From Synechococcus sp. Tobar12-5m-g (lineage in GTDB: Bacteria; Cyanobacteriota; Cyanobacteriia; PCC-6307; Cyanobiaceae): a DNA stretch of 64,000 bases. The notes under the pieces were generated by a model. It was not told the DNA's origin and ran no database searches. It worked only from the letters and a program-made list of their open reading frames with translations. The stretch is from assembly GCF_024345415.1 (NCBI RefSeq), contig NZ_JAGQBB010000013.1, positions 1 to 64,000 of the forward strand, read 5' to 3'. Shown one piece after another: positions 1 to 64,000 of this stretch (position 1 is the first letter of the stretch; each line of letters starts with the position of its first letter). The position numbers were made by a program, and so were the translations under genes.

Positions 1-173
1 ATCTGTTGGCTCGTCAGTGGTGCCGGCATCACCAGGGCCATGCGCATCGGCCCCAGGGTCAGCAGCCCCGCTCCCAACCGGCCAACGAGCTTGTCGCCAA
101 CCGGTCAACCTGATTGTCGCCGGACAGGTGAGATTTAGATAACTTTGCGATAGAATTCATAGAGGTTGCATGA
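1..173. other. Window edge, no supported gene
   Basis: A short open stretch on the minus strand (about 1-100) could be the start of a gene running off the window, but it has no ribosome binding site and no recognisable motif. The rest, before the BrnT remnant, shows nothing I can name. Confidence 0.3.
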
Positions 174-308
174 TCCCTGTACTTCGTGGCTTTCGTGGAC
201 CGCTCAACGGTCAGAAGACTCATCAACCTTGGCAAAGCAAACCGTCGCGAAGTGAAGCACTATGTCAAAGAAACAGAAGAAAGCCTGCGTACTGATCCCA
301 ACTCCTGA
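174..308 (+). pseudogene. brnT: BrnT toxin remnant (C-terminal part)
   Basis: The frame reading LYFVAFVDRSTVRRLINL then GKANRREVKHYVKETEE matches the C-terminal half of BrnT ribonuclease toxins (DUF497), which typically end in R.ISARKA.RRE...Y. An in-frame stop at 171-173 cuts it off and no N-terminal half is visible upstream, so the toxin is truncated. Its 3' end overlaps the start of the brnA-like frame at 262, the usual toxin-first order of brnTA operons. Too short for a standard gene call; identification is by motif only. Confidence 0.6.
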
Positions 309-571
309 AGAGGATCAGGCGATTAATGCTGCTGCCTTGTCTGATCCTGATGCCCAGCCGCTTACCGATGAGCAGCTCCAGGCCATGGTCCCGCTTCGAT
401 TATTGAGAGGGTGCCTAAAGTCACCAGAAAAAGCAGTTGGTCTCTATCAGATATAGCCCTGAAGTTCTGCACTATTTCAAGAGCTTTGGCGTTGGCTGGC
501 AGGCCCGGATGGACGCTGCCCTCAAGGAGTACGTCACGAATCATCCTCTTCGTGATGCAGAGGAGGTCTAA
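262..571 (+). pseudogene. brnA: BrnA antitoxin, frameshifted
   Basis: The first frame (262-456) reads MSKKQKKACVLIPTPEEDQA and on to RGCLKSPEK, like the N-terminus of BrnA antitoxins. Near 430-440 the coding signal jumps frame and continues as QLVSIRYSPEVLHYFKSFG then VGWQARMDAALKEYV, which is the conserved BrnA DNA-binding segment, ending at the TAA at 569-571. One single-base indel therefore separates two halves of an otherwise full-length antitoxin. With the truncated toxin upstream the pair is probably dead; a sequencing error could explain the antitoxin frameshift but not the missing toxin half. Confidence 0.65.
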
Positions 572-1018
572 CGTTGGACTTAGTCGCTGCGCGGCAGATT
601 CAACAGTCCGTGAAAACTCTCATTGCTTCACTCTTTACTATTCCGATACTTCCACATTCGCAGTGAGCACCCTCACACCACGATCAGCTCAAAGCCAACG
701 ACAGTCTTCATGAAGCCATGGGGGCTATGGAGCAGGTACTCCTGCTTACCAGCCACGTCAATCATGAAGAAAACCTGAAAAACGGCCGGACTAATCTGCG
801 GTAGGCCCTGCCCCCGGAGCCCCAGAGTTGCGGGCATGTCCAACTGTGGATAAGATCGTGCGCATCCACGATCTTATCCATATTCGTTATGCTGTCTCTC
901 TAAATCGTCATTTCATTGCTTTCATCTATAGTGCCTATCAGCAGACAAGAAGATGTCCAATCCGATAAAGCAGCTACCATGAGTTTCATCTGTATAATCT
1001 AGTATTCAGGTATTGACG
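572..1018. other. Non-coding stretch with degraded coding fragments
   Basis: About 450 bases with no intact gene. Two short frames look like decayed coding DNA: 574-663 (LDLVAARQIQQSVKTLIASL, stopped at TGA) and a helical fragment before 803 (HEAMGAMEQVLLLTSHVNHE). Neither was assigned to a family. The last 120 bases before the lipoprotein are A+T-rich and may hold its promoter; no clear -10/-35 pair was chosen. Confidence 0.4.
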
Positions 1019-2011
1019 ATGAGAACAAGTTTCTTTAAAGCTAGTATCTGTATTCCCCTGGGAATAGGATTTTTGCTGGCAGCTTGTGATGGCTCTAGAA
1101 CAGCATCATCAGTTCAAGAACTACCAATATCTCAACAATCGATCCCCCCTACTACTCCCACATCGCCACCCATAGAAGCAGGCGTGAATATTCGTCCAAA
1201 AACTTTATCTGCCCAACTTCCACAAGATAAAACCAGTGCTGGGCAAACTAGATCGGATCAAAAGGGCATTGCTCAAGTTTGGGTTCCAGCAGGATGTTTT
1301 CAGATGGGGAGTGACCCTAAAAAAGATCCGCAAGCTCAGCCCAATGAACAACCTCAGCACGAAGCTTGCATCACAAAGGGCTTTTGGCTTGACCAGTATG
1401 AAGTTACGAATGCAGCTTTTCAACAGTTCATTGTGAATGGGGGCTACACGAAACGCGAACTTTGGTCTGATGCAGGCTGGAAATGGAAAGGAAATCGCAC
1501 TCAACCTGAAGATATTGAAGATTTTACAGCTCCGCAGCAACCCCGTGTCGGTATCAACTGGTACGAAGCAGAAGCTTATGCAAAATGGCGGGGCGGGCGA
1601 TTGCCAACTGAAGCGGAATGGGAATACGCGGCACGTGGAGCTACAGGAACGATCTATCCTTGGGGAGATTTTTATCAGATTGGATGGGCAAACGTTAACG
1701 AAACCAGTGTTGGTGGGCAATTGCGAGGTAAAACTTTACCCGTAGGTAGTTTCCCAAATAGCAGGAGCTGGGTTGGAGCTTTCGATATGGCTGGAAATGT
1801 TTGGGAATGGACCTCGAGTTGGTACGCCGCAAATTACTACCAACAGCGCGTAAAGAACGATCCGGTTGGAGCCGAACGTGGAGAGCTACGAGTTGCTCGG
1901 GGCAGTTCCTGGTATCTGGATCCATCCAATGCTCGCTCTGTAACTCGTCGCGATCGCCCTTTTGTTTTAGAAACAGTTTCTGGCATCCGAGTTGTGAGTC
2001 CAATTCAGTAA
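1019..2011 (+). CDS. Lipoprotein with FGE-sulfatase (SUMF1/PvdO-like) domain
   Basis: 330 residues. Residues 1-23 form a lipoprotein signal ending in a lipobox LLAAC (Cys23), so it is likely anchored to a membrane. After a Pro/Thr-rich linker comes a formylglycine-generating-enzyme-type fold: CFQMGSDPKKDPQAQPNEQP, FWLDQYEVTNAAFQQFI, RLPTEAEWEYAARG, GNVWEWTSSWY and RVARGSSWYLDP. The paired cysteines that make true FGE catalytic are absent (the RVARGSSW segment has none), so sulfatase activation is unlikely; many such domains have ligand-binding or other oxidase roles. ATG 1019 was preferred to TTG 1013. A+T-rich codon use differs from the chromosome, suggesting transfer from another cyanobacterium. 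Confidence 0.85.
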   Translation: MRTSFFKASICIPLGIGFLLAACDGSRTASSVQELPISQQSIPPTTPTSPPIEAGVNIRPKTLSAQLPQDKTSAGQTRSDQKGIAQVWVPAGCFQMGSDPKKDPQAQPNEQPQHEACITKGFWLDQYEVTNAAFQQFIVNGGYTKRELWSDAGWKWKGNRTQPEDIEDFTAPQQPRVGINWYEAEAYAKWRGGRLPTEAEWEYAARGATGTIYPWGDFYQIGWANVNETSVGGQLRGKTLPVGSFPNSRSWVGAFDMAGNVWEWTSSWYAANYYQQRVKNDPVGAERGELRVARGSSWYLDPSNARSVTRRDRPFVLETVSGIRVVSPIQ

Positions 2012-2203
2012 TCAAATAAAATTTCACATCACAAACTTGCAAGAGCATAACAATGCCCATGCACACCGACCGTTCAAAGGTTATTTATGAGTATCCAAAG
2101 CTATCTGCGGCGGGTCGGTGATGGGGCAACGTAAGAAGGATCAGAGGAAAGCCGCAAGGGCCGCCGTCTTGACGTCCTGACGTCAAAGCGCTAATGTTGA
2201 CGA

Positions 2204-2434
2204 ATGGATGAGAGGAAACGGGCCACTATCTACTTCGACGCCGATGTTCATCGTGCACTGCGCCTAAGAGCTGCTGCATGTAACCGCTCAATATCGGACA
2301 TGGTAAATGAAGCAGTGCGCATGACATTGGCCGAAGATGCTGATGATTTGAGAGATGCTGACGAGAGGCAAGCTGAGCCAAGCTCTAGCTTTGAAGAGTT
2401 TGTCACAAGCCTAAGAGATAGTGGCCGAATATAG
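2204..2434 (+). CDS. Ribbon-helix-helix antitoxin
   Basis: 76 residues. The N-terminus RATIYFDADVHRALRLRAAA followed by NRSISDMVNEAVRMTL is a classic ribbon-helix-helix (CopG/Arc-type) DNA-binding fold: one beta strand, then two helices. The acidic tail (DADDLRDADE and on to FEEFVTSLRDSGRI) is the expected toxin-neutralising extension. It overlaps the downstream RelE-type toxin by 14 bases, the standard antitoxin-toxin arrangement, and such antitoxins usually repress their own operon. The pair sits in the accessory patch. Confidence 0.8.
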   Translation: MDERKRATIYFDADVHRALRLRAAACNRSISDMVNEAVRMTLAEDADDLRDADERQAEPSSSFEEFVTSLRDSGRI

Positions 2435-2684
2435 CCTCTCAATTAAGCCATCAGCCGCTAAAGAACTACAGGCGCTATCAGACAAGACGACGTTAGCAAG
2501 ATTGATTGAGAAGATTAAATCACTGGCAACTCAACCTCGGCCATTAGGGTCTGAAAAGCTAGCGGGCAGGCCGAACCTTTATCGTGTCCGTCAAGGGAAA
2601 TATCGGGTCATTTACTTCATCGATGATCAGTCGCTTGTTGTCGACGTTGTTAAGGTTGGCCACAGAAGAGATGTCTACCGATGA
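2421..2684 (+). CDS. RelE/ParE-family toxin
   Basis: 87 residues, full length for the family. YSLSIKPSAAKELQALSD, then RPLGSEKLAGRPNLYRVRQG and KYRVIYFIDDQSLVVDVV followed by KVGHRRDVYR match RelE-type toxins: the basic R.G.YRV.Y segment and the terminal GHR..VYR are the hallmark. Members cleave mRNA on the ribosome or poison gyrase (ParE); this sequence is closer to RelE. Starts at GTG 2421, inside the antitoxin gene, so translation is likely coupled. Confidence 0.85.
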   Translation: MAEYSLSIKPSAAKELQALSDKTTLARLIEKIKSLATQPRPLGSEKLAGRPNLYRVRQGKYRVIYFIDDQSLVVDVVKVGHRRDVYR

Positions 2685-3072
2685 GTGGACCTTCTGACAT
2701 CAAGATACAGAAGGCGGGAGAGGCGGAAATCGGCAATGCCCAAGTTCGCTCGCCCGCTTCTGATCTGGATCGTTTAGCAAGCTCTAGCCATCCTTTCGCA
2801 CCATCCTTCCAACCAACCCCTCGCAACAAACCACTCCCTTCATTCCTCCCACGAGCCGCCCTAGGATTGATGGACAGTTGGCTGTTGGGGCACTCTTCCG
2901 TCTCGTTCATCACCGCCGGTGCATTGGTCTGCCCGTGTGGCGATCGATTCGTGGCTGCCAGCTCCGCAGTTCAGCCAAGCCCTGCTCCTTGAGACCCGTG
3001 CACCCCGCATGAGGCCGGACCGCTGGACCCTGGCGTGATGGCTGCCCTCAGGGCTCAGGGGCTGCTCCGGCC
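2685..3072. other. Intergenic, nothing recognised
   Basis: Nearly 390 bases between the toxin gene and a short lipoprotein-like frame. Plus-strand (2681-2992) and minus-strand (2650-2913) frames exist but both are low-complexity and lack motifs or ribosome binding sites. Base composition shifts here from the A+T-richer patch to the G+C-rich chromosome, so this may be the edge of the accessory patch. Confidence 0.4.
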
Positions 3073-3268
3073 ATGATCAACCGCTTCGGCTGTGCCTGCT
3101 TGCCCCTGTTGGGCGCGCTGGTTGCGGGATGCTCCCCTGCCCAGCAGCCGCCCCTCCAGGGGCCAGGGCTCGCCCCTCCTGGTCCCCATGGAGCGGGCCC
3201 GCAAGGCAGCCGCTGAGGTGGAGGCCAAGCAGCAGCAGGAGAAGGCGGTGATGGAAGCAGGCCGCTGA
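3073..3268 (+). pseudogene. Small lipoprotein, apparent frameshift
   Basis: From ATG 3073 the frame reads MINRFGCACLPLLGALVAGC, a lipoprotein signal with lipobox LVAGC (Cys20), and ends at 3216 in low-complexity Pro/Gly. The neighbouring frame reads MERARKAAAEVEAKQQQEKA then VMEAGR to the TGA at 3266-3268, a charged helix typical of the second half of small cyanobacterial lipoproteins. One indel around 3165-3185 would join both into about 64 residues. Either a recently broken gene, a sequencing error, or a 47-residue lipoprotein in the first frame only. Confidence 0.4.
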
Positions 3269-3269
3269 A

Positions 3270-3686
3270 TCAGCTCCCGCCCGCCTCCCGCTGCCGCTCG
3301 CAGGGGAACGTCTCGATCGTCCCCCTGCTGCGCTGGAACCGGGGCCGCTGGGGATCCTCCAGGCTCCACCACCACTGGCCGTCGGTGTAGCTGGGCGCCC
3401 CGGCGTTGTTGGTGCGCGGCAGCTGCAGCGACACCCCCCGCCAGCGCAACACCACGAACGCCCCCGGCACTGTGCCGGCCGCCTGGTTGGGAATGCCCAC
3501 CGCATCCACCGCCCCGTTGTTCGCCAGGGCCTCCAGGGGGTCGCCGCCACAGATGTAGGAGCTGGTGGTGGCCGCGAAGGCAGGGGAAACCAGGTTGATT
3601 CCGGCGGGGATCAACCCGAGCGGCACGACCGTCAGCAGCGCCAGCAGCATCAGCCGCCACACCCAGCCAGCCGCTCGCAGCCCCAT
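3270..3686 (-). CDS. Secreted protein resembling MliC lysozyme inhibitors
   Basis: 138 residues. MGLRAAGWVWRLMLLALLTV and the following hydrophobic stretch to AFA form a signal peptide. The mature part begins with YICGGDPLEALA, continues with VVLRWRGVSLQLPRTNNAG then APSYTDGQWWWSLEDPQ, and ends with a lone late cysteine (FPCERQ). This order (Y.C near the start, L-strand, sGarYsdg.w.w, late Cys) resembles MliC/PliC periplasmic lysozyme inhibitors. The match is by eye and weak in the middle, so function is tentative. The frame is open further upstream (to 4793) but that part is antisense to the SWIM gene; ATG 3686 fits the signal peptide. Confidence 0.65.
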   Translation of the reverse strand: MGLRAAGWVWRLMLLALLTVVPLGLIPAGINLVSPAFAATTSSYICGGDPLEALANNGAVDAVGIPNQAAGTVPGAFVVLRWRGVSLQLPRTNNAGAPSYTDGQWWWSLEDPQRPRFQRSRGTIETFPCERQREAGGS

Positions 3687-3761
3687 GTCCCGTTTCCCCT
3701 CCGTTTGCCCCCATCCTGGGCGCAAACCAAGGCTGCTGCAGCCCAGGCCTACCCTGCTGCC

Positions 3762-4637
3762 ATGACCGGCTCCTCCCTCTCCCCGATCACCACCCAGCTC
3801 GGCCAGCTGGGTCTGGGCCAGCAGCCCTGGTGGGTGGAGCAGTGGATGGAGCTGATCAACTCCTACCGCTACAAGAAACGGCTGGAGCGCGCCTGGGACT
3901 ATGCCCGCTCCGGCAATGTGCTCTCGATCCGCTTCGAGGGGCGGCGGGTGCACGCCCGCGTCCAGGGCACCGAGGCGGAGCCCTACAAGGTGAAGCTCTG
4001 GCTCGACACGCTCACCGACGAAGACTGGGGCTTCGTGCTCGAGGCGCTGGGCCAGAAGGCCCGCTGGTCGGCCCAGCTGCTGGCCGGTGTGATGCCCCAG
4101 GACATCGAGCGCGCCTTCGCCGCCAGCGGCAAACGCCTGTTCCCGTTCAAGTTGCAGGAGGTGCGCAGCGAGTGCTCCTGCCCCGACAAGGCCAACCCTT
4201 GCAAGCACATCAGTGCCGTCTACTTCCTGATGGGGGATCGCTTCAGCGAAGACCCCTTCGTGCTGTTCCAGTTGCGCGGCCGCAGCCGCGGCCAGTTGCT
4301 GGCCGATCTGGCGGTGCAACGGCGCGAACTGCTGGCCAGCCGCGCCGCCGCCGCCCGGGCCGATCAACCGGCTGGCGGCCCTGCTCCGCATCCGGTTCAT
4401 GGCGCCATCACCGATCCGAGCCGCTGGTGGACCTACGCCGCCGCCCTCGACCCCGATCTGGTCGTGATCACCCCGGCCATGGAGGGTGAAACGGGCCTGG
4501 ATGAAGCCGGCGACCTGCCCCTGGCCGCAGAACCCCGCTTCCCGGAGGCCAACCGGCTGTTCATCGAGCAGCTCAAGGCCCAGGGGATGGAGATGGGGCA
4601 GTTGGCGATGGCCCAGGCCATGGGTGCCGGCTCCTGA
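3762..4637 (+). CDS. SWIM zinc-finger protein
   Basis: 291 residues. A SWIM zinc finger, CxCx6CxH, is at residues 138-149 (CSCPDKANPCKH). Upstream residues (YKKRLERAWDYARSGNVLSI and following RFEGRRVHARVQG) form the usual beta-rich N-terminal half of bacterial SWIM proteins. SWIM domains bind DNA or protein; bacterial stand-alone members are often encoded near SNF2 helicases, and one lies at the far end of this window (60.2-63.3 kb), though not adjacent. ATG 3762 was chosen over TTG 3705 because the extra 19 residues are unlike the family. The end overlaps the next gene. Confidence 0.8.
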   Translation: MTGSSLSPITTQLGQLGLGQQPWWVEQWMELINSYRYKKRLERAWDYARSGNVLSIRFEGRRVHARVQGTEAEPYKVKLWLDTLTDEDWGFVLEALGQKARWSAQLLAGVMPQDIERAFAASGKRLFPFKLQEVRSECSCPDKANPCKHISAVYFLMGDRFSEDPFVLFQLRGRSRGQLLADLAVQRRELLASRAAAARADQPAGGPAPHPVHGAITDPSRWWTYAAALDPDLVVITPAMEGETGLDEAGDLPLAAEPRFPEANRLFIEQLKAQGMEMGQLAMAQAMGAGS

Positions 4638-5115
4638 GCCGTTGCCACCGGAAGCCCCCTGGCTGAGCCCTGCCGCGGTGGGCCTTGCCGTTGAGTTGCT
4701 GCAATCGCACCGGAGCCTGTTTGGCCGGCCCCTGATCGCCTGCCGAAGCCCCGACCCGCGCCAGCTTGCCCAGGAACTCTTCAACGCCCCCACCGTGGTG
4801 CTGGCCCACGACGGCGGCGCCGATCCACGCCTGATCTATGCCAATGCCGCCGCCCTGCGCCTCTGGCGCCGCCCCTGGAGCGCGATGGTGGGCATGCCGT
4901 CGCGGCTCACGGCCGAGCCCGGTGAGCGTCAGGCGCGGGCGCAGATGCTGAACGACGCGCTCCGCCAGCAGGCGATCCGTGGCTACACGGGCATCCGCGT
5001 TGACAGCGCCGGCCGCCGCTTCGAGATCGAGAACGCTCGCCTCTGGAGCCTGCCCGCCCTCCACGGCCATGGTGTCGGCCAGGCCGCCGCCTTTTCCAGC
5101 TGGGCCTGGCTCTGA
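4624..5115 (+). CDS. MEKHLA domain protein
   Basis: About 163 residues if started at GTG 4624, which overlaps the SWIM stop and suggests translational coupling; TTG 4642 is an alternative. LAQELFNAPTVVLAHDGGAD followed by PRLIYANAAALRLW then MVGMPSRLTAEPGERQAR and GYTGIRVDSAGRRFEIENAR match the MEKHLA domain, a PAS-related fold found in plant HD-ZIP III factors and as short stand-alone proteins in cyanobacteria. The PAS-like N.A..LW core is visible. Ligand and role are unknown; a redox or small-molecule sensing role is inference. Confidence 0.75.
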   Translation: MPAPEPLPPEAPWLSPAAVGLAVELLQSHRSLFGRPLIACRSPDPRQLAQELFNAPTVVLAHDGGADPRLIYANAAALRLWRRPWSAMVGMPSRLTAEPGERQARAQMLNDALRQQAIRGYTGIRVDSAGRRFEIENARLWSLPALHGHGVGQAAAFSSWAWL

Positions 5116-5247
5116 GCGCCCCTGGCCTTCACCGGATCGGTTCTCCCCACCGAAGGGTGGTGGCGACCGAATCAGGGGAGGAGCGCCGTACCGAAGGGGT
5201 CGGTTCTTGCGCTGTTGGATCCTATCCAAGCCGGTCAATCTGATTTC

Positions 5248-5268
5248 ACGGGCGAGACGATCGCCCGT
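5248..5268. repeat. Inverted repeat upstream of hsp20
   Basis: ACGGGCGA (5248-5255), five-base spacer, TCGCCCGT (5261-5268): a perfect 8-bp inverted repeat about 80 bases before the hsp20 start. It is not the CIRCE element. It could be a repressor operator or, if transcribed, a stable hairpin in the leader. Confidence 0.5.
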
Positions 5269-5301
5269 CCATTCCCATCACGGCTTCCTGCCAACGAACG
5301 A

Positions 5302-5340
5302 CAGAAGCTGACGATCCACACCTCAGCCAACTTCTGGAGG
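5302..5340 (+). promoter_or_regulatory. Possible RNA thermometer hairpin at hsp20 RBS
   Basis: CAGAAG (5302-5307) can pair with CTTCTG (5331-5336) and CTGA (5308-5311) with TCAG (5323-5326), leaving a CCAA bulge and an 11-base loop. The outer stem ends inside the Shine-Dalgarno GGAGG (5336-5340), 8 bases before ATG 5349. A weak bulged stem abutting the ribosome site of a small heat-shock gene is the layout of simple cyanobacterial thermosensors such as that of Synechocystis hsp17. Pairing is seen; thermosensing is inferred. Confidence 0.4.
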
Positions 5341-5348
5341 ACCCCACC

Positions 5349-5804
5349 ATGCTGACCCTGCGCCAATCCCCCTTCGATCTGTTCGAGCGTCTTGAGCAGC
5401 AAGTGCTCAACGCCGAGCGGGTGCCCGCCGCCGAAGTGCACGAGAACGACCAGGCCTACACCATTGTTCTTGAGCTTCCCGGCGTCGACAAGGAGTCGAT
5501 CGAGGTCAAGGCCACCGATCGCACCCTGCTGATCAGCGCCCAGCGCCGGAGCGAATCCCATGCCTCCGCCTCGGCCCAGGACCAAGCCAATGGCGGCGAA
5601 GCCAAAGGCGAAGTCGCCAAGGTGACGCCCCGCCCGGCCCCGATCCACAGTGAGTTCCGTTACGGCACCTGGAGCCGCAGCTTCACCTTCCCCGGTGGCC
5701 TCCAGCGTGATGGTCTCGAGGCTCACTTCCGCGACGGCCTGCTCACCGTCACCGCGCCGAAGGCCCAGACGCTCACCACGGTGAACGTCAAGGTGGAAAG
5801 CTGA
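5349..5804 (+). CDS. Hsp20 / alpha-crystallin small heat shock protein
   Basis: 151 residues, normal length. The alpha-crystallin domain runs from about residue 30 (VHENDQAYTIVLELPGVDKE then SIEVKATDRTLLISAQRR) to residue 140, ending with FRDGLLTVTAPKAQ, the conserved G.L.v..PK segment; the N-terminal arm (LTLRQSPFDLFERLEQQVLN) is typical of class A cyanobacterial HspA. These cytosolic proteins form oligomers that hold unfolding proteins and stabilise thylakoid membranes. Strong RBS GGAGG 8 bases upstream, a possible thermosensor hairpin in the leader, and an intrinsic terminator downstream make it a single-gene unit. Confidence 0.95.
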   Translation: MLTLRQSPFDLFERLEQQVLNAERVPAAEVHENDQAYTIVLELPGVDKESIEVKATDRTLLISAQRRSESHASASAQDQANGGEAKGEVAKVTPRPAPIHSEFRYGTWSRSFTFPGGLQRDGLEAHFRDGLLTVTAPKAQTLTTVNVKVES

Positions 5805-5842
5805 TCGTTAGCAACGACCCTGACGAACGAGAATCGAGGACA

Positions 5843-5869
5843 GCCCTGGCCTTTCGGCCGGGGCTTTTT
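5843..5869 (+). terminator. Intrinsic terminator of hsp20
   Basis: GCCCTGGCC (5843-5851), loop TTTC, GGCCGGGGC (5856-5864), then TTTTT. A nine-pair stem with one G-T wobble followed by a T run, 38 bases after the hsp20 stop and before the convergent nrtD. Confidence 0.85.
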
Positions 5870-5906
5870 CATGCCCTCAGCCAGCGCGTCGCGCTGAGAA
5901 CCGGCC

Positions 5907-6746
5907 TCACTCCGTGTCGTCGTGGGCGAAGCGGCTGTAGAGGAAATCGAGGGCCTGGTTGCGCAGATCGTAGTAGAGGGGATCCTCCATGATCTCCTCG
6001 CGGTTGCGGGGGCGAGGGAAGGTGATGTCGAGGATTTCGCCGATCTTGGCGGCCGGTCCGTTGGTCATCATCACGAGGCGATCGGCGAGGAACAGGGCCT
6101 CATCGATGTCGTGGGTGATCATCAGCACGGTGCACTTCTGGGTGTTCCAGATGGTGAGCAACTCCTCCTGCAGTTCCTCCTTGGTGATCGCGTCGAGGGC
6201 CCCGAACGGTTCATCCAGGATCAGCACCTCGGGGCGGATTGCCAGGGCCCGGGCGATCGCCACCCGCTGCTTCATGCCACCGGAGAGCTGGGGGATCTTC
6301 TTGTCGGCCGCCTCGGTGAGCCCCACCATGGCGAGGTGCTCGCGGGTGATCTCGCGCTTCTCGCGCTCCGGCAGATCCGGTTTCACCGAATCGATCGCCA
6401 GATACACGTTCTCGTAGGCGCTGAACCAGGGCAGCAGGGCGTAGCCCTGGAACACCACCATGCGGTCGGGGCCGGGCTTGGTGATCGCGCTGCCGTGCAG
6501 CACCACGCGGCCATCACTGGGGGTGGCGAAGCCCGAGACCATGTTGAGCAGGGTGGATTTTCCGCAACCGGAGTGGCCGATCACGCACATGAACTCGCTT
6601 TCGTTCACGCTCAGGTCGATGCCGTCGAGCACCGGGTAGGGCCCCTTGGCGGTGGGGTACACCTTGCTGACGTTCTCGAAGCGCAGGAAGGCTTCGGCCG
6701 GGGGTGCGGCGAGCCCCGGCAGGGGCGGCTGGATCAGGGTGGACAT
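5907..6746 (-). CDS. nrtD: Nitrate ABC transporter ATP-binding protein NrtD
   Basis: 279 residues. One ABC ATPase domain: Walker A GHSGCGKST at 57-65, signature LSGGMKQ at 154-160, Walker B LILDEP followed by FGALD near 175-185, H-loop LMITHDIDEA. It drives ATP-powered nitrate/nitrite import with NrtB and NrtC on the cytoplasmic side. MSTLIQPPLPG at 6746 was taken as the start; the frame is open further upstream but that part lies antisense-like over the nrtC tail. Last gene of nrtABCD, 61 bases after nrtC. Confidence 0.95.
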   Translation of the reverse strand: MSTLIQPPLPGLAAPPAEAFLRFENVSKVYPTAKGPYPVLDGIDLSVNESEFMCVIGHSGCGKSTLLNMVSGFATPSDGRVVLHGSAITKPGPDRMVVFQGYALLPWFSAYENVYLAIDSVKPDLPEREKREITREHLAMVGLTEAADKKIPQLSGGMKQRVAIARALAIRPEVLILDEPFGALDAITKEELQEELLTIWNTQKCTVLMITHDIDEALFLADRLVMMTNGPAAKIGEILDITFPRPRNREEIMEDPLYYDLRNQALDFLYSRFAHDDTE

Positions 6747-6807
6747 GGGCACGTGCGGGGGTGGGCTGACGAGACGGGTGGGAAGCAGGCCGTGACGGGG
6801 TGGGGTC

Positions 6808-8823
6808 TCAGCTCCGGCGCGGCGGCGCCAGGGGGATTTCGGCAACGCTGAAATCGCGCTTGATCGTCTGGGCGTTGAGATAACTGATCGGGTCGTCGGC
6901 GTTGAAGGGCTGGCCGTCGAATAGATGGATGCCCTGGCGCTGATAGCTGATTGCCTCCAGACCCAGTTCGCGGGCAGCGGTGCTGAACACCCCCACCTGG
7001 CAGACCCGCTCCAGGATCTCCACCCAGTTGCGGGGCAGGGGGATCTCACCCCAGCGGGCCATCTGGGTCATCATCCAGAGGTGCTCGGTGCGGCTGGGTC
7101 GGTTGAGACCCTCACCGAAGAACAGGTGGTGGGGCGTGGCCCCCTCGCTCTCGGGCCCGCCCCGGTCGACATCGGCGCTGGCTTCGCTGAAGCGGATCAG
7201 CTCCGGCTTGATGCCGAGGTAGCGGCGATCGCTGAGGAGATTACTAAGTTCGGCCCAGTGGGCAGGATCGGCGCAGTACTGGCAGGCCTCCAGCAGGGCC
7301 TTGGTGAGGGCGATGTGGGTGTTGGGGTAGGCGATGGCCCAGTCCTCCCGCAGGCCCAGAACCTTGCCGGGGTGACCCGGCCAGATCGCCAGGTCGCCCG
7401 CCACGGCGATGCCGTGGCCATCACGGATGGCGCGATCCAGCCAGGGAGCCCCCACGCAGTAGCCGTCGATGCTGCCGTCCTTGAGATCAGCGAGCATCTG
7501 GGCCGGCGGCAGGGCCTGCAGGTGCACGTCCTTGTCGGGGTCGATGCCGTTGGCGGCGAGCCAGTAGCGCAGCAGCAGGTTGTGCATCGAGGCCTCGTGC
7601 ACGATTCCCATCGTGTGGGGCTCCCGCTCATGGCTCTTGAGGTAAGCGCGGTAGTCCTCCACGGTGCGCACCCCCTGCTCCGCCAGGCGACGACCGAGGG
7701 TGATGCCGTTGCCGTTGCGGCTGAGGGTGAGGGAGGTCACGATCGGCAGCGGAGCGTCGCCATGGCCGCCGGCGGTCATCCAGGTGGGCATGCCCGCTGG
7801 CATCAGCGAGGCATCGAGGGTGCCGTCCACCAGGCCATCGACGATGCCGCGCCAGCTGGTTTCCCGGATCAGGCTCACTTCATCAAGGCCGTGCTTGGTG
7901 AACAGGCCATGGGCCTCGGCCACCGCCAGGGGCGCGCTAGCCGCCAGGGGTAGGAAGCCCAGATCCAGGTTCACCTTCTCAAGACCGTGGCGCGCCACCA
8001 CCTGGTGGGGCCGGGCCCGCCACTGCTTCACGCGCTTCTGGCGGTTGAGGAAATAGATGATCTCGGAACGCAGGCTGTAGTAGCTGGGGTGGTGCACCAC
8101 CTCCAGGCGGGCCCGGGGGCGGGGAATGTCCACCTCGAGGATGCCGCCGATCTTGGAGCCCGGACCGTTGGTGAGCATCACGATGCGGTCGGAGAGCAGC
8201 ACCGCCTCGTCCACGTCGTGAGTCACCATCACGGCGGTGAGGGCGTTCTCGTTGCAGATCTGCATCAGCTTTTCCTGCAGATTGCCCCGGGTGAGCGCAT
8301 CGAGGGCACCGAACGGTTCATCGAGCAGGAGCAGCTTGGGGCGGATCGCCAGGGCCCGGGCGATCGACACCCGCTGGCGCATGCCGCCGGAGAGCTGCTG
8401 CGGCAACTTATCGACCGCCGGGCCCAGCCCCACCATCTCGATGTGCTCCTGCACCACGGCGTCGCGCTCGGCTTTGGACAGATCGCCCATCACCTCATCG
8501 ACGGCCAGGCCGATGTTCTCGCGCACCGTGAGCCAGGGCAGCAGCGAATAGTTCTGGAACACCACCATCTTGTCGGGGCCGGGGCGCTTCACCGCCTCCC
8601 CCTCCAGCAGCACCGTGCCTTCGCTGGGGAGATCCAGGCCGGCGATCATGTTGAGCAGGGTGGATTTGCCGCAGCCGGAGTGACCGATCAGGGAGATGAA
8701 CTCCCCCTTGCGGATCTCCAGGTCGATGCCCTTGAGGGCCAGGTAGGTGCCGCCGCCCTTGAGGGCGAAGCTCTTGTCGATGGCGCGGACATCCACCAGG
8801 GAAGGGGACGAGATGGTGGTCAT
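6808..8823 (-). CDS. nrtC: NrtC: nitrate ABC ATPase fused to NrtA-like domain
   Basis: 671 residues. N-terminal ABC ATPase (Walker A GHSGCGKST at 47-55, signature LSGGMRQ, Walker B LLLDEPFGALDALT) up to about residue 265, then a linker and an NrtA-like substrate-binding domain from about 285 (VNLDLGFLPLAASAPLAVAE). In Synechococcus this C-terminal domain inhibits the transporter in response to ammonium, so the fusion gives post-translational nitrogen control. Residues such as LPPAQMLADLKDGSIDGYCV then GAPWLDRAI match the NrtA nitrate-binding core. Length and order are normal for cyanobacterial NrtC; third gene of the operon. Confidence 0.97.
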   Translation of the reverse strand: MTTISSPSLVDVRAIDKSFALKGGGTYLALKGIDLEIRKGEFISLIGHSGCGKSTLLNMIAGLDLPSEGTVLLEGEAVKRPGPDKMVVFQNYSLLPWLTVRENIGLAVDEVMGDLSKAERDAVVQEHIEMVGLGPAVDKLPQQLSGGMRQRVSIARALAIRPKLLLLDEPFGALDALTRGNLQEKLMQICNENALTAVMVTHDVDEAVLLSDRIVMLTNGPGSKIGGILEVDIPRPRARLEVVHHPSYYSLRSEIIYFLNRQKRVKQWRARPHQVVARHGLEKVNLDLGFLPLAASAPLAVAEAHGLFTKHGLDEVSLIRETSWRGIVDGLVDGTLDASLMPAGMPTWMTAGGHGDAPLPIVTSLTLSRNGNGITLGRRLAEQGVRTVEDYRAYLKSHEREPHTMGIVHEASMHNLLLRYWLAANGIDPDKDVHLQALPPAQMLADLKDGSIDGYCVGAPWLDRAIRDGHGIAVAGDLAIWPGHPGKVLGLREDWAIAYPNTHIALTKALLEACQYCADPAHWAELSNLLSDRRYLGIKPELIRFSEASADVDRGGPESEGATPHHLFFGEGLNRPSRTEHLWMMTQMARWGEIPLPRNWVEILERVCQVGVFSTAARELGLEAISYQRQGIHLFDGQPFNADDPISYLNAQTIKRDFSVAEIPLAPPRRS

Positions 8824-8929
8824 GGCTGGGTTCTCCTGAGCAAGGGCCTGAATGGGTAGAGCCGGAATGGACGCCGGAATGGAAGGCGGGCCAGGTTCGA
8901 ACGAATAGCGTTCGGTGGATGTTCTGTGG

Positions 8930-9763
8930 TCATTGGCCGGCGGAGATGCGGGTCTGCAGCCAGGCCATCAGGCGATCGAGCACCAGGCCGATGGCGCCGA
9001 TCCAGATCACGCCCAGCACGATTTCACCCACGTAGTTCTGCTGGTAGGCGTCCCAGATGAAGAAGCCGATGCCTACGGTGCCGGGCATCACGATTTCAGC
9101 GGCGATGATTGCCAGCCAGGCCAGGCCGATCGAGATGCGCAATCCGGTGAAGATGTAGGGGAGGGCCGAAGGGATCAGCACCTTGGTGAAGAAACGGCGG
9201 CTCGACATCTGCAGCACCAGGGCCACGTTGCGGTAGTCCTGGGGGATCTGACGCACCCCTTCAGCGGTGTTGATCAGGATCGGCCACACAGCTGTGATGA
9301 AGATCACGAAGATCGCCGCCGGCTGGTTCTTCTGAAACAGCACCAGGGCGATCGGCACCCAGGCCAGGGGTGCAACCATGCGCAGGAACTGGAACAGGGG
9401 ATCGAAGGCTCGGTTGATGCCGGGCTTCAGGCCGATCGTGATGCCCACGCCGATGCCGACGAGAGCCGCCAGGGTGTAACCCTGGGCCACGCGGCCGAGG
9501 CTGGCCATGGTCTGCCAGAACAGGCCCTTGTCGAGGCCGCCGCGGTCGTAGAAGGGATAGAAGATCAGGTTGCGGGTGCGCTCCTCGGTAAACAGGCTGG
9601 TGGGGGCCGGCAGGGCGATCAGGCCTGTCATCGAGAGGATCTGCCACACGAGCAGGAAGCTGCCCACGCCCAGGAAGGGCGGCAGCCAGTTGCCGGTGCT
9701 GCGCAGCAGCTTGCTGAAGGGATTGGTGGACGCACCCTTGCGGGTGGTGTTGATCGAAACCAT
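8930..9763 (-). CDS. nrtB: Nitrate ABC transporter permease NrtB
   Basis: 277 residues, polytopic inner-membrane permease of the NrtB/SsuC type (binding-protein-dependent transport fold). Membrane segments include LPPFLGVGSFLLVWQILSM and FVIFITAVWPILINTAEGVR; the EAA-loop region reads VLIPSALPYIFTGLRISIG with LAWLAIIAAEI following. It forms the nitrate/nitrite channel, energised by NrtC and NrtD. Lies between nrtA (139 bases upstream) and nrtC (107 bases downstream), same strand. Confidence 0.95.
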   Translation of the reverse strand: MVSINTTRKGASTNPFSKLLRSTGNWLPPFLGVGSFLLVWQILSMTGLIALPAPTSLFTEERTRNLIFYPFYDRGGLDKGLFWQTMASLGRVAQGYTLAALVGIGVGITIGLKPGINRAFDPLFQFLRMVAPLAWVPIALVLFQKNQPAAIFVIFITAVWPILINTAEGVRQIPQDYRNVALVLQMSSRRFFTKVLIPSALPYIFTGLRISIGLAWLAIIAAEIVMPGTVGIGFFIWDAYQQNYVGEIVLGVIWIGAIGLVLDRLMAWLQTRISAGQ

Positions 9764-9901
9764 GAAGAGTGCTCGGGAAGAGGTGGCGGCGAACGTGGGC
9801 TGGGAATGCAGGACCTCAAGGAAGTCCGGCGATGATGGGGTGGAGGCCGGAAAGGTAGCGTCTCCGGATGCCCTCCCTTGGGATTCGGTGGCGATGGATC
9901 C

Positions 9902-11233
9902 CTACTTCTTTATCTTCAAGCTGTTGAGATAGGCCTGGGGATTCTCCGGGTCGTAGGTGATCCCGTCGAAGAAGGTTTCCTTGCCGCGGCTGGAGCCGGT
10001 GGGGATCTCGGCGGCGGGGAGCCCCAGCTCCGTGGCGGCCTGGCGCCACAGATCCTCACGGGTCACCTTGTCGTTGATCGCCTTGGCCTGCTCGATCGAA
10101 CCGACCGTGCCAGGGTAGAACTTCCAGCGCAGCGATTCCAGCAGGAACCACAGCGTGAGGCTCTTGTAGGGGTAGGAGATCACGCCGCGATCACTGGCCC
10201 AATACAGCGGCCCCATGGCGGGATCGTTCTGGGTCTTCATGTCAGCGCCGAGCTTGTACTGCCCCTTGAGCGCCGCCTCCAGGATCGGCGTCGGGATGTT
10301 GTACCACTTGCGCGAACTGAGGATCGAGGCCACCTCGCTGCGGTTCTCGGCCTTGTCCATCCATTGCTGGGCTTCGATCAGTCCCTTGAGCAGGGCAACG
10401 GTGGCCTTGGGATGTTTGTCCACCCAGTCGGCACGTACGGCCAGGTATTCCTCCGGGTGCGCCTTCCAGATCTGGGCGGTGGTGGCGGCCAGGTAGCCCT
10501 TGTTATCTGCAACGATCCGGGAGGGCCAGGGATCGCCGGTGGAGAAGGCTTCCATGCTGCCGTTGGTCATGCCCTGCAGGGTTTCGGTGGCTGGCACGGT
10601 CAGCAGCTCCACGTCGGTGTCGGGGTTGACGCCACCGGCTGCCAGCCAGTAACGGATCCAGAGATCCTGGTTAGCCTTCGGAAAGGTGTAAGAGGCGCGG
10701 AACTTGCGCCCTTCCTTCTTGGCGAAGTCCTGGAAGAACGTCCCTGCCGCCTTGACGTCGTAGGTGAGATTGGCGTCCTTGACGCTGTTGGCGGCGGCGA
10801 TGCCGTTCCCCTGGCTCATCAGCATCGCCAGGACATACATCGGCACCTTGCGGCCATTGGTGAGGGCACCCTCGCTGATCATCTGGGGCATGGGCATCTG
10901 CCACTGGCCGCCATCGATGCCGCCGCCGGCCGAGCCGAGCACCACGTTGTCGCGGGCGGAGGGCCAGCTGGCCTGCTTGGTGAGCTTCACATCGAGGCCA
11001 TGCTTGGCGAAGAAGCCCCTCTCCACGGCCACCACAAGCGGCGCGGCTTCCAGGATCGGGATGAAGCCGAGGCTGATCGTGTTGGTCTCGAGGCTGGCGT
11101 CGGCGATGACCGCTGCGGGTTTACCGGCGGTGCCGCCACCGGGTTCGGGTGGGTTGCCCAGGCAGCCGGCGAGCAGGGAACTGCCCAGCACGGCACTGCC
11201 CATCAGGGCGAGAAAACGGCGTCGTCTCGTCAT
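9902..11233 (-). CDS. nrtA: Nitrate/nitrite-binding lipoprotein NrtA
   Basis: 443 residues. The N-terminus MTRRRRFLALMGSAVLGSSL runs into a lipobox LLAGC (Cys24); the arginine cluster followed by FLAL suggests Tat export of a lipoprotein, as in other cyanobacterial NrtA. The mature part (SLGFIPILEAAPLVVAVERG, FFAKHGLDVKLTKQASW, STGDPWPSRIVADNKGYLA) is the high-affinity periplasmic nitrate/nitrite receptor. First gene of nrtABCD; in other cyanobacteria the operon is activated by NtcA, but I found no perfect GTA-N8-TAC in the upstream 330 bases. Confidence 0.97.
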   Translation of the reverse strand: MTRRRRFLALMGSAVLGSSLLAGCLGNPPEPGGGTAGKPAAVIADASLETNTISLGFIPILEAAPLVVAVERGFFAKHGLDVKLTKQASWPSARDNVVLGSAGGGIDGGQWQMPMPQMISEGALTNGRKVPMYVLAMLMSQGNGIAAANSVKDANLTYDVKAAGTFFQDFAKKEGRKFRASYTFPKANQDLWIRYWLAAGGVNPDTDVELLTVPATETLQGMTNGSMEAFSTGDPWPSRIVADNKGYLAATTAQIWKAHPEEYLAVRADWVDKHPKATVALLKGLIEAQQWMDKAENRSEVASILSSRKWYNIPTPILEAALKGQYKLGADMKTQNDPAMGPLYWASDRGVISYPYKSLTLWFLLESLRWKFYPGTVGSIEQAKAINDKVTREDLWRQAATELGLPAAEIPTGSSRGKETFFDGITYDPENPQAYLNSLKIKK

Positions 11234-11561
11234 TGGGATTTGGGTAGGGAGAACATTGGCGACGACTGGATTTCAGGTCCAGGATTTCAAGGCTTGATCG
11301 GAGCCAAGATCACGAAGAATTACGGCCAGGCGGATAAGGATGGGTGGCCGAATGGGTGGCCCTAGGGATGGATCATGGGTCACCGTTGCGGCGGTCGAGA
11401 GGACTTAAAGGGTGTGCGAGGCTGTTGGGTGTTTTGGTAACGCAGGATTGCGAATAGCACCGATCAGCCAGGCCAATCAATCATCGAATGTTGCCCTGGA
11501 GCGGCGGCTTCACCATCGAGTTCGTTGATCGAGCAGGTCGGGCCAGGCTCAGCTCAGCGGA
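11234..11561. other. nrtA upstream region
   Basis: 328 bases between nrtA (starts 11233, minus) and the end of the PsiE-like gene. Expected to hold the nrt promoter. The only clear symmetry is TGATC (11295-11299), eight bases, GATCA (11308-11312), about 62 bases before the nrtA start. It has dyad geometry but does not match the NtcA consensus. No terminator for the PsiE-like gene was seen. Confidence 0.4.
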
Positions 11562-12071
11562 TCAGTCCTCGTTCAGGTGCCTCACCCGCGCCGACATCTG
11601 CCCTTCCGGGTCGACCCCGACGAAGGTGGGCGGCAGCCAGACCCGCACCACCAGCAGAACGGCCATGGCCATCAGGAAGGCGCACACCGCCAGGATCTGG
11701 CGCCAGTCGGTTTCGAGCACCCCCTTGACGATCTCCTCCCGCAGGGCCGAGACGATGGCGATCTCCACCGACACCCCGATCGAAACCCGCTGCTCCTGCA
11801 GATAGATGATCAGCAGGCGGAAGAGCTCCACCAGGATCAGGATGTAAAGGATGTCGGCGGTGACCTCATGGAACTGGGGCGCCTCCAGCAGCGCCCGGAA
11901 GATCGAGCGCAACTCCAGCACCATCACGCAGAAGAGGCCCACGCAGAGGCAGATGGCGATCAGATCCTGAATCGACTCCAGGGCCTGAACGATCTGGACC
12001 CGGCGGAACTGCTGGTGCCAGGGCACTCCAGGCGGGCTGAGTTGGCCTTCTGGTCTGATGGCTCGCGTCAT
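11562..12071 (-). CDS. PsiE-like membrane protein
   Basis: 169 residues from ATG 12071. Four predicted membrane segments: DLIAICLCVGLFCVMVLELR, ILYILILVELFRLLIIYLQ, VSVEIAIVSALREEIVKGVL (amphipathic) and ILAVCAFLMAMAVLLVVRV. The pattern with LVELFRL then YLQEQR is that of the PsiE / phosphate-starvation-inducible family. Biochemical role unknown. The frame extends upstream to 12176 but the extra residues look non-coding. No Pho box was identified. Confidence 0.8.
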   Translation of the reverse strand: MTRAIRPEGQLSPPGVPWHQQFRRVQIVQALESIQDLIAICLCVGLFCVMVLELRSIFRALLEAPQFHEVTADILYILILVELFRLLIIYLQEQRVSIGVSVEIAIVSALREEIVKGVLETDWRQILAVCAFLMAMAVLLVVRVWLPPTFVGVDPEGQMSARVRHLNED

Positions 12072-12537
12072 GGCGGTGAGTTCATGGTGGGGTTGAGAGA
12101 GGCAGCGATGGGATGGCACCACAGTCTGGGATTCCAGGGTGAGCTGAAGGTTCCGGACCGAGAGGCTGTGCGTCATGATTCATGGCCAGTGGTGGAGAAG
12201 AAGGGGCGCAGTCTGAAATGAATCAATCAACTCCCGGGGAGAAAAAGCCACCAGCGGCCCTCGAACTGCCCCATCGGAATGGAAGCCGTGCCTCCATGGT
12301 TCGATCCCTGCTGACAGCGGCGCTTGGGGATGGCTTGAACCTGTTCCCGCCGCCAGCAAGTTCTAGGGAGAGTGTGTGGTGATGACCCTGGCTTGGTAGT
12401 GCGGAACGCTAGGGAATGGCTTCGACTTTTGGTGAGGGCCCGCCACAGGATCCACAATCCAGGTGATAAGCGGTCGTGATTGGATGACGCCAAAGCGTGA
12501 GCGCCCCCTGGAGGCTGAGCGAACCGGTCTGGACTGG
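12072..12537. other. Intergenic with imperfect direct repeat
   Basis: Divergent region between the PsiE-like gene and the DUF6671 gene. It contains a loose direct repeat 54 bases apart: GATTGGATGACGCC at 12478 and GACTGGATGACTCC at 12532, the second carrying the probable DUF6671 start ATG 12538. A short plus-strand frame at 12182-12382 has no motif and was not called. Confidence 0.4.
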
Positions 12538-13383
12538 ATGACTCCGGGTCGAGAAGTGAGTCTGGCCACCCGCCACGGCAAGGAGAGGGCGATGGCCAGG
12601 CCGTTCCGCAAGGCACTGGGGACGGAGCTGGTGCTCGCCGCCGGCTTCGACACCGACAGCCTCGGCAGCTTCAGTGGCGAGCGCCCCCGACCGGCGGACG
12701 CCGAAACCACCTGCCGCCTCAAGGCCGAGGCGGGCATGGACGCCACCGGCCTGACCCTGGGCCTGGCCAGTGAAGGCAGCTTCGGGCCCCATCCCTCCCT
12801 CCCCTTCCTGCCCCTGGCGATCGAGTGGATGACCTGGGTGGATCGGGACCGGAACCTGGTGATCACCGAACGGCTGGTCGGCTGCCGCACCAACTTCGCC
12901 CATTGCAGCGCTGCTCCAGGCGCGGAGCTGGGTCCCTGGCTGGATCGGATCGGCTTTCCCACCCACGCGGTGATCGTTCGGCCCCACCAAGCTGGCGCCG
13001 AACCCTTCCTGCGCAAGGGCCTCCGGGCTGAAGCCGAGCTGCGGGCGGCGATCGAGCAGGCCAGCCGCCGCTCCGCCGATGGCCTGGCCCTGGTCGAAAC
13101 GGACATGCGCGCCCACCGAAATCCCACCCGGATGGCCGCGATCCGCCGCCTGGCCTTCCTGCTGGTGCGCCGGATCGCCAGCGCCTGCCCGGCCTGCACC
13201 AGTCCGGGCTGGGGGCGGGTGGATGTGCGCTCGGGGTTGCCCTGCAGCTGGTGCGGCAGCCCCACCCCCCTGGTGCGCCACGAGGTTTTCGGTTGCGTCA
13301 GCTGCTCCCACACCGAGGAGCGGCCCCGCCCCGATGGGTTGGGCCAGGCCAATCCGCAGCACTGCCCGCTCTGCAATCCCTGA
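12538..13383 (+). CDS. DUF6671 family protein with C-terminal zinc-ribbon cysteines
   Basis: 281 residues. ATRHGKERAMARPFRKALG and following LGSFSGERPRP match the start of DUF6671 proteins, which open with a T.HGKE.A motif. The C-terminus has ACPACTSPGWG, LPCSWCGSPTP, FGCVSCSHTEERPRP and PQHCPLCNP: five closely spaced cysteine pairs fit one or two zinc ribbons. Function unknown. The in-frame sequence upstream to GTG 12463 repeats the DWMTP.RE motif; ATG 12538 was chosen because family similarity begins right after it. Confidence 0.75.
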   Translation: MTPGREVSLATRHGKERAMARPFRKALGTELVLAAGFDTDSLGSFSGERPRPADAETTCRLKAEAGMDATGLTLGLASEGSFGPHPSLPFLPLAIEWMTWVDRDRNLVITERLVGCRTNFAHCSAAPGAELGPWLDRIGFPTHAVIVRPHQAGAEPFLRKGLRAEAELRAAIEQASRRSADGLALVETDMRAHRNPTRMAAIRRLAFLLVRRIASACPACTSPGWGRVDVRSGLPCSWCGSPTPLVRHEVFGCVSCSHTEERPRPDGLGQANPQHCPLCNP

Positions 13384-13502
13384 GCGGCTTTCCCCTATGG
13401 GAGCCATCAGGGAGGCCAATCAACCGGGGGCTTCCCCGGGGGGCAACAGCACCAAAGAAAACGGAGGGGCTTTCTAGAGTTGACCCATCCGCAGAGTCGT
13501 CG

Positions 13503-15242
13503 ATGAGCGCCGCCACCGCTGCCCCGCCCCGCCTCTCGCTGCAGTGCGAGGCGATCGCCCCCGACACCACCACGATCCGCTCCCTCGACTGGGATCGCAG
13601 CCGCTTCGACATCGAATTCGGCCTGCGCAACGGGACCACCTACAACGCCTTTGTGGTGCGGGGCGAGCGCACTGCCCTGATCGACACCAGCCACCTGAAA
13701 TTCGCCAGCACCTGGCTGCCGCTGCTGGAAGAGCAGATAGATCCCCTGGCGATCGATCACCTGATCGTGTCCCACACCGAACCCGACCATTCGGGCCTGA
13801 TCGGTCACCTGCTGGAGCGCAACCCCGAGATCGAGATCGTGGCCTCCAAGGTGGCGATCGCCTACCTGGCCGACCAGGTGCACCGACCCTTCCGCAGCCG
13901 GGCGGTGAAGAGCAGTGAGGAGCTGGATCTGGGCACCAACCCGCAGAGCGGCGTGGCTCACCGCTTCGAATTCCTCAGTGCCCCCAACCTGCACTGGCCC
14001 GACACGATCTTCTCGTTCGATCACGGCACCGGCATCCTCTACACCTGCGATGCCTTCGGCCTCCATTACTGCAGCAATGACGTCTTCGACGTGGACCCCG
14101 GCGCCATCGCCCCCGACTTCCGCTTCTACTACGACTGCCTGATGGGTCCCAACGCCCGCAGCGTGCTGCAGGCCCTCAAGCGCATGGACGGCTTGCCGCC
14201 ACTCACGATGATCGCCACCGGCCACGGGCCGCTGCTGCGGGAGCACCTGGGCCTCTGGATCGGTGACTACCGCGACTGGAGCAGCCAGCGCAGCGCCGGA
14301 GAAACCTACGCGGCCGTTTGCTACGTGAGCCAGTACGGCTTCTGCGATCGGCTCAGCCAGGCCCTGGCCCGGGGCATCGGCAAGGCGGAGGCCCAGGTGC
14401 AGCTGGTGGACCTGCGGGCCACCGATCCCCAGGAGCTCGCCGCCTTGATCGGGGAAGCCAGCGCCGTGGTGGTGCCCACCTGGCAGGCCAGTCCTGATGG
14501 GGATCTGCAGCAGTCGATCGGCACCCTGCTGGCGGCCCTCAAGCCCAAGCAGTGGGTGGCCGTCTACGACGCCTATGGGGGCAACGATCTGCCGATCGAC
14601 AGCGTCGCCGCCAAGCTGCGCAGCCTCGGCCAGAAGGAAGCCTTCATTCCTCTGCGCGTGCGCCAGGTGCCCGACGCCAGCGACTACCAGCGCTTCGAGG
14701 AGGCCGGCACCGATCTCGGCCAGCTGCTCACCAAGGAGAAAACCATTGCCGCCATGAAGGCGATCGATGGCGACCTGGACAAGGCCCTGGGTCGGCTCAG
14801 TGGCGGCCTGTACATCGTGACCGCACGCCAGGAGGAGCGCAGCAGCGCCATGGTGGCCAGCTGGGTGAGCCAGGCCAGCTTCGAGCCGCCTGGCCTCTCG
14901 ATCGCCGTCGCCAAGGACCGGGCGATCGAAGCGCTCATGCAGGTGGGCGACCGCTTCGTACTCAACATCCTCCAGGAGGGCAAGGCGCAGGATCTGCTGC
15001 GCCACTTCCTGCGCCGCTTCCCCCCCGGCGCGGATCGTTTCGCCGGCATCGCCACCCTCGACGGGGTCGCCCGCGGTGGCCCCGTGCTCAGCGATGCCCT
15101 GGCCTACCTCGGTTGCCGCGTGGTGCAGCGCCTGGAGGCCCCCGATCACTGGATCATCTATGCCGAAGTGGAGGAGGGCACCGTGGCCAACAGCGAGGGC
15201 ACCACCGCCGTGCACCACCGCAAGGTGGGCAACCACTACTGA
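13503..15242 (+). CDS. flv3: Flavodiiron protein Flv3
   Basis: 579 residues in three domains: beta-lactamase-like diiron (about 30-270), flavodoxin-like FMN (about 275-420, YAAVCYVSQYGFCDRLSQAL) and C-terminal flavin reductase (about 425-579, SGGLYIVTARQEERSSAMVA). The iron-ligand motif HTEPDH is intact (His91, Glu93, Asp95, His96), with later ligands in CDAFG and TGHGP, as in cyanobacterial Flv3. With Flv1 it reduces O2 to water using electrons from photosystem I, protecting against light fluctuation. The stop overlaps the flv1 start by one base (TGATG). Upstream frame to 13251 overlaps DUF6671 and was excluded. Confidence 0.95.
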   Translation: MSAATAAPPRLSLQCEAIAPDTTTIRSLDWDRSRFDIEFGLRNGTTYNAFVVRGERTALIDTSHLKFASTWLPLLEEQIDPLAIDHLIVSHTEPDHSGLIGHLLERNPEIEIVASKVAIAYLADQVHRPFRSRAVKSSEELDLGTNPQSGVAHRFEFLSAPNLHWPDTIFSFDHGTGILYTCDAFGLHYCSNDVFDVDPGAIAPDFRFYYDCLMGPNARSVLQALKRMDGLPPLTMIATGHGPLLREHLGLWIGDYRDWSSQRSAGETYAAVCYVSQYGFCDRLSQALARGIGKAEAQVQLVDLRATDPQELAALIGEASAVVVPTWQASPDGDLQQSIGTLLAALKPKQWVAVYDAYGGNDLPIDSVAAKLRSLGQKEAFIPLRVRQVPDASDYQRFEEAGTDLGQLLTKEKTIAAMKAIDGDLDKALGRLSGGLYIVTARQEERSSAMVASWVSQASFEPPGLSIAVAKDRAIEALMQVGDRFVLNILQEGKAQDLLRHFLRRFPPGADRFAGIATLDGVARGGPVLSDALAYLGCRVVQRLEAPDHWIIYAEVEEGTVANSEGTTAVHHRKVGNHY

Positions 15243-17131
15243 TGACCGACACCACCTTCAAGGCTGCCGCCGCGCCGGCCGAGAGCGGCGAGCGCCGCGT
15301 CATCGTGCTGCCGATCGAGCCGGGACTGGTCTGCCTGCGGGGTCTGAGCCCGAAGCGGCTGCGTTTCGAGGTGGAATACGGCCTCGAGCGGGGGACCACC
15401 GCCAACACCTTCCTGTTCCGTGGTGGCGAATGCGAGGGGCGACCGGTCGGTCCGGTGCTGGTGCATCCTCCGGGGCAGTCGTTCGCGGCTCCCTTCCTCG
15501 AGGCCCTGGCCCAGCAGCTGGAGGGCCCAGGCCGCGCCAGCGCCGGTCACCAGGATCCGCCCCTGCGGCTGGTGGTGGGTTTTGTCAACCCCAACCGGGC
15601 TGCATTCCTGCGCCAGCTGGCGGAGCGCTGGCCCGATCTCGAGCTGATCGCCTCCAACGCCGGCGCCAAGCTGGTCGAGGAGCTTTGGCAACAGCGCAAA
15701 CCAGGCTCCGCCCCGTCCAACCCTGAGACGGCCGCGGCTGATCCGGACCCGGGTCCTCCCCTGCCGCCGATTCGAATCATCAAGGGGGAGGAGGTGCTGG
15801 AGTTGGGGCACGGCCACCGGCTGCGGTTGATCCCGGTCCCCACCCCCCGCTGGCCCGGCGCCCTGGTGGCCTTCGAAGAAAGCAGCGGCCTGCTGATCAG
15901 TGGAAAGTTCTTCGCCGCCCATCTCTGCAGCGAGCCCTTCGCCGAGCCCAACCGCAGCAGTAGTGAGGAGGATCGCCGCCACTTCTACGACTGCCTGATG
16001 GCGCCGATGGCCCGCCAGGTGGAAACGGTGGTGGACCGGCTCGAAGCGCTGCCGATTCGCACGATTGCCCCCGGCCACGGCCCGGCGATCAGCGAGAGCT
16101 GGCGCAGCCTCCTGGCCGACTACCGCCGCTGGGGCGAGAGCCAGGGCAAGGCCAAGCTGGCGGTGGCCCTGCTCTATGCCAGTGCCTACGGCAACACCGC
16201 CGCCATCGCCGATGCCCTCGCCCAGGGGGTGTCCCGCACCGGTGTGCGGGTGGAGAGCGTCAACTGCGAGTTCGCCACCCCCGAGCAGCTCCTGGAGACC
16301 ATCCGCAGCTGCGACGCCTTCCTGATCGGCTCCCCCACCCTGGGGGGCCATGCCCCCACCCCGATCGTCTCGGCCCTGGGAACCCTGCTCTCCGAAGCCG
16401 ACCGCACCAAGCCCGTGGGGGTGTTCGGCAGTTTCGGCTGGAGCGGAGAGGCAATCGACCTGCTCGAGAGCAAGCTGCGCGATGGCGGCTTCCGCTTCGC
16501 CTTCGAGACGATCCGGGTGAAATTCAGCCCCGACGGCCCCACCCTCCTGCGCCTGGAGGAAACCGGCACCGCGTTGGGGCGGGAGCTGCTCGGCCGGCAG
16601 AGCCGCCAGAAGCGGATTGCCGCCGGCGGCCTCAGTGAGAGCCGCAGCAATCCGGCCGTGCTGGCCCTGGGGCGGGTGGTGGGATCGCTCTGTGTGCTCA
16701 CCACCCGCAAGGGCGAAGGGGCCGAGGCCCTGGGTGGGGCGATGGTGGCCAGCTGGGTGAGCCAGGCCAGCTTCACCCCTCCCGGTTTCACGGTGGCTGT
16801 GGCGAAGGATCGGGCCGTGGAGCTGCTGCTCCATAGCGGCGACCGCTTCGTGCTGAACGTGCTGGCCCAAGGCCGCCAGCAGGGCCCGATGAAGCAGTTC
16901 CTGCAGCCGTTCGAGCCGGGCGCCGATCGGTTCGCCGGCCTTGAGCTAGACTCCAGCCCTTCCGGCCAGCCCGTTCTGCCCGAGGCCCTGGCCTGGCTGG
17001 AGGCCACCGTGAGCCAGCGGATGGAATGCGGCGACCACTGGCTGCTCTACGCCCAGGTGAGCCACGGGGGCCTGCTGGATCCGGCCGCCCTCACGGCGGT
17101 GCACCAGCGCCGCAGTGGCGCCAACTACTGA
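15242..17131 (+). CDS. flv1: Flavodiiron protein Flv1
   Basis: 629 residues, same three-domain layout as Flv3. The diiron motif is not conserved: the HxExDH position reads VNPNRA (in VGFVNPNRAAFLRQL), the known hallmark of cyanobacterial Flv1, which partners Flv3. FMN domain ALLYASAYGNTAAIADALAQ and flavin-reductase domain GSLCVLTTRKGEGAEALGG then GAMVASWVSQASF are clear. About 50 residues longer than typical Flv1 because of inserts near residues 90-105 and 160-180. Translationally coupled to flv3. Confidence 0.94.
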   Translation: MTDTTFKAAAAPAESGERRVIVLPIEPGLVCLRGLSPKRLRFEVEYGLERGTTANTFLFRGGECEGRPVGPVLVHPPGQSFAAPFLEALAQQLEGPGRASAGHQDPPLRLVVGFVNPNRAAFLRQLAERWPDLELIASNAGAKLVEELWQQRKPGSAPSNPETAAADPDPGPPLPPIRIIKGEEVLELGHGHRLRLIPVPTPRWPGALVAFEESSGLLISGKFFAAHLCSEPFAEPNRSSSEEDRRHFYDCLMAPMARQVETVVDRLEALPIRTIAPGHGPAISESWRSLLADYRRWGESQGKAKLAVALLYASAYGNTAAIADALAQGVSRTGVRVESVNCEFATPEQLLETIRSCDAFLIGSPTLGGHAPTPIVSALGTLLSEADRTKPVGVFGSFGWSGEAIDLLESKLRDGGFRFAFETIRVKFSPDGPTLLRLEETGTALGRELLGRQSRQKRIAAGGLSESRSNPAVLALGRVVGSLCVLTTRKGEGAEALGGAMVASWVSQASFTPPGFTVAVAKDRAVELLLHSGDRFVLNVLAQGRQQGPMKQFLQPFEPGADRFAGLELDSSPSGQPVLPEALAWLEATVSQRMECGDHWLLYAQVSHGGLLDPAALTAVHQRRSGANY

Positions 17132-17152
17132 GCCAGGCCCAAGGGCCCTTCC

Positions 17153-17785
17153 TCAGCGGGGCAGGGGAACAGTGGGGAGGGGCGAGCGGGCCTGCCGGAA
17201 GCAGGGGGCCTCAAACAGCTGGCGCTGGCTGAGGATGTCCACCTGGGGAGGAGCCCCTGGCTTGCCATAGCGCAGCACGAAGATCTGGTCGAAATCCATC
17301 GCACCGATCGGGGGCATCGAGGGCCAGCCCAGCCCACGGGCCAGTTCGGGCATCCTGCGGTGCTCCCAGAACAGCACCACGTTGCCGTCTTGGTAGGCCG
17401 GTTGGCTGAGGATGTCTTGTCCAACCTGGAAGGAGTCCTCCACTGAGGATTGGGCAATGGAAATGTTGACCCCAGTGGCCACCCCCAGGGGCACGGCACT
17501 CTGGTAGCTGCGGGCGTTCTTGCTGGTGAGCGGATTGAGGAAGAACGTGCGGATGTGGGTGGGGGTGCCGAAGCAGGCGGGGATCAATCGGGCCAGGTTG
17601 ATGGACTGCAGGAAGCCGTGGACCGAGAGGTTGTAATTGCCATCGCCGGAGCCCACCTTGTCGCCGTGGCGCAGCAGGATCACCTGGCGGGGGGTGGCTG
17701 CGGCGGAGTTCAGGTCGGTGAAGCCCAGCGCCAAGGCCAACAGTGCCTGGCAGGTCCGGCGTGTGGAGCAACGGTGGAGGGCCAT
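17153..17785 (-). CDS. Secreted histidine phosphatase family protein
   Basis: 210 residues from ATG 17785. A short hydrophobic stretch TCQALLALALGFTDLNSAAA is a signal peptide. VILLRHGDKVGSGDGNYNLS contains the RHG motif whose His accepts phosphate; the early part SVHGFLQSINLARLIP and a later SYQSAVPLG fit the branch 1/2 core. The second catalytic His region is probably VVLFWEHRRMPELA (H after WE). Substrate unknown; a periplasmic phosphatase role is inferred. Confidence 0.75.
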   Translation of the reverse strand: MALHRCSTRRTCQALLALALGFTDLNSAAATPRQVILLRHGDKVGSGDGNYNLSVHGFLQSINLARLIPACFGTPTHIRTFFLNPLTSKNARSYQSAVPLGVATGVNISIAQSSVEDSFQVGQDILSQPAYQDGNVVLFWEHRRMPELARGLGWPSMPPIGAMDFDQIFVLRYGKPGAPPQVDILSQRQLFEAPCFRQARSPLPTVPLPR

Positions 17786-17965
17786 GGGATCCCGGCGGCG
17801 GATGGGGCCTTGGGCAGTCGCGGACAGATCTACCTCACCCCCATGGTGACGCCCACGACGGCCAGCCCCCCAAAGGCAGCCTTTAACTGTCGATGTCCAC
17901 AACCGGGCTAAGTCGTAGTCATTCCGACTTCGTGTAAGCTTTTCGGCACCCTCCCCCCCCTTCCC

Positions 17966-18676
17966 ATGGACCTCTCAAAGCCCGGCACCCTCGCCAACCT
18001 GGAAGCCGCCTTCGGCGGCGAGAGCATGGCCAACCGCAAATACCTCTTCTTCGCCGACGTGGCCAGGCAGCTCGGCAACCCCGAACTGGCCAAGCTCTTC
18101 CGTGACACCGCCGCCCAGGAGACCGAGCACGCCTTCGCCCACTTCCGCCTGCTCCATCCCGAGCTGGTGGTGGCCGACCCCGCCGCCCTCTCGGAGGCCG
18201 AGAAGCAGACCGTGCTCAGCCGCTGCCTGGAGCTGGCGATCGAAGGCGAAACCTACGAGTACACCACCATGTACCCGGAATTCGCCGCCCAGGCCCGCAC
18301 CGACCGTGACGGCGGCGCCGAAGCCGAGTTCAACGAGCAGATCGCCGAATCCGCCGAGCACGCCGGCATCTTCCGCCGGGCCGCCAGCAACTTCGGCCGG
18401 CTCACCCCGATCGAGCACCACCACGCCGATCGCTACACCGTGGCCCTCGAAGCCCTGCAAGGCCAGGGAACCGCGGGGGAAGGGGAGCCCGTGGCCGGCC
18501 AGTGGATCTGCAAGGTCTGCTCGATGATCTACGACCCCGCCATCGGCGATCTGGATTCCGGCATCGTCGCCGGCACGCCGTTCGAGGCCATCCCCGACGA
18601 CTGGTCCTGCCCGATCTGCGGCACCCGCAAGGCCAACTTCATTCCCTACCGGGAGCCGGCCCTGCTGGCGGTCTGA
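17966..18676 (+). CDS. Rubrerythrin
   Basis: 236 residues. Four-helix diiron domain with two E..H/E motifs (TLANLEAAFGGESMANRKYL and AAQETEHAFAHFRLLHPEL; second pair YEYTTMYPEFAAQA and AESAEHAGIFRRAA), then a C-terminal rubredoxin domain WICKVCSMIYDPAIGD and WSCPICGTRKANF whose four cysteines bind one iron. Rubrerythrins reduce H2O2 in the cytosol with electrons passing through the rubredoxin centre. It sits beside flv3-flv1 and the old yellow enzyme in an oxygen/redox cluster. Its 3' end overlaps the convergent K+ channel gene by 38 bases. Confidence 0.95.
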   Translation: MDLSKPGTLANLEAAFGGESMANRKYLFFADVARQLGNPELAKLFRDTAAQETEHAFAHFRLLHPELVVADPAALSEAEKQTVLSRCLELAIEGETYEYTTMYPEFAAQARTDRDGGAEAEFNEQIAESAEHAGIFRRAASNFGRLTPIEHHHADRYTVALEALQGQGTAGEGEPVAGQWICKVCSMIYDPAIGDLDSGIVAGTPFEAIPDDWSCPICGTRKANFIPYREPALLAV

Positions 18677-19616
18677 GGTCGGGCTCACCGCAGGACACCG
18701 TCTGGTGAAAGCGGCTGAAATCCAGCTCCCGGCTGTCCGCCCGGTCGACGACGATGTCGGCGAAGCGGGCATTGAGGCGCAGATCGGCGGGCCGGTAGGT
18801 CCAGCGGGCATGGACGGGACCCTGCACGGTTTCGTCCATGCCCTGGAAGGCCACCACCAGCTCGCCATGCCGGGCGGCGATCGTTTCCGGTGTGTGCCCG
18901 TGCAGGGGGCTGGCGGCATCGATCGGATGCATCACCGTCCACATCAACTGGAACAGGATCGACTGGTCGCGGTGCAGGGCCAAGGGCAGCATCCGCCGCA
19001 TCATGAAGCCCTCGCTGCTTCTCTCCTCGAGGGCCAGGAACGCCCGCAGCCTTCCCTCCAGGATGCTGTGGCGGTGCACGTTGGCGATCCGGAAGGTGAG
19101 CATGGGCACGCCGTTCCAGGGCTGGATCGTGGCCACTTCGCTGAACAGGATGCGGGCGCGGCTGCGGGAGAAGCGGGCGAAGGCCAGGCCGGTGGTCAGG
19201 GCGATGAACACCAGCCCCACCAGGGCTTCGAGCGTCACCAGCAGGTTGATCGCCAGGCTGGCGGGGTGGAGCACCCCGTAGCCGATCGATCCGAGGGTCT
19301 GGACGCTGAAGAAGAAGGCCTCGGGGAAGCCCGCCACGGTGCCCTCGGGCATGCCGCCGATGCCCCGCGCATCCAGGAGAAACAGTAGGGCGAAGGCCAG
19401 GTTGAGCAGCAGATAGCTGGCGGCGATCAGCAGCAGGAAGCCCGGCCAGGGCACCGCCAGCATCAGGTGGTAGGGCTCGCGCCAGTGCTGGCGCCAGGTG
19501 TCGAGCTTCTCGGCCCGGAAGCCACCGCCGTCCCGGCGCTGCAGCCGCAGGGAGCGGGGCACGGGGGGCCGGCGGCTAGGGGATCGGAGAAGCAAGCGCC
19601 GGAACAGGTTGGCCAT
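18639..19616 (-). CDS. Kir-type inward-rectifier potassium channel
   Basis: 325 residues. Slide helix and first membrane helix (PWPGFLLLIAASYLLLNLAF), pore loop FFFSVQTLGSIGYGVLHPAS, second helix (LLVTLEALVGLVFIALTTGL) and a cytoplasmic immunoglobulin-like Kir domain from about residue 155 (ILFSEVATIQPWNGVPMLTF). The filter is S110-I-G-Y-G114, with Ser where Thr is usual. Kir domains gate in response to lipids or small ligands. Its start ATG overlaps the HxlR regulator stop by one base, so the two are co-translated. Confidence 0.9.
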   Translation of the reverse strand: MANLFRRLLLRSPSRRPPVPRSLRLQRRDGGGFRAEKLDTWRQHWREPYHLMLAVPWPGFLLLIAASYLLLNLAFALLFLLDARGIGGMPEGTVAGFPEAFFFSVQTLGSIGYGVLHPASLAINLLVTLEALVGLVFIALTTGLAFARFSRSRARILFSEVATIQPWNGVPMLTFRIANVHRHSILEGRLRAFLALEERSSEGFMMRRMLPLALHRDQSILFQLMWTVMHPIDAASPLHGHTPETIAARHGELVVAFQGMDETVQGPVHARWTYRPADLRLNARFADIVVDRADSRELDFSRFHQTVSCGEPDLRPPAGPAPGRE

Positions 19617-19972
19617 CAGCTGCGCGGCGCGGCCACACCCCAGGCGTGAAGGCTGTCAAGCACCGGGATCAGGCTTCGCCCCCGGGACGAAAGCCGGTAT
19701 TCGACCCGCGGCGGCACCTCGGGGAACACCTGACGCTCCACCACCCCATCGGCCTCCAGCTCCCGCAACTGGCTGGTGAGCACCTTCGGGCTCACCCCCG
19801 CAAGGGCCCGTTGCAGATCGGAGAAGCGCCTCACCCCGCCGAGCAGCTCCCGCAAAATGGCCAGTTTCCATCGGCCCCGCATCACCCGCAGGGCCAGCTC
19901 GGCCGGACAGTCGTCGTGGTTCTGGCCGTCGAGGAAGCTCTGGGGCTGCGCCATGGCCTTGGGCTCCGTCAT
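19616..19972 (-). CDS. HxlR-family transcriptional regulator
   Basis: 118 residues. CPAELALRVMRGRWKLAILR then ELLGGVRRFSDLQRALAG and VSPKVLTSQLRELEADGVVE with RQVFPEVPPRVEYRLS match the HxlR winged helix (the GRWK.AILReL and EVPPRVEY.L signatures). An early cysteine in DDCPAEL is typical of redox- or quinone-sensing members such as YodB/QorR. It is divergent from the old yellow enzyme gene 100 bases away, an arrangement in which HxlR proteins commonly control the reductase; co-translated with the Kir channel. Start ATG 19972, alternative ATG 19999. Confidence 0.88.
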   Translation of the reverse strand: MTEPKAMAQPQSFLDGQNHDDCPAELALRVMRGRWKLAILRELLGGVRRFSDLQRALAGVSPKVLTSQLRELEADGVVERQVFPEVPPRVEYRLSSRGRSLIPVLDSLHAWGVAAPRS

Positions 19973-19983
19973 CGTTACCAACC

Positions 19984-20010
19984 GGTGCGTTGGGCACATT
20001 CTGGTGCGTT
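19984..20010. promoter_or_regulatory. Direct repeat GGTGCGTT in hxlR/OYE intergenic region
   Basis: GGTGCGTT occurs at 19984-19991 and again at 20003-20010, 19 bases apart (about two helix turns), in the 102-base divergent space between the HxlR regulator and the old yellow enzyme. A candidate operator for the regulator; only the repeat is observed. Confidence 0.35.
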
Positions 20011-20074
20011 CTTGTGGGAATCCCCCGCGGGCAGCAGAGTTCAGCCACTGCCGTGCAGGCCCTCCGGATCCGCC

Positions 20075-21139
20075 ATGACCGCTGACCTGTTCACCCCCCT
20101 GACGCTCGGCCCCCTGGAGCTGCCCAACCGGGTGCTGATGGCGCCGCTCACCCGCTCCCGGGCCGAGGAGGGCCATGTGCCAGGGCCATTGATGGCCGAG
20201 TACTACGGCCAGCGGGCCTCGGCCGGCCTGATCATCGCCGAGGCCACCATGGCGATGGAGGGGAACTCCGCCTTCATCCGCGAGCCCGGCATCCACTCGG
20301 CCGCCCAGGTGGAGGGCTGGAAGCTCAGCACCGAAGCGGTGCATGCCAAAGGGGGGCGGATCGTGCTGCAGATCTGGCACGGGGGCCGCGCCTGCCATCC
20401 GGTGCTCAACGGCGGCCGAACCCCGGTGGCCCCAAGCGCCCTCGCCATCACCGGCGATGAGATCCACACCCCCGAGGGCAAGAAGCCCTATGTGGTGCCC
20501 CGGGAGCTGGCCGACGAGGAACTGCCCGCCATCGTGGAGGGGTTCCGCCTGGCGGCCCGCAACGCCATGGCCGCCGGCTTCGATGGTGTGGAAGTGCATG
20601 GCGCCAACGGCTACCTGCTCGATGAATTCCTGCGGGATGGCAGCAACCACCGCTCCGGCCCCTACGGCGGCCCGATCGCCAACCGGGCCCGGCTGCTGCT
20701 GGAGGTGATCGAGGCGGTGCGCCGCGAAGCCGAGCTGGTGGGGCTGCGGATCTCGCTGCTCAACAGCTACAACGCCATGGTCGACAGCGATCCGGTAGGC
20801 CTCGCCTCCTGGCTGGCCGAGCGGCTCAACGACACCGGCCTCACCTTTCTGCATGTGATGCGCGGCGACTTCTTCCAGCAGCAGCAGGGTGACGTGCTCA
20901 CCCCTGCGCGCGAACATTTCAAGGGCGCGCTGATCGCCAACATGGGTTACAGCGGGGAGGAGGCCAACGCCGCAATCGGCTCCGGCGCCATCGATGCGGT
21001 GGCCTTCGGCAACGCCTTCCTGGCCAACCCCGACCTGCCCGAGCGCCTGCGGCGTGGAGCTCCGCTCCATACCCCCGATCCGGCCACCTTCTACAGCCCG
21101 GGCCCCGCCGGCTACACCGATTACCCGTTTCTGCCATGA
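20075..21139 (+). CDS. Old yellow enzyme family alkene reductase
   Basis: 354 residues, full length. LFTPLTLGPLELPNRVLMAP and LTRSRAEEGHVPGPLMAEYY form the FMN-binding start; the catalytic His/Asn pair is in GVEVHGANGYLLDEFLRDGS, followed by SGPYGGPIANRARLLLEV. These NAD(P)H-dependent flavoenzymes reduce activated double bonds of electrophiles such as enones and quinones. Overlaps the pirin gene by four bases (ATGA) and is divergent from an HxlR regulator, supporting an electrophile-response unit. Confidence 0.94.
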   Translation: MTADLFTPLTLGPLELPNRVLMAPLTRSRAEEGHVPGPLMAEYYGQRASAGLIIAEATMAMEGNSAFIREPGIHSAAQVEGWKLSTEAVHAKGGRIVLQIWHGGRACHPVLNGGRTPVAPSALAITGDEIHTPEGKKPYVVPRELADEELPAIVEGFRLAARNAMAAGFDGVEVHGANGYLLDEFLRDGSNHRSGPYGGPIANRARLLLEVIEAVRREAELVGLRISLLNSYNAMVDSDPVGLASWLAERLNDTGLTFLHVMRGDFFQQQQGDVLTPAREHFKGALIANMGYSGEEANAAIGSGAIDAVAFGNAFLANPDLPERLRRGAPLHTPDPATFYSPGPAGYTDYPFLP

Positions 21140-21882
21140 CCACCACCTCCCCCACCGCCCGCCGCGGCCAACCGGCCCCGGGCCCCGTCTTCCGGGCCGC
21201 CACCGATCGCTTCCACAGCAGCCTCGACTGGCTGGATAGCTGGCACAGCTTCTCCTTCGCCAACCACCACGACCCCGCCTGGATGGGCTTCGGGCCCCTG
21301 CGGGTGATTAACGACGACACGATCGCCGCCGGAAAGGGCTTCGGCATGCACCCCCACAGCGACATGGAGATCATCACCGTGATGGTGGAAGGGGAACTGA
21401 GCCATCGCGATTCGATCGGCAACGGCGCGGTGCTGAGGGCCGGCGAAGTGCAGCGGATGAGCGCCGGCACCGGAATCGTCCACAGCGAGATCAACCAGGG
21501 AGCTGTGCCCTGTCGGCTGCTGCAGATCTGGATCGAGCCCAGCAGCCGCGGACTCCCCCCCGCCTACGACCAACGGCCTTACCCGATCAGCGCCGGCTGG
21601 ACCCCGCTGATCGATCCCGACGGCTGCGATGGGGCCATGGCGATCCACCGTCCGGTGCGGCTGTGGCGGGCCAGCCCCAAGCCCGGCAACAGCCTGACCC
21701 TGCCCCTGCTGGCCGGCCAAACCGGCTGGATCCAGCTCATCGATGGCGAGCTGGAGTTGGAGCTGGGGGGCAGCCTCCAGCAGCTGGGTCGGGGCGATGG
21801 CCTGGGCTTCCACGCCAAGGCCACAGGGACGCTCACGGCCTCGGCGGCCGGTGCCGATCTGCTGCTGTTCGAGCTCGCCTGA
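21136..21882 (+). CDS. Pirin family protein
   Basis: 248 residues, bicupin. FHSSLDWLDSWHSFSFANHH opens the family, then FGMHPHSDMEIITVMVEGEL with the metal-binding histidines, HRDSIGNGAVLRAGEVQRMS and AGTGIVHSEINQ. Pirins of this type bind iron and some have quercetin dioxygenase activity. Coupled to the old yellow enzyme gene by an ATGA overlap, so a role in detoxifying quinones or phenolics is plausible. Confidence 0.92.
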   Translation: MTTTSPTARRGQPAPGPVFRAATDRFHSSLDWLDSWHSFSFANHHDPAWMGFGPLRVINDDTIAAGKGFGMHPHSDMEIITVMVEGELSHRDSIGNGAVLRAGEVQRMSAGTGIVHSEINQGAVPCRLLQIWIEPSSRGLPPAYDQRPYPISAGWTPLIDPDGCDGAMAIHRPVRLWRASPKPGNSLTLPLLAGQTGWIQLIDGELELELGGSLQQLGRGDGLGFHAKATGTLTASAAGADLLLFELA

Positions 21883-22108
21883 GCTCCCCGGCTGGGCCTG
21901 GCGCACCGTCCTCGCCAGCACCGCCCTGGCAACAGGCCCCCGGTCCGTTGATCGGTGCATGCCGAAGCGGCCTTTCTCTGTGTGTCCGGTAGCACCTTCT
22001 GATGGGAACGGCCTGAAAAATCGCTGAGAGGGTATCAAAAGGCATCCGACGATGCGGCAGTGTGCCGCAGGACCCTTTGGAGTAGGCCTGAGCGTTCCTC
22101 TGCATGCC

Positions 22109-22348
22109 ATGGCCCAGGTCCGTCAGTTTCCTGATCCCAGACTGTTGGAGATTCTCCCGGGCGGTCGCGAGCCGGGCCGCCGTTGGGTGGTGCGTTATCG
22201 GGGGTTCGTGCCCCTTCCCCAGCCCGATCTCACCTGGCTGGTCCGGCCTGAGCGCAGCCCGATGGGCGTGTTGCCCTTCCGAACCCCGGCCAACTCCCTC
22301 GATGATGTCAAAGCCCTGGTGGACTGGCGGCTGAATCAGGCCGCCTGA
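22109..22348 (+). CDS. Small hypothetical protein
   Basis: 79 residues from ATG 22109 (MAQVRQFPDPRLLEILPGGR). Compact and charged, with no signal peptide or cysteines; VRYRGFVPLPQPDLTWLVRP and the closing helix SLDDVKALVDWRLNQAA suggest a folded domain. Family not recognised. The frame is open back to 22052. Its stop overlaps the convergent gene by 13 bases. Confidence 0.55.
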   Translation: MAQVRQFPDPRLLEILPGGREPGRRWVVRYRGFVPLPQPDLTWLVRPERSPMGVLPFRTPANSLDDVKALVDWRLNQAA

Positions 22349-22653
22349 GGTGGGGTTGGCGTGGGTGCCGATTGAAACGGCAGCACCAGCGTGACCCAGC
22401 GGTCGGGTCGCTCCGGCCGGGCCCGACGGGCCTGACGCACGCCGAACGGCACCCGCACCACGTTGGTGCCCTCGACCCGGAAGGTTTCACCACGGGAATG
22501 GCAGTGGGCCAACGAACCCCGCACGGGGGGCAGCTCCGGACCGCGGCGGCTGGGGGTTCCGGAATTGTCGCCGATGGTCAGGCTGCTGAGGGTGAGGGGC
22601 GCCCGGTCCGGGCGCCCAGGGGGGGGTGAGGTGGTGCCGTCGTTGTCGTTCAT
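22336..22653 (-). CDS. Small hypothetical protein
   Basis: 105 residues from ATG 22653 (MNDNDGTTSPPPGRPDRAPL). A Pro/Asp-rich start is followed by SLTIGDNSGTPSRRGPELPP and VPFGVRQARRARPERPDRW then VTLVLPFQSAP, possibly a beta-rich domain. No family assigned. Open reading continues upstream to 22800 but with low-complexity residues. Confidence 0.45.
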   Translation of the reverse strand: MNDNDGTTSPPPGRPDRAPLTLSSLTIGDNSGTPSRRGPELPPVRGSLAHCHSRGETFRVEGTNVVRVPFGVRQARRARPERPDRWVTLVLPFQSAPTPTPPQAA

Positions 22654-22815
22654 GACCCCGAAAGGGAAGCGGCCGGAAGGGGAGGGGAGAATGCACTCCA
22701 TTCCCTTGTTGCCGCGAATGTAACGCCCTTTCGGCCAACCGGGTAGCTTTCGTCGCCACCATCCATTCCGGCCGGAAAAGGGACGAGCCGATACCGACAC
22801 ACCAACAGCCCAGCG

Positions 22816-25869
<3,054 letters not shown>

Positions 25870-26002
25870 GGCAGGGCGGCCGCTCCGGATTGGCGCAGAC
25901 TTTAGGGAGATTCAGCCGGCCGAAAGGGCGTCATCCCGACCAGCACGGGCGTTCACGGACAATCCCCGCTGCTCAGGTCCCGCCGGTCAGCTCCCTTTCC
26001 AG

Positions 26003-26392
26003 TCAGCTCCCTTCCACCTTGGCGCGGTAGCTGCCGGCATCCATCAGGTCGTCGAGCTCCGCGGCTGCGCTCGGACGCACCAACAGCAGCCAGCCCTCGC
26101 CGAACGGATCGCTCTGGATGTCTTCCGGGCTGGCCAGCACCGCCTCGTTGCGCACTTCGACGGTGCCGCTGATCGGGGCATACACATCCTCCACCGCCTT
26201 GACGGATTCGACCGAGCCGAAGCTGGTGCCGCGCTCGAGGTCGGCGCCCACCTCAGGCAGCTCCACGAACACGATGTCGCCCATCTGCTCGACGGCGAAG
26301 GCACTGATCCCCACCCGGACCAGATCCCCCTCCAGGCGGGCGTATTCGTGGCTGTCGGCGTAGCGGCAGTCGTCGGGGTAGCTGAGCGCCAT
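26003..26392 (-). CDS. gcvH: Glycine cleavage system H protein
   Basis: 129 residues. The lipoyl-attachment lysine is Lys65 in FGSVESVKAVEDVYAPISG, followed by EVRNEAVLASPEDIQSDPFG and EGWLLLVRP, all conserved. It shuttles the aminomethyl group between GcvP and GcvT and hydrogens to the L-protein. ATG 26392 (MALSYPDDCRYADSHEYARL) was chosen; the longer frame overlaps the upstream gene. It lies 43 bases after the PLP lyase gene and before gcvP. Confidence 0.96.
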   Translation of the reverse strand: MALSYPDDCRYADSHEYARLEGDLVRVGISAFAVEQMGDIVFVELPEVGADLERGTSFGSVESVKAVEDVYAPISGTVEVRNEAVLASPEDIQSDPFGEGWLLLVRPSAAAELDDLMDAGSYRAKVEGS

Positions 26393-26435
26393 CGATGGCG
26401 GAGGCAGGGGCCTCCCACTCTGACCGACAACCCGC

Positions 26436-27767
26436 TCAATCGGACCGGATGGATCGGTTCTGCCGATCCGGCAATTGTCCCGCTTCTGCCAGGGCATTGA
26501 GGGCCCGCTCCAGGGCCAGCTCCGCGTGGCAGCGGTGGGTGCCGCCCTGGCTGAACAGCACATAGGGGGGGCGCAGGGGGCCGTCGGCGGAGAACTCGCT
26601 GGTGCTGCCGTCGATGAAGCTGCCCCCCGCCATCACCAGCTCGCTGGCATAGCCGGGCATCGGGGCCGGCACCGGATCGAGGTAGGCCCCCACCGGCGAG
26701 CAGGCCTGAAAGGCCCGGCACACCGTTTGCAGGGGTGGGGCCGCCCCGAACTGCACCGCCTGGATCACGTCGCCGCGCTCCCCCCCTGGCAGCGGTTGGA
26801 CCGCATAGCCCAGGCCGTCGAACACCGCCGCCACCAGCTCGGCGCTGATCAGGGCCTCGGCCACCATCTGGGGGGCCAGGAACAGCCCCTGGAACAGCAG
26901 GCGGTAGAGATCGAAACCGGTGCCGCCCTCGCTGCCGATGCCGGGGGCGGTAAGGCGGCAGCAGGCTTGCTCCACCAGCTCGGCGCGGCCGGCCACATAG
27001 CCCCCGGTGGGGGCGATCGTGCCGCCGGGGTTCTTGATCAAGGAGCCGGCGATCAGGTCGGCCCCCACCGCCGGCGGCTCGCAGGCCTCAACGAATTCGC
27101 CATAGCAGTTGTCCACGAAGCAGACGCAGCTGGGCTGGAGCGCCTTGACCCGCTCGATCAGCTCCCCGATCGCCGCCAGGCGCAGGGAGGGGCGCCAGCT
27201 GTAGCCGCAGCTGCGCTGGATCAGCACCAGGCGGGTCGGCACCGCCAGGGCATCGGCCAGCCCGGCGCTGTCCACCATCCCGTTGGGTTCGAGGCGGAGC
27301 TCGTCGTAGTGAATGCCGAACTCGGCCAGGGAGCCCTGGCCGGTGCCGCGCAGACCGATCACCTCCTCCAGGGTGTCGTAGGGGCGGCCGGTGAGGGCCA
27401 GCAGGCGATCGCCGGGACGCAGCACCCCGAACAGGGCGGCGGCGATGGCATGGGTGCCGCTGACGAACTGCAGCCGCACGGCCGCGGCCTCGGCCCCGAG
27501 CACCCGGGCGAAGACCCGGTCCAGCACCGCTCGGCCCAGGTCGCCGTGGCCATAGCCGCTCACCGACGCGAAGTGGTGGGGCCCCAGCCGCTCGGCCGCA
27601 AAGGCCGCCAGGACCCTGGCCAGCCCCCCCTTGACCGCGGTGGTGTGCAGGGCCGCCAGGGGGGCGATCCGTTCCGCCGCGGCGGCGACCCGATCCACCG
27701 CCCAGGCGGAGACGGCCTGCGGGTCCGCGCCGCTGCGCCCTTCCCCACCCGGTTCCCGCCCGTCCAT
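26436..27767 (-). CDS. Methionine gamma-lyase / aluminium-resistance family PLP enzyme
   Basis: 443 residues. A PLP-dependent fold-type I enzyme of the YnbB group: FASVSGYGHGDLGRAVLDRV, QFVSGTHAIAAALFGVLRPG, CVCFVDNCYGEFVEACEPPA, and the PLP lysine in DLIAGSLIKNPGGTIAPTGG near residue 243. Family members are annotated as cystathionine/methionine lyases or aluminium-resistance proteins; the physiological substrate is not established. First gene before gcvH and gcvP on the minus strand, so possibly transcribed with them. Start ATG 27767, alternative 27785. Confidence 0.88.
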   Translation of the reverse strand: MDGREPGGEGRSGADPQAVSAWAVDRVAAAAERIAPLAALHTTAVKGGLARVLAAFAAERLGPHHFASVSGYGHGDLGRAVLDRVFARVLGAEAAAVRLQFVSGTHAIAAALFGVLRPGDRLLALTGRPYDTLEEVIGLRGTGQGSLAEFGIHYDELRLEPNGMVDSAGLADALAVPTRLVLIQRSCGYSWRPSLRLAAIGELIERVKALQPSCVCFVDNCYGEFVEACEPPAVGADLIAGSLIKNPGGTIAPTGGYVAGRAELVEQACCRLTAPGIGSEGGTGFDLYRLLFQGLFLAPQMVAEALISAELVAAVFDGLGYAVQPLPGGERGDVIQAVQFGAAPPLQTVCRAFQACSPVGAYLDPVPAPMPGYASELVMAGGSFIDGSTSEFSADGPLRPPYVLFSQGGTHRCHAELALERALNALAEAGQLPDRQNRSIRSD

Positions 27768-27971
27768 GGCCCATCGCATCACCAACCAGCCATCGTGCCG
27801 TGGCCCCTCACCCTCACCGCTAGATTTCGGTTTGTTCGATCGGCGCCATCACGCCGTTCTCCCAGGTTCAGGTGATCAGCTCCGCCCCCCATGGGGCTCC
27901 CTGACGTGGGCCAGGCCCGCCGATGGCGCGGGGGTGGATGCCACAACCTGCCCACTACCGCGAGAGTTCAT

Positions 27972-28970
27972 TTGGTTGCCGCCTCAGACACCGCCAAGGC
28001 CCCGTACCCACCGGGCACTTCCCCTTCCCTTCCCAAGCTGCACACCGTGGGTGTGCACGCCTCCGATCACCAGGAGGAGGCCATCCGCAACGCCGTCCAT
28101 GCCCGGCGTGCTCCCCTTCCTCCCAAGCAGCGCCCCTACAAGCTCGGTACCACCGGTTTCATGCTGGTGATGCACGTGGGTGCCGTGGCGGCGCTGCTGC
28201 CCCGCTTCTGGAGCTGGCAGGCGGTGGTCGTGATGGCGCTGCTCTACTGGACCACGGTGCTGGGGGTCACCCTCGGGCTGCACCGCCTGCTGGCCCACCG
28301 CAGCTTCGTGGCGCCGAAATGGCTGGAGCGCACCCTGGTGCTGATGGGCAGCCTCGCCTGCCAGAGCGGCCCGATCGAATGGGTGGGGCTGCACCGCCAC
28401 CATCACAAGTATTCCGACCAACCCAACGACCACCACGACGCCGGTCGCGGCCTCTGGTGGAGCCACAGCGACTGGATGCTGCACGAGATCCCGGCGGTGC
28501 TGCAGGTGGAGCGCTTCACCGGCGACCTGCAGCGGGATCCCTACTACCGCTGGCTGGATCGCTGGTTCCTGTTGCTGCAGCTGCCCCTCGGCGCCGCCCT
28601 CTGGTGGTACGGGGAGCGGGCCGGTGTCCATGGGGGCGGCCTCGGTTTGGTCCTCTGGGCGATTCCCCTGCGCCTGGTGGTCGTCTATCACGTCACCTGG
28701 CTGGTGAACAGTGCCACCCACGCCTTCGGCTACCGCAACTTCGACAGCCCCGACCTCTCGCGCAACTGCTGGTGGGTGGCGATCCTCTCGTTCGGTGAGG
28801 GCTGGCACAACAACCACCACGCCCACCCCTCCAGCGCCCGCCACGGCTTGCGCTGGTTCGAGTTCGACATCACCTGGCAGCACATCCGGCTGCTGCAATG
28901 GCTGGGCCTGGCCCGCCGGGTTCGCGTCGCCCGTTATGGTCCGGCCGGTTCCGCCGCCACCAGTTCCTGA
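27972..28970 (+). CDS. Acyl-lipid / acyl-CoA delta-9-type desaturase
   Basis: About 332 residues if started at TTG 27972 (after GAGAG); ATG 27891 gives 27 more residues that look non-coding, so the start is uncertain. Three histidine boxes are present: HRLLAHRSF, HRHHHKYSD and GEGWHNNHHAHP, in a four-helix membrane protein. In cyanobacteria DesC-type enzymes introduce the delta-9 double bond into membrane lipid acyl chains. A second copy lies 0.8 kb downstream. An intrinsic terminator lies 27 bases after its stop, inside the convergent neighbour. Confidence 0.9.
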   Translation: MVAASDTAKAPYPPGTSPSLPKLHTVGVHASDHQEEAIRNAVHARRAPLPPKQRPYKLGTTGFMLVMHVGAVAALLPRFWSWQAVVVMALLYWTTVLGVTLGLHRLLAHRSFVAPKWLERTLVLMGSLACQSGPIEWVGLHRHHHKYSDQPNDHHDAGRGLWWSHSDWMLHEIPAVLQVERFTGDLQRDPYYRWLDRWFLLLQLPLGAALWWYGERAGVHGGGLGLVLWAIPLRLVVVYHVTWLVNSATHAFGYRNFDSPDLSRNCWWVAILSFGEGWHNNHHAHPSSARHGLRWFEFDITWQHIRLLQWLGLARRVRVARYGPAGSAATSS

Positions 28971-29701
28971 CGGATCGCCACCGCCAGCTCGGGGGTGCCC
29001 GCCTGCTTCTGCAGGCGGGCTTTTCGGCGCAGGGCCTCCAGGAACTGATCGGCACTGAGTTCCGGTTCGCTGGCGACCCCAAGGGCCACCAGGGTGCGGT
29101 GCAGATCGAGCAGTTCGCCGTCGAGTTCGGCGGAGCTGTAATCGCGCTGGCCAGCCATGACCGCGGCAAAGCGCTCGCGCCGCTGGGCCTTCTCCACGGG
29201 ATAGGCGGCCAGGATCGGCTCCCGACAGGCGCGCCAGGGCTGCCCGGCGCTGAGCAGCTCCGCCAGGGCCGCACTGAGCGCGGCCGCTTCGTCCTCACCG
29301 ATGCGGAGGTCGAAGGCGGCCGGCGGCTGCCGCATCCCCACAAAGATCTCCAGCAGCGGACCAGGGCCGAGCGGGGCACCGTCGTCGCCGAGCAGGGGCA
29401 GATCGCCTTCCTGCAGCGCCGCCGCCAGCTCGGGGTGACCCGCCAGGGAGCTGGCCCGGGCGCCGTCGCCGTCGGCCAGCCACTGGTTGATGCGCCCGAG
29501 GGCCAGGAACACCTCCGGGCCCGGGGCCGCCAGCTTGCGGTTGCGGAGCATCGACACCTGGGAGTTGTGGATGCGGCCGAGATCGAGAACAGTGGCTAAG
29601 CCGGGGAGAACGCGGTGGGACCAGCCATTGCGCTCATGCCAGGCTTTGATCAGATGCGCAAATGCCTCGCGCCCTGATGCGATTTCTTCCTGGTATCCCA
29701 C
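28934..29701 (-). CDS. Conserved-looking protein with HTH-like N-terminus
   Basis: 255 residues. The N-terminus FAHLIKAWHERNGWSHRVLP then GLATVLDLGRIHNSQVSMLR resembles a Xre-type helix-turn-helix (ending HNSQVSMLRNRKL), and the rest is helical with no cysteine motifs or membrane segments. Family not recognised; DNA binding is inference. It lies between two desaturase genes: its 3' end overlaps the first by 37 bases and it is divergent from the second, 31 bases away, so it could regulate desaturation. Confidence 0.6.
   Translation of the reverse strand: MGYQEEIASGREAFAHLIKAWHERNGWSHRVLPGLATVLDLGRIHNSQVSMLRNRKLAAPGPEVFLALGRINQWLADGDGARASSLAGHPELAAALQEGDLPLLGDDGAPLGPGPLLEIFVGMRQPPAAFDLRIGEDEAAALSAALAELLSAGQPWRACREPILAAYPVEKAQRRERFAAVMAGQRDYSSAELDGELLDLHRTLVALGVASEPELSADQFLEALRRKARLQKQAGTPELAVAIRQELVAAEPAGP
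28997..29024 (+). terminator. Intrinsic terminator inside convergent gene
   Basis: GCCCGCCTGC (28997-29006), loop TTCT, GCAGGCGGGC (29011-29020), TTTT. A perfect ten-pair stem with a T run on the plus strand only, 27 bases after the desaturase stop. It lies within the coding sequence of the minus-strand gene. Confidence 0.75.
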
Positions 29702-29732
29702 TCGATATGGATTCTTACTGTTACCATTCTAA

Positions 29733-30734
29733 ATGACTGATCAGGAACCTCTCCCCATGACGCTCTCCCCCCTTCGCCCTGGGCTGGCTCCACCACCCAA
29801 CCTGTTGGCCCGCCCCCTGGGGGTGGCCACGTCGGCCACCGCCGCCCAGTCCCTGCCAAAGGCCAGGGCCCTGCATCGGCCCCGCCGCGGTGAACCCGTC
29901 CCCGTCACGGTGAAGGGACGCAACTGGACGGTGATCGGCTTCATGGTGGTGATCCACGTGCTGGCGCTGGTGGCCCTGCTGCCCCAGTTCTGGAGCGTGC
30001 CCGCCGCGGCCAGTTTCCTGATTCTCTACTGGGTCACCGCCTGTCTGGGGGTCACGGTGGGCTACCACCGGCTGCTGGCCCACCGTTCCTTCAAGCTGCC
30101 CCACTGGCTGGAGCGCGTCTTCGCCACCTGCGGCGCCCTCAGCTGCCAGCACGGTCCGATCGACTGGGTGGGGCTGCACCGCCACCACCATAAGTTCTCC
30201 GATACGGATGCGGATCACCACAACAGCCACCGGGGCTTCTGGTGGAGCCACATGGCCTGGATGTTCGAGGAAATCCCTGCGGCCGCCGCAATCCCCCGGC
30301 TCACCGGCGATCTGGCCCGCGACCCCTACTACCGCTGGCTGAACAAGAACTTCCTGCTGCTGCAGGTGCCCCTGGGCCTGCTGCTGTTCGCCATCGGCAC
30401 CCTCACCGGCGCGGGCGGCTGGGCCCTGGTGCTCTGGGGCATCCCCCTGCGCCTGGTGGTGGTGTATCAGTGCACCTGGCTGGTGAACAGCGCCACCCAC
30501 CGCTGGGGCCAGGTCAGCTACGCCAGCGGTGACGGCTCCCGCAACAACCCCTGGGTGGCGGCGCTCACCTTCGGCGAGGGCTGGCACAACAACCACCATG
30601 CCTTCCCCCATTCGGCCCGCCACGGCCTCGAAGCGGGCCAGATCGATCTCACCTGGCAGCACATCCGCCTGCTGCGCAGGCTTGGCCTGGCCACCGAGGT
30701 GAGGTTGCCGGCTGCACACCATCCAGTGGCCTAG
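29733..30734 (+). CDS. Delta-9-type fatty acid desaturase, second copy
   Basis: 333 residues. Same architecture as the copy at 28 kb, with boxes HRLLAHRSF, HRHHHKFSD and GEGWHNNHHAFP and near-identical segments such as GDLARDPYYRWL and WGIPLRLVVVYQCTWLVNSA. N-terminal 60 residues diverge and are Pro/Ala-rich. An alternative ATG lies at 29757. Membrane enzyme altering acyl-chain unsaturation; having two copies may allow different substrates or temperature responses. The TATTCT-like stretch before the start lies in an A+T-rich patch. Confidence 0.9.
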   Translation: MTDQEPLPMTLSPLRPGLAPPPNLLARPLGVATSATAAQSLPKARALHRPRRGEPVPVTVKGRNWTVIGFMVVIHVLALVALLPQFWSVPAAASFLILYWVTACLGVTVGYHRLLAHRSFKLPHWLERVFATCGALSCQHGPIDWVGLHRHHHKFSDTDADHHNSHRGFWWSHMAWMFEEIPAAAAIPRLTGDLARDPYYRWLNKNFLLLQVPLGLLLFAIGTLTGAGGWALVLWGIPLRLVVVYQCTWLVNSATHRWGQVSYASGDGSRNNPWVAALTFGEGWHNNHHAFPHSARHGLEAGQIDLTWQHIRLLRRLGLATEVRLPAAHHPVA

Positions 30735-30758
30735 GCTGGCAGATCGCATTCGATTTCC

Positions 30759-31217
30759 ATGGCCAAACGCGTATCCGTCGTCCTCAACGAAGACGTTCTC
30801 AGCCTCGGCAAGAACGGTGAACTGGTGGAGGTGGCCCCCGGCTATGCCCGCAACTTCCTGCTTCCCCTGGGCAAGGCCGTGCCGGTGACCCCGGCTGTGC
30901 TGCGCCAGGTGGAGCACCGCCGGGCCAAGGAGGCCGAGCGCCAGGCTGCCCTCAAGGCGGAGGCCGAAGCGTTCCGCACCGCTCTGGTCACGATCGGCCG
31001 CTTCACCGTCAAGAAGCAGACCGGTGGCGATGACGTGCTCTTCGGCACCGTGACCAACGGTGATGTGGCCGAAGCGATCGAAGCGGCCACCAAGAAAGAG
31101 CTCGACCGCCGCGACATCCTGGTCCCCGAGATCCACCGCACCGGCTCCTACAAGGTGCAGGTGAAGCTCCACCCCGAGGTGGTGGCCGAGATCAACCTCG
31201 AGGTGGCCAGCCACTGA
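30759..31217 (+). CDS. rplI: 50S ribosomal protein L9
   Basis: 152 residues, complete. [20 protein letters not shown] then [20 protein letters not shown] is the N-terminal L9 rRNA-binding domain; the long linker helix and the C-terminal domain ([20 protein letters not shown]) follow. A component of the large ribosomal subunit. Just upstream of dnaB, a widely conserved gene order. Confidence 0.98.
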
Positions 31218-31308
31218 GGCCAGCCATCGAGTCCTGGGGTTGCTCCAGGCCACCGGTTTGGCATGGATCGCCACCGGATCTCCGCCCAGCAGCGCCTAGC
31301 CTTGGCCC

Positions 31309-32742
31309 ATGGTGAGCCTTCCCCTGCCAGCGCCGGACGGCCCGGCACCTGAACCCGGCCCGGCCCTGGCCCCGCTGCAGCGGCGCCGCTCCCGCGACCA
31401 GGCCGAGGCCCGCTTCGAAGCCCTTCCCGACCAGGTGCCGCCCCAGAACCTGGAGGCGGAGGAGGCGGTGCTGGGCGGCATCCTGCTCGACCCCGATGCC
31501 CTCGGCCGGATCGCCGACCTGCTTCGGCCCGAGGCCTTCTATCTGGGCGCCCACCGCGAGATCTACCGCACCGCCCTGATGCTGCACAGCCAGGGCAAAC
31601 CCACCGACCTCACCGCCATGGCGGCCTGGCTGGCCGACACCGGCCAACTGGAGAAGGTGGGTGGCAGCAACCGGCTGGTGGAGCTGGTGGAGCGCACCCT
31701 CAGCACCGCCTCGATCGACCAGGTGGCCCGCCTGGTGATGGACAAATACCTGAGGCGGCAGCTGATCCGCTCCGGCAACGAGGTGATCCGGCTCGGCTTC
31801 GACCAGGCCAAGCCGATGGACCAGGTGCTCGATGAGGCCGAGCAGCAGATCTTCGCGATCAGCCAGGAGAAGCCCTCTGTCGGGCTCACCCCCACCGCGG
31901 AGATCCTCACCAGCACCTTCAACGAGATCGAGAGCCGCTCCCTGGGCACCTCGGTGGCGGGCATCCCGGTGAACTTCTACGACCTCGACGCCATCACCCA
32001 GGGCCTGCAGCGCAGCGACCTGATCATCGTGGCCGGCCGGCCGGCGATGGGCAAAACCTCGATCGTGCTCAACATCGCCAAGAACGTGGCCCAGCTGCAC
32101 CAGCTGCCGGTCTGCGTGTTCTCCCTGGAGATGAGCAAGGCCCAGCTCACCTACCGGCTGCTGTCGATGGAGGTGGGCATCGAGAGCGGCCGGCTGCGCA
32201 CCGGGCGGCTGCAGCAGGAGGAGTGGCCGCTGCTGGGCCAGGGCATCAACACCCTCGGCCAGCTGCCGCTGTTCATCGACGACAAGCCCAACGCCGGCGT
32301 TCTGGAGATGCGCTCCCTCTGCCGGCGGCTGATGGCGGAGCAGGGCAAGGAGCTGGGCCTGATCGTGATCGATTACCTGCAGCTGATGGAGGGCACCACC
32401 CCCGACAACCGGGTGCAGGAGCTCTCCCGCATCACCCGGGGCCTCAAAGGCATGGCGCGGGAACTCAACGTGCCGGTGGTGGCCCTCTCCCAGCTCAGCC
32501 GCGGCGTGGAATCGCGCACCAACAAGCGGCCGATGCTCAGCGATCTACGCGAATCGGGCTCGATCGAGCAGGACGCCGACCTGGTGCTGATGATCTACCG
32601 CGACGAGTACTACAACCCGGAAACCGCTGACCGGGGTATCACCGAAGTGATCGTGACCAAGCACCGCAACGGGCCGGTGGGCACGGTGAAGCTGCTGTTC
32701 GAGCCCCAGTTCACCCGGTTCCGCAACCTGGCGGCGCCCTGA
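31309..32742 (+). CDS. dnaB: Replicative DNA helicase DnaB
   Basis: 477 residues without an intein. N-terminal primase-interaction domain (PPQNLEAEEAVLGGILLDPD) then RecA-like motor with Walker A AGRPAMGKTS near residue 245, Walker B IVIDYLQLMEG and the motif SQLSRGVESRTNKRPMLSDL. It unwinds DNA ahead of the replication fork as a hexamer. Located 92 bases after rplI. Confidence 0.98.
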   Translation: MVSLPLPAPDGPAPEPGPALAPLQRRRSRDQAEARFEALPDQVPPQNLEAEEAVLGGILLDPDALGRIADLLRPEAFYLGAHREIYRTALMLHSQGKPTDLTAMAAWLADTGQLEKVGGSNRLVELVERTLSTASIDQVARLVMDKYLRRQLIRSGNEVIRLGFDQAKPMDQVLDEAEQQIFAISQEKPSVGLTPTAEILTSTFNEIESRSLGTSVAGIPVNFYDLDAITQGLQRSDLIIVAGRPAMGKTSIVLNIAKNVAQLHQLPVCVFSLEMSKAQLTYRLLSMEVGIESGRLRTGRLQQEEWPLLGQGINTLGQLPLFIDDKPNAGVLEMRSLCRRLMAEQGKELGLIVIDYLQLMEGTTPDNRVQELSRITRGLKGMARELNVPVVALSQLSRGVESRTNKRPMLSDLRESGSIEQDADLVLMIYRDEYYNPETADRGITEVIVTKHRNGPVGTVKLLFEPQFTRFRNLAAP

Positions 32743-32781
32743 AGCCCCCGCGGACCGGACCACCTCAACCCCGCAGCAGCC

Positions 32782-33552
32782 ATGAACGAGCACCCCTTCT
32801 GGATCTGGGTCCTGGCATTCTTCGGAATCATCCTGGGCCGCTACTTCGTGGTGGCCGGCGGGTCCTACTGGCTGCTCTATGCCCGGCCCCAGCCCACCGG
32901 CCGCGACGGCACTCCGCCGCTTGCGCCTATCTCGGAGCGGGCCATCAGGGACGACATCCAGTTGTCGGTGATCGCGGCGGCGGTGTTCGCCCTGGCCACC
33001 GCCGGTGTGCTCTCGTTGCAGGCCCTGGGGCTCACCCGCCTCTACGCCCGGCCTGACCTGCATGGCTGGTGGTATCTGGGGCTCAGCTACGCGGTCGTGC
33101 TGATCCTGCAGGACGGCTACTTCTACGCCACCCACCGGCTCTTCCATCACCCCGCCCTGTTCCGCTGGCTGCATGAGGGCCATCACCGCTCAAGGCAGCC
33201 CACCCCCTGGACCTCCTTCGCCTTCGACCCGATCGAAGCGGTGGTGCAGGCGCTCTTCCTGGTGGGCGTGGTGTTCGTGATCCCCCTCCATGCCATCACC
33301 CTGGTCGCGGTGCTCTGCACGATGACCGTGTGGGCGGTGGTCAACCACCTGGGCCTCGACCGGCTTCCCCTGGGCTTCCCCCACCACTGGCTCGGCCGCT
33401 GGTTCATCGGGCCGGCCCACCATTCGCTCCACCACCGCCGCCACGGCATCCATTTCGGCCTTTATTTCACCTTCTGGGATCAGGTCTGCGGCACCGAGGA
33501 TCCCGCCTATGCCCGATCCTTCGAACTCCGCCTGAACAACGGCCCCGCCTGA
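32782..33552 (+). CDS. Sterol desaturase / fatty acid hydroxylase family protein
   Basis: 256 residues, four membrane segments. The histidine clusters of the superfamily are complete: THRLFHH, HEGHHRS, and HHSLHHRRHGIHFG. Members are di-iron membrane oxygenases acting on sterols, fatty acids or carotenoids; the substrate cannot be read from sequence. Follows dnaB by 39 bases; its 3' end overlaps the convergent FUSC gene by 46 bases. Confidence 0.9.
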   Translation: MNEHPFWIWVLAFFGIILGRYFVVAGGSYWLLYARPQPTGRDGTPPLAPISERAIRDDIQLSVIAAAVFALATAGVLSLQALGLTRLYARPDLHGWWYLGLSYAVVLILQDGYFYATHRLFHHPALFRWLHEGHHRSRQPTPWTSFAFDPIEAVVQALFLVGVVFVIPLHAITLVAVLCTMTVWAVVNHLGLDRLPLGFPHHWLGRWFIGPAHHSLHHRRHGIHFGLYFTFWDQVCGTEDPAYARSFELRLNNGPA

Positions 33553-34502
33553 GCCATGACGATCCCCACCAGCGCCAGACCCACGGCCCCGCCCAGCACC
33601 ACCAGCACGAACCGATCGAGCCCGATGCCCAGCCCCTCGCCCCCGGCCGCCGCCGTGAGCACGATCAGGGCGCAACGGCTGGCGAACGCCGCGCGGTAAT
33701 TGCGGAACGCCACCAGAGTCAGCAGGGTGAGTGCGATCCCCAGGGCGTGGAGAGCAGCGCTGCGGGGCAGCAGCAGGGACAGCAGGGCCCCCGCCGGCAA
33801 GCCCACCAGAGCGCCGACGGTTCGGTCGAGCCCTTTCTGCCGCGCCACGGTGAGCTCCCCGGTGGCCACGCTGGCCGACGACCAGATCACCCACTGGCCG
33901 AAGGGCGGCTGCCACAGGCTCACCGCCACTGCCGTGACCAGCACCGCCAGGGCTCGAACCAGGGCCTGGCGCCCCAGCCGTTGCCGCTGGGCGGGCTCCA
34001 GGGGCCAGCGTTGCCAGCCGAGGTGCCAGCCCCGGGGCGGCAGGGCCACGGAGGCCAGCAGCACGGACCCCACCGCCAGGGGAAGGCCCAGGGCCAGTAG
34101 CCGCAGCCCTTGCGCCAGGCTGAAGCCAGCGGCGTGCGCTTCGATCGAGAGGTAGAGGGCGGGGATGAAGGTGAAGCTGCCCACGGAGGTCCAGCGGGCC
34201 CCGAGGCAGGCGATCCAGAGGCTCAGGAAGCCATAGAGGCCGCACAGCAGCACGAACAACGGTGCCGAAGCCTCCACCGCGAAGAACGCCGCGATCGACA
34301 GCCCCAGCAGCAGCGCATGGACCAGCAGCAACAGCAGGGAGCGCTGGCAGCGCTCAACGCCGATCAGCAGGGCGATCGTCAGCAAACCGCCCGGGAGCAG
34401 GAGCTCCTGGCCGGTCCACCCATAAAGGAGTAGCCCGGGCAGCAAGGCGACGGTGCCCCGCAGCAGGGCTGGGCCGTCGAGCCACGCGGGGCCCTTCAGC
34501 AC
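33507..34502 (-). CDS. FUSC-like multi-pass membrane protein
   Basis: 331 residues. Two blocks of hydrophobic helices (LLRGTVALLPGLLLYGWTGQ to about residue 155; ALVRALAVLVTAVAVSLWQP to the end) joined by a basic loop. The second block, with WVIWSSASVATGELTVARQK and RTVGALVGLPAGALLSLLLP, resembles FUSC / aromatic-acid-exporter proteins, where this segment is diagnostic. Probable efflux or envelope role; substrate unknown. Overlaps the upstream isochorismatase-like gene by seven bases on the same strand. Confidence 0.8.
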   Translation of the reverse strand: MLKGPAWLDGPALLRGTVALLPGLLLYGWTGQELLLPGGLLTIALLIGVERCQRSLLLLLVHALLLGLSIAAFFAVEASAPLFVLLCGLYGFLSLWIACLGARWTSVGSFTFIPALYLSIEAHAAGFSLAQGLRLLALGLPLAVGSVLLASVALPPRGWHLGWQRWPLEPAQRQRLGRQALVRALAVLVTAVAVSLWQPPFGQWVIWSSASVATGELTVARQKGLDRTVGALVGLPAGALLSLLLPRSAALHALGIALTLLTLVAFRNYRAAFASRCALIVLTAAAGGEGLGIGLDRFVLVVLGGAVGLALVGIVMAQAGPLFRRSSKDRA

Positions 34503-35089
34503 GGATCGGGCAGGTCGCCTGGATCAGCCAGATCAGCGGAGCGCACCACAGTGGCCAGGCGGGAGAGCTGCTCGATCGAGCGCTCGTGCTCATCCCGGGT
34601 CGCCGCTGCGCAGGCGTCCTCCACCAGCACGATCCGGTGGTCCCGGTCGTGCCCCTCCCGGGCCGCCGCCTGCAGGGCCCAGGCGGTGCTGACGCCCCCC
34701 AGCAGCAGCCGCTCGATCCCGGCGGCCCGCAGCATCACAGCGAGGGCGGTGCCGTGGAAGGGGCTCAGCCGATGCTTCACCAGCACCAGATCACTGGGCT
34801 CCACCGCCAGCTCCGCATGGAACTCGGTGCCCCACTGGCCCAACCGCAGGGCACCAAGCTCCCGGGCCCGAGCGAAGATCGGTGCGTGGACAGGCAACTC
34901 CGGGTAGCCGGCGCTGAAGCCCACCTTCACCAGCATCGTGGGCCAGCCCTGACGGCGGGCCAAGGCCAGGGCCCGGTTGGCGGCCTCCAGCACCCCGCGC
35001 CGTTCCACCTCGGCGGCGCAGGTAGGCATCGCTCCGGCAGGGTGGGTGATGTCGTTGATCAAATCGATCAACACCAAGGCGGTGCGCAT
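34496..35089 (-). CDS. Isochorismatase-fold protein lacking catalytic cysteine
   Basis: 197 residues from ATG 35089. [20 protein letters not shown] supplies the catalytic Asp, [20 protein letters not shown] the catalytic Lys, and [20 protein letters not shown] the third motif. In amidase-type cysteine hydrolases that motif reads GV.T..CV; here the Cys position is Ala. Loss of Cys is normal in true isochorismatases (PhzD/EntB type), so activity on a non-amide substrate or a non-catalytic role is possible. Co-transcribed with the FUSC-like gene. Confidence 0.85.
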
Positions 35090-35180
35090 GGGCGGGCGCC
35101 TCAGCCGCAGGGCCCCCATCATCAGGCGTCGGCCAGGGGCGGCAGCCCCAACTCCCCCTGAGCCGCCATACATTCAAGCG

Positions 35181-37154
35181 ATGGCCTTCAGCGTCGCCCC
35201 CACCGAAACCTTCGAGCTGATCGTGGTCGGCGGCGGCCATGCGGGCTGCGAGGCGGCCCTGGCGGCGGCGCGGCTGGGGATCTCCACGGCCCTGTTTTCG
35301 CTCAATCTCGATCGCATCGCCTGGCAGCCCTGCAACCCGGCGGTGGGCGGGCCGGCCAAGAGCCAGCTGGTGCACGAGGTGGATGCCCTCGGCGGCGTGA
35401 TCGGCCGGCTCGCCGATGCCACGGCCTTGCAGAAACGGGTGCTCAACGCCAGCCGCGGCCCGGCGGTGTGGGCCCTGCGCGCGCAAACGGATAAACGCCA
35501 GTACGCCCGCCAGATGCTGCAGCTGCTGCAGCACACCCCGAATCTCGCCCTGCGGGAGGCGATGGTGACGGGACTGGAGATCGAGGGAGATCCGGCCAAC
35601 GGCGACGCCCGGGTGATCGGCGTGCGCACCTACTTCGGCAGCGTCTATGGCGCCGGCGCCGTGATCCTCACCACCGGCACCTTCCTGGGGGGCCGGATCT
35701 GGGTGGGAAGCCAGTCGATGGCGGCGGGCCGGGCCGGCGAGCAGCCCGCCGAAGGGCTCACAGAGGCGCTGCGCTCCCTGGGCTTCCGCACCGACCGCCT
35801 CAAGACCGGCACCCCCGCCCGCGTTGATCGCCGCAGCGTGGCCCTGGATCAGCTGGAAGAGCAGCCCAGCGACGCCGCAGGCCGCTTCTTCTCCTTCGAT
35901 CCGGCCGCCTGGATCGAAGGCGAGCCGATGAGCTGCCACCTCACTCGCACCACGGCGGCCACGCACCAACTGATCCGCGACAACCTCCACCTGACGCCGA
36001 TCTACGGCGGTTTCATCGACAGCAAGGGGCCCCGCTACTGCCCCTCGATCGAAGACAAGATCGTGCGCTTCGCCGATAAGGACAGCCACCAGATTTTCCT
36101 GGAGCCCGAGGGCCGCGACACCCCCGAGCTCTACGTCCAGGGGTTCTCCACCGGCCTGCCGGAGCGGCTGCAGCTGGAGCTGCTGCGCACCCTGCCCGGG
36201 CTGGAGCGGTGCGTGATGCTGCGGCCGGCCTACGCCGTGGAATACGACTATGTGCCCGCTACCCAGCTGAAGCCCTGCCTGGAAACCAAGCGGGTGCAGG
36301 GGCTTTTCTGCGCCGGCCAGCTCAACGGGACCACCGGCTACGAGGAGGCGGCCGCCCAGGGGCTGGTGGCGGGCCTCAACGCCGCCCGCCGGATCCGCGG
36401 CCAGGAGCCGGTGCACTTCCCCCGGGAGAACAGCTACATCGGCACCCTGATCGACGATCTGGTGACGAAAGACCTCCAGGAGCCCTACCGCGTGCTCACC
36501 AGCCGCAGCGAGTATCGCCTGGTGCTGCGGGGCGACAACGCCGACCGGCGGCTCACCCCCCTGGGCCGGGAGCTGGGGCTGATCGACGGGCGCCGCTGGC
36601 GCATCTTCGAGGCCAAGCTGGCGGCGATCGCCGCCGAGCAGCAGCGCCTGGCCACGGTGCGCCTGAAGGGGAGCGATCTGGTGGCTCCGGCGGTGGAAGC
36701 CCAGACGGGGGCGCCGATCAAGGGCTCGATCAGCCTGGCCGACCTCCTGCGCCGCTCGGGATTCCACAGCGCCGACCTGGTGCGCCATGGCCTGGCCGAT
36801 CCTGCCCTGCCACTCGATGTGCGGGAAGCGGCCGAGATCGATGTCAAGTACAGCGGCTACCTGGCCCGCCAGCAGCAGCAGATCGACCAGGCCAGGAAGC
36901 AGCAGCATCGGCCCATTCCGGCCGGCACCGATTTTCACGCCATCGCCACCCTCTCCAAGGAGGCCCGCGAGAAGCTCAGCGTCGTGCAGCCCTGCAGCCT
37001 GGGCCAGGCCTCCCGCATTCCTGGCGTCAGCCCCGCCGATGTGACGGCCCTGCTGCTCTGGCTGGAGCTGGAACGGCGCCGCTCCCTGCCGGCTGCTGCG
37101 ACCCCCTCGTCAAGGTCCGGGGCGGTCGTTACGTTGGGCGCTCTCGACGTTTGA
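35181..37154 (+). CDS. mnmG: tRNA uridine-5-carboxymethylaminomethyl modification enzyme MnmG (GidA)
   Basis: 657 residues. FAD-binding [20 protein letters not shown] at the N-terminus; [51 protein letters not shown] and the C-terminal [15 protein letters not shown] helix are all conserved. With MnmE it modifies the wobble uridine of tRNAs reading NNA/NNG codons. ATG 35181 ([13 protein letters not shown]) was chosen; the frame extends upstream over the divergent gene. Normal length. Confidence 0.97.
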
Positions 37155-37168
37155 GCCCAGCGGCCTCC

Positions 37169-38035
37169 ATGGCGTCTCCCCGTGGCATCACCAGTTCCCG
37201 CGCCTACTGGGAACTCAAGACCGATCAGGTCATGGATCGGGTGTTCGCGGGGATGGTGCAATCTCTCAGCCCCGGCGCCGCACCGCTGGGCCCGGCTGAA
37301 TCGTCGCCGATCGATGTGGTGGTGCGCGATGAGCCCCCCTGCTCTCCCCAGCCACCTCGCGCCACAACCCCAGAAGCCCTGCCCAGGGGCGACCAACCGC
37401 TGCTGGTGACGCTGCTGGCGCTGGTGTTCCTGCTGGGGATCGGCACCACCCTGCTGTTGTGGCACCAGTGGAACCAGAGCAACCAGGCTCTGCTGCAGGA
37501 ACGCAACCTGCAACTGCTGGAGCGTCTCCGCTCCCTGGGCCCAACCGGGACGGAGAGCGGTCCGGCTGTCGCCACCCCCGCGGCGTTGGCGGGCCTGGGC
37601 GCCACCGAGGCGGCGGCCCTCGATCCCAGCCTGCCGCCCCCTCCCCCGGACGAGCCTTGGGTGCAGGAGCTGGGCTCCCTGGGAGGAGGTGGCCAGGCTG
37701 GCCAGGCACCCCCCCTGCGGGTTCCGCTGCGGGGTCCCCTGCAACGGCCGGTGCCCGTTGCCCCCTCGATCGGTTCGGCCCGGCCCGGCAGCCTGGGCGA
37801 ACCAGCCAGTCCTGGGTTTTCCAGCCCTGGCCCGTTGCCCGAGCTGGTGGGGGTGGTCCAGGCCAAAGGCAGGGGTGGATCGGCCATCTTCAGCCTCGAT
37901 GGCACCTCCACCAGCACGGTGGTGGGGGAAGCGATCGGTGCCACCGGCTGGAGGCTGCAGGCCGCCGAGGCGGATTCGGTGGTGATCGAGCGCAACGGCC
38001 AGCAGCAGCGCGTCAGCATCGGCGGCGCCCCCTGA
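37169..38035 (+). CDS. Single-pass membrane protein with GspC/PilP-like C-terminus
   Basis: 288 residues. Cytoplasmic N-terminus (1-75), one membrane helix PLLVTLLALVFLLGIGTTLL at about 78-97, a short coiled segment NQALLQERNLQLLERLRSLG, a long Pro/Gly-rich linker, and a final beta domain ELVGVVQAKGRGGSAIFSLD then GEAIGATGWRLQAAEADSVV and IERNGQQQRVSIGG. This end resembles the homology region of GspC/PilP secretion proteins (L.G...... A.i......v..G..i....V..I..d.v.l..nG). No other secretion genes adjoin. Function unknown. Confidence 0.65.
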   Translation: MASPRGITSSRAYWELKTDQVMDRVFAGMVQSLSPGAAPLGPAESSPIDVVVRDEPPCSPQPPRATTPEALPRGDQPLLVTLLALVFLLGIGTTLLLWHQWNQSNQALLQERNLQLLERLRSLGPTGTESGPAVATPAALAGLGATEAAALDPSLPPPPPDEPWVQELGSLGGGGQAGQAPPLRVPLRGPLQRPVPVAPSIGSARPGSLGEPASPGFSSPGPLPELVGVVQAKGRGGSAIFSLDGTSTSTVVGEAIGATGWRLQAAEADSVVIERNGQQQRVSIGGAP

Positions 38036-38036
38036 G

Positions 38037-38615
38037 ATGGCCCCAACAGCTTGGGCCTCCCCCCTCCCGCTCTGGGAGATCCCCTTCGCGGCCCTCGCCG
38101 ATGCCAGCACCAGCAATCTGCTGACTGGCCCCTGGCGCCTGCTGCTGCTCGGGGATGGCAGCCCCACCCGCCACCTGGAGTTGCTCACCGGCGCCGCCGT
38201 GGAGGTGGAGCTGATCGCCATGGCTCCGGATGCCGCCGACGATGCGAGGGTGCCGGCCGAAGTGGCCGCCCTGGACGCCCCCCTGCTGCGGCGCCAGGTG
38301 TGGCTGCGCTGTGACGGGTTGGCCCTGGCCTGGGCCGAGAGCTGGTGGAATCGGGACGAAGCCCAGAAGAGCCTGCGCGAGAGGCAACTGCCGATCTGGC
38401 GAAGCCTCAGCGCCGATCGGGCCGAGCTGTTCCGTGAGGTGGATGGGCTCGCCCAGGTGTCGGCCCCTTGGCTGGACCAGGGCTTCGGCCAGCCCGGGCC
38501 GTACTGGAGCCGGCACTACCGCTTCTTCCGGAGCGGCCGGCCCCTCACCGTGATTCGGGAGGTGTTCTCCCCCTCCCTGGAGCGCTGGCTGGGGCCCAGC
38601 CGGCTGGGTTGTTGA
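38037..38615 (+). CDS. Chorismate lyase-like (DUF98 type)
   Basis: 192 residues. LWEIPFAALADASTSNLLTG with LTGAAVEVELIAMA, VWLRCDGLALAWAESWWNRD and the C-terminal YWSRHYRFFRSGRPLTVIRE then VFSPSLERWLG fit the cyanobacterial chorismate pyruvate-lyase family, which makes 4-hydroxybenzoate for plastoquinone. The terminal R.Y.f...g.P...I.E.Fs..l segment is diagnostic. Starts one base after the upstream stop, so likely co-translated with the membrane protein. Confidence 0.85.
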   Translation: MAPTAWASPLPLWEIPFAALADASTSNLLTGPWRLLLLGDGSPTRHLELLTGAAVEVELIAMAPDAADDARVPAEVAALDAPLLRRQVWLRCDGLALAWAESWWNRDEAQKSLRERQLPIWRSLSADRAELFREVDGLAQVSAPWLDQGFGQPGPYWSRHYRFFRSGRPLTVIREVFSPSLERWLGPSRLGC

Positions 38616-38634
38616 GGATCGCCGGGGCCAGGGT

Positions 38635-39156
38635 TCAACCCAGCCGCAGGGCTTCGGCCTGTTTGCGGCTCTGCTCCAGCAGGTCCCGCAGCCGATCCTC
38701 GTCGGTGTGACTGAGGCTGGTGCGCAGCAGCTTGGCCTGGGGGGCGAAGCTGCGCAGGCGCTCGATCACCCGGTCAGGGGTGGCATCGCGCACCAGCAGA
38801 CACAGGGCCGCACTGCCTTTCGGCAGGGTTTCACCCACTTCCCGCAGGAAGTTGTCGTTGATGCCCAGATCGCTGAGGGCCCCGGAGGCGGCACCCACGC
38901 TGGCACCGACGGCGGCGCCGAGCAGGGGATTGAGGAACAGCAATCCGACCAGGGAACCCCAGAACCCACCGCCGAGGGCTCCTGCAGCGGTGAGATTGAC
39001 CGCCTGGCGCAACTGCACCTGGCCGTTGTCGTCGTGCTCGACGACCACCGCATCCTCCAGGGAGATCAGGTGCTCCTGCTGGATGTTCACCAGCTCGCGC
39101 CGCACCGCATCGGCTTCTTCGGCCTTGGGGAAACCCACCACGATCAGGTTGCTCAT
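38635..39156 (-). CDS. DUF1269 membrane-associated protein
   Basis: 173 residues. MSNLIVVGFPKAEEADAVRR then ISLEDAVVVEHDDNGQVQLR are typical openings of DUF1269 proteins; a glycine-zipper hydrophobic hairpin LTAAGALGGGFWGSLVGLLF and LGAAVGASVGAASGALSDLG follows, and SAALCLLVRDATPDRVIERL closes the fold. Bacterial homologues are general-stress membrane proteins of unknown mechanism. Stands alone, convergent with the chorismate lyase gene. Confidence 0.85.
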   Translation of the reverse strand: MSNLIVVGFPKAEEADAVRRELVNIQQEHLISLEDAVVVEHDDNGQVQLRQAVNLTAAGALGGGFWGSLVGLLFLNPLLGAAVGASVGAASGALSDLGINDNFLREVGETLPKGSAALCLLVRDATPDRVIERLRSFAPQAKLLRTSLSHTDEDRLRDLLEQSRKQAEALRLG

Positions 39157-39217
39157 TCAGGGTTCGCCAGGAATCTTGAAACTCCTTTCAACCTAGAGGC
39201 TTGGGGCGGGCCGGAGG

Positions 39218-39817
39218 TTAAGGGCGGCTGCGGCTTGAGCGAGGCAGGGGCCTGCGGGAGGAGGTGGAGCGATTCGACGGGGCACCGATCTCCTGTTCCG
39301 GGGAAGGCGAGCCAGCCCCGCGCCTCTGCAGATCGGGCCACTCCTCCGGCTGGGCCGGGGCCGGCGGCAGGAGGGGAGCGGCACGGCGCGAAATGGCCTC
39401 CAGGGAACGCCGGGGCTGGGGCTGGGCCGAAACCTCCCCTCGCCCTGGGGGGATCTCCGGGATGGCCGGGGCGGGAGACCGGGGGGTACGTCCGATGGGT
39501 GGAGCGTCATAGGCCTCGGATCGGGGCACGGTTCGGGGCATGGAGCGGCGGTCCGCCATCGGCTCCTGCCAGGGTTCCGGCCAATCGTCTTCGCCTTCCA
39601 TGAACCAGTCGAGGCGGTCTTCCATCCAGCGACCCAGCCCCTGCAGGCTTCGGCCTTCAGCGCCACGGCCGCTGGCGGAGCGGCCCTGGGAGCGGGAGCC
39701 CGGGCGGGCGCCGGCCACGCCGTCCACCAGTTGCCGCCCCGCTGTCATCCACTGATCGAGGGTGCCACCCGCTGAGCGACGCCTGCCGCGACGGAGAGGA
39801 TCACCAGAACCGTTCAT
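39218..39817 (-). CDS. Pro/Arg-rich hypothetical protein
   Basis: 199 residues, largely disordered. Start [20 protein letters not shown] then DQWMTAGRQLVDGVAGARPG; a Trp/acidic core GRWMEDRLDWFMEGEDDWPE is the only ordered-looking part, followed by Pro/Arg repeats to the C-terminus. Reading frame is convincing by start and length but no family was identified; similar Trp-containing disordered proteins occur in picocyanobacteria. Confidence 0.55.
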   Translation of the reverse strand: MNGSGDPLRRGRRRSAGGTLDQWMTAGRQLVDGVAGARPGSRSQGRSASGRGAEGRSLQGLGRWMEDRLDWFMEGEDDWPEPWQEPMADRRSMPRTVPRSEAYDAPPIGRTPRSPAPAIPEIPPGRGEVSAQPQPRRSLEAISRRAAPLLPPAPAQPEEWPDLQRRGAGSPSPEQEIGAPSNRSTSSRRPLPRSSRSRP

Positions 39818-39859
39818 GGCGCTGCCTGGACCTGCTCAAACGATGGTGTTGACCCAACG

Positions 39860-39970
39860 TTAACGGCTGGGTCGCAACGACCTGCGCTGCCGCAGCCAGC
39901 ACTCCCGGGCCAGCCCCACCAGGGCGATCGACACACCGCCGGCCTGCAGCACCCAAAGGAACAGATCCAC
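39860..39970 (-). CDS. Very small single-pass membrane peptide
   Basis: 36 residues from GTG 39970: MDLFLWVLQAGGVSIALVGL then ARECWLRQRRSLRPSR. One hydrophobic helix of about 20 residues followed by a strongly basic tail, the profile of a genuine small membrane protein with its C-terminus in the cytoplasm. No Shine-Dalgarno is obvious, which limits confidence. It lies between the disordered-protein gene and sprT. Confidence 0.4.
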   Translation of the reverse strand: MDLFLWVLQAGGVSIALVGLARECWLRQRRSLRPSR

Positions 39971-40000
39971 CTGCGCAGCCGCTGAAAGGGAGGGCGAACC

Positions 40001-40555
40001 TTAGGTGGCAGCGGTGTCGGCCTGCTCTTCGAAGATCAGCAGGCAGGCGGCGTTCCAGCGGCCGCCATGCAGGCGGTCGCAGCAGAGACGACAGGCCACC
40101 CCCCGCACCCGCCGCCGGTAGGGGGCGCTGACGCCGCAGCAGGGGCAGCGGGCCAGCCAGCGGGGGCTGCTCAGCGGCAGGGGGTAGCGGTGGCGCAGGC
40201 TCACCTCGAAGCCGCCCTGGGACTGGTTGATGCGGGCCATCCGGGCGCGGAAGTGGGGGCCGTGCACCTCCTGCACCCCCAGCACCCGGTCGATCCAGGC
40301 GTGGATCATCTCGTGGCAGAGGGTGCCCAGCATCGCCGCTCGCGGCAGGGGCTCCAGCAGCGGCCGCGACAGCACGATCTCGCAGAGATCGGTGCCATCA
40401 GGGCGGCGGCCGCGGCGGTAGAGGCCGGCGGTGCGGCTCATGCGGCCATCGCTCCAGCGCAGCTCCACCAGGCTGCGGCCGGCCGGGGCCAGGGCACCGT
40501 CGAAGTGCTCCCGGTCGAGCCGATGGAACAGGGGCAGCAGGGGCTCAAGGGGCAT
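40001..40555 (-). CDS. SprT-like zinc metalloprotease family protein
   Basis: 184 residues. The zinc motif HEMIH is at 81-85 in LGTLCHEMIHAWIDRVLGVQ, with a third ligand likely in VHGPHFRARMARIN. A C-terminal zinc ribbon (RCPCCGVSAPYRRRVRG then ACRLC) follows, as in SprT/Spartan proteins. Spartan homologues cleave DNA-protein crosslinks; the bacterial role is less clear. ATG 40555 gives the family-like start. Confidence 0.85.
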   Translation of the reverse strand: MPLEPLLPLFHRLDREHFDGALAPAGRSLVELRWSDGRMSRTAGLYRRGRRPDGTDLCEIVLSRPLLEPLPRAAMLGTLCHEMIHAWIDRVLGVQEVHGPHFRARMARINQSQGGFEVSLRHRYPLPLSSPRWLARCPCCGVSAPYRRRVRGVACRLCCDRLHGGRWNAACLLIFEEQADTAAT

Positions 40556-40640
40556 GCCGCTTCGGCTTCGGGCCGGGACGGCAGCCAGTCTGGCGGGGCC
40601 GTCGGTCAGACTCTGGGGCCGGAACGCGCGTTCGCACACG

Positions 40641-41063
40641 ATGGATTGGGGTCTGGCACAGACGATCGGCACCAAGTTGCTGCTGGCCGGCGCCGGCGCC
40701 CTGCTCCTCTACTGGACCTACACGGCGGTGAAGCTGGTGCTCAGCGCCCGCGGCATCAACCCGCTGCTGAAGCAGTTCTTCACCCAGGTGGCTTCGGGGC
40801 AGATCGACGGCGCCTACCTGCTCACCACCAAGAACTACCGCTCCCACGTCAACCGGCAGCAGTTCATCCGCTTCCTGGCGGGGCTGCAGCTCAACAAGTA
40901 CCGCAACCTCAAATCCGGCCGGCCCCGTCTGCAGGACGGCCAGATCATCCTGACGGTGAAGCTGAAATCGGAGGCCAAGGATGAACTGCCGCTTGATTTC
41001 ACCTTCGTGAAGGTGGAGAAGGCCTGGCGGGTGGATCGGATCAGCAAGCTGGCGGTGGCCTGA
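40641..41063 (+). CDS. Membrane-anchored DUF4864-like hypothetical protein
   Basis: 140 residues. One N-terminal helix ([20 protein letters not shown]) then an NTF2-like domain: [20 protein letters not shown] then [20 protein letters not shown] and closing [19 protein letters not shown]. Single-domain NTF2-like folds bind small ligands or act as protein docking domains. Starts divergently from sprT, 85 bases away, and lies eight bases before ligA, so it is probably transcribed with ligA. Confidence 0.7.
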
Positions 41064-41071
41064 AGGCGGCC

Positions 41072-43198
41072 ATGGCCGACGGCACGTCCCCTTCGGCTTC
41101 CAGCGCCCAGTGGGCCCGGGCCGTCGAGCTGCGGCAGCTGGTGGCCCGCGCCGCCCACGCCTACTACGTGCTCGACGCCCCGGAGCTGGAGGACCCGGTC
41201 TACGACCGGCTCTACCGGGAGCTGGAGGGCCTGGAACGCCAGCACCCCGAACTGGTGACCCCCGACAGCCCCACCCAGCGGGTGGGCGGGACCCCGGCGG
41301 CGGGATTCCGCAGCGTGGAGCACCGCATCGGCCTGCTCAGCCTCGACAACGCCTTCAACGCCGAGGAGCTGCGCGCCTGGCACCAACGCCTCCTGCGGCA
41401 GCTGGATCGAGCGGATCCTGCCCAGGACACGGGTCCCGATCCGGCCCTGGCGCTGGTCTGTGAACTCAAGATCGACGGCAATGCCCTGGCCCTCAGCTAC
41501 GCGCAGGGCGTGCTGGTGCGGGCCGCCACCCGGGGCGACGGGGAGCGGGGCGAGGAGATCACCGCCAATGTGCGCACGATCCAGAGCGTGCCGCTGCGGC
41601 TGGCCGTGCCAGATCCACCGGCCTGGCTGGAGGTGCGCGGCGAGGCCTTCATCCCCGACGCCACCTTCCAGGCGATCAATGCCGAGCGCCAGAAGCGAGA
41701 GGAGCCCCCCTTCGCCAACCCCCGCAACGCCTGCGCCGGCACCCTGCGCCAGCTCGATCCCCAGGTGGTGGCGGCGCGGCGGCTGGATTTCTTCGCCTAC
41801 ACCCTGCACCTGCCGGACGATTGGACACCGTCAGCCGTCAGCGCCCCCGGCCGGCCCGGCAGCCAGTGGGAGAGCCTGTGCTGGCTGGCGGCCGCCGGCT
41901 TCAAGGTGAACCCCAACGCCGCCCTCTGCCCGGATCTGGCAACGGTGGAGGCGTTCTTCGCCGGTTGGGAGGAGAAGCGCAGGCGGCTCCCCTACGCCAC
42001 CGATGGCGTGGTGGTGAAGCTCGACGACCTGCGCCTGCAGGCCGACGCCGGCTTCACCCAGAAGGCGCCGCGCTGGGCGATTGCCCTCAAGTACGCCGCC
42101 GAGGAAGCCCCCAGCCGGCTATTGCGCCTGGTGGCCCAGGTGGGCCGCACCGGGGCGGTGACGCCTGTGGCGGAGTTTGAACCGGTGGCCCTGGCCGGCA
42201 CCACGGTGAGCCGCGCCACCCTCCACAACGCCGATCGGCTGGCGGAGCTCGATCTGCACGCCGGTGACACGATCGTGGTGCGCAAGGCCGGCGAAATCAT
42301 CCCCGAGGTGGTGCGGGTGCTCACCGAGCTGCGACCGTCAGGAGCCGCCCCCCTGGAGCTGCCCAGCCACTGCCCCGAATGCGGCTCGGCGCTGGTGCGG
42401 GAGGAGGGGGAAGCGGCGACCCGCTGCGTCAACAGCAGCTGCCCGGCGATCCTGCGCGGCGCCCTGCGCCATTGGGTGAGCAAGGCCGCCCTGGATGTGG
42501 ACGGGCTGGGGTTCAAGCTGATCGAGCAGCTCGTGGACCGGGGGCTGGTGCACTCGATCGCCGATCTCTACCGGCTCGACGGGGCCCTGCTGGCCAGCCT
42601 GGAGCGAATGGGGGAGAGGTCGGCGGAGAACCTGGTGACGGCCCTGGGGGCTTCGAAACAGCAGCCCTGGCACCGCCAGCTCTACGGCCTCGGCATCCAC
42701 CACGTGGGGGCGGTGAACGCCAAGGCGCTGGCGCGGGCGTTCCCCTCCGCCACGGAGCTTGCGGCCGCCGCCGCCGACCATCCCGAGGCGATCACGGCGG
42801 TGTTCGGCATCGGCGCCGAGATCGCCGAATCCCTGCGCCAGTGGTTCGCCACACCGGCCAACCGGGCGCTGCTGGCCGCACTGGAAGGGCTGGGTCTGTC
42901 GCTGGCTGCCAGCGGCGAGGGAGCTCCAGGCCCGGCGCCCCTGGCCGGCCAGACCTTTGTGCTGACCGGAACCCTGCCCGGCCTGAGCCGCAGCGCCGCC
43001 CAGGGGCTGATCGAGGCGGCCGGAGGCAGAGTGAGCGGTTCGGTGAGCAAGAAAACCAGCTATGTGGTGGCCGGCGAGGAGGCGGGCAGCAAGCTGGCAA
43101 AGGCCGAGGCCCTGGGTGTGGCCGTGCTCGACGAGGCAGGGCTGCTGGGGATGCTGGCGGGAGAGGACCCCTATGGGGCGGATGCCAGGCTGATCTGA
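41072..43198 (+). CDS. ligA: NAD-dependent DNA ligase LigA
   Basis: 708 residues. NAD-binding Ia domain ([20 protein letters not shown]), adenylation lysine Lys133 in [16 protein letters not shown] fold, a four-cysteine zinc finger [13 protein letters not shown] and [10 protein letters not shown], helix-hairpin-helix repeats, and a C-terminal BRCT domain ([20 protein letters not shown]). Seals Okazaki fragments and repair nicks. Complete and of normal length. Confidence 0.97.
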
Positions 43199-43212
43199 AG
43201 CGCGGCGCTTCG

Positions 43213-43392
43213 ATGCAACCAGATCCCAACCCCAGCGCCCCCCCGCCCATCGACCGCTGGATCAAGACCGATTGCGGCCGGGCCAAGTACGCCGAGCTGG
43301 CGGCCCGCCCGGGCCTGGTGGCGAGGCTGCGCCTGGGCTGGTTCGTGCTGATCGCGGCTCTGCGGGACTGGCGCTTGCCGGCTCAGCCCTGA
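43213..43392 (+). CDS. Small hypothetical protein
   Basis: 59 residues. MQPDPNPSAPPPIDRWIKTD then CGRAKYAELAARPGLVARLR and LGWFVLIAALRDWRLPAQP: a Pro-rich start, then amphipathic helices and a possible weak membrane segment. No family recognised. It begins 14 bases after the ligA stop, on the same strand, and overlaps the convergent TVP38 gene by ten bases. Confidence 0.5.
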   Translation: MQPDPNPSAPPPIDRWIKTDCGRAKYAELAARPGLVARLRLGWFVLIAALRDWRLPAQP

Positions 43393-43997
43393 TCGCCGTT
43401 CTCAAGCGCCTGGCGGGCCGCCCGTCCCGCCAGCCAGATCGAGCCCACGGTGGCGGCGATCCCCAGCACCCGCAGCCCCCAGGTGGTGGCGTCGGCCTCA
43501 CCGGAGAGCACGGCGCCGAAGCGGGCCACATCGCCGGCCAGGGCGCCAAGGCCGCAGAACAGGATGGTGCCGGGCAGGATCGCCACCAGGCCGATCGTGT
43601 AATCACGGAAGCTCACCTCGCTGAGGCCGTAGGCCAGGTTGAGCAGGCTGAAAGGAAAGGCGGGCGAGAGGCGGGTGAGCACAACCAGCTTCAGCCCCTC
43701 CCGGCTGACGGCCTGCTCGATCGCCAGCAGTTTCGGCGTGGTTGCCAGCCGCCGCCGCGCCCAGCCGCGCAGCCAGCTCCGGCCCAGCAGGAACACCACG
43801 ATCGCCCCGCCGCTCGCCCCCACGAACACCACGGCGCTGCCGAGCCAGGGGCCGTAGAGGGCGCCGGCCAGCATGGAGGCCCACACCCCCGGCAGCAGCA
43901 GGGTCACCCAGAGGGCATAGAGCGGGATGAAGGCCACCGCCCCGGCAGGGGAGCGCAGGGCCGGCAGGAGCTGGTCGAGCAGGGCGGCGGGCTCCAT
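43383..43997 (-). CDS. TVP38/TMEM64 (DedA-like) membrane protein
   Basis: 204 residues from ATG 43997. Membrane helices around a conserved VTT core: PLYALWVTLLLPGVWASMLA with GALYGPWLGSAVVFVGASGG, then RLSPAFPFSLLNLAYGLSEV and SFRDYTIGLVAILPGTILFC. The F/P-R.sP..PF...Ny..g motif is diagnostic. Family proteins are implicated in phospholipid scrambling or small-molecule transport. Residues upstream of ATG 43997 are unlike the family. Confidence 0.88.
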   Translation of the reverse strand: MEPAALLDQLLPALRSPAGAVAFIPLYALWVTLLLPGVWASMLAGALYGPWLGSAVVFVGASGGAIVVFLLGRSWLRGWARRRLATTPKLLAIEQAVSREGLKLVVLTRLSPAFPFSLLNLAYGLSEVSFRDYTIGLVAILPGTILFCGLGALAGDVARFGAVLSGEADATTWGLRVLGIAATVGSIWLAGRAARQALENGDQG

Positions 43998-44198
43998 GCA
44001 CGGGGGTCGGCAGGCCACTCAGGCTGGCACCCGGGGGCGCCTTCGCCTTGAGGATGCTGATGGGACGTTCAGGGAACCCTGCCTGCCTTGTGCCCACTTC
44101 CGAGAGAACGGGAGGTCAGGTGATTGTTCAAGAAGCCTTGCACAGGGCTCAAACCAGCCCATGAACCACCTGCCGTGAAGATGTCATCCGTTTTGTCC

Positions 44199-47100
44199 CT
44201 AACTCTGATCGCGATTCGCATAGACAGGCAAGTGAAGGGCAGACACTTCATCCCGCTCAGGACGATCCAACTTGCCAGCAGAAACAGGCGCGGCTGTTGT
44301 CATGACTTTGGTGCGGCTCTGGGATTTCCAAAACTCGTACTTTAGCAGCGGAAGGCTGGCAACCGTCTGGGCCATTGACCAGAAAAAGATGTAACTCGCA
44401 AGTAACCTTCGAAACGAGCCGAATCGTGATTCACGTAGAGACTCCATGATCTTGTCCCCCTGGTGGTCAGTTCCGAACTCCTCACAGGCCTTGTGAACCG
44501 GACTGGGCAGAACAATTCCCTTGGCAAATCCTTTGGTGCCAATCGAAGGATTGGAACCAACCAACAAGATTTCTGGCCCTGTCTTCAGATGTTGAATCCC
44601 ATGGGCCTGCCGGCCGGCCATCATGGCTGCCGTCTCTTCGCTGCGCTGCTGCTCACTGCACCGACCATCAGGGATGCCTAGGAAGAGGAGCGTGCCTCGA
44701 ACGATCCGATGGGCGTAAGAGTGAACCAGATCATCCTGAGGGTTGGCTGCCTGGACCTCCAATGACGTCACTCCATAACTTAACGAGAACAGTTTGCTGA
44801 CAAAGTTGCTGAGAATCTGATGGACCCAGGGGGTTTCCCCAATGACCAAGGTTCGTTTCCCGGCTCTGGCGAGCACTTGCCGTCCCTGCGCCAAGCGAAG
44901 CCCAATCGTCCAGAGCCAGGGTCCAAAGATGTAGATCCCTAGATCGGCCATCGCCAATGCTCCTGAGAGCGCCTGAATCAGGAGCCAATCTGAACTCAGA
45001 CCGAAAGCGTCGATCAGCGCGTTCCACACGGTCTGCATCAGCGGGATCGTGTGCCCAAAAGGGATGGCCCAACCAACTGTGATCGCAACATAGAGAGCCT
45101 GAATGGCCCAGGCTATTGGGTGTTCAAGCACATGAAATCCCCAATGTCTCCCCCCTTCGACAATTTGCCTGTAAAGTCGAGTTGGTTTTCTCTTTCGTTG
45201 GCAGTCAGCTCCAATGATGTTGACCACAGACTGCAGGAATAGATGGTCTTCCATGCCTTCGAGCACCAACAGACTCCTGGAGCTCAGGGTCATGCCAAGT
45301 GGGTGCTGATCAGGAAAGGCCAACTGGATCTGTCGACAGAGACAGAAGAGCAGCTCAGTCAGCGTCTGGTGGAGCGCAGCGACAGAGGCTGTCGCTGGTT
45401 CGGCCGTGCGGCGACCACCACCACTGTTGAACAGTCGCCTCGAGAATGGTTCACCCGCACAGGCTGACTGCATCATTGAGGAGCCAACAAAACTGGTTGG
45501 CTCGCCGGTGAGCACAAACACTTCACGGATCACATCTTCCCGGACGAGCAGATCACAGGCCTCCATGACCTGCCTTGTGCAGAAGGTTTGACCTGACTGG
45601 CTGATGGCCAGCACCACCGTTTGCCTGGCTAGACCCAGTCCATCAAAATCATGCTGAAGGCTCTGAAGGACATGGTTGGAGGAAAGTGTCTTGATCGTCA
45701 ACAACGGAAAGACAGAGGCCAGGTCCTTGGCAAACTGGGCGCCAACCCACAGACTGTTCTCCACCCCAGTCACAAGCAGGTCCACATGACTGGACTTGGC
45801 CAGCGACGGATCCAGGCCAACTTTGTTCAGCAGGGCCTGCTTATCCTGGAGATGATGGGCCTTGGCGATGAGAATGTTGATGAAGTAGTCAGCACTTTGC
45901 CGATTCAAAGACGATGGGTTGATCCAGTCATCCTTGATGGCATGCAACATCCAGGGAATGTCGCGCAAGTCAGCTGCTACGGGATCCTTTCTTGCTTCTG
46001 CGGATGGATGGTTGGGTTTTAAGTGGGGATTTTTTTTGTAGAGAATCTTTCTGCCCAGAAGTTCATCAGCTGAAATATTCCGCATGTCCGATAGGGAGTA
46101 AACCCTTAGGCCTGTGGATGTCAGGACTGCGACTTCGCCTGAATTCTGATTCAGATCAATCCTGAAGGCCTGCGGCCTCAACGCCAACGTTGCATCAATC
46201 GAAGCGGGTTCTGAAGCGTAGAGAGAAACCCGGGCTTCAGGATCAAAGCCTGTGGATAGTGGTTGTCCAAGACAACCCAGAACGACTTGATCAGGTGTAA
46301 GGGTGGAAAGGGTGATGAGGCCGAAGCTACCTCTGGCCTGAGTCAGAAACAAACGGCTGGCTTGCTCCGGATCATTGTGAAGAAAAGCATGGACCGTCTC
46401 GTCAATGAAGGTCCACAAGCGATCCGCCCCGTTCATGCTCAAGCAAGAATCGAGGGTTAGGTTGTCATGGATGCGGCGTTGCATTTGCTGCCGCCTGAGC
46501 TTGTCATCGCTCCATCCCCGCTCTGAATAGGTTTGGGCAAAGTCTACAAAGCATGTTTCGAAGATGGATGCCCAGTGCTCAAGAGTCGAACGGGAGGGTG
46601 CCGTTTGAGGCGCGGCCTTGGTTGGAGTCATTCCACCAAATGCAGCCGAAACGTCTTGCGCAATCGCAATTTGATAGCCCAGCCTAACGGCTGAATACCA
46701 GTTTCCCTTGCAGATCAGGACGTCCAGCATGCCTGCGATCTTGGGGGAATCTCCCAATGTTTTGTTGGCAACGTGGAGGACTCTCTCCAGCCACAATCCA
46801 AGAGTTTCGTAATCAACAACCCTGTTGAATAACTTGAAACCCTCGAAGTCTCCGTTGTGAGTGATGCGATGGTTGATATTTTGTTGGGTCGCTGACCAGT
46901 GGCCATCGTGTTGTTCCCAAATTCGATCGACCCGGGCCGGGCACCATTCGTGCCAATGGGTTTCAAGAACAGATGGCGGTCCACTGGTCCCGAAGCGATA
47001 GTGCCAAGCTGCCGTGATGCAGGAGTTCAAGGGCCTGTAGCCCGCTCGAATTGCCTGACGCCGCTTTCGTGCAAAGGCCGATTCAAGGTGGAGGGTCAGA

Positions 47101-47924
47101 TTTTGCCGTTTGGTGTTGACCAACTTCTCCCCGACAAACCGGATGTGTCCCGCTCTGTCACAGGCGAGAACGAGGCCCCCTCCAGCCTGTTCTCCACGAA
47201 CTTCCGTTTCGTGGCCCATGGTTCGGAAACGCTCAATCCCCTGTTGTGACAGCAACTCATTGGCTGAGATATCGTCTCGCTCGGCAATGAAGCCAAAATT
47301 GCCGCAGTAGAAACAATCAGCGTGCCCTGTGAGCAAGGCAGCCCAATCAGTTCTTGAGCAAGCCAGCAGCATGCCGTTGCTCGCCAGCAAGCTCCCCACC
47401 ATGCTGCTGCTAAGCCAGAATGGAAGGAGGCCGTTGTGCAGCGCCAGGTTGAATTCTGGCGATTGGATCGCGGCAAGGGCCCCGGCAACGGCCACGCCGT
47501 TCAACACCAATCCACCTGTCGCCTTCATGCGAAGTTTCCAGGCCGCTGGGTCTCCAGCGTGGACCCACGGCAAGGCATGTCCCCAAGTCCATGGGCCACC
47601 GATCCATTGAAACGGCATCAATGAGCGGGCCAGCGTTATAAGATCCTGATGCTCGGCAATGTTGTCAACGCTCAGAGCCTTGCCGTTTCTGTCCACGGCG
47701 GCGATCAGCAACGTATGCCCCAAGCCGTGCAGCAGGACCGCAGCGTTCCAACCCGTACGAATCACGACGGACAGGCTCAAGATCACTCCGACGGATGCCA
47801 TGGCCCCACGGTCGGAACCAACATCCAATCCCCCAAACCCGAGGAGCACGGAGGCAACTTCCGGCCAACAATGTGTCCCTACAACGTAAAGACGAGGTCT
47901 GGAAGTGAATCGGAGTGTGGTCAT
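44199..47924 (-). CDS. Giant membrane protein: degenerate S2P-like domain + GlmS-like GATase II + SIS
   Basis: 1241 residues from ATG 47924, preceded at eight bases by AAGGAAGG (47933-47940); ATG 47954 adds 10 residues without a good site. Residues 40-200 are membrane helices with HGLGH (66-70), a site-2-protease HExxH in which Glu is Gly. A class II amidotransferase follows: YCGNFGFIAERDD (Cys207 matching GlmS Cys1), SCITAAWHYRFGTSGPPS, HNGD (356-359), RGSFGLITLSTLTPDQVVLG (from 531). A GlmS-like linker PWMLHAIKDDWINP (657-670) leads to a SIS domain with SQSGQT (775-780); a second, weaker SIS-like segment starts near 1024 after inserted membrane helices. Class II amidotransferases use an N-terminal Cys, so an internal one implies cleavage or lost activity. 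Substrate unknown. Codon use is A+T-richer than in neighbours. A CRP box lies 210 bases upstream. Confidence 0.8.
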   Translation of the reverse strand: MTTLRFTSRPRLYVVGTHCWPEVASVLLGFGGLDVGSDRGAMASVGVILSLSVVIRTGWNAAVLLHGLGHTLLIAAVDRNGKALSVDNIAEHQDLITLARSLMPFQWIGGPWTWGHALPWVHAGDPAAWKLRMKATGGLVLNGVAVAGALAAIQSPEFNLALHNGLLPFWLSSSMVGSLLASNGMLLACSRTDWAALLTGHADCFYCGNFGFIAERDDISANELLSQQGIERFRTMGHETEVRGEQAGGGLVLACDRAGHIRFVGEKLVNTKRQNLTLHLESAFARKRRQAIRAGYRPLNSCITAAWHYRFGTSGPPSVLETHWHEWCPARVDRIWEQHDGHWSATQQNINHRITHNGDFEGFKLFNRVVDYETLGLWLERVLHVANKTLGDSPKIAGMLDVLICKGNWYSAVRLGYQIAIAQDVSAAFGGMTPTKAAPQTAPSRSTLEHWASIFETCFVDFAQTYSERGWSDDKLRRQQMQRRIHDNLTLDSCLSMNGADRLWTFIDETVHAFLHNDPEQASRLFLTQARGSFGLITLSTLTPDQVVLGCLGQPLSTGFDPEARVSLYASEPASIDATLALRPQAFRIDLNQNSGEVAVLTSTGLRVYSLSDMRNISADELLGRKILYKKNPHLKPNHPSAEARKDPVAADLRDIPWMLHAIKDDWINPSSLNRQSADYFINILIAKAHHLQDKQALLNKVGLDPSLAKSSHVDLLVTGVENSLWVGAQFAKDLASVFPLLTIKTLSSNHVLQSLQHDFDGLGLARQTVVLAISQSGQTFCTRQVMEACDLLVREDVIREVFVLTGEPTSFVGSSMMQSACAGEPFSRRLFNSGGGRRTAEPATASVAALHQTLTELLFCLCRQIQLAFPDQHPLGMTLSSRSLLVLEGMEDHLFLQSVVNIIGADCQRKRKPTRLYRQIVEGGRHWGFHVLEHPIAWAIQALYVAITVGWAIPFGHTIPLMQTVWNALIDAFGLSSDWLLIQALSGALAMADLGIYIFGPWLWTIGLRLAQGRQVLARAGKRTLVIGETPWVHQILSNFVSKLFSLSYGVTSLEVQAANPQDDLVHSYAHRIVRGTLLFLGIPDGRCSEQQRSEETAAMMAGRQAHGIQHLKTGPEILLVGSNPSIGTKGFAKGIVLPSPVHKACEEFGTDHQGDKIMESLRESRFGSFRRLLASYIFFWSMAQTVASLPLLKYEFWKSQSRTKVMTTAAPVSAGKLDRPERDEVSALHLPVYANRDQS

Positions 47925-48226
47925 TGCCAGGACCTTCCTTCTCGACGCTTCCATCGTGAAAGCGTCCTTGGGGATCCAGGGTGATCTCAGTCCCGAAACC
48001 TGGTGATCCTGATCATCTCCGTGTTCCAGCTACTCTTGGGTTGGTCACGCTCCGCTGGCTTCAGTCCTGCCCCCAGATTGAGAAGGCAGGACTGTGCTCT
48101 CAGGGATCGTTGAAGGAGTGAAGCGCCCCATCCTGTGAGTCGGATCACAGCAGTCCTTGTGCTTGGTCACTGTCTCAGTGCGGGATCGATCACCAGACTG
48201 GGTTGCACCCGATGAGGGACCGTTCC
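47925..48226. other. Divergent promoter region with CRP box
   Basis: About 300 bases between the giant-protein gene (minus) and the DUF928-like gene (plus). Contains the perfect CRP box at 48134-48149 and a GAGGGA ribosome site (48214-48219) for the plus-strand gene. No other gene-like frame. Confidence 0.6.
48134..48149. promoter_or_regulatory. CRP-type operator TGTGA-N6-TCACA
   Basis: TGTGAGTCGGATCACA, a perfect match to the CRP consensus also used by cyanobacterial SYCRP1. It lies 78 bases before the DUF928-like start (48227) and 210 bases before the giant-protein start (47924), so it can serve either promoter. Same half-sites as the box at 58187. Confidence 0.8.
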
Positions 48227-48943
48227 ATGGCATCTCGACTGACTGCTTCCCCCAGGATCGGAAGGCTCAGGATCCGGGCAGCTTTGGCGGCCATCCTGCC
48301 GGTCTTGGCTCTTATCGCGCCGAAGGCCACAGCAGGAGACAACAGCCGCAAGTTTCCTGTCTACCGGGAGTCAGGTGGCAGCCGGGATCTCTGCCTGTCC
48401 CGGAAGGTGGTCCACCTGGTGCCTTTAGACAGCCGGTTCGCTCCCGGCAAGGCCCGCAGAATCGCTCTCCTGGAAGGGCAAAGTACCGATCCTCGGCCCT
48501 TGATGGTGCACCTGGAATCGCTCGGACTGTGGACACTGCCACCGAGGCCCCCCGGGGTGCGGCTGCTGACGATCCCGTCCATCGATCGCGAGGTGCTCTG
48601 GGAAAGTTTCCCCCGTTGCCAGGATGCGGACCAACCTGAAGGGCTGTCCGGCGCTCCGCCGGCCCGTTCGTTGCTGGAGCCGCTCCCAGGCGCTGATGAT
48701 CAAGAGGCCGTGCTGGAGATCCAACGGCTCAGCCGAGCCTGCGGGGGGACCATTGCCACAGCCGGATTGCTGGCCGTGTTCTCCTATGAGCACCTGATGG
48801 GTCAACTTCCAGCGCGACTCCCGGTGTCCTGCGAGGGGTTGTCAGGAGCCTCGGGGCTTGCCCCATCGATCAGTTCCCAGGCTTCCAGCCCCTCCGAGCG
48901 CCCATCAAGCGGCACCATCCCCCGGGGTTTCCAGGCACCCTGA
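48227..48943 (+). CDS. Secreted DUF928-like protein
   Basis: 238 residues from ATG 48227, with GAGGGA eight bases upstream. RIRAALAAILPVLALIAPKA TAG is a signal peptide. The mature start KFPVYRESGGSRDLCLSRKV followed by VHLVPLDSRFAPGKARRIAL resembles DUF928, small secreted cyanobacterial proteins that recur beside CHASE2, CHAT and FhaC genes; here they also adjoin. The last 140 bases overlap the convergent cyclase gene, and the C-terminal 45 residues are low-complexity, so the true fold may end near residue 190. Function unknown. Confidence 0.6.
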   Translation: MASRLTASPRIGRLRIRAALAAILPVLALIAPKATAGDNSRKFPVYRESGGSRDLCLSRKVVHLVPLDSRFAPGKARRIALLEGQSTDPRPLMVHLESLGLWTLPPRPPGVRLLTIPSIDREVLWESFPRCQDADQPEGLSGAPPARSLLEPLPGADDQEAVLEIQRLSRACGGTIATAGLLAVFSYEHLMGQLPARLPVSCEGLSGASGLAPSISSQASSPSERPSSGTIPRGFQAP

Positions 48944-50736
48944 ACCCGATCAGCGACCAACCGATGGGTGGTGGATGACACCATCACCTGGCAATGGTCG
49001 GTGATGGTTGTTTTGGCGAAGGATTCGATTCTGGAGGCGCAGTTGACGACATCACCGATGAGGCCGAACTCCCATCGTTCCGGGCTCCCGACCGACCCGG
49101 CGATGACCCAGCCGCTGTGCAAGCCGACCCGCAGTTGCAGCAAAGGTTGGCCTTCCAGCTTCAGGAATCCATTGAGTTGCCTGAGCTGTTCACGCATTGC
49201 GGAGGCCGAGTTGACGGCGGCGGTCGCGTCTTCGGCGACTCCCTGGCTGAGGGGGGCCCCAAACACGGCCATCAGCCCATCCCCGGTGAACTTGTTGACG
49301 AGCCCACCGTGCATGTGAACCGATGACACCATCACGCCCATGCTCCTGTTCAGCCAGGTGAGCAAAGCATCTGGATCGAGGCGTTCGGCCAGGCGGCTGA
49401 AATGAGCGATGTCCGCGAACAGCACCGTGACGCACACCTGGCGGCCGGGGAATCGCCCGCCCTCCAGCAGTCCCTGCCGCTTGTCCAGAAGTTCGTGGGC
49501 CATGGCAGCCGAGGTGGTTTGACCAAGCAGGCGCTCCAGTTCGAGGCCTTGCCTTTGCTCTTCCATGCCACGGCGGGTCCAGGCGGCGGCGGAGAAGGCT
49601 GCCAGGGCGGCCAGGGGCAGCGCGCCGTCAAACCAGACCCCTTGGCCCAGAGCCACGGCACCGGCGAGGGCAGCCAGGAGAGCCAAAGTGCCGACGGCCG
49701 CCAGGCTGCGGCGCAGGCTTCCGATCCCTTCTCCGAGGCCGATCCCGAGCCCCAGGCCCGCCAACACCAGAAGGGCATTCGCCCAGCCCGGTGCCGCCAA
49801 TAGGCCGAAGGAATGGCTGCTCTCCTGGGCCAGCAGGGCTGCGGTGCGATGGGCGTGGATTTCAACCCCCGGCATCGTGGCGAGGCCCCGTGCAGCGCCG
49901 AACCGGCTGAAGGGGACTCGGAAACTGTCTCGCAGGGAGGGCGCCAGATTGCCGATCAGCACGATTTTCCCCCTCAGCTCGGCGGTGGGCACCCCTCCGC
50001 TGAGCAACAGACTCAGGCTCCAGGTCGGGAAACTTCCAGCCCGGTGAAAGGCCAACATTCTTTGCACACCAGCATTGTCGAGGTCGGTGTAGCCACCGCC
50101 GGATTGCTCCAGGCCTGAAAGGTTCGAATCGCCGCGCTCAATTCGCTGCCGCAACAGGGTTTTGCCGGTGGCAACCTCCAGCAGACGCATCGGCAGGGTC
50201 ACCCCCTCTGGGCCCAGTCCGCGCACATGGACCAGATCACGGCGCACCACACCATCCGGGTCAATCGTCAGATCGATGTACGCACGTCGGTCTGGCGGGG
50301 TTCCCGGAATCGCACCGATCCGGTCAACCGCGCTGTACACCGACACCAGGCGGCCGTGGCTGGCTGCCAGGGAGCGGAGGCGTTCTTGGTGGATGCCGAC
50401 ACCAAGATCCCGATAGAGATCAAGACCGATGGCGCCGACGCCGGCCCGATCCAGACGCTCGATCGCCTCGGCCAACAAACCATCATCCAGGGGCCAGCCC
50501 AGTTTCCTCAGGTCCGCTTCCCCGATGCCGATGATGGCGATCGGCGTTTCCCGACCAGAGGGGGCGGCACGCCACTGGGTGACCAGATCGTAGAGAAGGA
50601 GATTCAGGCTCTCGCTGAGGTGAGCCTGACGGAGCGACACCAGCAGCACCAGGGCCGCGGCATAGGGAATCAGGCGCCGCAGGCGCTTCCAGGCAGGGCG
50701 CCCCGGAGTTGACCGATCCATCCACCTGGGGGCCAT
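48802..50736 (-). CDS. CHASE2-domain nucleotide cyclase
   Basis: 644 residues. Membrane helix LIPYAAALVLLVSLRQAH, an extracytoplasmic CHASE2 sensor (about 50-330; DLVTQWRAAPSGRETPIAII, RGKIVLIGNLAPSLRDSFRV), three further helices (about 340-430), and a class III cyclase domain from 436. Metal Asp442 (FADIAHFS) and Asp486 (NKFTGDGLMAVFG), and Asn565/Arg569 (IGDVVNCASRIES) are intact. Lys482 is the adenine-selecting residue; the partner position, Asp/Thr in known adenylyl cyclases, is Gly, so cAMP is likely but not certain. Last gene of the secretion operon, 14 bases after the FhaC gene. ATG 50736 chosen, alternative 50721. Confidence 0.9.
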   Translation of the reverse strand: MAPRWMDRSTPGRPAWKRLRRLIPYAAALVLLVSLRQAHLSESLNLLLYDLVTQWRAAPSGRETPIAIIGIGEADLRKLGWPLDDGLLAEAIERLDRAGVGAIGLDLYRDLGVGIHQERLRSLAASHGRLVSVYSAVDRIGAIPGTPPDRRAYIDLTIDPDGVVRRDLVHVRGLGPEGVTLPMRLLEVATGKTLLRQRIERGDSNLSGLEQSGGGYTDLDNAGVQRMLAFHRAGSFPTWSLSLLLSGGVPTAELRGKIVLIGNLAPSLRDSFRVPFSRFGAARGLATMPGVEIHAHRTAALLAQESSHSFGLLAAPGWANALLVLAGLGLGIGLGEGIGSLRRSLAAVGTLALLAALAGAVALGQGVWFDGALPLAALAAFSAAAWTRRGMEEQRQGLELERLLGQTTSAAMAHELLDKRQGLLEGGRFPGRQVCVTVLFADIAHFSRLAERLDPDALLTWLNRSMGVMVSSVHMHGGLVNKFTGDGLMAVFGAPLSQGVAEDATAAVNSASAMREQLRQLNGFLKLEGQPLLQLRVGLHSGWVIAGSVGSPERWEFGLIGDVVNCASRIESFAKTTITDHCQVMVSSTTHRLVADRVQGAWKPRGMVPLDGRSEGLEAWELIDGASPEAPDNPSQDTGSRAGS

Positions 50737-50750
50737 GACGTCGGGCGGAA

Positions 50751-52466
50751 CTAGAAGCGATAGCTCAGCTTGGTGTAGATCCCGCTTCCGAGCAGCCAAT
50801 CTCCCCAGAAGGGTCGCTGTTCGGTGCCGAACTGGTTGGACCAGCCCAACTCGACGAGCCAGCCCGATCGATTCACCCAGCGCAGCAGGAGCCCCCCGGC
50901 CCCGGCGCCGTCCGTGAGGGTTCCATCGGTTGTTTCGGTGCGGATTGCGCCCGCGCCGATGAACGGCACCAGCTGAAGCAGGGTCTGGCCCTGGCTCCAG
51001 ATGCTCCAACTGAGTTCGGCCCTTCCGAGCAGGCCGCTGTCACCGCTGATCACCTGGCCGGGAAGGCCCCGCAGCCCGTTATCGCTGCCAAGGGCAAAGC
51101 CCATCGGGCCGGTGAGCGGTTGGAACGCAAGCTGGCCCGCGGCGCCGAGTTGGAGCTGCCAGCGGGGGGCAAGGGCCCAGGCCCCGTTGAGCTGGCCGCC
51201 GATGCTGCGGGCTTCTCCAGGTTGGATACCGAACGAGGCCAGGTAGTTCAGCTGGGCCGCGGTGCTGAGGCCGGCAATCCCCTGGAGCCCGTAGACACTG
51301 CCGCTCCAGGCGAAACCGGCACCGCGGCCCTCGGCGTTGATGCCCGCTCTCAGAAAGCCGGTGCGAAGCCAGCCTTCGCTCCCCCCGCCACCGATGGCGG
51401 GGAAGCTGGCTCCGGCCAGGTAGGCGTCGCTGCGACTGACGCTGAGACCGGCGAAGGCGGACCAGCGACTGGAAGGGGTTTCCCAAAGGGTGATCTCCAG
51501 TTGCCCCAGCAGCTGCAACTGGCGAAAGGAGAGCTGATCTGCTGGCGGGATCGCTTCGACAAGAGTGCGGCGACTCACCCCCAAGGCAGTTGTGAAGCCG
51601 AGGCGATCGCCCAGAGGCAGGCTGTAGCTGATCGAGCCGATGGTGTAGCCCAGGCTGGGCTTGGAATCGGTGTTGATCTCACCGAACACCAGCAGGGTGT
51701 CACCGCCCAGGGCGAGATTGTTCTTCAGCAGGGTGGCCAGGCCCCGGAATTGGCCGCTGCCGCCATTGCCGTCGTTGCGGAGGGCGACTTCTCCCTGTAG
51801 CGGCTCTGCAGCGGATTCGGCGTTGACCACCAGGACGGCCCGGGTGGAGTCGCCACCGAGCCGGTTGAGTTTGGCGTCCAGTTGGCCGACGCCGGAGAGT
51901 CGTTGAAGCCGTTGGATCGTGAGCTCGAGGCTGGGCAGGTGCAGAACGGTGCCCTGCAGCGGCAGCAGCAGCCGCTGCAGCCTTCGGGTCAGGCGTGGGC
52001 TGGTGCTGGTGATGTTGATTTCGACGATCCGCCCCTCGACCACTTCCAACACCCCTGGAAAAGGCGTGGCCAATGGATACACCCGGCTGTTGACGTAACC
52101 ATCCAGCACGAGCCGGGTGGTGAGGGCGGCGGCACAGGCGCTCAGCCGCTCGGCGGGATAGGCGATCGCGGCACAGGGAACCAGGATCCTCCTGAGTTCA
52201 TCGGCTGTATAGCGGTCAAGCCCTTCGACCCGCGGCAGTCCCTGCGGATCTGCTCCACCGGGTTGGCGCCCCTGGGGGGGCTGCTGCTGAGGCTCCCTTG
52301 GCAGCCTGGGCTCCACCTGCTCGTTCGGCTGCTGAAGCTGCGGTATTGGCTGGCGTTGCTGGCCCGGGGCCTGGGGCGGCTGAACGATGCCGGAACCTGG
52401 CAAGCGCACCGGCCCCGGCTGAAGGGGCGGGGCGACGAGCTGGGCGAGCAGCTGCAGGGCGATCAA
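50751..52466 (-). CDS. FhaC/ShlB/HecB-family two-partner-secretion transporter
   Basis: 571 residues. Signal region, Pro/Gln-rich linker (about 15-75), a POTRA domain (VEGLDRYTADELRRILVPC onward, with VLDGYVNSRVYPLATPFPG then VLEVVEGRIVEINI), and a C-terminal 16-strand barrel with many alternating strands (GFTTALGVSRRTLVEAIPP) closing on a terminal phenylalanine (YTKLSYRF). FhaC-type barrels export TPS proteins across the outer membrane. In the same operon as a TPS-domain protein, its probable substrate. Start overlaps the upstream gene by four bases. Confidence 0.92.
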   Translation of the reverse strand: MIALQLLAQLVAPPLQPGPVRLPGSGIVQPPQAPGQQRQPIPQLQQPNEQVEPRLPREPQQQPPQGRQPGGADPQGLPRVEGLDRYTADELRRILVPCAAIAYPAERLSACAAALTTRLVLDGYVNSRVYPLATPFPGVLEVVEGRIVEINITSTSPRLTRRLQRLLLPLQGTVLHLPSLELTIQRLQRLSGVGQLDAKLNRLGGDSTRAVLVVNAESAAEPLQGEVALRNDGNGGSGQFRGLATLLKNNLALGGDTLLVFGEINTDSKPSLGYTIGSISYSLPLGDRLGFTTALGVSRRTLVEAIPPADQLSFRQLQLLGQLEITLWETPSSRWSAFAGLSVSRSDAYLAGASFPAIGGGGSEGWLRTGFLRAGINAEGRGAGFAWSGSVYGLQGIAGLSTAAQLNYLASFGIQPGEARSIGGQLNGAWALAPRWQLQLGAAGQLAFQPLTGPMGFALGSDNGLRGLPGQVISGDSGLLGRAELSWSIWSQGQTLLQLVPFIGAGAIRTETTDGTLTDGAGAGGLLLRWVNRSGWLVELGWSNQFGTEQRPFWGDWLLGSGIYTKLSYRF

Positions 52467-53098
52467 CGCCCAATGGTTGCTGCTGGTTCCGGAGCAGGGG
52501 CCTGCACTGGTGGCGGCAGCTTGTCCTTGGAGCTTTCTGATGGCTCAGCCTCAGCCACCAGGACGAAAGACGTTTCCAGAACATTCAAGGACGGATCAGC
52601 CGGTTCGATGGACAACGACCTGCCGCTGGCATCGGTGAATTCGGCGATGACGGTTCCCGGATTGCCCTCACTTCCGTAGGCCTCGGTGTCATTGCTGAAG
52701 CTCGCCAAAAGGCCGCGGCCGGGGAAGTAAACGAAAGGAATATGAGAACCCTGGCTTGGTAGCTCAACACCATCTTCGCGATTTAGAGGCAACCGGGCAA
52801 TGAAGATCTTTTGGGAACCGGCCTCCAATGGCTTGCCATTGAAGATGATCCGCTGGTCATCAGGATTGAAGACCAGCCTCGAATCCCCAGGTGAGAATCC
52901 CACCAATCTGGCGACGCCTGGCACGGGTTTGAGCGGGGTGACTTGACCTGGCAAGCGTGACCAAAACAGGAGTGCAACAACCAGAAGAGCAATCAGTAGG
53001 CCAAGGGCGATGCAGAGAGGGTTTGGCCTGAAACTATTGTTCGGCTCGGAGGGAGTAGGGCCTGAGCTGCTCATGGATGTAAGGGGGTAATTCATCAT
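52463..53098 (-). CDS. Membrane-anchored protein of the TPS operon
   Basis: 211 residues. A short disordered N-terminus, one membrane helix IALGLLIALLVVALLFWSRL (about 31-50), then a periplasmic beta-rich domain: LVGFSPGDSRLVFNPDDQRI, FVYFPGRGLLASFSNDTEAY, VIAEFTDASGRSLSIEPADP. A Pro/Ala-rich tail (PPPVQAPAPEPAATIGR) follows. Family not recognised; a periplasmic helper for the TPS system is inferred from its place between the secreted protein genes and fhaC, with a four-base overlap to fhaC. Confidence 0.7.
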   Translation of the reverse strand: MMNYPLTSMSSSGPTPSEPNNSFRPNPLCIALGLLIALLVVALLFWSRLPGQVTPLKPVPGVARLVGFSPGDSRLVFNPDDQRIIFNGKPLEAGSQKIFIARLPLNREDGVELPSQGSHIPFVYFPGRGLLASFSNDTEAYGSEGNPGTVIAEFTDASGRSLSIEPADPSLNVLETSFVLVAEAEPSESSKDKLPPPVQAPAPEPAATIGR

Positions 53099-53824
53099 TC
53101 AGGGGACAGGGATGATCGAACAACGATCTAGCCAATCTCCCGATGAATTTAGGATTCCGCCGCCATAGGTGGTGGCACCCATGACGAACCCTCCCCCACT
53201 CGCATTCGCCTTCCAATAATAGAGACGTCGTAGGCAGTCAGCCGACTCCATCGCTCGATTGATGTAGACAGCATTGTTCGTGCCGGCGCCAAACGTAACC
53301 AAGTCTTTTTCGCTTGCAATTCCGGTTGTAGTTACTGCAAGGCAATCTGTGCTGCCTGATACGGTGCAAGAAGGCAGCCTGGTGATGCTTGTTTGGGCGG
53401 AGTTGCCCAGCACATAGGTGGTGGGTTGGCTGCCACCAGAAAAGGTGTTCGAGCCAATGTTGCCCACCATGATATTAGGACCGACACCTGAACTGCCGTT
53501 ACCAGTTCCATTCAAGGGAAGTCTGCCAGCCAAGGTAAGTCGAGTCACCTTGCCACCAAGTGAGATGGATTGATTTGTTGAGACAGTAGCATCTTGGGGA
53601 TGCCAGAACACATGGGTAATGGGTGGTTCACCTGTCGTTTGCAGACAACTTAGATCACCCGGGTCCCTAAACTTGCAGATCATTGCGGTGTTCGGTTGGG
53701 CCGCCAACCCTCGTTCCGGCAGAATGAGCCAAGCGATCGCCATCACGGCAAGCAGAGCGATACCGCGGCGTATCCAGCCTGGCAATAAGGAAGATAGCGG
53801 GGGAGCATTGGAGGGGTTCATCAT
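53099..53824 (-). CDS. Exported protein of the TPS operon
   Basis: 241 residues from ATG 53824. Basic start then a signal segment RRGIALLAVMAIAWLILPER with cleavage after GLAA. The mature protein is Ser/Thr/Gly/Asn-rich with cysteines at MICKFRDPGDLSCL, SCTVSGSTDCLAV and ADCLRRLYY, plus DWLDRCSIIPVP: six to seven cysteines suggest disulfides. The middle, GPNIMVGNIGSNTFSGGS, is beta-helix-like. Not recognised. The stop abuts the next gene, and the start is 68 bases after the CHAT protein stop. Confidence 0.7.
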   Translation of the reverse strand: MMNPSNAPPLSSLLPGWIRRGIALLAVMAIAWLILPERGLAAQPNTAMICKFRDPGDLSCLQTTGEPPITHVFWHPQDATVSTNQSISLGGKVTRLTLAGRLPLNGTGNGSSGVGPNIMVGNIGSNTFSGGSQPTTYVLGNSAQTSITRLPSCTVSGSTDCLAVTTTGIASEKDLVTFGAGTNNAVYINRAMESADCLRRLYYWKANASGGGFVMGATTYGGGILNSSGDWLDRCSIIPVP

Positions 53825-53891
53825 GTGGTTTGGTGCGAGCACATTTTTCTGGGGATAATACCAAGTAATGGCGGATAAATTGTGTTCATTG

Positions 53892-56800
53892 TTACCAAGG
53901 CCTGCCGGTGAGCAATACGCCTGCCCAGTAATACGGATGGGTGAGGCCTTGGGCATACCGCGCCTGATCACTGCGCGAGAGGTCACGGATCAGAACTTGA
54001 CCACCAGGCCCGATAAGATCGGACCCGGACACTCTGATTTTGCCCCGCTGGAAGGCCCGGCGCGTGGCCTGCAGGGCCACGTCCTTGGTCATTCCCCCCC
54101 TCAGGTAACGGTAGAACTGGATGAAAAAGGCCGCGTTGCCGGCGTCGTCCACGGACCAGAGGGTACCGAGTCCTGAATGGCCGCCAAAGGTGAGTGCCGC
54201 TCCAAGCAGGCCAAGCTCACTGCGCTCGTCGCCAAGTGCGGTTCGGCAGGCACTCAGGCTGACCAGATCCAGCCGGTTTGGCGTGCGCTTCCCAGCCTGG
54301 AGGCTGGCGAGATTGAATGCGCCGTTAGTGGTGTGGAGCGTACCAAGACCTGTTTGGCCGGAGCTTAGTTCCGCATGGGTAGCGATATGGATCTGGGAGT
54401 AGTTGGTGGTGTTGATCCGGGTACGAAGATTGGGCCCATTGAACGCATCATCGAGCAGTAGATCGGAGGGCTCGCCGGCGGAGATCTCCCCAAGTTCCTG
54501 TTTAACGAGAGGAAGTGGAACCAGGCCCGAACTGAACTTGCTCGCCCCGGCCAGGAGGATGCGCCGGGGAGTATCTCCTGGATCTGGAGAAGGCGTACTG
54601 AGATCGGTGAGGCCAAGGGAGGGAGTGATGGTGAGGGCAAAACGCTGACCGAAAAAGCTGGTTTCCGTGAGCGGAAGGGCAGCAAAGGGGATCGCCTGAA
54701 GCCTCCGATCCGCTGAAAGCAGAACCGAGGTAATCCGCTCCTTCTCCAACACGGGGAGAACATCCGCGAGCAGGAGTGAGGCGAGCTCACGGCCCTGCGG
54801 CGATTGCCCGGCCTGATCGAGCCATTCCATGCGGCTGAACTGTCGCTGCACGTTGCCAATGAGTTGATGGAGTGCCTCCTGGTTGACGCGGTGCTGCCAG
54901 CCCAGCAACGGACCGTGGGGAGGGATCAACACCACATCGATCAACACCTCGCCCGTTGGCAGGGGCCAGGCGTTGAACCTCAGGATGGCTGGGGAATAGG
55001 GCCTTCCGGGGCCGCCCTCTAATCCTGAGGGGGAAAGCGCCTGATGACGCCGATCGGCCTCGCTCGCCTGCAAGTTCTCCTGCAGCGTGGCCACGCTGGG
55101 TACCACGGTGTCTCGGCCGGATTCGAGGCCGAGAGCCTGGATGGTTGACTTCATGGCAAGGCTTTCTCCCCGCTCGAAGCTTTCCACCCCTTCGGGAACG
55201 CTCAGCAACCGCACCGGGTTTATCGGTGGCAGCGAGGGCCCCTGGGACATGATTGACGACCCCGCAGCAACGAGCCTTTCGCCTTCGCTGATGCTGCCCG
55301 CAGCAACCTCAGGTGTTGAGATGGCCTTAGTGATCCCTTCACCGCCAGGGGGGGGGATCACAACAGCGGTCACGGTCATCGTGGGTCCAGGGGCCAACCA
55401 CCAGTTACGAGGTGGTTCCCAGGGGAACTCCACGGCATTCACTGAGGCCGAAGCGATCGAAGTTGCTGAAGGGATCACGGTAGAGTTACTAATCCCGTCT
55501 GGCGTGCTAGTGATCAATGTGATCTTCTGGTCAGGCTGACCACCTATAAGGGGGTTGTTGGTGACGCCCCCCGGCTCAAGAACGATGGTGTACGCATTGA
55601 CCAGGCCAGTCTCACGGCTCTGGTTCACAAGCCCTTCGGGACCGTCTAGAACGGTATCAACCGCCCTACCACCCTGGATTTGAATGGCTCCTAGATTATT
55701 GCGAAGTTGATCAAAGCTTACCTGGATTTGGTTGCCAACTTCTTCAGGCGAGCCGATACTGATCTGCAGGGAGCCTCCAGGAGTTAGCAGGAGGCCAGAG
55801 CCATCTGAAGTGGCCACTGCCGATCGCAGCTCAATGGAGCCCGTGGCTGCAGGATCCTGCGCTGTTGCTGTGCGTCCAGTCGTGATGGAGCTGTCGATGG
55901 CGATAATCGCCCCAAGGCCTGTGAGAGCCAATTGGCCGGCTGGAGCCAGGGTGCTTTGATCACCGCTGATGTTGAACCTGGTGTTGCTGATGGTTTGCTG
56001 ACCTCGGCTGACTGCTCGAATTGCACCTTGAAAGCCGAACGGATCAGGCTGAAACGGGTATCCAAGATCTGGGGAGATTGGATTGCTGCTGCTCACATCG
56101 AGTGTGGCGTTAGCCAATGCGATGTTCGAGTTGCTGAAAAGGTCGATCCGGCCACCCCGCCCGAAGAAGTAAGTTGCATTTCCAAGAGCCTTGGGGGTGT
56201 TGAACAGGGTTCCACCGGTGCGTGCCGTCAGAGTCGATTCCTGATCGATGGTTAACCCTTCCTGACGGTAAGCCGAGAGATTGAGGATCTGGATACTGCC
56301 GCCGAAGCTTTCAAGCTGACCACCGAGGCTCGGTGAGCTGTCGACACTCAGAACAGAGTGGTCTGTGACTTGAATACCCCCTTGGGAAATCACCCGAATC
56401 TTTCCACCCAGAACAGTAAATCCGGTGCCTGCATCAACTGCATTATCTGTGCCATCGGTTCGATCAGTGAAACGTATTATGGGACCACCTTCCTGGGAAT
56501 CCACGAATGTGCGGTTCTCCAGCGGCCCGGCGGACGTGTGATACGGGGCATTCAACGTCGATCGTTGGATTGTGATGCCTTGCTTCTTTGAGTTGTTGAG
56601 AAGGGTAATTTCTCCTCCTGCAAAGTTACTGATTGTTGCCCACCCTGTTCTTCCTCCGGGGCCGGCCGGAAAATGGTCGCTCTCGGCAATCAGCTTGCTG
56701 TTGAAGAGAACAATTCCTGCAGCGCTGCTCAACCGCAGATCACCTGATCCCGCCCCTCCGCTGGCGCCCAACAGGGAGTCGGACAGTTTGATTCCTCCAT

Positions 56801-58130
56801 TGTTGCCGTTGGACTGGAAGGCAAGGTTCCCCGCCAGATTGTGCGTCGCGTCGGCGCGGGCCACGCTGCGGCGGAAGTCAATCCCACCATCGGCAGCCAG
56901 CACCACATTGCCACTGGTGTCTGTAAGTTGAATCGCGCTGCGCGGCAGAGCTGGATTTGCCTCCAGCAGCGGCGTCAGAATTTGGGATGCGTTGAGAGAC
57001 GATCCACTGACGAGGATGTCGCCCTTGGAGAACAGGCCGATTAGGGGGTCAGGGTCAGGTTGGGTCAGCGTCGCTCCGCTGTCGAAAACAACGGAGGTGA
57101 TGGGAGAGCGGAGGTCTTCCAGCGTGTGAACACCCACATCCAAGCTGCTGTTGACCACCGACAGCGGTTGGTCGGGGTTCCAGCTTTCCAGGTGGATCAA
57201 TCCCTTCGGCGCCAGGAGCGTGCTGTCAATCACCGAAACCTTGCCTGCCCTCAGGAACAATTGCTTGCCTTCAAGGTTGGATTGCTGCAACTGAAGGGCA
57301 TCGATCGCCTGAAGATCGATCGCCCCGCGTTTGCCGGGCTGGCCAGATTTCAACTGGATGTCGTTCAGCTCGATCTGCTGCGCACCAAGTCGCAATCGGT
57401 CAAGTCCAGGTTCGGTGAGCGGCAGGTAACCCGCCGTGAGCAGGCTGTTGCTGCCGGCTTCGCTGCGAATGGCACCGTTGCCTGCCTCGAGAATCAGCGA
57501 CCGGTCCACCGTCAACCTGCCTCCGGCCAACACGATCGACCCGTTTGTTGTCCCCAGCCCAAGGCTGTCCAGGGTTCCCAAGCTCGTTTTGAGCGCCTGC
57601 CAGCTCAGCTCCGGCGGTGCGGTCAGGGCAGCAGCTGCGGCGGCATCGGTGCTGAAGGCATCGAAAACGCCACTCTCACCAATCCTCAGGCCCGTGGAGG
57701 TGGAAAGCAACAGATTCGTGGTGTTCACCACCTTGGCTCCAGGCCCCAGCCAGATGCCGCCGGGCGAGAGCCAGAACAGGTTGGCCGGGGCCGAAAGACT
57801 CAGCGTCTTGTCGAGAAAGGTGCCGAGCCGGTCGCTGACCCCCACGATCACATTGGAGCGTCCCTGGGTATCGATGCCCACCCCGTTGATCCCGCCGCGG
57901 GTGTCAAACTGTTGGAAGCGATGAAACAAGTTGGGGCCTGCCGCAGTGCCGCCGCCGACGGAGCAGAAACCGCTGCTGCAACGGCCGTTCGTGGCGCCAT
58001 TCACCTGGGTTCCCAGACCCCCTCCGACCACGTCGGCCAAGGCCGGAAAGGACACGAGGACCAGGGCGAGGGACCCGAAACGGAACCACCGAACTCCCAG
58101 GATGCCCTTTTGTGTCTTTCTCAGACGCAT
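53892..58130 (-). CDS. Secreted TPS-domain (haemagglutinin-like) protein with C-terminal CHAT protease
   Basis: 1412 residues. Signal MRLRKTQKGILGVRWFRFGS then LALVLVSFPALA; the TPS domain (about 33-290) has NLFHRFQQFDTR, SDRLGTFLDKTLSLSAPANL and FWLSPGGIWLGPGAKVVN, the NP(N/G)GI motif position. A long beta-helix follows to about residue 900 (many IDLQ, GGSLQI and GGxI segments), then a Pro-rich linker and CHAT (about 1090-1412) with His1252 in IHIATHAEL and Cys1295 in SLSACRTALGDERSELG, and a C-terminal strand LTHPYYWAGVLLTG. CHAT domains are caspase-related cysteine proteases (or inactive relatives). Probably exported by the operon FhaC. A CRP box lies 56 bases upstream. Confidence 0.88.
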   Translation of the reverse strand: MRLRKTQKGILGVRWFRFGSLALVLVSFPALADVVGGGLGTQVNGATNGRCSSGFCSVGGGTAAGPNLFHRFQQFDTRGGINGVGIDTQGRSNVIVGVSDRLGTFLDKTLSLSAPANLFWLSPGGIWLGPGAKVVNTTNLLLSTSTGLRIGESGVFDAFSTDAAAAAALTAPPELSWQALKTSLGTLDSLGLGTTNGSIVLAGGRLTVDRSLILEAGNGAIRSEAGSNSLLTAGYLPLTEPGLDRLRLGAQQIELNDIQLKSGQPGKRGAIDLQAIDALQLQQSNLEGKQLFLRAGKVSVIDSTLLAPKGLIHLESWNPDQPLSVVNSSLDVGVHTLEDLRSPITSVVFDSGATLTQPDPDPLIGLFSKGDILVSGSSLNASQILTPLLEANPALPRSAIQLTDTSGNVVLAADGGIDFRRSVARADATHNLAGNLAFQSNGNNGGIKLSDSLLGASGGAGSGDLRLSSAAGIVLFNSKLIAESDHFPAGPGGRTGWATISNFAGGEITLLNNSKKQGITIQRSTLNAPYHTSAGPLENRTFVDSQEGGPIIRFTDRTDGTDNAVDAGTGFTVLGGKIRVISQGGIQVTDHSVLSVDSSPSLGGQLESFGGSIQILNLSAYRQEGLTIDQESTLTARTGGTLFNTPKALGNATYFFGRGGRIDLFSNSNIALANATLDVSSSNPISPDLGYPFQPDPFGFQGAIRAVSRGQQTISNTRFNISGDQSTLAPAGQLALTGLGAIIAIDSSITTGRTATAQDPAATGSIELRSAVATSDGSGLLLTPGGSLQISIGSPEEVGNQIQVSFDQLRNNLGAIQIQGGRAVDTVLDGPEGLVNQSRETGLVNAYTIVLEPGGVTNNPLIGGQPDQKITLITSTPDGISNSTVIPSATSIASASVNAVEFPWEPPRNWWLAPGPTMTVTAVVIPPPGGEGITKAISTPEVAAGSISEGERLVAAGSSIMSQGPSLPPINPVRLLSVPEGVESFERGESLAMKSTIQALGLESGRDTVVPSVATLQENLQASEADRRHQALSPSGLEGGPGRPYSPAILRFNAWPLPTGEVLIDVVLIPPHGPLLGWQHRVNQEALHQLIGNVQRQFSRMEWLDQAGQSPQGRELASLLLADVLPVLEKERITSVLLSADRRLQAIPFAALPLTETSFFGQRFALTITPSLGLTDLSTPSPDPGDTPRRILLAGASKFSSGLVPLPLVKQELGEISAGEPSDLLLDDAFNGPNLRTRINTTNYSQIHIATHAELSSGQTGLGTLHTTNGAFNLASLQAGKRTPNRLDLVSLSACRTALGDERSELGLLGAALTFGGHSGLGTLWSVDDAGNAAFFIQFYRYLRGGMTKDVALQATRRAFQRGKIRVSGSDLIGPGGQVLIRDLSRSDQARYAQGLTHPYYWAGVLLTGRPW

Positions 58131-58186
58131 TATTGGACCCATGAGAACTGTCCAGGCCAATCAAAGCAACTCCCCGCCGGGGTCGT

Positions 58187-58202
58187 TGTGATTAAGATCA
58201 CA
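58187..58202. promoter_or_regulatory. CRP-type operator TGTGA-N6-TCACA
   Basis: TGTGATTAAGATCACA, a perfect CRP consensus, extended by one base pair of symmetry each side (TTGTGA...TCACAA). It lies 56 bases before the start of the TPS/CHAT gene and 138 bases before the crp start, in their shared divergent region. Same motif as the box at 48134. Confidence 0.85.
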
Positions 58203-58339
58203 AAGCCAGCCCCCAGGCCCTCTTAGGCTCCATTGGATCGCCTATCAAGGCAGCATCTGGCGATGCAGCCTCAGGCATCGATCAACCAGCTTTGACACTT
58301 GGGCAGTGACTGTTTCTTGAACCACGTAGGCAGGCCCGG

Positions 58340-59035
58340 ATGGTTACGCAAAGCCCCACCAAAGCATCCGATCTTGCCGAAATCAGCTTGTTCGCCCTGC
58401 TCAGCGAGCAGCAACGGCATCGGCTGTTGGATCAACATCGGGGGGTCACGTTTGCTGCCGACCAGTTGCTGATCCTGGATCATGATGAATCCCAGGGCCT
58501 GATTCTTCTTCGTAATGGCATTGCCAAAGTCCGTCGATTCACCAACGACGGCGAGGAGGCCGTGCTCTCCCTCCTCGGCCCGGGTGAAGTGTGTGGCGAA
58601 ATGGCCGTTCTCAACAACGGCCGCCGTTCAGCCGATGTCGTCAGCCTCACGCAATGTGAAGCCGTCTTCCTGCGGGTCGGTCCCTTTCGCGAACTCCTGA
58701 ACTGTGAACCCAGGCTTGCCCTTGCCTTGGCGAAGCTTGAAGCCAGGCGGCTGCAGGACCTCAACCGTCGTTTCACCTTGCGGGGGGCTGATGCCAGCAC
58801 CCGCCTGCTTGCCACGCTCTGTGACATCGCCGTACGCGCCCACCCGGGCGCCGATACCTTCGCGGCAACTCCGCCCCTGCCGCATCGGGAGCTCGCGGCG
58901 CTCTCCGGGCTGGCTCGGGAGACGACATCACGCACCCTCAGCAAGTTGCGCCAGCGCGGCATCGTTGTGGAGGTGCATGGCGGTGGTCTGAAGATCGTCG
59001 ACCGTGAGTCCTTGCGTCAGCGGGACCTGCTCTAG
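58340..59035 (+). CDS. CRP-family transcriptional regulator
   Basis: 231 residues. Cyclic-nucleotide domain with the phosphate-binding cassette GEMAVLNNGRRSA at 86-98 (Glu87, Arg96 in the CRP positions), a dimerisation helix, and a winged helix whose recognition helix ARETTSRTLSKL matches E. coli CRP SRETVGRILKML at the DNA-contact residues Arg193, Glu194 and Arg198. This predicts TGTGA half-sites, which occur in both flanking divergent promoters of this block. The gene is divergent from the TPS operon containing the cyclase. Confidence 0.92.
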   Translation: MVTQSPTKASDLAEISLFALLSEQQRHRLLDQHRGVTFAADQLLILDHDESQGLILLRNGIAKVRRFTNDGEEAVLSLLGPGEVCGEMAVLNNGRRSADVVSLTQCEAVFLRVGPFRELLNCEPRLALALAKLEARRLQDLNRRFTLRGADASTRLLATLCDIAVRAHPGADTFAATPPLPHRELAALSGLARETTSRTLSKLRQRGIVVEVHGGGLKIVDRESLRQRDLL

Positions 59036-59118
59036 CTCTGATCTCGGTCATGGAGCGATTGGCTCCGTGCTGGCTCCGATAGCCTGACTATTCCCTGTTT
59101 TCACCCAACCCGGACCCG

Positions 59119-60162
59119 ATGCTCAGGCCATCCGCCAGCCTGCTGGTCGCCGCCCTTGGGGGCGGGGCTTTGGTGCTCACGATGGGGCTGGCGCTGCGGC
59201 CCGCGCCGCTCCCGCCCTGGTCTGCTGAGGTCGGAGCCGCCGCCTCAACGCAGACTCCTGTCACGCCCCCCCCTGCCGCGGAAACCACAGCCCCGGCTCG
59301 GGCTTTCCTCCCGGCGGATCCAACCCTGCCCCTGGCCGCCAGTGGCCGCCACTACCCCCTGGTTCCCACCGATCCGGCCAGCCTGGCGAGCCTGTTGGTG
59401 GCCGTCGAGAAAGCCCTGCGCTCCCCCCAGACACCCGCTGCCGATCTGCCCGGCCTCGGCCATCAACAGCAGGTGATCTACCGCGTCCTCTCCCACCAGG
59501 TGGCCCGCTCCCAGCAGGTGCGCCGCTTGCTTCCCGCCGCCTGGCTGAGCATCTACGACCGGCACCTGGTGGCGCGGCGGGCCTTCCTGGCCATGCACCG
59601 CGGTGGCCGCAAACCCACAGCCCTGCCGGCCTGGCGGATCATTCCTCCCCGCCCCGCCGAGGCCCTGATCGCCTCCTACAAAGAGGCCGAAGCCGCCACG
59701 GGCATCCCCTGGGAGGTGCTGGCTGCCGTCAACCTGGTGGAAACGGGCATGGGCCGCATCGATGGCGTGTCGGTGGCCAATGCCCAGGGGCCGATGCAGT
59801 TCCTGCCCACCACCTGGAGCGAGCCGGGCATCGGCAAGGGGGACATCCGTGACCCCCACGACGCCATCCAGGCGGCGGCCCGTTATCTCGTTCGACGGGG
59901 TGGCCTCAAGGACATCCGCAAGGGGCTCTGGGGCTACAACAACAGTGACAACTACGGCATTGCCGTGCTCACCTACGCCTCCCTGATCAAGGAGGATCCC
60001 CGGGCCTATGTGGGGCTCTACAACTGGGAGATCCACTTCGGCACCGCCGCCGGAGACCTCTGGCTGCCCGTGGGCTACGACCAGCCCAGGCGCATTCCCG
60101 TTGCCACGTTCCTGAGGCAGTTTCCCGCCAGCGCTCCGCCGCCCGGTTCCTCGGGCGCCTGA
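59119..60162 (+). CDS. Secreted SLT-type lytic transglycosylase
   Basis: 347 residues. Signal-anchor LLVAALGGGALVLTMGLALR, a Pro-rich linker to about residue 75, an all-helical region, then the transglycosylase domain with EVLAAVNLVETGMGRIDGVS (catalytic Glu in ETGMG), NAQGPMQFLPTTWSE, DPHDAIQAAARYLVRRGG and GLWGYNNSDNYGIAVLTYAS, as in the MltB/SLT superfamily. It cleaves peptidoglycan to anhydromuropeptides in the periplasm. Downstream of crp on the same strand, 83 bases away. Confidence 0.9.
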   Translation: MLRPSASLLVAALGGGALVLTMGLALRPAPLPPWSAEVGAAASTQTPVTPPPAAETTAPARAFLPADPTLPLAASGRHYPLVPTDPASLASLLVAVEKALRSPQTPAADLPGLGHQQQVIYRVLSHQVARSQQVRRLLPAAWLSIYDRHLVARRAFLAMHRGGRKPTALPAWRIIPPRPAEALIASYKEAEAATGIPWEVLAAVNLVETGMGRIDGVSVANAQGPMQFLPTTWSEPGIGKGDIRDPHDAIQAAARYLVRRGGLKDIRKGLWGYNNSDNYGIAVLTYASLIKEDPRAYVGLYNWEIHFGTAAGDLWLPVGYDQPRRIPVATFLRQFPASAPPPGSSGA

Positions 60163-60206
60163 TCCGCCGACTCCGTTTCCACTGGCTCCGTCACCACTGG
60201 CTCGGT

Positions 60207-63200
60207 TCAGTCGTCCAGCGCCACCAGATCCCTGAGCTGGCCGGGATCCAGCCCGCCCAGCCACTCCTCGCCGCTGCCGATGATGTCCTCGGCCAGACGG
60301 GCCTTCTCGCGGATCATGCGATCGATCTTCTCCTCCACCGAGCCGCTGGTGATGAACTTGTGCACCAGCACCCGTTGGGTCTGGCCAATCCGGTAGGCCC
60401 GGTCGGTGGCCTGGTTCTCCACGGCAGGATTCCACCAGCGATCCACATGGAACACGTGGCTGGCGCGGGTGAGGTTGAGGCCCACGCCGCCCGCCTTCAG
60501 GGAAAGCAGAAACAGCTGGGGGCCGCGGGGATCGTCCTGGAAGCGATCCACCATCGCCTGGCGTTCGTTCTTGCTGGTGCTGCCGTAAAGGAACGGCACC
60601 TCCTGATGGAAACGCTGCTGCAGATGGGCCTGAAGCAGATGCCCCCACTCGGCGAACTGGGTGAACAGCAGGGCCCGATCGCCCGCTTCGATCACCTCCT
60701 CGACGATCTCGTCGAGCCGCTGCAACTTGGCCGAGCGGGCGCCGAAGCCCTCGCTGATCTGGCTCTCCTTGAGGGCCAGGGCCGGATGGTTGCAGATCTG
60801 CTTGAGCTTGGTGAGCAGGGCCAGCACCTGGCCGTGCTTCTGGCCCAGGGGAGCGCGGGCGATCGCCTCGAGGCTGGCATCGACGGTGGCGCGGTACAGC
60901 TTGGTCTGCTCCGGCGTCAGCCCCACCCATTCCCGCAGTTCCACCTTTTCGGGCAGGTCGGAGATGATCGATCGGTCGGTCTTGAGCCGGCGCAGGATGA
61001 ACGGGCCCACCCGGGCCTTGAGATCGCGCAGGGAGGCGGTGTCGCCGTAGCGCTCGATCGGCAGGCGGTAGCGCTGGCGGAAGAACTCCTCCTCGCCGAG
61101 CACCTTGGGGTTGAGGAAGTCCATCAGGGCCCAAAGCTCGCTCACCCGGTTCTCCACCGGCGTGCCGGTGAGGGCGATCCGGAACCGTCCTCCCCCCCCG
61201 CCCTGCTTGCCGGAGCGGGCCAGTTCCCGGGCCGCCAACGACTGCTTGGCGGCGGGGTTCTTGATCGCCTGGGCTTCATCGATCACCGTGCCCTGCCAGT
61301 CGAGGGAGGAGAGCACCTCCACATCCCGTTGCAGCAGCCCGTAGCTGGTGAGCACCAGATCCACCCCCTCCAATGCCTTGGCCAGGGCCGCCGCCGTGGA
61401 GGGCCGCCTCGGGCCGTAGTGCTCCAGCACCGTGAGCTCCGGGGTGAATCCCGCCGCCTCCCGCTTCCAGTTGGTGAGCACCGAGGTGGGGGCCACCAGC
61501 AGCACCGGGCGTTTCAGCTCCTGCTCCGCCTTCAGGTGCTGCAGGAAGGCGAGCAGCTGGATCGTCTTGCCCAGGCCCATGTCATCGGCAAGGCAGGCCC
61601 CCTGATCGAAGCGGTGCAGGAAGGCCAGCCAGCCCAGGCCCCGCTCCTGGTAGGGCCGCAGCTGGCCGGCAAAGCCCTCGGGGGCCGGCAGGGGATCGGG
61701 GGCTTTCTGCTGGTGGTATTGCTCCAGCACCGCCTGCAGCCGGGGCCCGGCGGTGAAGCGATGCACCGGCAGCCGCTGCAGGGTTTCCCCCTCGTTGCCG
61801 GTGAGGCGCAGGGCGTCATCGAGGCTGAGGGCGGGATCGAGGGCACAGAACTTTTCGGCGTTGCGCAGATCGCCGGGGCGCAGCTCGATCCAGGCCCCCT
61901 TGTGCTGCACCAGCGGGCTGCGCTTGCCCGCCAGCCGCTCCAGGTCCTTGAGGGTGAGGGTGACGCCGCCGATCATCAGCTCCCAGCGCCACTCCAGGGT
62001 TTCGCCGAGGCTGAAGCCCCGCGACTTCGCCGGCAGCTCGGCCTCGATCGAGAGCCCCAGCCGGCTGGCCAGGCCGCCGCTGAGGCTGGCTGGCAGCACC
62101 ACCCCCACGCCCACATCCCGCAACCGGGCCGCGGCGGTGCGCACCAGTACGAAGGCCTCGGCCGGGGCCAGCTCCATGCGTTGGGGTGTGGCGGCATCCA
62201 GACCCCGCTCAAGAGGCTCGAACACCTGCAGGGCCCGGCCGAGGCCCTCCAGCAGCAACTCGCCGGGCTGGGGAATGGTGACCTCCCCCAGATGGAGATT
62301 GGCTTCACCGGCGGCCCAGACTGCCGCCGCCGGCAAGGTCAGGCTGGGATCCGACTCGGCCTGCAGACAGAAGCGAAGCTCCCAGAGCTCGCCGCCCTCC
62401 GCAGGCGTGTCCAGCTCCATGCAGGCCCGGGCCGGAGCCAACCGCCCGGCCACCGCCTCGCGCCAGTGGTGGGTGGCGGTGCTCAGCCGCTCGATCTCCT
62501 CGCCCGTGAGCCGCAGCTCCCCCTTGCCCGGGCCCAGGGCCTGCTGCCAGGCCGCCAGCAGGGGATCGAGCCCCTCGGGGTGGGGCCTGAAGTCGCTGCG
62601 CAGCTGGGCATCCACCAGGCGGGAGAGAATCTCCACCAGCCGCAGCCGGCCGGATCCGGGCCGCCAGCAGGCCAGGGGCGGGGCGCCATTGGCGGCGGGC
62701 CCTCGCCAGAGGGCGGCCACCGCCACCTGGGGGAGCCGGGTGGCCAGCTCCTCGAGCCGGCGGCGGTCGTCCTCGCGGTTGAGCAGGGGAAGCCAATGGG
62801 CCCTGCCCTCTTCCACCTGGGGTAACCAGCGGCCCCGGGCGATCAGGCTCAGACTCCAGCGCTGCAGGTGGCTCCACCAGCGCAGTTCATCGGCCAGGTC
62901 GGGATGGTTGCCCGACAGTGGCAGCCGCTCAAGCCAGAGGGCGGCGGCGGCGGGATCCAGCCAGAGACCCTCCACCTGCCAGGGCCACCACTCCACCTCC
63001 TTCGGCATCGGTTCGCCGGCCTGCAGCGGCAGACCGCTCCAGCCGTCCGCCTCCTCTTTCTTCCTGCCCCGGGCGCCCTGGCGCCGACTGGGCAGGCTCA
63101 GGCAGGCCGCGGCGGGCCGGAAGGACTCGGTCCACAGATCCCACTCCTCCAGCCAGGCCCCCAGGTCGTCCTGGTCAAGGCTGAGCGGATGGGCCAGGGG

Positions 63201-63317
63201 CGCGTTGATCGGTGTGGCCGGACTGGCCACCCGCCAGGTGTCGGCCCAGAGCAGCAGACCGGCGACCGCCATTCCACTGGCGTCGGCCGGAAGCCAGGTG
63301 GCGTGCAGAAGGCTCAT
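60207..63317 (-). CDS. SNF2-family DNA helicase/translocase
   Basis: 1036 residues. The N-terminal 540 residues are the SNF2-associated region of bacterial Swi2/Snf2 proteins. The motor begins at LRPYQERGLGWLAFLHRFDQ; Walker A DDMGLGKTIQ near 580, motif II VIDEAQAIKN near 680, then LTGTPVENRVSELWALMDFL, and in the second lobe FLLSLKAGGVGLNLTRASHV and DRAYRIGQTQRVLVHKFI. A DNA or protein-DNA remodelling translocase; the cyanobacterial role is unknown. The SWIM protein at 3.8 kb could be a partner, as SWIM/SNF2 pairs occur in bacteria, but they are not adjacent here. Confidence 0.93.
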   Translation of the reverse strand: MSLLHATWLPADASGMAVAGLLLWADTWRVASPATPINAPLAHPLSLDQDDLGAWLEEWDLWTESFRPAAACLSLPSRRQGARGRKKEEADGWSGLPLQAGEPMPKEVEWWPWQVEGLWLDPAAAALWLERLPLSGNHPDLADELRWWSHLQRWSLSLIARGRWLPQVEEGRAHWLPLLNREDDRRRLEELATRLPQVAVAALWRGPAANGAPPLACWRPGSGRLRLVEILSRLVDAQLRSDFRPHPEGLDPLLAAWQQALGPGKGELRLTGEEIERLSTATHHWREAVAGRLAPARACMELDTPAEGGELWELRFCLQAESDPSLTLPAAAVWAAGEANLHLGEVTIPQPGELLLEGLGRALQVFEPLERGLDAATPQRMELAPAEAFVLVRTAAARLRDVGVGVVLPASLSGGLASRLGLSIEAELPAKSRGFSLGETLEWRWELMIGGVTLTLKDLERLAGKRSPLVQHKGAWIELRPGDLRNAEKFCALDPALSLDDALRLTGNEGETLQRLPVHRFTAGPRLQAVLEQYHQQKAPDPLPAPEGFAGQLRPYQERGLGWLAFLHRFDQGACLADDMGLGKTIQLLAFLQHLKAEQELKRPVLLVAPTSVLTNWKREAAGFTPELTVLEHYGPRRPSTAAALAKALEGVDLVLTSYGLLQRDVEVLSSLDWQGTVIDEAQAIKNPAAKQSLAARELARSGKQGGGGGRFRIALTGTPVENRVSELWALMDFLNPKVLGEEEFFRQRYRLPIERYGDTASLRDLKARVGPFILRRLKTDRSIISDLPEKVELREWVGLTPEQTKLYRATVDASLEAIARAPLGQKHGQVLALLTKLKQICNHPALALKESQISEGFGARSAKLQRLDEIVEEVIEAGDRALLFTQFAEWGHLLQAHLQQRFHQEVPFLYGSTSKNERQAMVDRFQDDPRGPQLFLLSLKAGGVGLNLTRASHVFHVDRWWNPAVENQATDRAYRIGQTQRVLVHKFITSGSVEEKIDRMIREKARLAEDIIGSGEEWLGGLDPGQLRDLVALDD

Positions 63318-63411
63318 CGCCGAGGCGCGGCCAGGTACGGATCGGCGCCATCATCCCCGATCGCCGCCCCCTGGTCGCCTCAACCGGCCGGAGCACCGGG
63401 CAGCAAGGCGC

Positions 63412-63810
63412 TCATGGCCGCAGCTCGGGGAAAAGGCGAAGGGTCACCTGCAGCAGCAGGGCGCCGCCCACCAGGGGCAGCCAGAGCGGCAGCCAGGCCC
63501 GCAGCAGGTCCGCCCCCAGGGCACCCAGCCCCCCCGGGGTGAAGGGCGCGGTGCCCAAAGCGGCATCGAGGGGCACCGCCAGGCTCAGAAGGCCGCAGAC
63601 CGCCCCCACCAGGCCCGCCTGCAGGTGGCCGTCGTCGGGGTCGACCCGTTGGAGGTGAAAGGCCAGAAGGCCGTAGAAGAAGCCGCTCCCACCGGCCCGC
63701 AGGCCGGGCTCCAGGCCGATCGCCAGGCCGATGACCAGGGCCCCGCCCCCGGCCAGCAGGGCCCAGGCGATCGAGCGCAGCCGCAGCCGCCCACGATCCT
63801 CGCCAAGCAT
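63412..63810 (-). CDS. Small multi-pass membrane protein
   Basis: 132 residues from ATG 63810. Helices SIAWALLAGGGALVIGLAIG, GFFYGLLAFHLQRV, LQAGLVGAVCGLLSLAVPLD and a C-terminal LRAWLPLWLPLVGGALLLQV: three to four segments. No family recognised. The frame is open back to 63921, overlapping the alaS start region. Confidence 0.6.
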   Translation of the reverse strand: MLGEDRGRLRLRSIAWALLAGGGALVIGLAIGLEPGLRAGGSGFFYGLLAFHLQRVDPDDGHLQAGLVGAVCGLLSLAVPLDAALGTAPFTPGGLGALGADLLRAWLPLWLPLVGGALLLQVTLRLFPELRP

Positions 63811-63899
63811 CAAAGGGGAAGGCACGGCGCGGGGCGCGAAGGGTGGGACCGGTGCTGGGCGATCATGCCTTCTCCAGGGGTGTTTCGCCGCGTCGGGCC

Positions 63900-64000
63900 A
63901 TGGCTGTTGCTTCTTCTTCAAGTCGCACGGCCGCCGGGCTGCCGGGGCCCCGCAGCGGCGCCGAGATCCGCGAGGCCTTCCTGGCCTTCTACGGGGCGCG
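63900..64000 (+). CDS. alaS: Alanyl-tRNA synthetase, N-terminal fragment (window edge)
   Basis: Reads MAVASSSSRTAAGLPGPRSG then AEIREAFLAFYGAR and runs off the window. The segment AEIREAFLAFYGARG matches the conserved AlaS start (.IR..FL.FF...GH). A roughly 19-residue Ser/Ala-rich N-terminal extension precedes it. Only 33 residues are visible, divergent from the membrane protein gene. Confidence 0.85.
   Translation, partial: MAVASSSSRTAAGLPGPRSGAEIREAFLAFYGA

Follow-up and report, generated by a model that had tools for sequence, protein, structure and literature searches.

A probable local CRP regulon at a CHAT/two-partner-secretion locus of a freshwater picocyanobacterium, and a related CRP clade with a changed operator

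Does the CRP-type regulator at the edge of this locus control its own neighbours, and through which sites? The locus lies in a 64,000-nucleotide stretch (the window), part of the 2.95 Mb genome, in 47 contigs, of a freshwater picocyanobacterium, where an earlier note had marked two perfect copies of TGTGA-N6-TCACA and proposed a cyclic-nucleotide regulon around them. Both copies are exact and both fall, as that note had it, in divergent promoter regions: box 1 separates the gene of a GlmS-like protein from that of a small secreted protein (X238), and box 2 separates the gene of a CHAT-domain protein from crp (Table 1). Based on the comparisons given below, we consider it quite probable that these features make up a small dedicated cyclic-nucleotide regulon, in which CRP acts through the two boxes on a CHAT/two-partner-secretion output; comparison with relatives gives good support to the note's central claim, that of a putative local CRP regulon.

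Table 1. Features of the locus in window coordinates
Feature	Position	Strand	Remarks
GlmS/SIS-like membrane protein, 1251 aa	44199..47954	-	weak GlmS likeness; probable CRP target
Box 1, TGTGAGTCGGATCACA	48134..48149	none	perfect TGTGA-N6-TCACA; divergent promoter region of GlmS-like gene and X238
Degenerate second CRP-like site	48156..48171	none	exactly 22 bp from box 1; 4 mismatches
X238, small secreted protein of a cyanobacterial family	48227..48943	+	start codon uncertain; convergent with cyclase
CHASE2 class III cyclase	48802..51009	-	Pfam CHASE2 1.2e-44, Guanylate_cyc 1.1e-22
TpsB, two-partner-secretion outer-membrane pore	50751..52466	-	Pfam ShlB 5.3e-12
X211, 211-aa protein, operon member	52463..53098	-	ORF shares 4 bases with TpsB
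X295, 295-aa protein, operon member	53099..53986	-	homologues in CS-1325, G005 and LBMAG bin3
TpsA-like filamentous protein with C-terminal CHAT domain	53892..58160	-	Pfam CHAT 1.7e-40
Box 2, TGTGATTAAGATCACA	58187..58202	none	perfect TGTGA-N6-TCACA; between CHAT gene and crp
Candidate -10	58224..58229	+	TAGGCT (TAGGGT in CS-1325), read directly; weak consensus
CRP, SyCRP1-type	58340..59035	+	Pfam cNMP_binding (PF00027) 3.7e-18, HTH_Crp_2 (PF13545) 7.7e-15

Downstream of box 2, on the minus strand, the ORFs for the CHAT protein, X295, X211, TpsB and the CHASE2 cyclase overlap or are tightly packed, and this gene order suggests that they constitute one operon. The CHAT gene likely starts at the ATG at 58132, and the true start of the cyclase probably lies downstream of 51009. 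TpsB supplies the ShlB/FhaC pore with a POTRA domain by which two-partner secretion is recognized, the POTRA_2 match standing at E 0.0034, below the cut-off, as does the match of the CHAT protein to the TpsA N-terminal secretion domain (adhes_NPXG, E=0.0029). Homologues of X211 are present in CS-1325 and in the genomes G005 and G267, and those of X238 are known from about 50 relatives. The DUF928 label that the earlier note had attached to the divergent pair at box 1 was dropped, as six members of the X238 family gave zero Pfam matches at E up to 1; a structure model of X238 (mean pLDDT 84) had no confident structural match. For its divergent neighbour, NCBIfam GlmS at E=0.033 on the SIS motif and Foldseek hits to GFAT-1/SIS isomerases at E ~1e-4, the latter from a model of mostly low confidence (mean pLDDT 44.6), weakly support a possible GlmS identity, and Pfam, its SIS family included, returned no match. 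Literature searches that paired CHASE2 with haemagglutinin, or CHAT with two-partner secretion in cyanobacteria, turned up no relevant work.

Aligned to E. coli CRP (reference checked against 1i5z), the regulator retains Arg180, Glu181 and Arg185 in its recognition helix, bearing out the DNA-contact residues reported before, and the phosphate-binding cassette is intact at Gly71-Glu72 and Arg82-Ser83. These residues and the operator are shared with the E. coli CRP-cAMP system, from which the window protein differs in having Leu/Asn for the cAMP-pocket residues Thr127/Ser128, and in a regulon that looks local rather than global. As the Leu/Asn pair, found also in nearly all Glu181-type relatives, means that the ligand is not assured to be cAMP, we name the protein CRP-type; cAMP would be the most likely ligand. 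A search of the genome with this protein recovered only itself and NtcA, and it is the sole SyCRP1-type regulator found there. The CHASE2 cyclase is indeed present between the boxes, with both Pfam domains above cut-off. Its alignment to 2w01 and 6fht shows the two metal-binding Asp, the Asn-Arg pair and the adenine-selecting Lys; its base-specifying positions are Lys/Gly, the Gly occurring in both structures and the combination being that of 6fht, which was deposited as an adenylate cyclase. Since the genome contains five class III cyclases in all, along with 12 cyclic-nucleotide-binding-domain matches, the CHASE2 cyclase is a candidate rather than an established feeder of this CRP.

We then counted box patterns genome-wide, either perfect or by number of mismatches, with the reversed motif as control. 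The entire genome holds four perfect copies, as against none of the reversed control, and at up to two mismatches 435 sites as against 238. The earlier note had allowed that the box being common elsewhere in the genome would speak against its proposal, an objection that falls away with only four perfect copies. The two outside the locus, one within a histidine-kinase ORF (C10:34633) and one in a gap that is not close to any gene start (C23:13867), look like chance occurrences. Within the locus, the degenerate site beside box 1 has counterparts: across eight X238 promoters, positions offset by 22 average 3.4 mismatches, as compared to 7.5 +/- 0.9 for offsets of 16-89. The candidate -10 and the centre of box 2 are 32 bp apart, a spacing that could be class-II-like toward crp.

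Relatives keep this arrangement to different degrees. The sister species Synechococcus sp. CS-1325 (2.9 Mb) has exactly two perfect boxes, both at the orthologous places. In its box 2 the spacer has changed from TTAAGA to TCCAGA with both half-sites intact, in a flank that is ~70% identical; around box 1 the entire leader is conserved, and the conservation of that box is accordingly less informative. Of the two further genomes with the same architecture, LBMAG bin3 carries a perfect box between its CHAT gene and crp, and CE-Jul18-108 an equivalent of box 2 with one mismatch. Boxes near the CHAT start are found in CS-1325, G267, LBMAG bin3 and G029, that of G267 being the single perfect box of its genome. 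Next to its CHAT gene, G005 has a crp pseudogene that breaks off ahead of the HTH (L116:14517-15050), and its counterparts of the two boxes have decayed, one carrying 1 mismatch and the other 2.

These counts bear on whether the boxes belong to an ordinary global CRP, for which this locus would be one of many targets and the signal would come from other cyclases. Many marine relatives have 4-27 perfect boxes, PMC2633013 depicts the CRP regulons of cyanobacteria as broad, and the five class III cyclases would offer other sources of signal. However, genomes of the window's own CRP clade contain few perfect boxes (4, 2, 0 and 1), the majority of them within this locus, and the other two perfect sites of the window genome are not promoter-proximal. 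We regard such a global role as unlikely, and favor the dedicated local regulon.

To place the locus in its family, 300 genomes were sampled, 59 with this CRP and 241 without it. Perfect boxes average 6.2 per genome in the former and 1.1 in the latter, with the control at 0.8 in both groups, and box counts track the presence of CRP (Mann-Whitney p=6e-14 over the 300 genomes), although here and below the p-values overstate independence because the genomes are related. When up to one mismatch is allowed, X238 has a box 50-85 bp upstream in 10 of 25 Glu181-CRP genomes, representing about three genera, and in none of 30 others (22 CRP-less and 8 with Gly181; Fisher p 1e-4), so that equivalents of box 1 are present in other genera too. 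At the CHAT start the corresponding figures are 5/19 and 0/17 (p 0.03). Neither X238 nor CHAT has a box in many CRP-bearing relatives. A perfect box within 350 bp upstream of crp was found for only the two window-genus genomes among 46 Glu181-type genes, and we therefore rejected the box as a family-wide conserved element of crp autoregulation; LBMAG bin3, which lies beyond the scanned 46, likewise has its perfect box near crp. The genes themselves are linked more widely: in a set of 51 CRP loci, part of which was chosen because of CHAT genes, a class III cyclase lies within 10 kb at 35 and a TpsB gene at 23, and a CHAT gene lies within 12 kb at 22.

A single CRP clade (13 genes, 100% support) served as an unplanned control for the dependence of the boxes on CRP. 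In this clade, as sampled in L247, L248, L249, L250, L252 and the CRP loci L176-L195, Glu181 is replaced by Gly, or by Ala in one gene, and the TGTGA boxes stand at 0.73 per genome with the control at 0.64, as compared to 7.6 and 0.85 in Glu181 genomes. Instead, TGTCA-N6-TGACA lies upstream of the clade's own crp in 10 of the 13 but in none of the 46 Glu181 genes (p 5e-9), a difference that, coming from one clade, amounts to one evolutionary contrast for the operator switch. Genome-wide, this sequence is rare, with 1-5 copies in Gly181 genomes and 0-4 in comparison genomes. The two operators differ in the fourth base of the half-site, which we take to be base pair 7 of the E. coli CRP operator; Glu181 of E. 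coli CRP contacts base pair 7. In four Gly181 genomes crp is divergent from a homologue of the window GlmS-like protein (45-50% identity), with TGTCA-N6-TGACA between the two genes, and several of these genomes have a second copy at the opposite end of the GlmS-like gene, ~3.8 kb from the first. In one case (L247:5378-6986) the second copy, ~3.8 kb off, stands upstream of a haloperoxidase/PAP2-like gene. We are inclined to think that the dedicated and mostly local CRP regulons of picocyanobacteria fall into two lines with diverged operators (Glu181 with TGTGA-N6-TCACA and Gly181 with TGTCA-N6-TGACA), in which one base pair per half-site changed together with residue 181 while both lines kept a class III cyclase and a GlmS-like gene as partners; the clade would thereby offer a natural experiment on the joint change of a transcription factor and its operator.

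The same contrasts weigh upon the notion that the boxes serve NtcA, a member of the CRP/FNR family encoded in this genome, or some other factor, the adjacent CRP being incidental. NtcA sites are GTA-N8-TAC (PMC3898017) and its recognition helix differs (TRVTITR), and it is hard to see in those terms why genomes without this CRP have boxes at control level, or why a change at residue 181 of precisely this CRP family should go with a changed operator; we hold the notion to be very improbable. The expectation of 0.06 perfect boxes per 64 kb in the earlier note assumed equal base frequencies and drops to ~0.02 at the measured composition (65% GC), and its verdict of non-chance stands. We give practically no credence to the boxes being chance palindromes in intergenic DNA: though a genome of this GC content should contain ~0.9 perfect boxes by chance, two or more in 64 kb have P ~2e-4, both are kept in a sister species with no further ones, and boxes recur in other genera.

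Returning to the dedicated local regulon, we posit that a CRP dimer carrying a cyclic nucleotide, most likely cAMP, would bind both boxes. Through box 2 it would control the CHAT-X295-X211-TpsB-cyclase operon and probably crp as well, and through box 1 the secreted X238, with the GlmS-like gene as a probable further target. Two-partner secretion would deliver the end product, a CHAT protein that is either secreted or displayed on the surface. What the comparisons show is the boxes themselves, how they are conserved, that they depend on this type of CRP, and that the genes are linked; we infer binding by CRP, the sign of the regulation and the sensing of the periplasm that had been ascribed to CHASE2. 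As for the local targets proposed earlier, X238 and the CHAT operon appear to be under CRP control, to which crp itself can probably be added, and the GlmS-like gene is a plausible target because its homologues share the CRP operator region in another clade. The suggested feedback fares less evenly: in the window genus the box-2 operon ends with the cyclase gene, making a loop possible, but in most relatives that gene lies convergent to X238 without belonging to the CHAT operon, so feedback via box 2 would be particular to the window arrangement.

Parts of this picture have precedents. Xu and Su (2009) predicted TGTGA-N6-TCACA as the operator for cyanobacterial CRPs (PMC2633013), and SyCRP1 of Synechocystis and AnCrpA of Anabaena are described as binding the CRP consensus cAMP-dependently (PMC4284465). 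The window protein shares with these two the consensus and the DNA-contact Arg-Glu...Arg, and SyCRP1 also controls cell-surface proteins; the window regulon differs in being mostly local and in its targets, X238 and the CHAT/two-partner-secretion operon, of which the available portions of PMC2633013 and PMC4284465 make no mention. The repeated linkage of CRP, class III cyclase and two-partner-secretion/CHAT genes was already noted as Syn_GI122 of marine Synechococcus/Cyanobium by Dore et al. (2020), the available text of which reports that adenylate cyclases and secreted CHAT proteins occur close to CRP or to a cAMP-regulated mechanosensitive channel (PMC7522525). That is an observation of gene content, and the same text does not mention operators, X238, the GlmS-like gene or an operator switch. 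What is new here is the operator evidence together with the Gly181 control clade: the operators turn a known genomic island of crp, cyclase and secreted-protein genes into a testable circuit, and picocyanobacterial cyclic-nucleotide signalling gains a concrete and compact target in the secretion of a large CHAT protein.

Some further sites and genes were encountered in the course of the scans. Three one-mismatch boxes at L034:9415, 9616 and 9817 (G000:C3) are spaced by exactly 201 bp and are probably a repeated coding unit, not operators. Another one-mismatch box, TGTGATCATATTCACG at L026:9703 (G000:C14:20202), adjoins genes for a cNMP-domain MscS-type channel and a class III cyclase, and lies upstream of a putative secreted-protein gene on the minus strand. 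Finally, a second cluster with a cNMP-domain protein is found 10-25 kb away (L022, G000:C5:69-83 kb), where a glutaminase-like protein with a cNMP domain, a cNMP-domain MscS-like channel, a FecR-like protein and a further CHASE2-type cyclase are also encoded.

What the first reader, a model, noticed from the sequence alone, without database searches (positions are those of the whole stretch)
50751..58130. A CHAT protease exported by two-partner secretion
Seen: a 1412-residue protein carries a signal peptide, a TPS domain, a long beta-helix and a CHAT domain with intact His1252 and Cys1295, with its own FhaC-type transporter in the operon. Known: TPS proteins are delivered to the cell surface by FhaC; CHAT is a caspase/separase-related protease fold. 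Inference: a surface or released protease, possibly used against neighbours or for self-processing of the adhesin. CHAT activity on the cell surface is poorly described.
Basis: partly seen in the sequence, partly recalled or inferred. Interest (0 to 1): 0.7.

Follow-up and report, generated by a model that had tools for sequence, protein, structure and literature searches.

The report
Exported caspase-like protease in signalling cluster
A cyanobacterium carries a large secreted protein that ends in a caspase-like protease domain, and its relatives keep it beside an outer-membrane exporter and a membrane sensor expected to make cyclic AMP, which suggests an outside-the-cytoplasm protease feeding a signal inward rather than a weapon.

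Summary
The 1412-residue protein has a signal-peptide-like start, a TPS secretion domain (sub-threshold in Pfam, clear by fold: HMW1/HxuA/EtpA/FHA, Z 18-19), a repetitive middle and a C-terminal CHAT domain (1.6e-40) with His1252 and Cys1295. Its TpsB is the only one in the genome. The dyad is kept in 45 of 45 family relatives and 41 of 41 distant ones; CHAT is the most constrained part (dN/dS 0.17).

Unbiased clustering of 44 related stretches ranks TPS/CHAT, TpsB, CHASE2-cyclase and DUF928 as the most widely shared families. In 18 of 18 complete genomes CHASE2 lies within 15.3 kb of CHAT. In 13 of 45 family relatives CHAT is a separate gene, mostly with its own signal-peptide-like start.

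Best reading: CHAT is an extracytoplasmic protease, probably acting in the periplasm, in a surface-to-cyclic-AMP system. A weapon is unlikely; self-processing stays open. TPS-CHAT fusions are common in cyanobacteria; six searches found no description in print. Activity, location and the CHAT-CHASE2 step are untested.

The parts
53892..58130 (-). TPS-CHAT exoprotein gene, 1412 aa (ATG at 58130)
   Evidence: 83% identical orthologue G002/L039 with the same gene order
58035..58130 (-). signal-peptide-like N-terminus, residues 1-32 (ALA before Asp33)
   Evidence: by eye and a crude hydrophobicity scan; no trained predictor available
57468..58022 (-). TPS secretion domain core (residues 37-221; fold model covers 30-340)
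   Evidence: Pfam TPS 2e-05, below cut-off; structure match to HMW1/HxuA/EtpA/FHA, Z 18.2-19.2
55251..57467 (-). repetitive middle, presumed beta-helix passenger (about residues 222-960)
   Evidence: inference from sequence; its first turns (to residue 340) are all-beta in the model; least constrained part, dN/dS 0.37
53895..54941 (-). CHAT domain, residues 1064-1412 (Pfam span 1112-1409)
   Evidence: Pfam CHAT 1.6e-40; dN/dS 0.17
54375..54377 (-). codon of His1252, presumed catalytic
   Evidence: H in 45 of 45 and 41 of 41 relatives
54246..54248 (-). codon of Cys1295, presumed catalytic nucleophile
   Evidence: C in 45 of 45 and 41 of 41 relatives
53099..53824 (-). small protein with signal-peptide-like start, no Pfam family; fused with the next one in L044 and L045
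   Evidence: own profile found it in 4 stretches only
52463..53098 (-). small protein with one hydrophobic segment, no Pfam family above cut-off; 4 stretches only
50751..52466 (-). TpsB outer-membrane transporter (ShlB/FhaC/HecB barrel), the only one in the genome
   Evidence: Pfam ShlB 5.3e-12; own-genome search
48802..50736 (-). CHASE2 sensor plus class III nucleotide cyclase, 644 aa
   Evidence: Pfam CHASE2 1.2e-44, Guanylate_cyc 1.1e-22; catalytic Asp, Asp, Asn, Arg present, as in 36 of 36 relatives
48203..48943 (+). DUF928-like protein with signal-peptide-like start, convergent
   Evidence: own profile 3e-66; a distant relative found with that profile is Pfam DUF928 1.6e-61; the window's protein itself has no Pfam match at E 0.01
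58340..59035 (+). divergent CRP-type regulator with cyclic-nucleotide-binding domain; possible reader of the signal (inference)
   Evidence: Pfam cNMP_binding 3.7e-18, HTH_Crp_2 7.7e-15; same place in L039

Best explanation
The window holds a two-partner-secretion exoprotein whose C-terminal domain is a caspase-like (CHAT) cysteine protease, in a cluster with its transporter and a CHASE2-adenylate-cyclase-like receptor. Shown from sequence: the domains, the dyad, the single cognate TpsB, and the conserved gene set. Inferred: the TPS end and helix are threaded out through TpsB and exposed, while the CHAT end is outside the cytoplasm, most likely on the periplasmic side. When the surface part meets its stimulus or is released, CHAT cuts a periplasmic target (the exoprotein itself, the DUF928-like protein, or CHASE2) and thereby sets the activity of the CHASE2-cyclase. 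Cyclic AMP is then read by nearby cyclic-nucleotide-binding proteins (CRP-type regulators; in relatives an MscS-type channel with a cNMP domain). It works as a sensor relay, not as a weapon.
For: Anatomy. Dyad in 45 of 45 and 41 of 41 relatives; CHAT has the lowest dN/dS of the protein, 0.166. Gene set: clustering of ORFs from 44 stretches of 42 genomes, 14 genera, puts TPS/CHAT (43 stretches), TpsB (36), CHASE2/cyclase (36) and DUF928 (28) first, the next families being in 11-12; by profile TpsB is in 39, CHASE2-cyclase in 36, DUF928 in 31 and all three in 29 of 44 stretches. Order and strand differ between clades, so the set persists through rearrangement. 18 of 18 complete genomes have CHASE2 within 15.3 kb of CHAT, 32 of 35 CHASE2 matches within 50 kb; by my count, 19 of 20 TpsB genes lie in the same places. 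Of 400 family genomes 89 have both a strong match to the window protein and CHASE2, 5 only the former, 51 only CHASE2, 255 neither. Extracytoplasmic CHAT: split CHATs mostly carry signal-peptide-like starts. Fused and split forms interconvert: at least 9 changes on the tree, 6 forced by starred branches. Cyclase: Asp, Asp, Asn, Arg in 36 of 36, adenine-type Lys in 33 and Asp in 32 of 36. MscS-cNMP channel in 21 of 44 stretches, 7 genera and in the own genome 14 kb beyond TPS-CHAT.
Against: No activity, location or substrate is known. Outside the family the link is weaker: CHASE2 in only 4 of 40 and TpsB in 9 of 40 distant stretches (my family-trained profiles may miss divergent ones). 51 of 400 family genomes have CHASE2 without a strong TPS-CHAT match. 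Two CHAT-CHASE2 single proteins exist (L155; a 798-aa ORF of G204); L155 has no signal peptide that I can see, so there CHAT is probably cytoplasmic, the opposite topology. Part of the conserved neighbourhood is shared descent: the island often sits by alaS, speA or ndk.
Confidence: 0.45

Rival explanations
1. Maturation protease: CHAT cuts its own exoprotein (in trans when split) to release or anchor the helix, and CHASE2-cyclase is only co-regulated.
For: CHAT is fused to, or encoded directly after, the TPS protein: in 8 of 13 split cases the two ORFs overlap by 1-4 bases, a translational-coupling arrangement. The link to TPS reaches across the phylum while the link to CHASE2 weakens: 32 of 35 distant long CHAT ORFs start with a Pfam TPS domain, CHASE2 in 4 of 40 stretches.
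Against: Does not explain why nearly all CHASE2 genes of the complete family genomes examined lie beside it.
Confidence: 0.3
2. Contact weapon: CHAT is a toxic tip delivered to neighbouring cells.
For: C-terminal position of an enzyme on a TPS protein, as in CdiA-type proteins (recalled).
Against: CHAT is the most conserved part, no shared immunity-like gene of 130 aa or more, a stand-alone exported CHAT occurs.
Confidence: 0.06
3. Pseudo-enzyme: CHAT is a binding domain without protease activity.
For: No activity data; my CHAT model was too poor to judge the site (pLDDT 45).
Against: His1252 and Cys1295 unchanged in 86 of 86 relatives and strong purifying selection.
Confidence: 0.1
4. The neighbourhood is only a shared surface-protein island near alaS/speA without functional coupling.
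For: alaS, speA and ndk genes recur nearby, so position is partly inherited.
Against: Same four families although order and strand differ and although the window clade has most of them in one direction; CHASE2 copies of 18 complete genomes are almost confined to it.
Confidence: 0.09

Closest known systems
Two-partner secretion exoproteins (TpsA): HMW1, HxuA, FHA, EtpA
   Same: Signal-peptide-like start, TPS domain fold (Z 18.2-19.2), long repetitive middle, nearby TpsB
   Different: Ends in a CHAT protease domain; TPS domain falls below Pfam and NCBIfam cut-offs; two invariant Cys in the family's TPS domain (C15, C20 of A2)
CHAT-domain proteins (Pfam PF12770; Craspase TPR-CHAT is the recalled characterised example)
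   Same: Pfam match 1.6e-40 and His/Cys dyad
   Different: Apparently exported and fused to a TPS helix; no TPR or Cas partner found by Pfam; PMC10907252 (passages) treats CHAT as an effector of conflict systems, the CHAT-bearing target there being predicted cytoplasmic
CHASE2-nucleotide cyclases
   Same: CHASE2 plus class III cyclase domain with catalytic residues
   Different: Here tied to an exported protease and a TPS system; PMC10581220 (passages) states CHASE2 ligands are unknown
CdiA-type contact-dependent inhibition proteins (recalled)
   Same: TPS exoprotein with a C-terminal enzyme domain
   Different: C-terminus conserved, no immunity gene family seen, split version exists

Membership tests
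TPS exoprotein (TpsA) | TPS secretion domain | tested here: met
   Sub-threshold by profile but met by fold, best six entries all TPS proteins, Z 17.8-19.2; Foldseek E only 0.04 at best
TPS exoprotein (TpsA) | Sec signal peptide | tested here: inconclusive
   Clear by eye; my automatic rule also passes 96 of 250 other ORFs and 11 of 12 ndk-type ORFs, so it is not specific
TPS exoprotein (TpsA) | Cognate TpsB gene | tested here: met
   50751-52466, only ShlB match in the genome
TPS exoprotein (TpsA) | Secretion across the outer membrane | not testable with these tools
   needs fractionation
CHAT family | Match to the CHAT profile over its length | tested here: met
   profile positions 3-288 of 289, 139.8 bits, cut-off 24
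CHAT family | His-Cys dyad | tested here: met
   H1252, C1295; 45 of 45 and 41 of 41 relatives
CHAT family | Caspase-like fold | tested here: inconclusive
   model pLDDT 45 from 4 sequences; a sequence profile search of the PDB found no CHAT
CHAT family | Protease activity | not testable with these tools
   needs assay
TpsB (FhaC/Hmw1B) | ShlB barrel | tested here: met
   ShlB 46.3 bits over cut-off 22.7
TpsB (FhaC/Hmw1B) | POTRA domain | tested here: inconclusive
   POTRA_2 17.6 bits, below cut-off 24
TpsB (FhaC/Hmw1B) | FhaC-type rather than Hmw1B-type | not tested
   PMC4104836 places many cyanobacterial TpsBs in the Hmw1B group
CHASE2-adenylate cyclase | CHASE2 plus class III catalytic residues | tested here: met
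   (residue roles recalled)
CDI / polymorphic toxin | Hypervariable C-terminus with immunity gene | tested here: not met
Type III-E Craspase TPR-CHAT | TPR repeats and Cas partner | tested here: not met
   no TPR by Pfam at E 0.01 and none of the nine proteins scanned is Cas

The most novel reading that the evidence does not exclude
A trans-envelope relay in which a caspase-like protease carried by a two-partner-secretion surface protein provides the input of a CHASE2 receptor: stimulus on the outer surface, proteolysis in the periplasm, cyclic AMP inside, read by cNMP-gated channels and CRP-type regulators. It would give CHASE2 domains a candidate input and CHAT a role outside the cytoplasm.
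Probability: 0.27. Interest if true: 0.82.

Novelty: new variant of a known kind. Interest (0 to 1): 0.6.

Why it matters
CHASE2 is a common bacterial sensor domain (216 of 244 sampled genomes of the phylum have a match), yet a 2023 paper states that its ligands are unknown (PMC10581220, passages). Here, in complete genomes of a family of small cyanobacteria, nearly every CHASE2 gene sits beside an apparently exported protease and its secretion partner, which makes a specific input testable. It would also extend caspase-like CHAT proteases, known as intracellular effectors of defence systems (recalled; PMC10907252), to the cell envelope, and give two-partner secretion a signalling use.

Tried and rejected
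Weapon reading: rejected on conservation of CHAT, lack of a shared immunity-like gene and the split form.

Its strand-His and strand-Cys order looks caspase-like but I give it no weight.

PDB profile searches: CHAT found only chance matches to YcgR and a Klebsiella entry and TPS found haemocyanin by chance; sequence does not reach the solved relatives.

Promoters and terminators: 2 promoter-like sites (1.6 expected) and 2 terminator-like sites (8.9 expected), nothing useful. Repeats in 48100-58400: only short imperfect pairs.

Signal-peptide rule: passes 42 of 45 family CHATs, 32 of 41 distant ones, but also 96 of 250 unlabelled ORFs and 11 of 12 ndk-like ORFs, so I rely on reading the N-termini.

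The first regular-expression scan of cyclase motifs and channel neighbours failed and was replaced by an alignment and a profile. L043 and L049 are one locus: A1 (46 rows) therefore holds 45 distinct CHATs; L043 was left out of the counts.

Literature: six searches on CHAT with TPS, FhaC, haemagglutinin or CHASE2 terms returned 0 papers; one search gave one, one, three, five (listings; passages read of three papers). The library lacks most subscription journals.
Full report
What is there. On the minus strand 58130-48802 the window holds five genes in one direction: a 1412-aa protein, two small proteins of about 241 and 211 aa, a TpsB transporter, and a CHASE2-cyclase; a DUF928-like gene converges from the other side. 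CHAT is a strong Pfam match (1.6e-40) and the named residues are His1252 and Cys1295. The genome has three CHAT matches, one TpsB and one TPS place.

TPS domain. Profiles find it only below their curated cut-offs (TIGR01901 17.5 bits; Pfam TPS 25.1 bits). Of 39 family TPS domains, 26 match Pfam TPS at E up to 0.1 and 26 match TIGR01901 at E up to 0.01. The predicted fold of residues 30-340, from three sequences, has mean pLDDT 71.6. Its best six VIA-align entries are all TPS proteins (HMW1 19.2, HxuA 19.1, EtpA 18.9, FHA 18.2, hemopexin-binding protein 18.1 and 17.8), well above the next match at 12.8. Foldseek itself gave no match under E 0.04, but its first 14 rows are TPS domains.

Relatives. 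The query protein matched 129 of 400 family genomes, 94 of them at E below 1e-15 by my reading, and 90 of 244 genomes drawn from the phylum. I used 44 stretches around CHAT or TPS genes from 42 family genomes of 14 genera (the window and loci), and 40 stretches from distant genomes chosen mostly for long CHAT ORFs.

Dyad and selection. In 45 distinct family CHATs and 41 distant ones the columns of His1248, His1252, Ser1293, Cys1295 and Asp1329 are invariant; these sets were picked by similarity to the window protein or to its profile. Between the window and L039, dN/dS is 0.166 for CHAT, 0.255 for the N-terminus and TPS domain, 0.263 for the linker and 0.374 for the middle.

Fused and split forms. 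32 of 45 family CHATs lie at the end of a long ORF, 31 of these with a detected TPS domain; the exception, L058, is cut by the stretch. 13 are short ORFs. In 8 of the 13 the upstream ORF has the TPS domain and overlaps the CHAT ORF by 1-4 bases (L040, L048, L051, L052, L053, L054, L056, L080); in L049 and L050 it is a giant ORF whose N-terminus lies outside the fetched stretch or ORF. Short CHATs mostly begin with a signal-peptide-like segment. On a tree of 86 CHATs the fused/split label needs at least 9 changes, of which starred branches force 6. A split CHAT has no TPS domain, so the simplest view is that it acts in the periplasm; by extension the fused CHAT may too. In HMW1 the C-terminus is held at the outer membrane (recalled), which fits.

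The fusion is widespread. Of 35 distant long CHAT ORFs, 32 begin with a Pfam TPS domain at E up to 0.001, best 2.1e-52. So TPS-CHAT is a common cyanobacterial architecture, and not peculiar to this genome.

The cluster. ORFs of the 44 stretches were clustered without reference to annotation: the families found in the most genera are TPS/CHAT (43 stretches, 14 genera), TpsB (36, 13), CHASE2/cyclase merged with other cyclases and cNMP proteins (36, 11) and DUF928 (28, 9); the next two, arginine-decarboxylase-like and ndk-like by my reading, are in 11 and 12 stretches. By profile, TpsB is in 39, CHASE2-cyclase in 36, DUF928 in 31 and all three in 29 of 44. In 18 complete genomes with TPS-CHAT, the nearest CHASE2 is 2.4-15.3 kb from CHAT in 18 of 18 and 32 of 35 CHASE2 matches are within 50 kb. 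In the same 18, I count 20 TpsB genes (adjacent pieces of G185 and G272 joined), 19 of them beside CHAT, and 26 CHAT matches, 19 in these places. Across 400 family genomes the 2x2 table of strong TPS-CHAT and CHASE2 is 89/5/51/255; genomes are related, so the Fisher value there is not a probability.

Cyclase and readers. In 36 CHASE2-cyclases the metal-binding Asp pair and transition-state Asn and Arg are present in all, the adenine-type Lys in 33 and Asp in 32 (roles recalled). Beside the cluster lie MscS-type channels with a cNMP domain in 21 of 44 stretches, 7 genera. In the own genome the same contig has such a channel, a glutaminase with a cNMP domain, a further cNMP-domain protein, alaS, an arginine decarboxylase and a second CHASE2-cyclase. 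A CRP-type regulator is divergent from TPS-CHAT.

Limits. Outside the family CHASE2 is in 4 of 40 and TpsB in 9 of 40 stretches; my profiles were trained on the family and may miss some. Exported-looking CHATs beside CHASE2 genes were seen in L161 and L163-L167 by eye. Two single proteins join CHAT and CHASE2: L155 (Pfam CHAT 3.1e-14, CHASE2 7.4e-71) and a 798-aa ORF of G204. In L155 the CHAT part keeps a His and a Cys in the expected motifs but has no signal peptide that I can see, so there CHAT may be a cytoplasmic output. The CHAT-CHASE2 link is thus recurrent, but its direction is not settled.

Mechanism. I favour an extracytoplasmic protease in a surface-to-cyclic-AMP relay (0.45), then exoprotein maturation (0.3). 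Both may be true.

Prior work. Six searches joining CHAT with TPS, FhaC, haemagglutinin or CHASE2 terms returned nothing; most subscription journals are not held. PMC10581220 (passages) states CHASE2 ligands are unknown. PMC10907252 (passages) treats CHAT as an effector of conflict systems. PMC4104836 (passages) places many cyanobacterial TpsBs in the Hmw1B group.

Noticed in passing
window 44199-47954 (-): A 1251-aa ORF with several hydrophobic stretches and no Pfam match at E 0.01.
   Followed up: no
L006:6205-8094 (+) (contig C5, about 6 kb beyond the window): Glutaminase joined to STAS-like and cyclic-nucleotide-binding domains; similar ORFs near the cluster in L050, L060, L068, L072, L073. 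Suggests glutaminase under cyclic-nucleotide control.
   Followed up: partly
L155:1300-3690 (-); G204:C1:3060960-3062426: CHAT and CHASE2 in one polypeptide, in L155 probably with CHAT in the cytoplasm.
   Followed up: partly
L161, L163, L164, L165, L166, L167: Other CHAT proteins (468-874 aa) with signal-peptide-like or lipoprotein-like starts near CHASE2 genes in distant cyanobacteria.
   Followed up: partly
G000:C31:4817-5734 (L001): Another CHAT match of the own genome has an in-frame TAG.
   Followed up: no
window 52463-53824 (-): Two small proteins between TPS-CHAT and TpsB, found in 4 stretches only and fused to one protein in L044 and L045; no Pfam family.
   Followed up: partly
alignment A2 (TPS domains; window 57468-58022): Two invariant cysteines (C15, C20 of the first row) in the family's TPS domains, a possible disulphide.
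   Followed up: no
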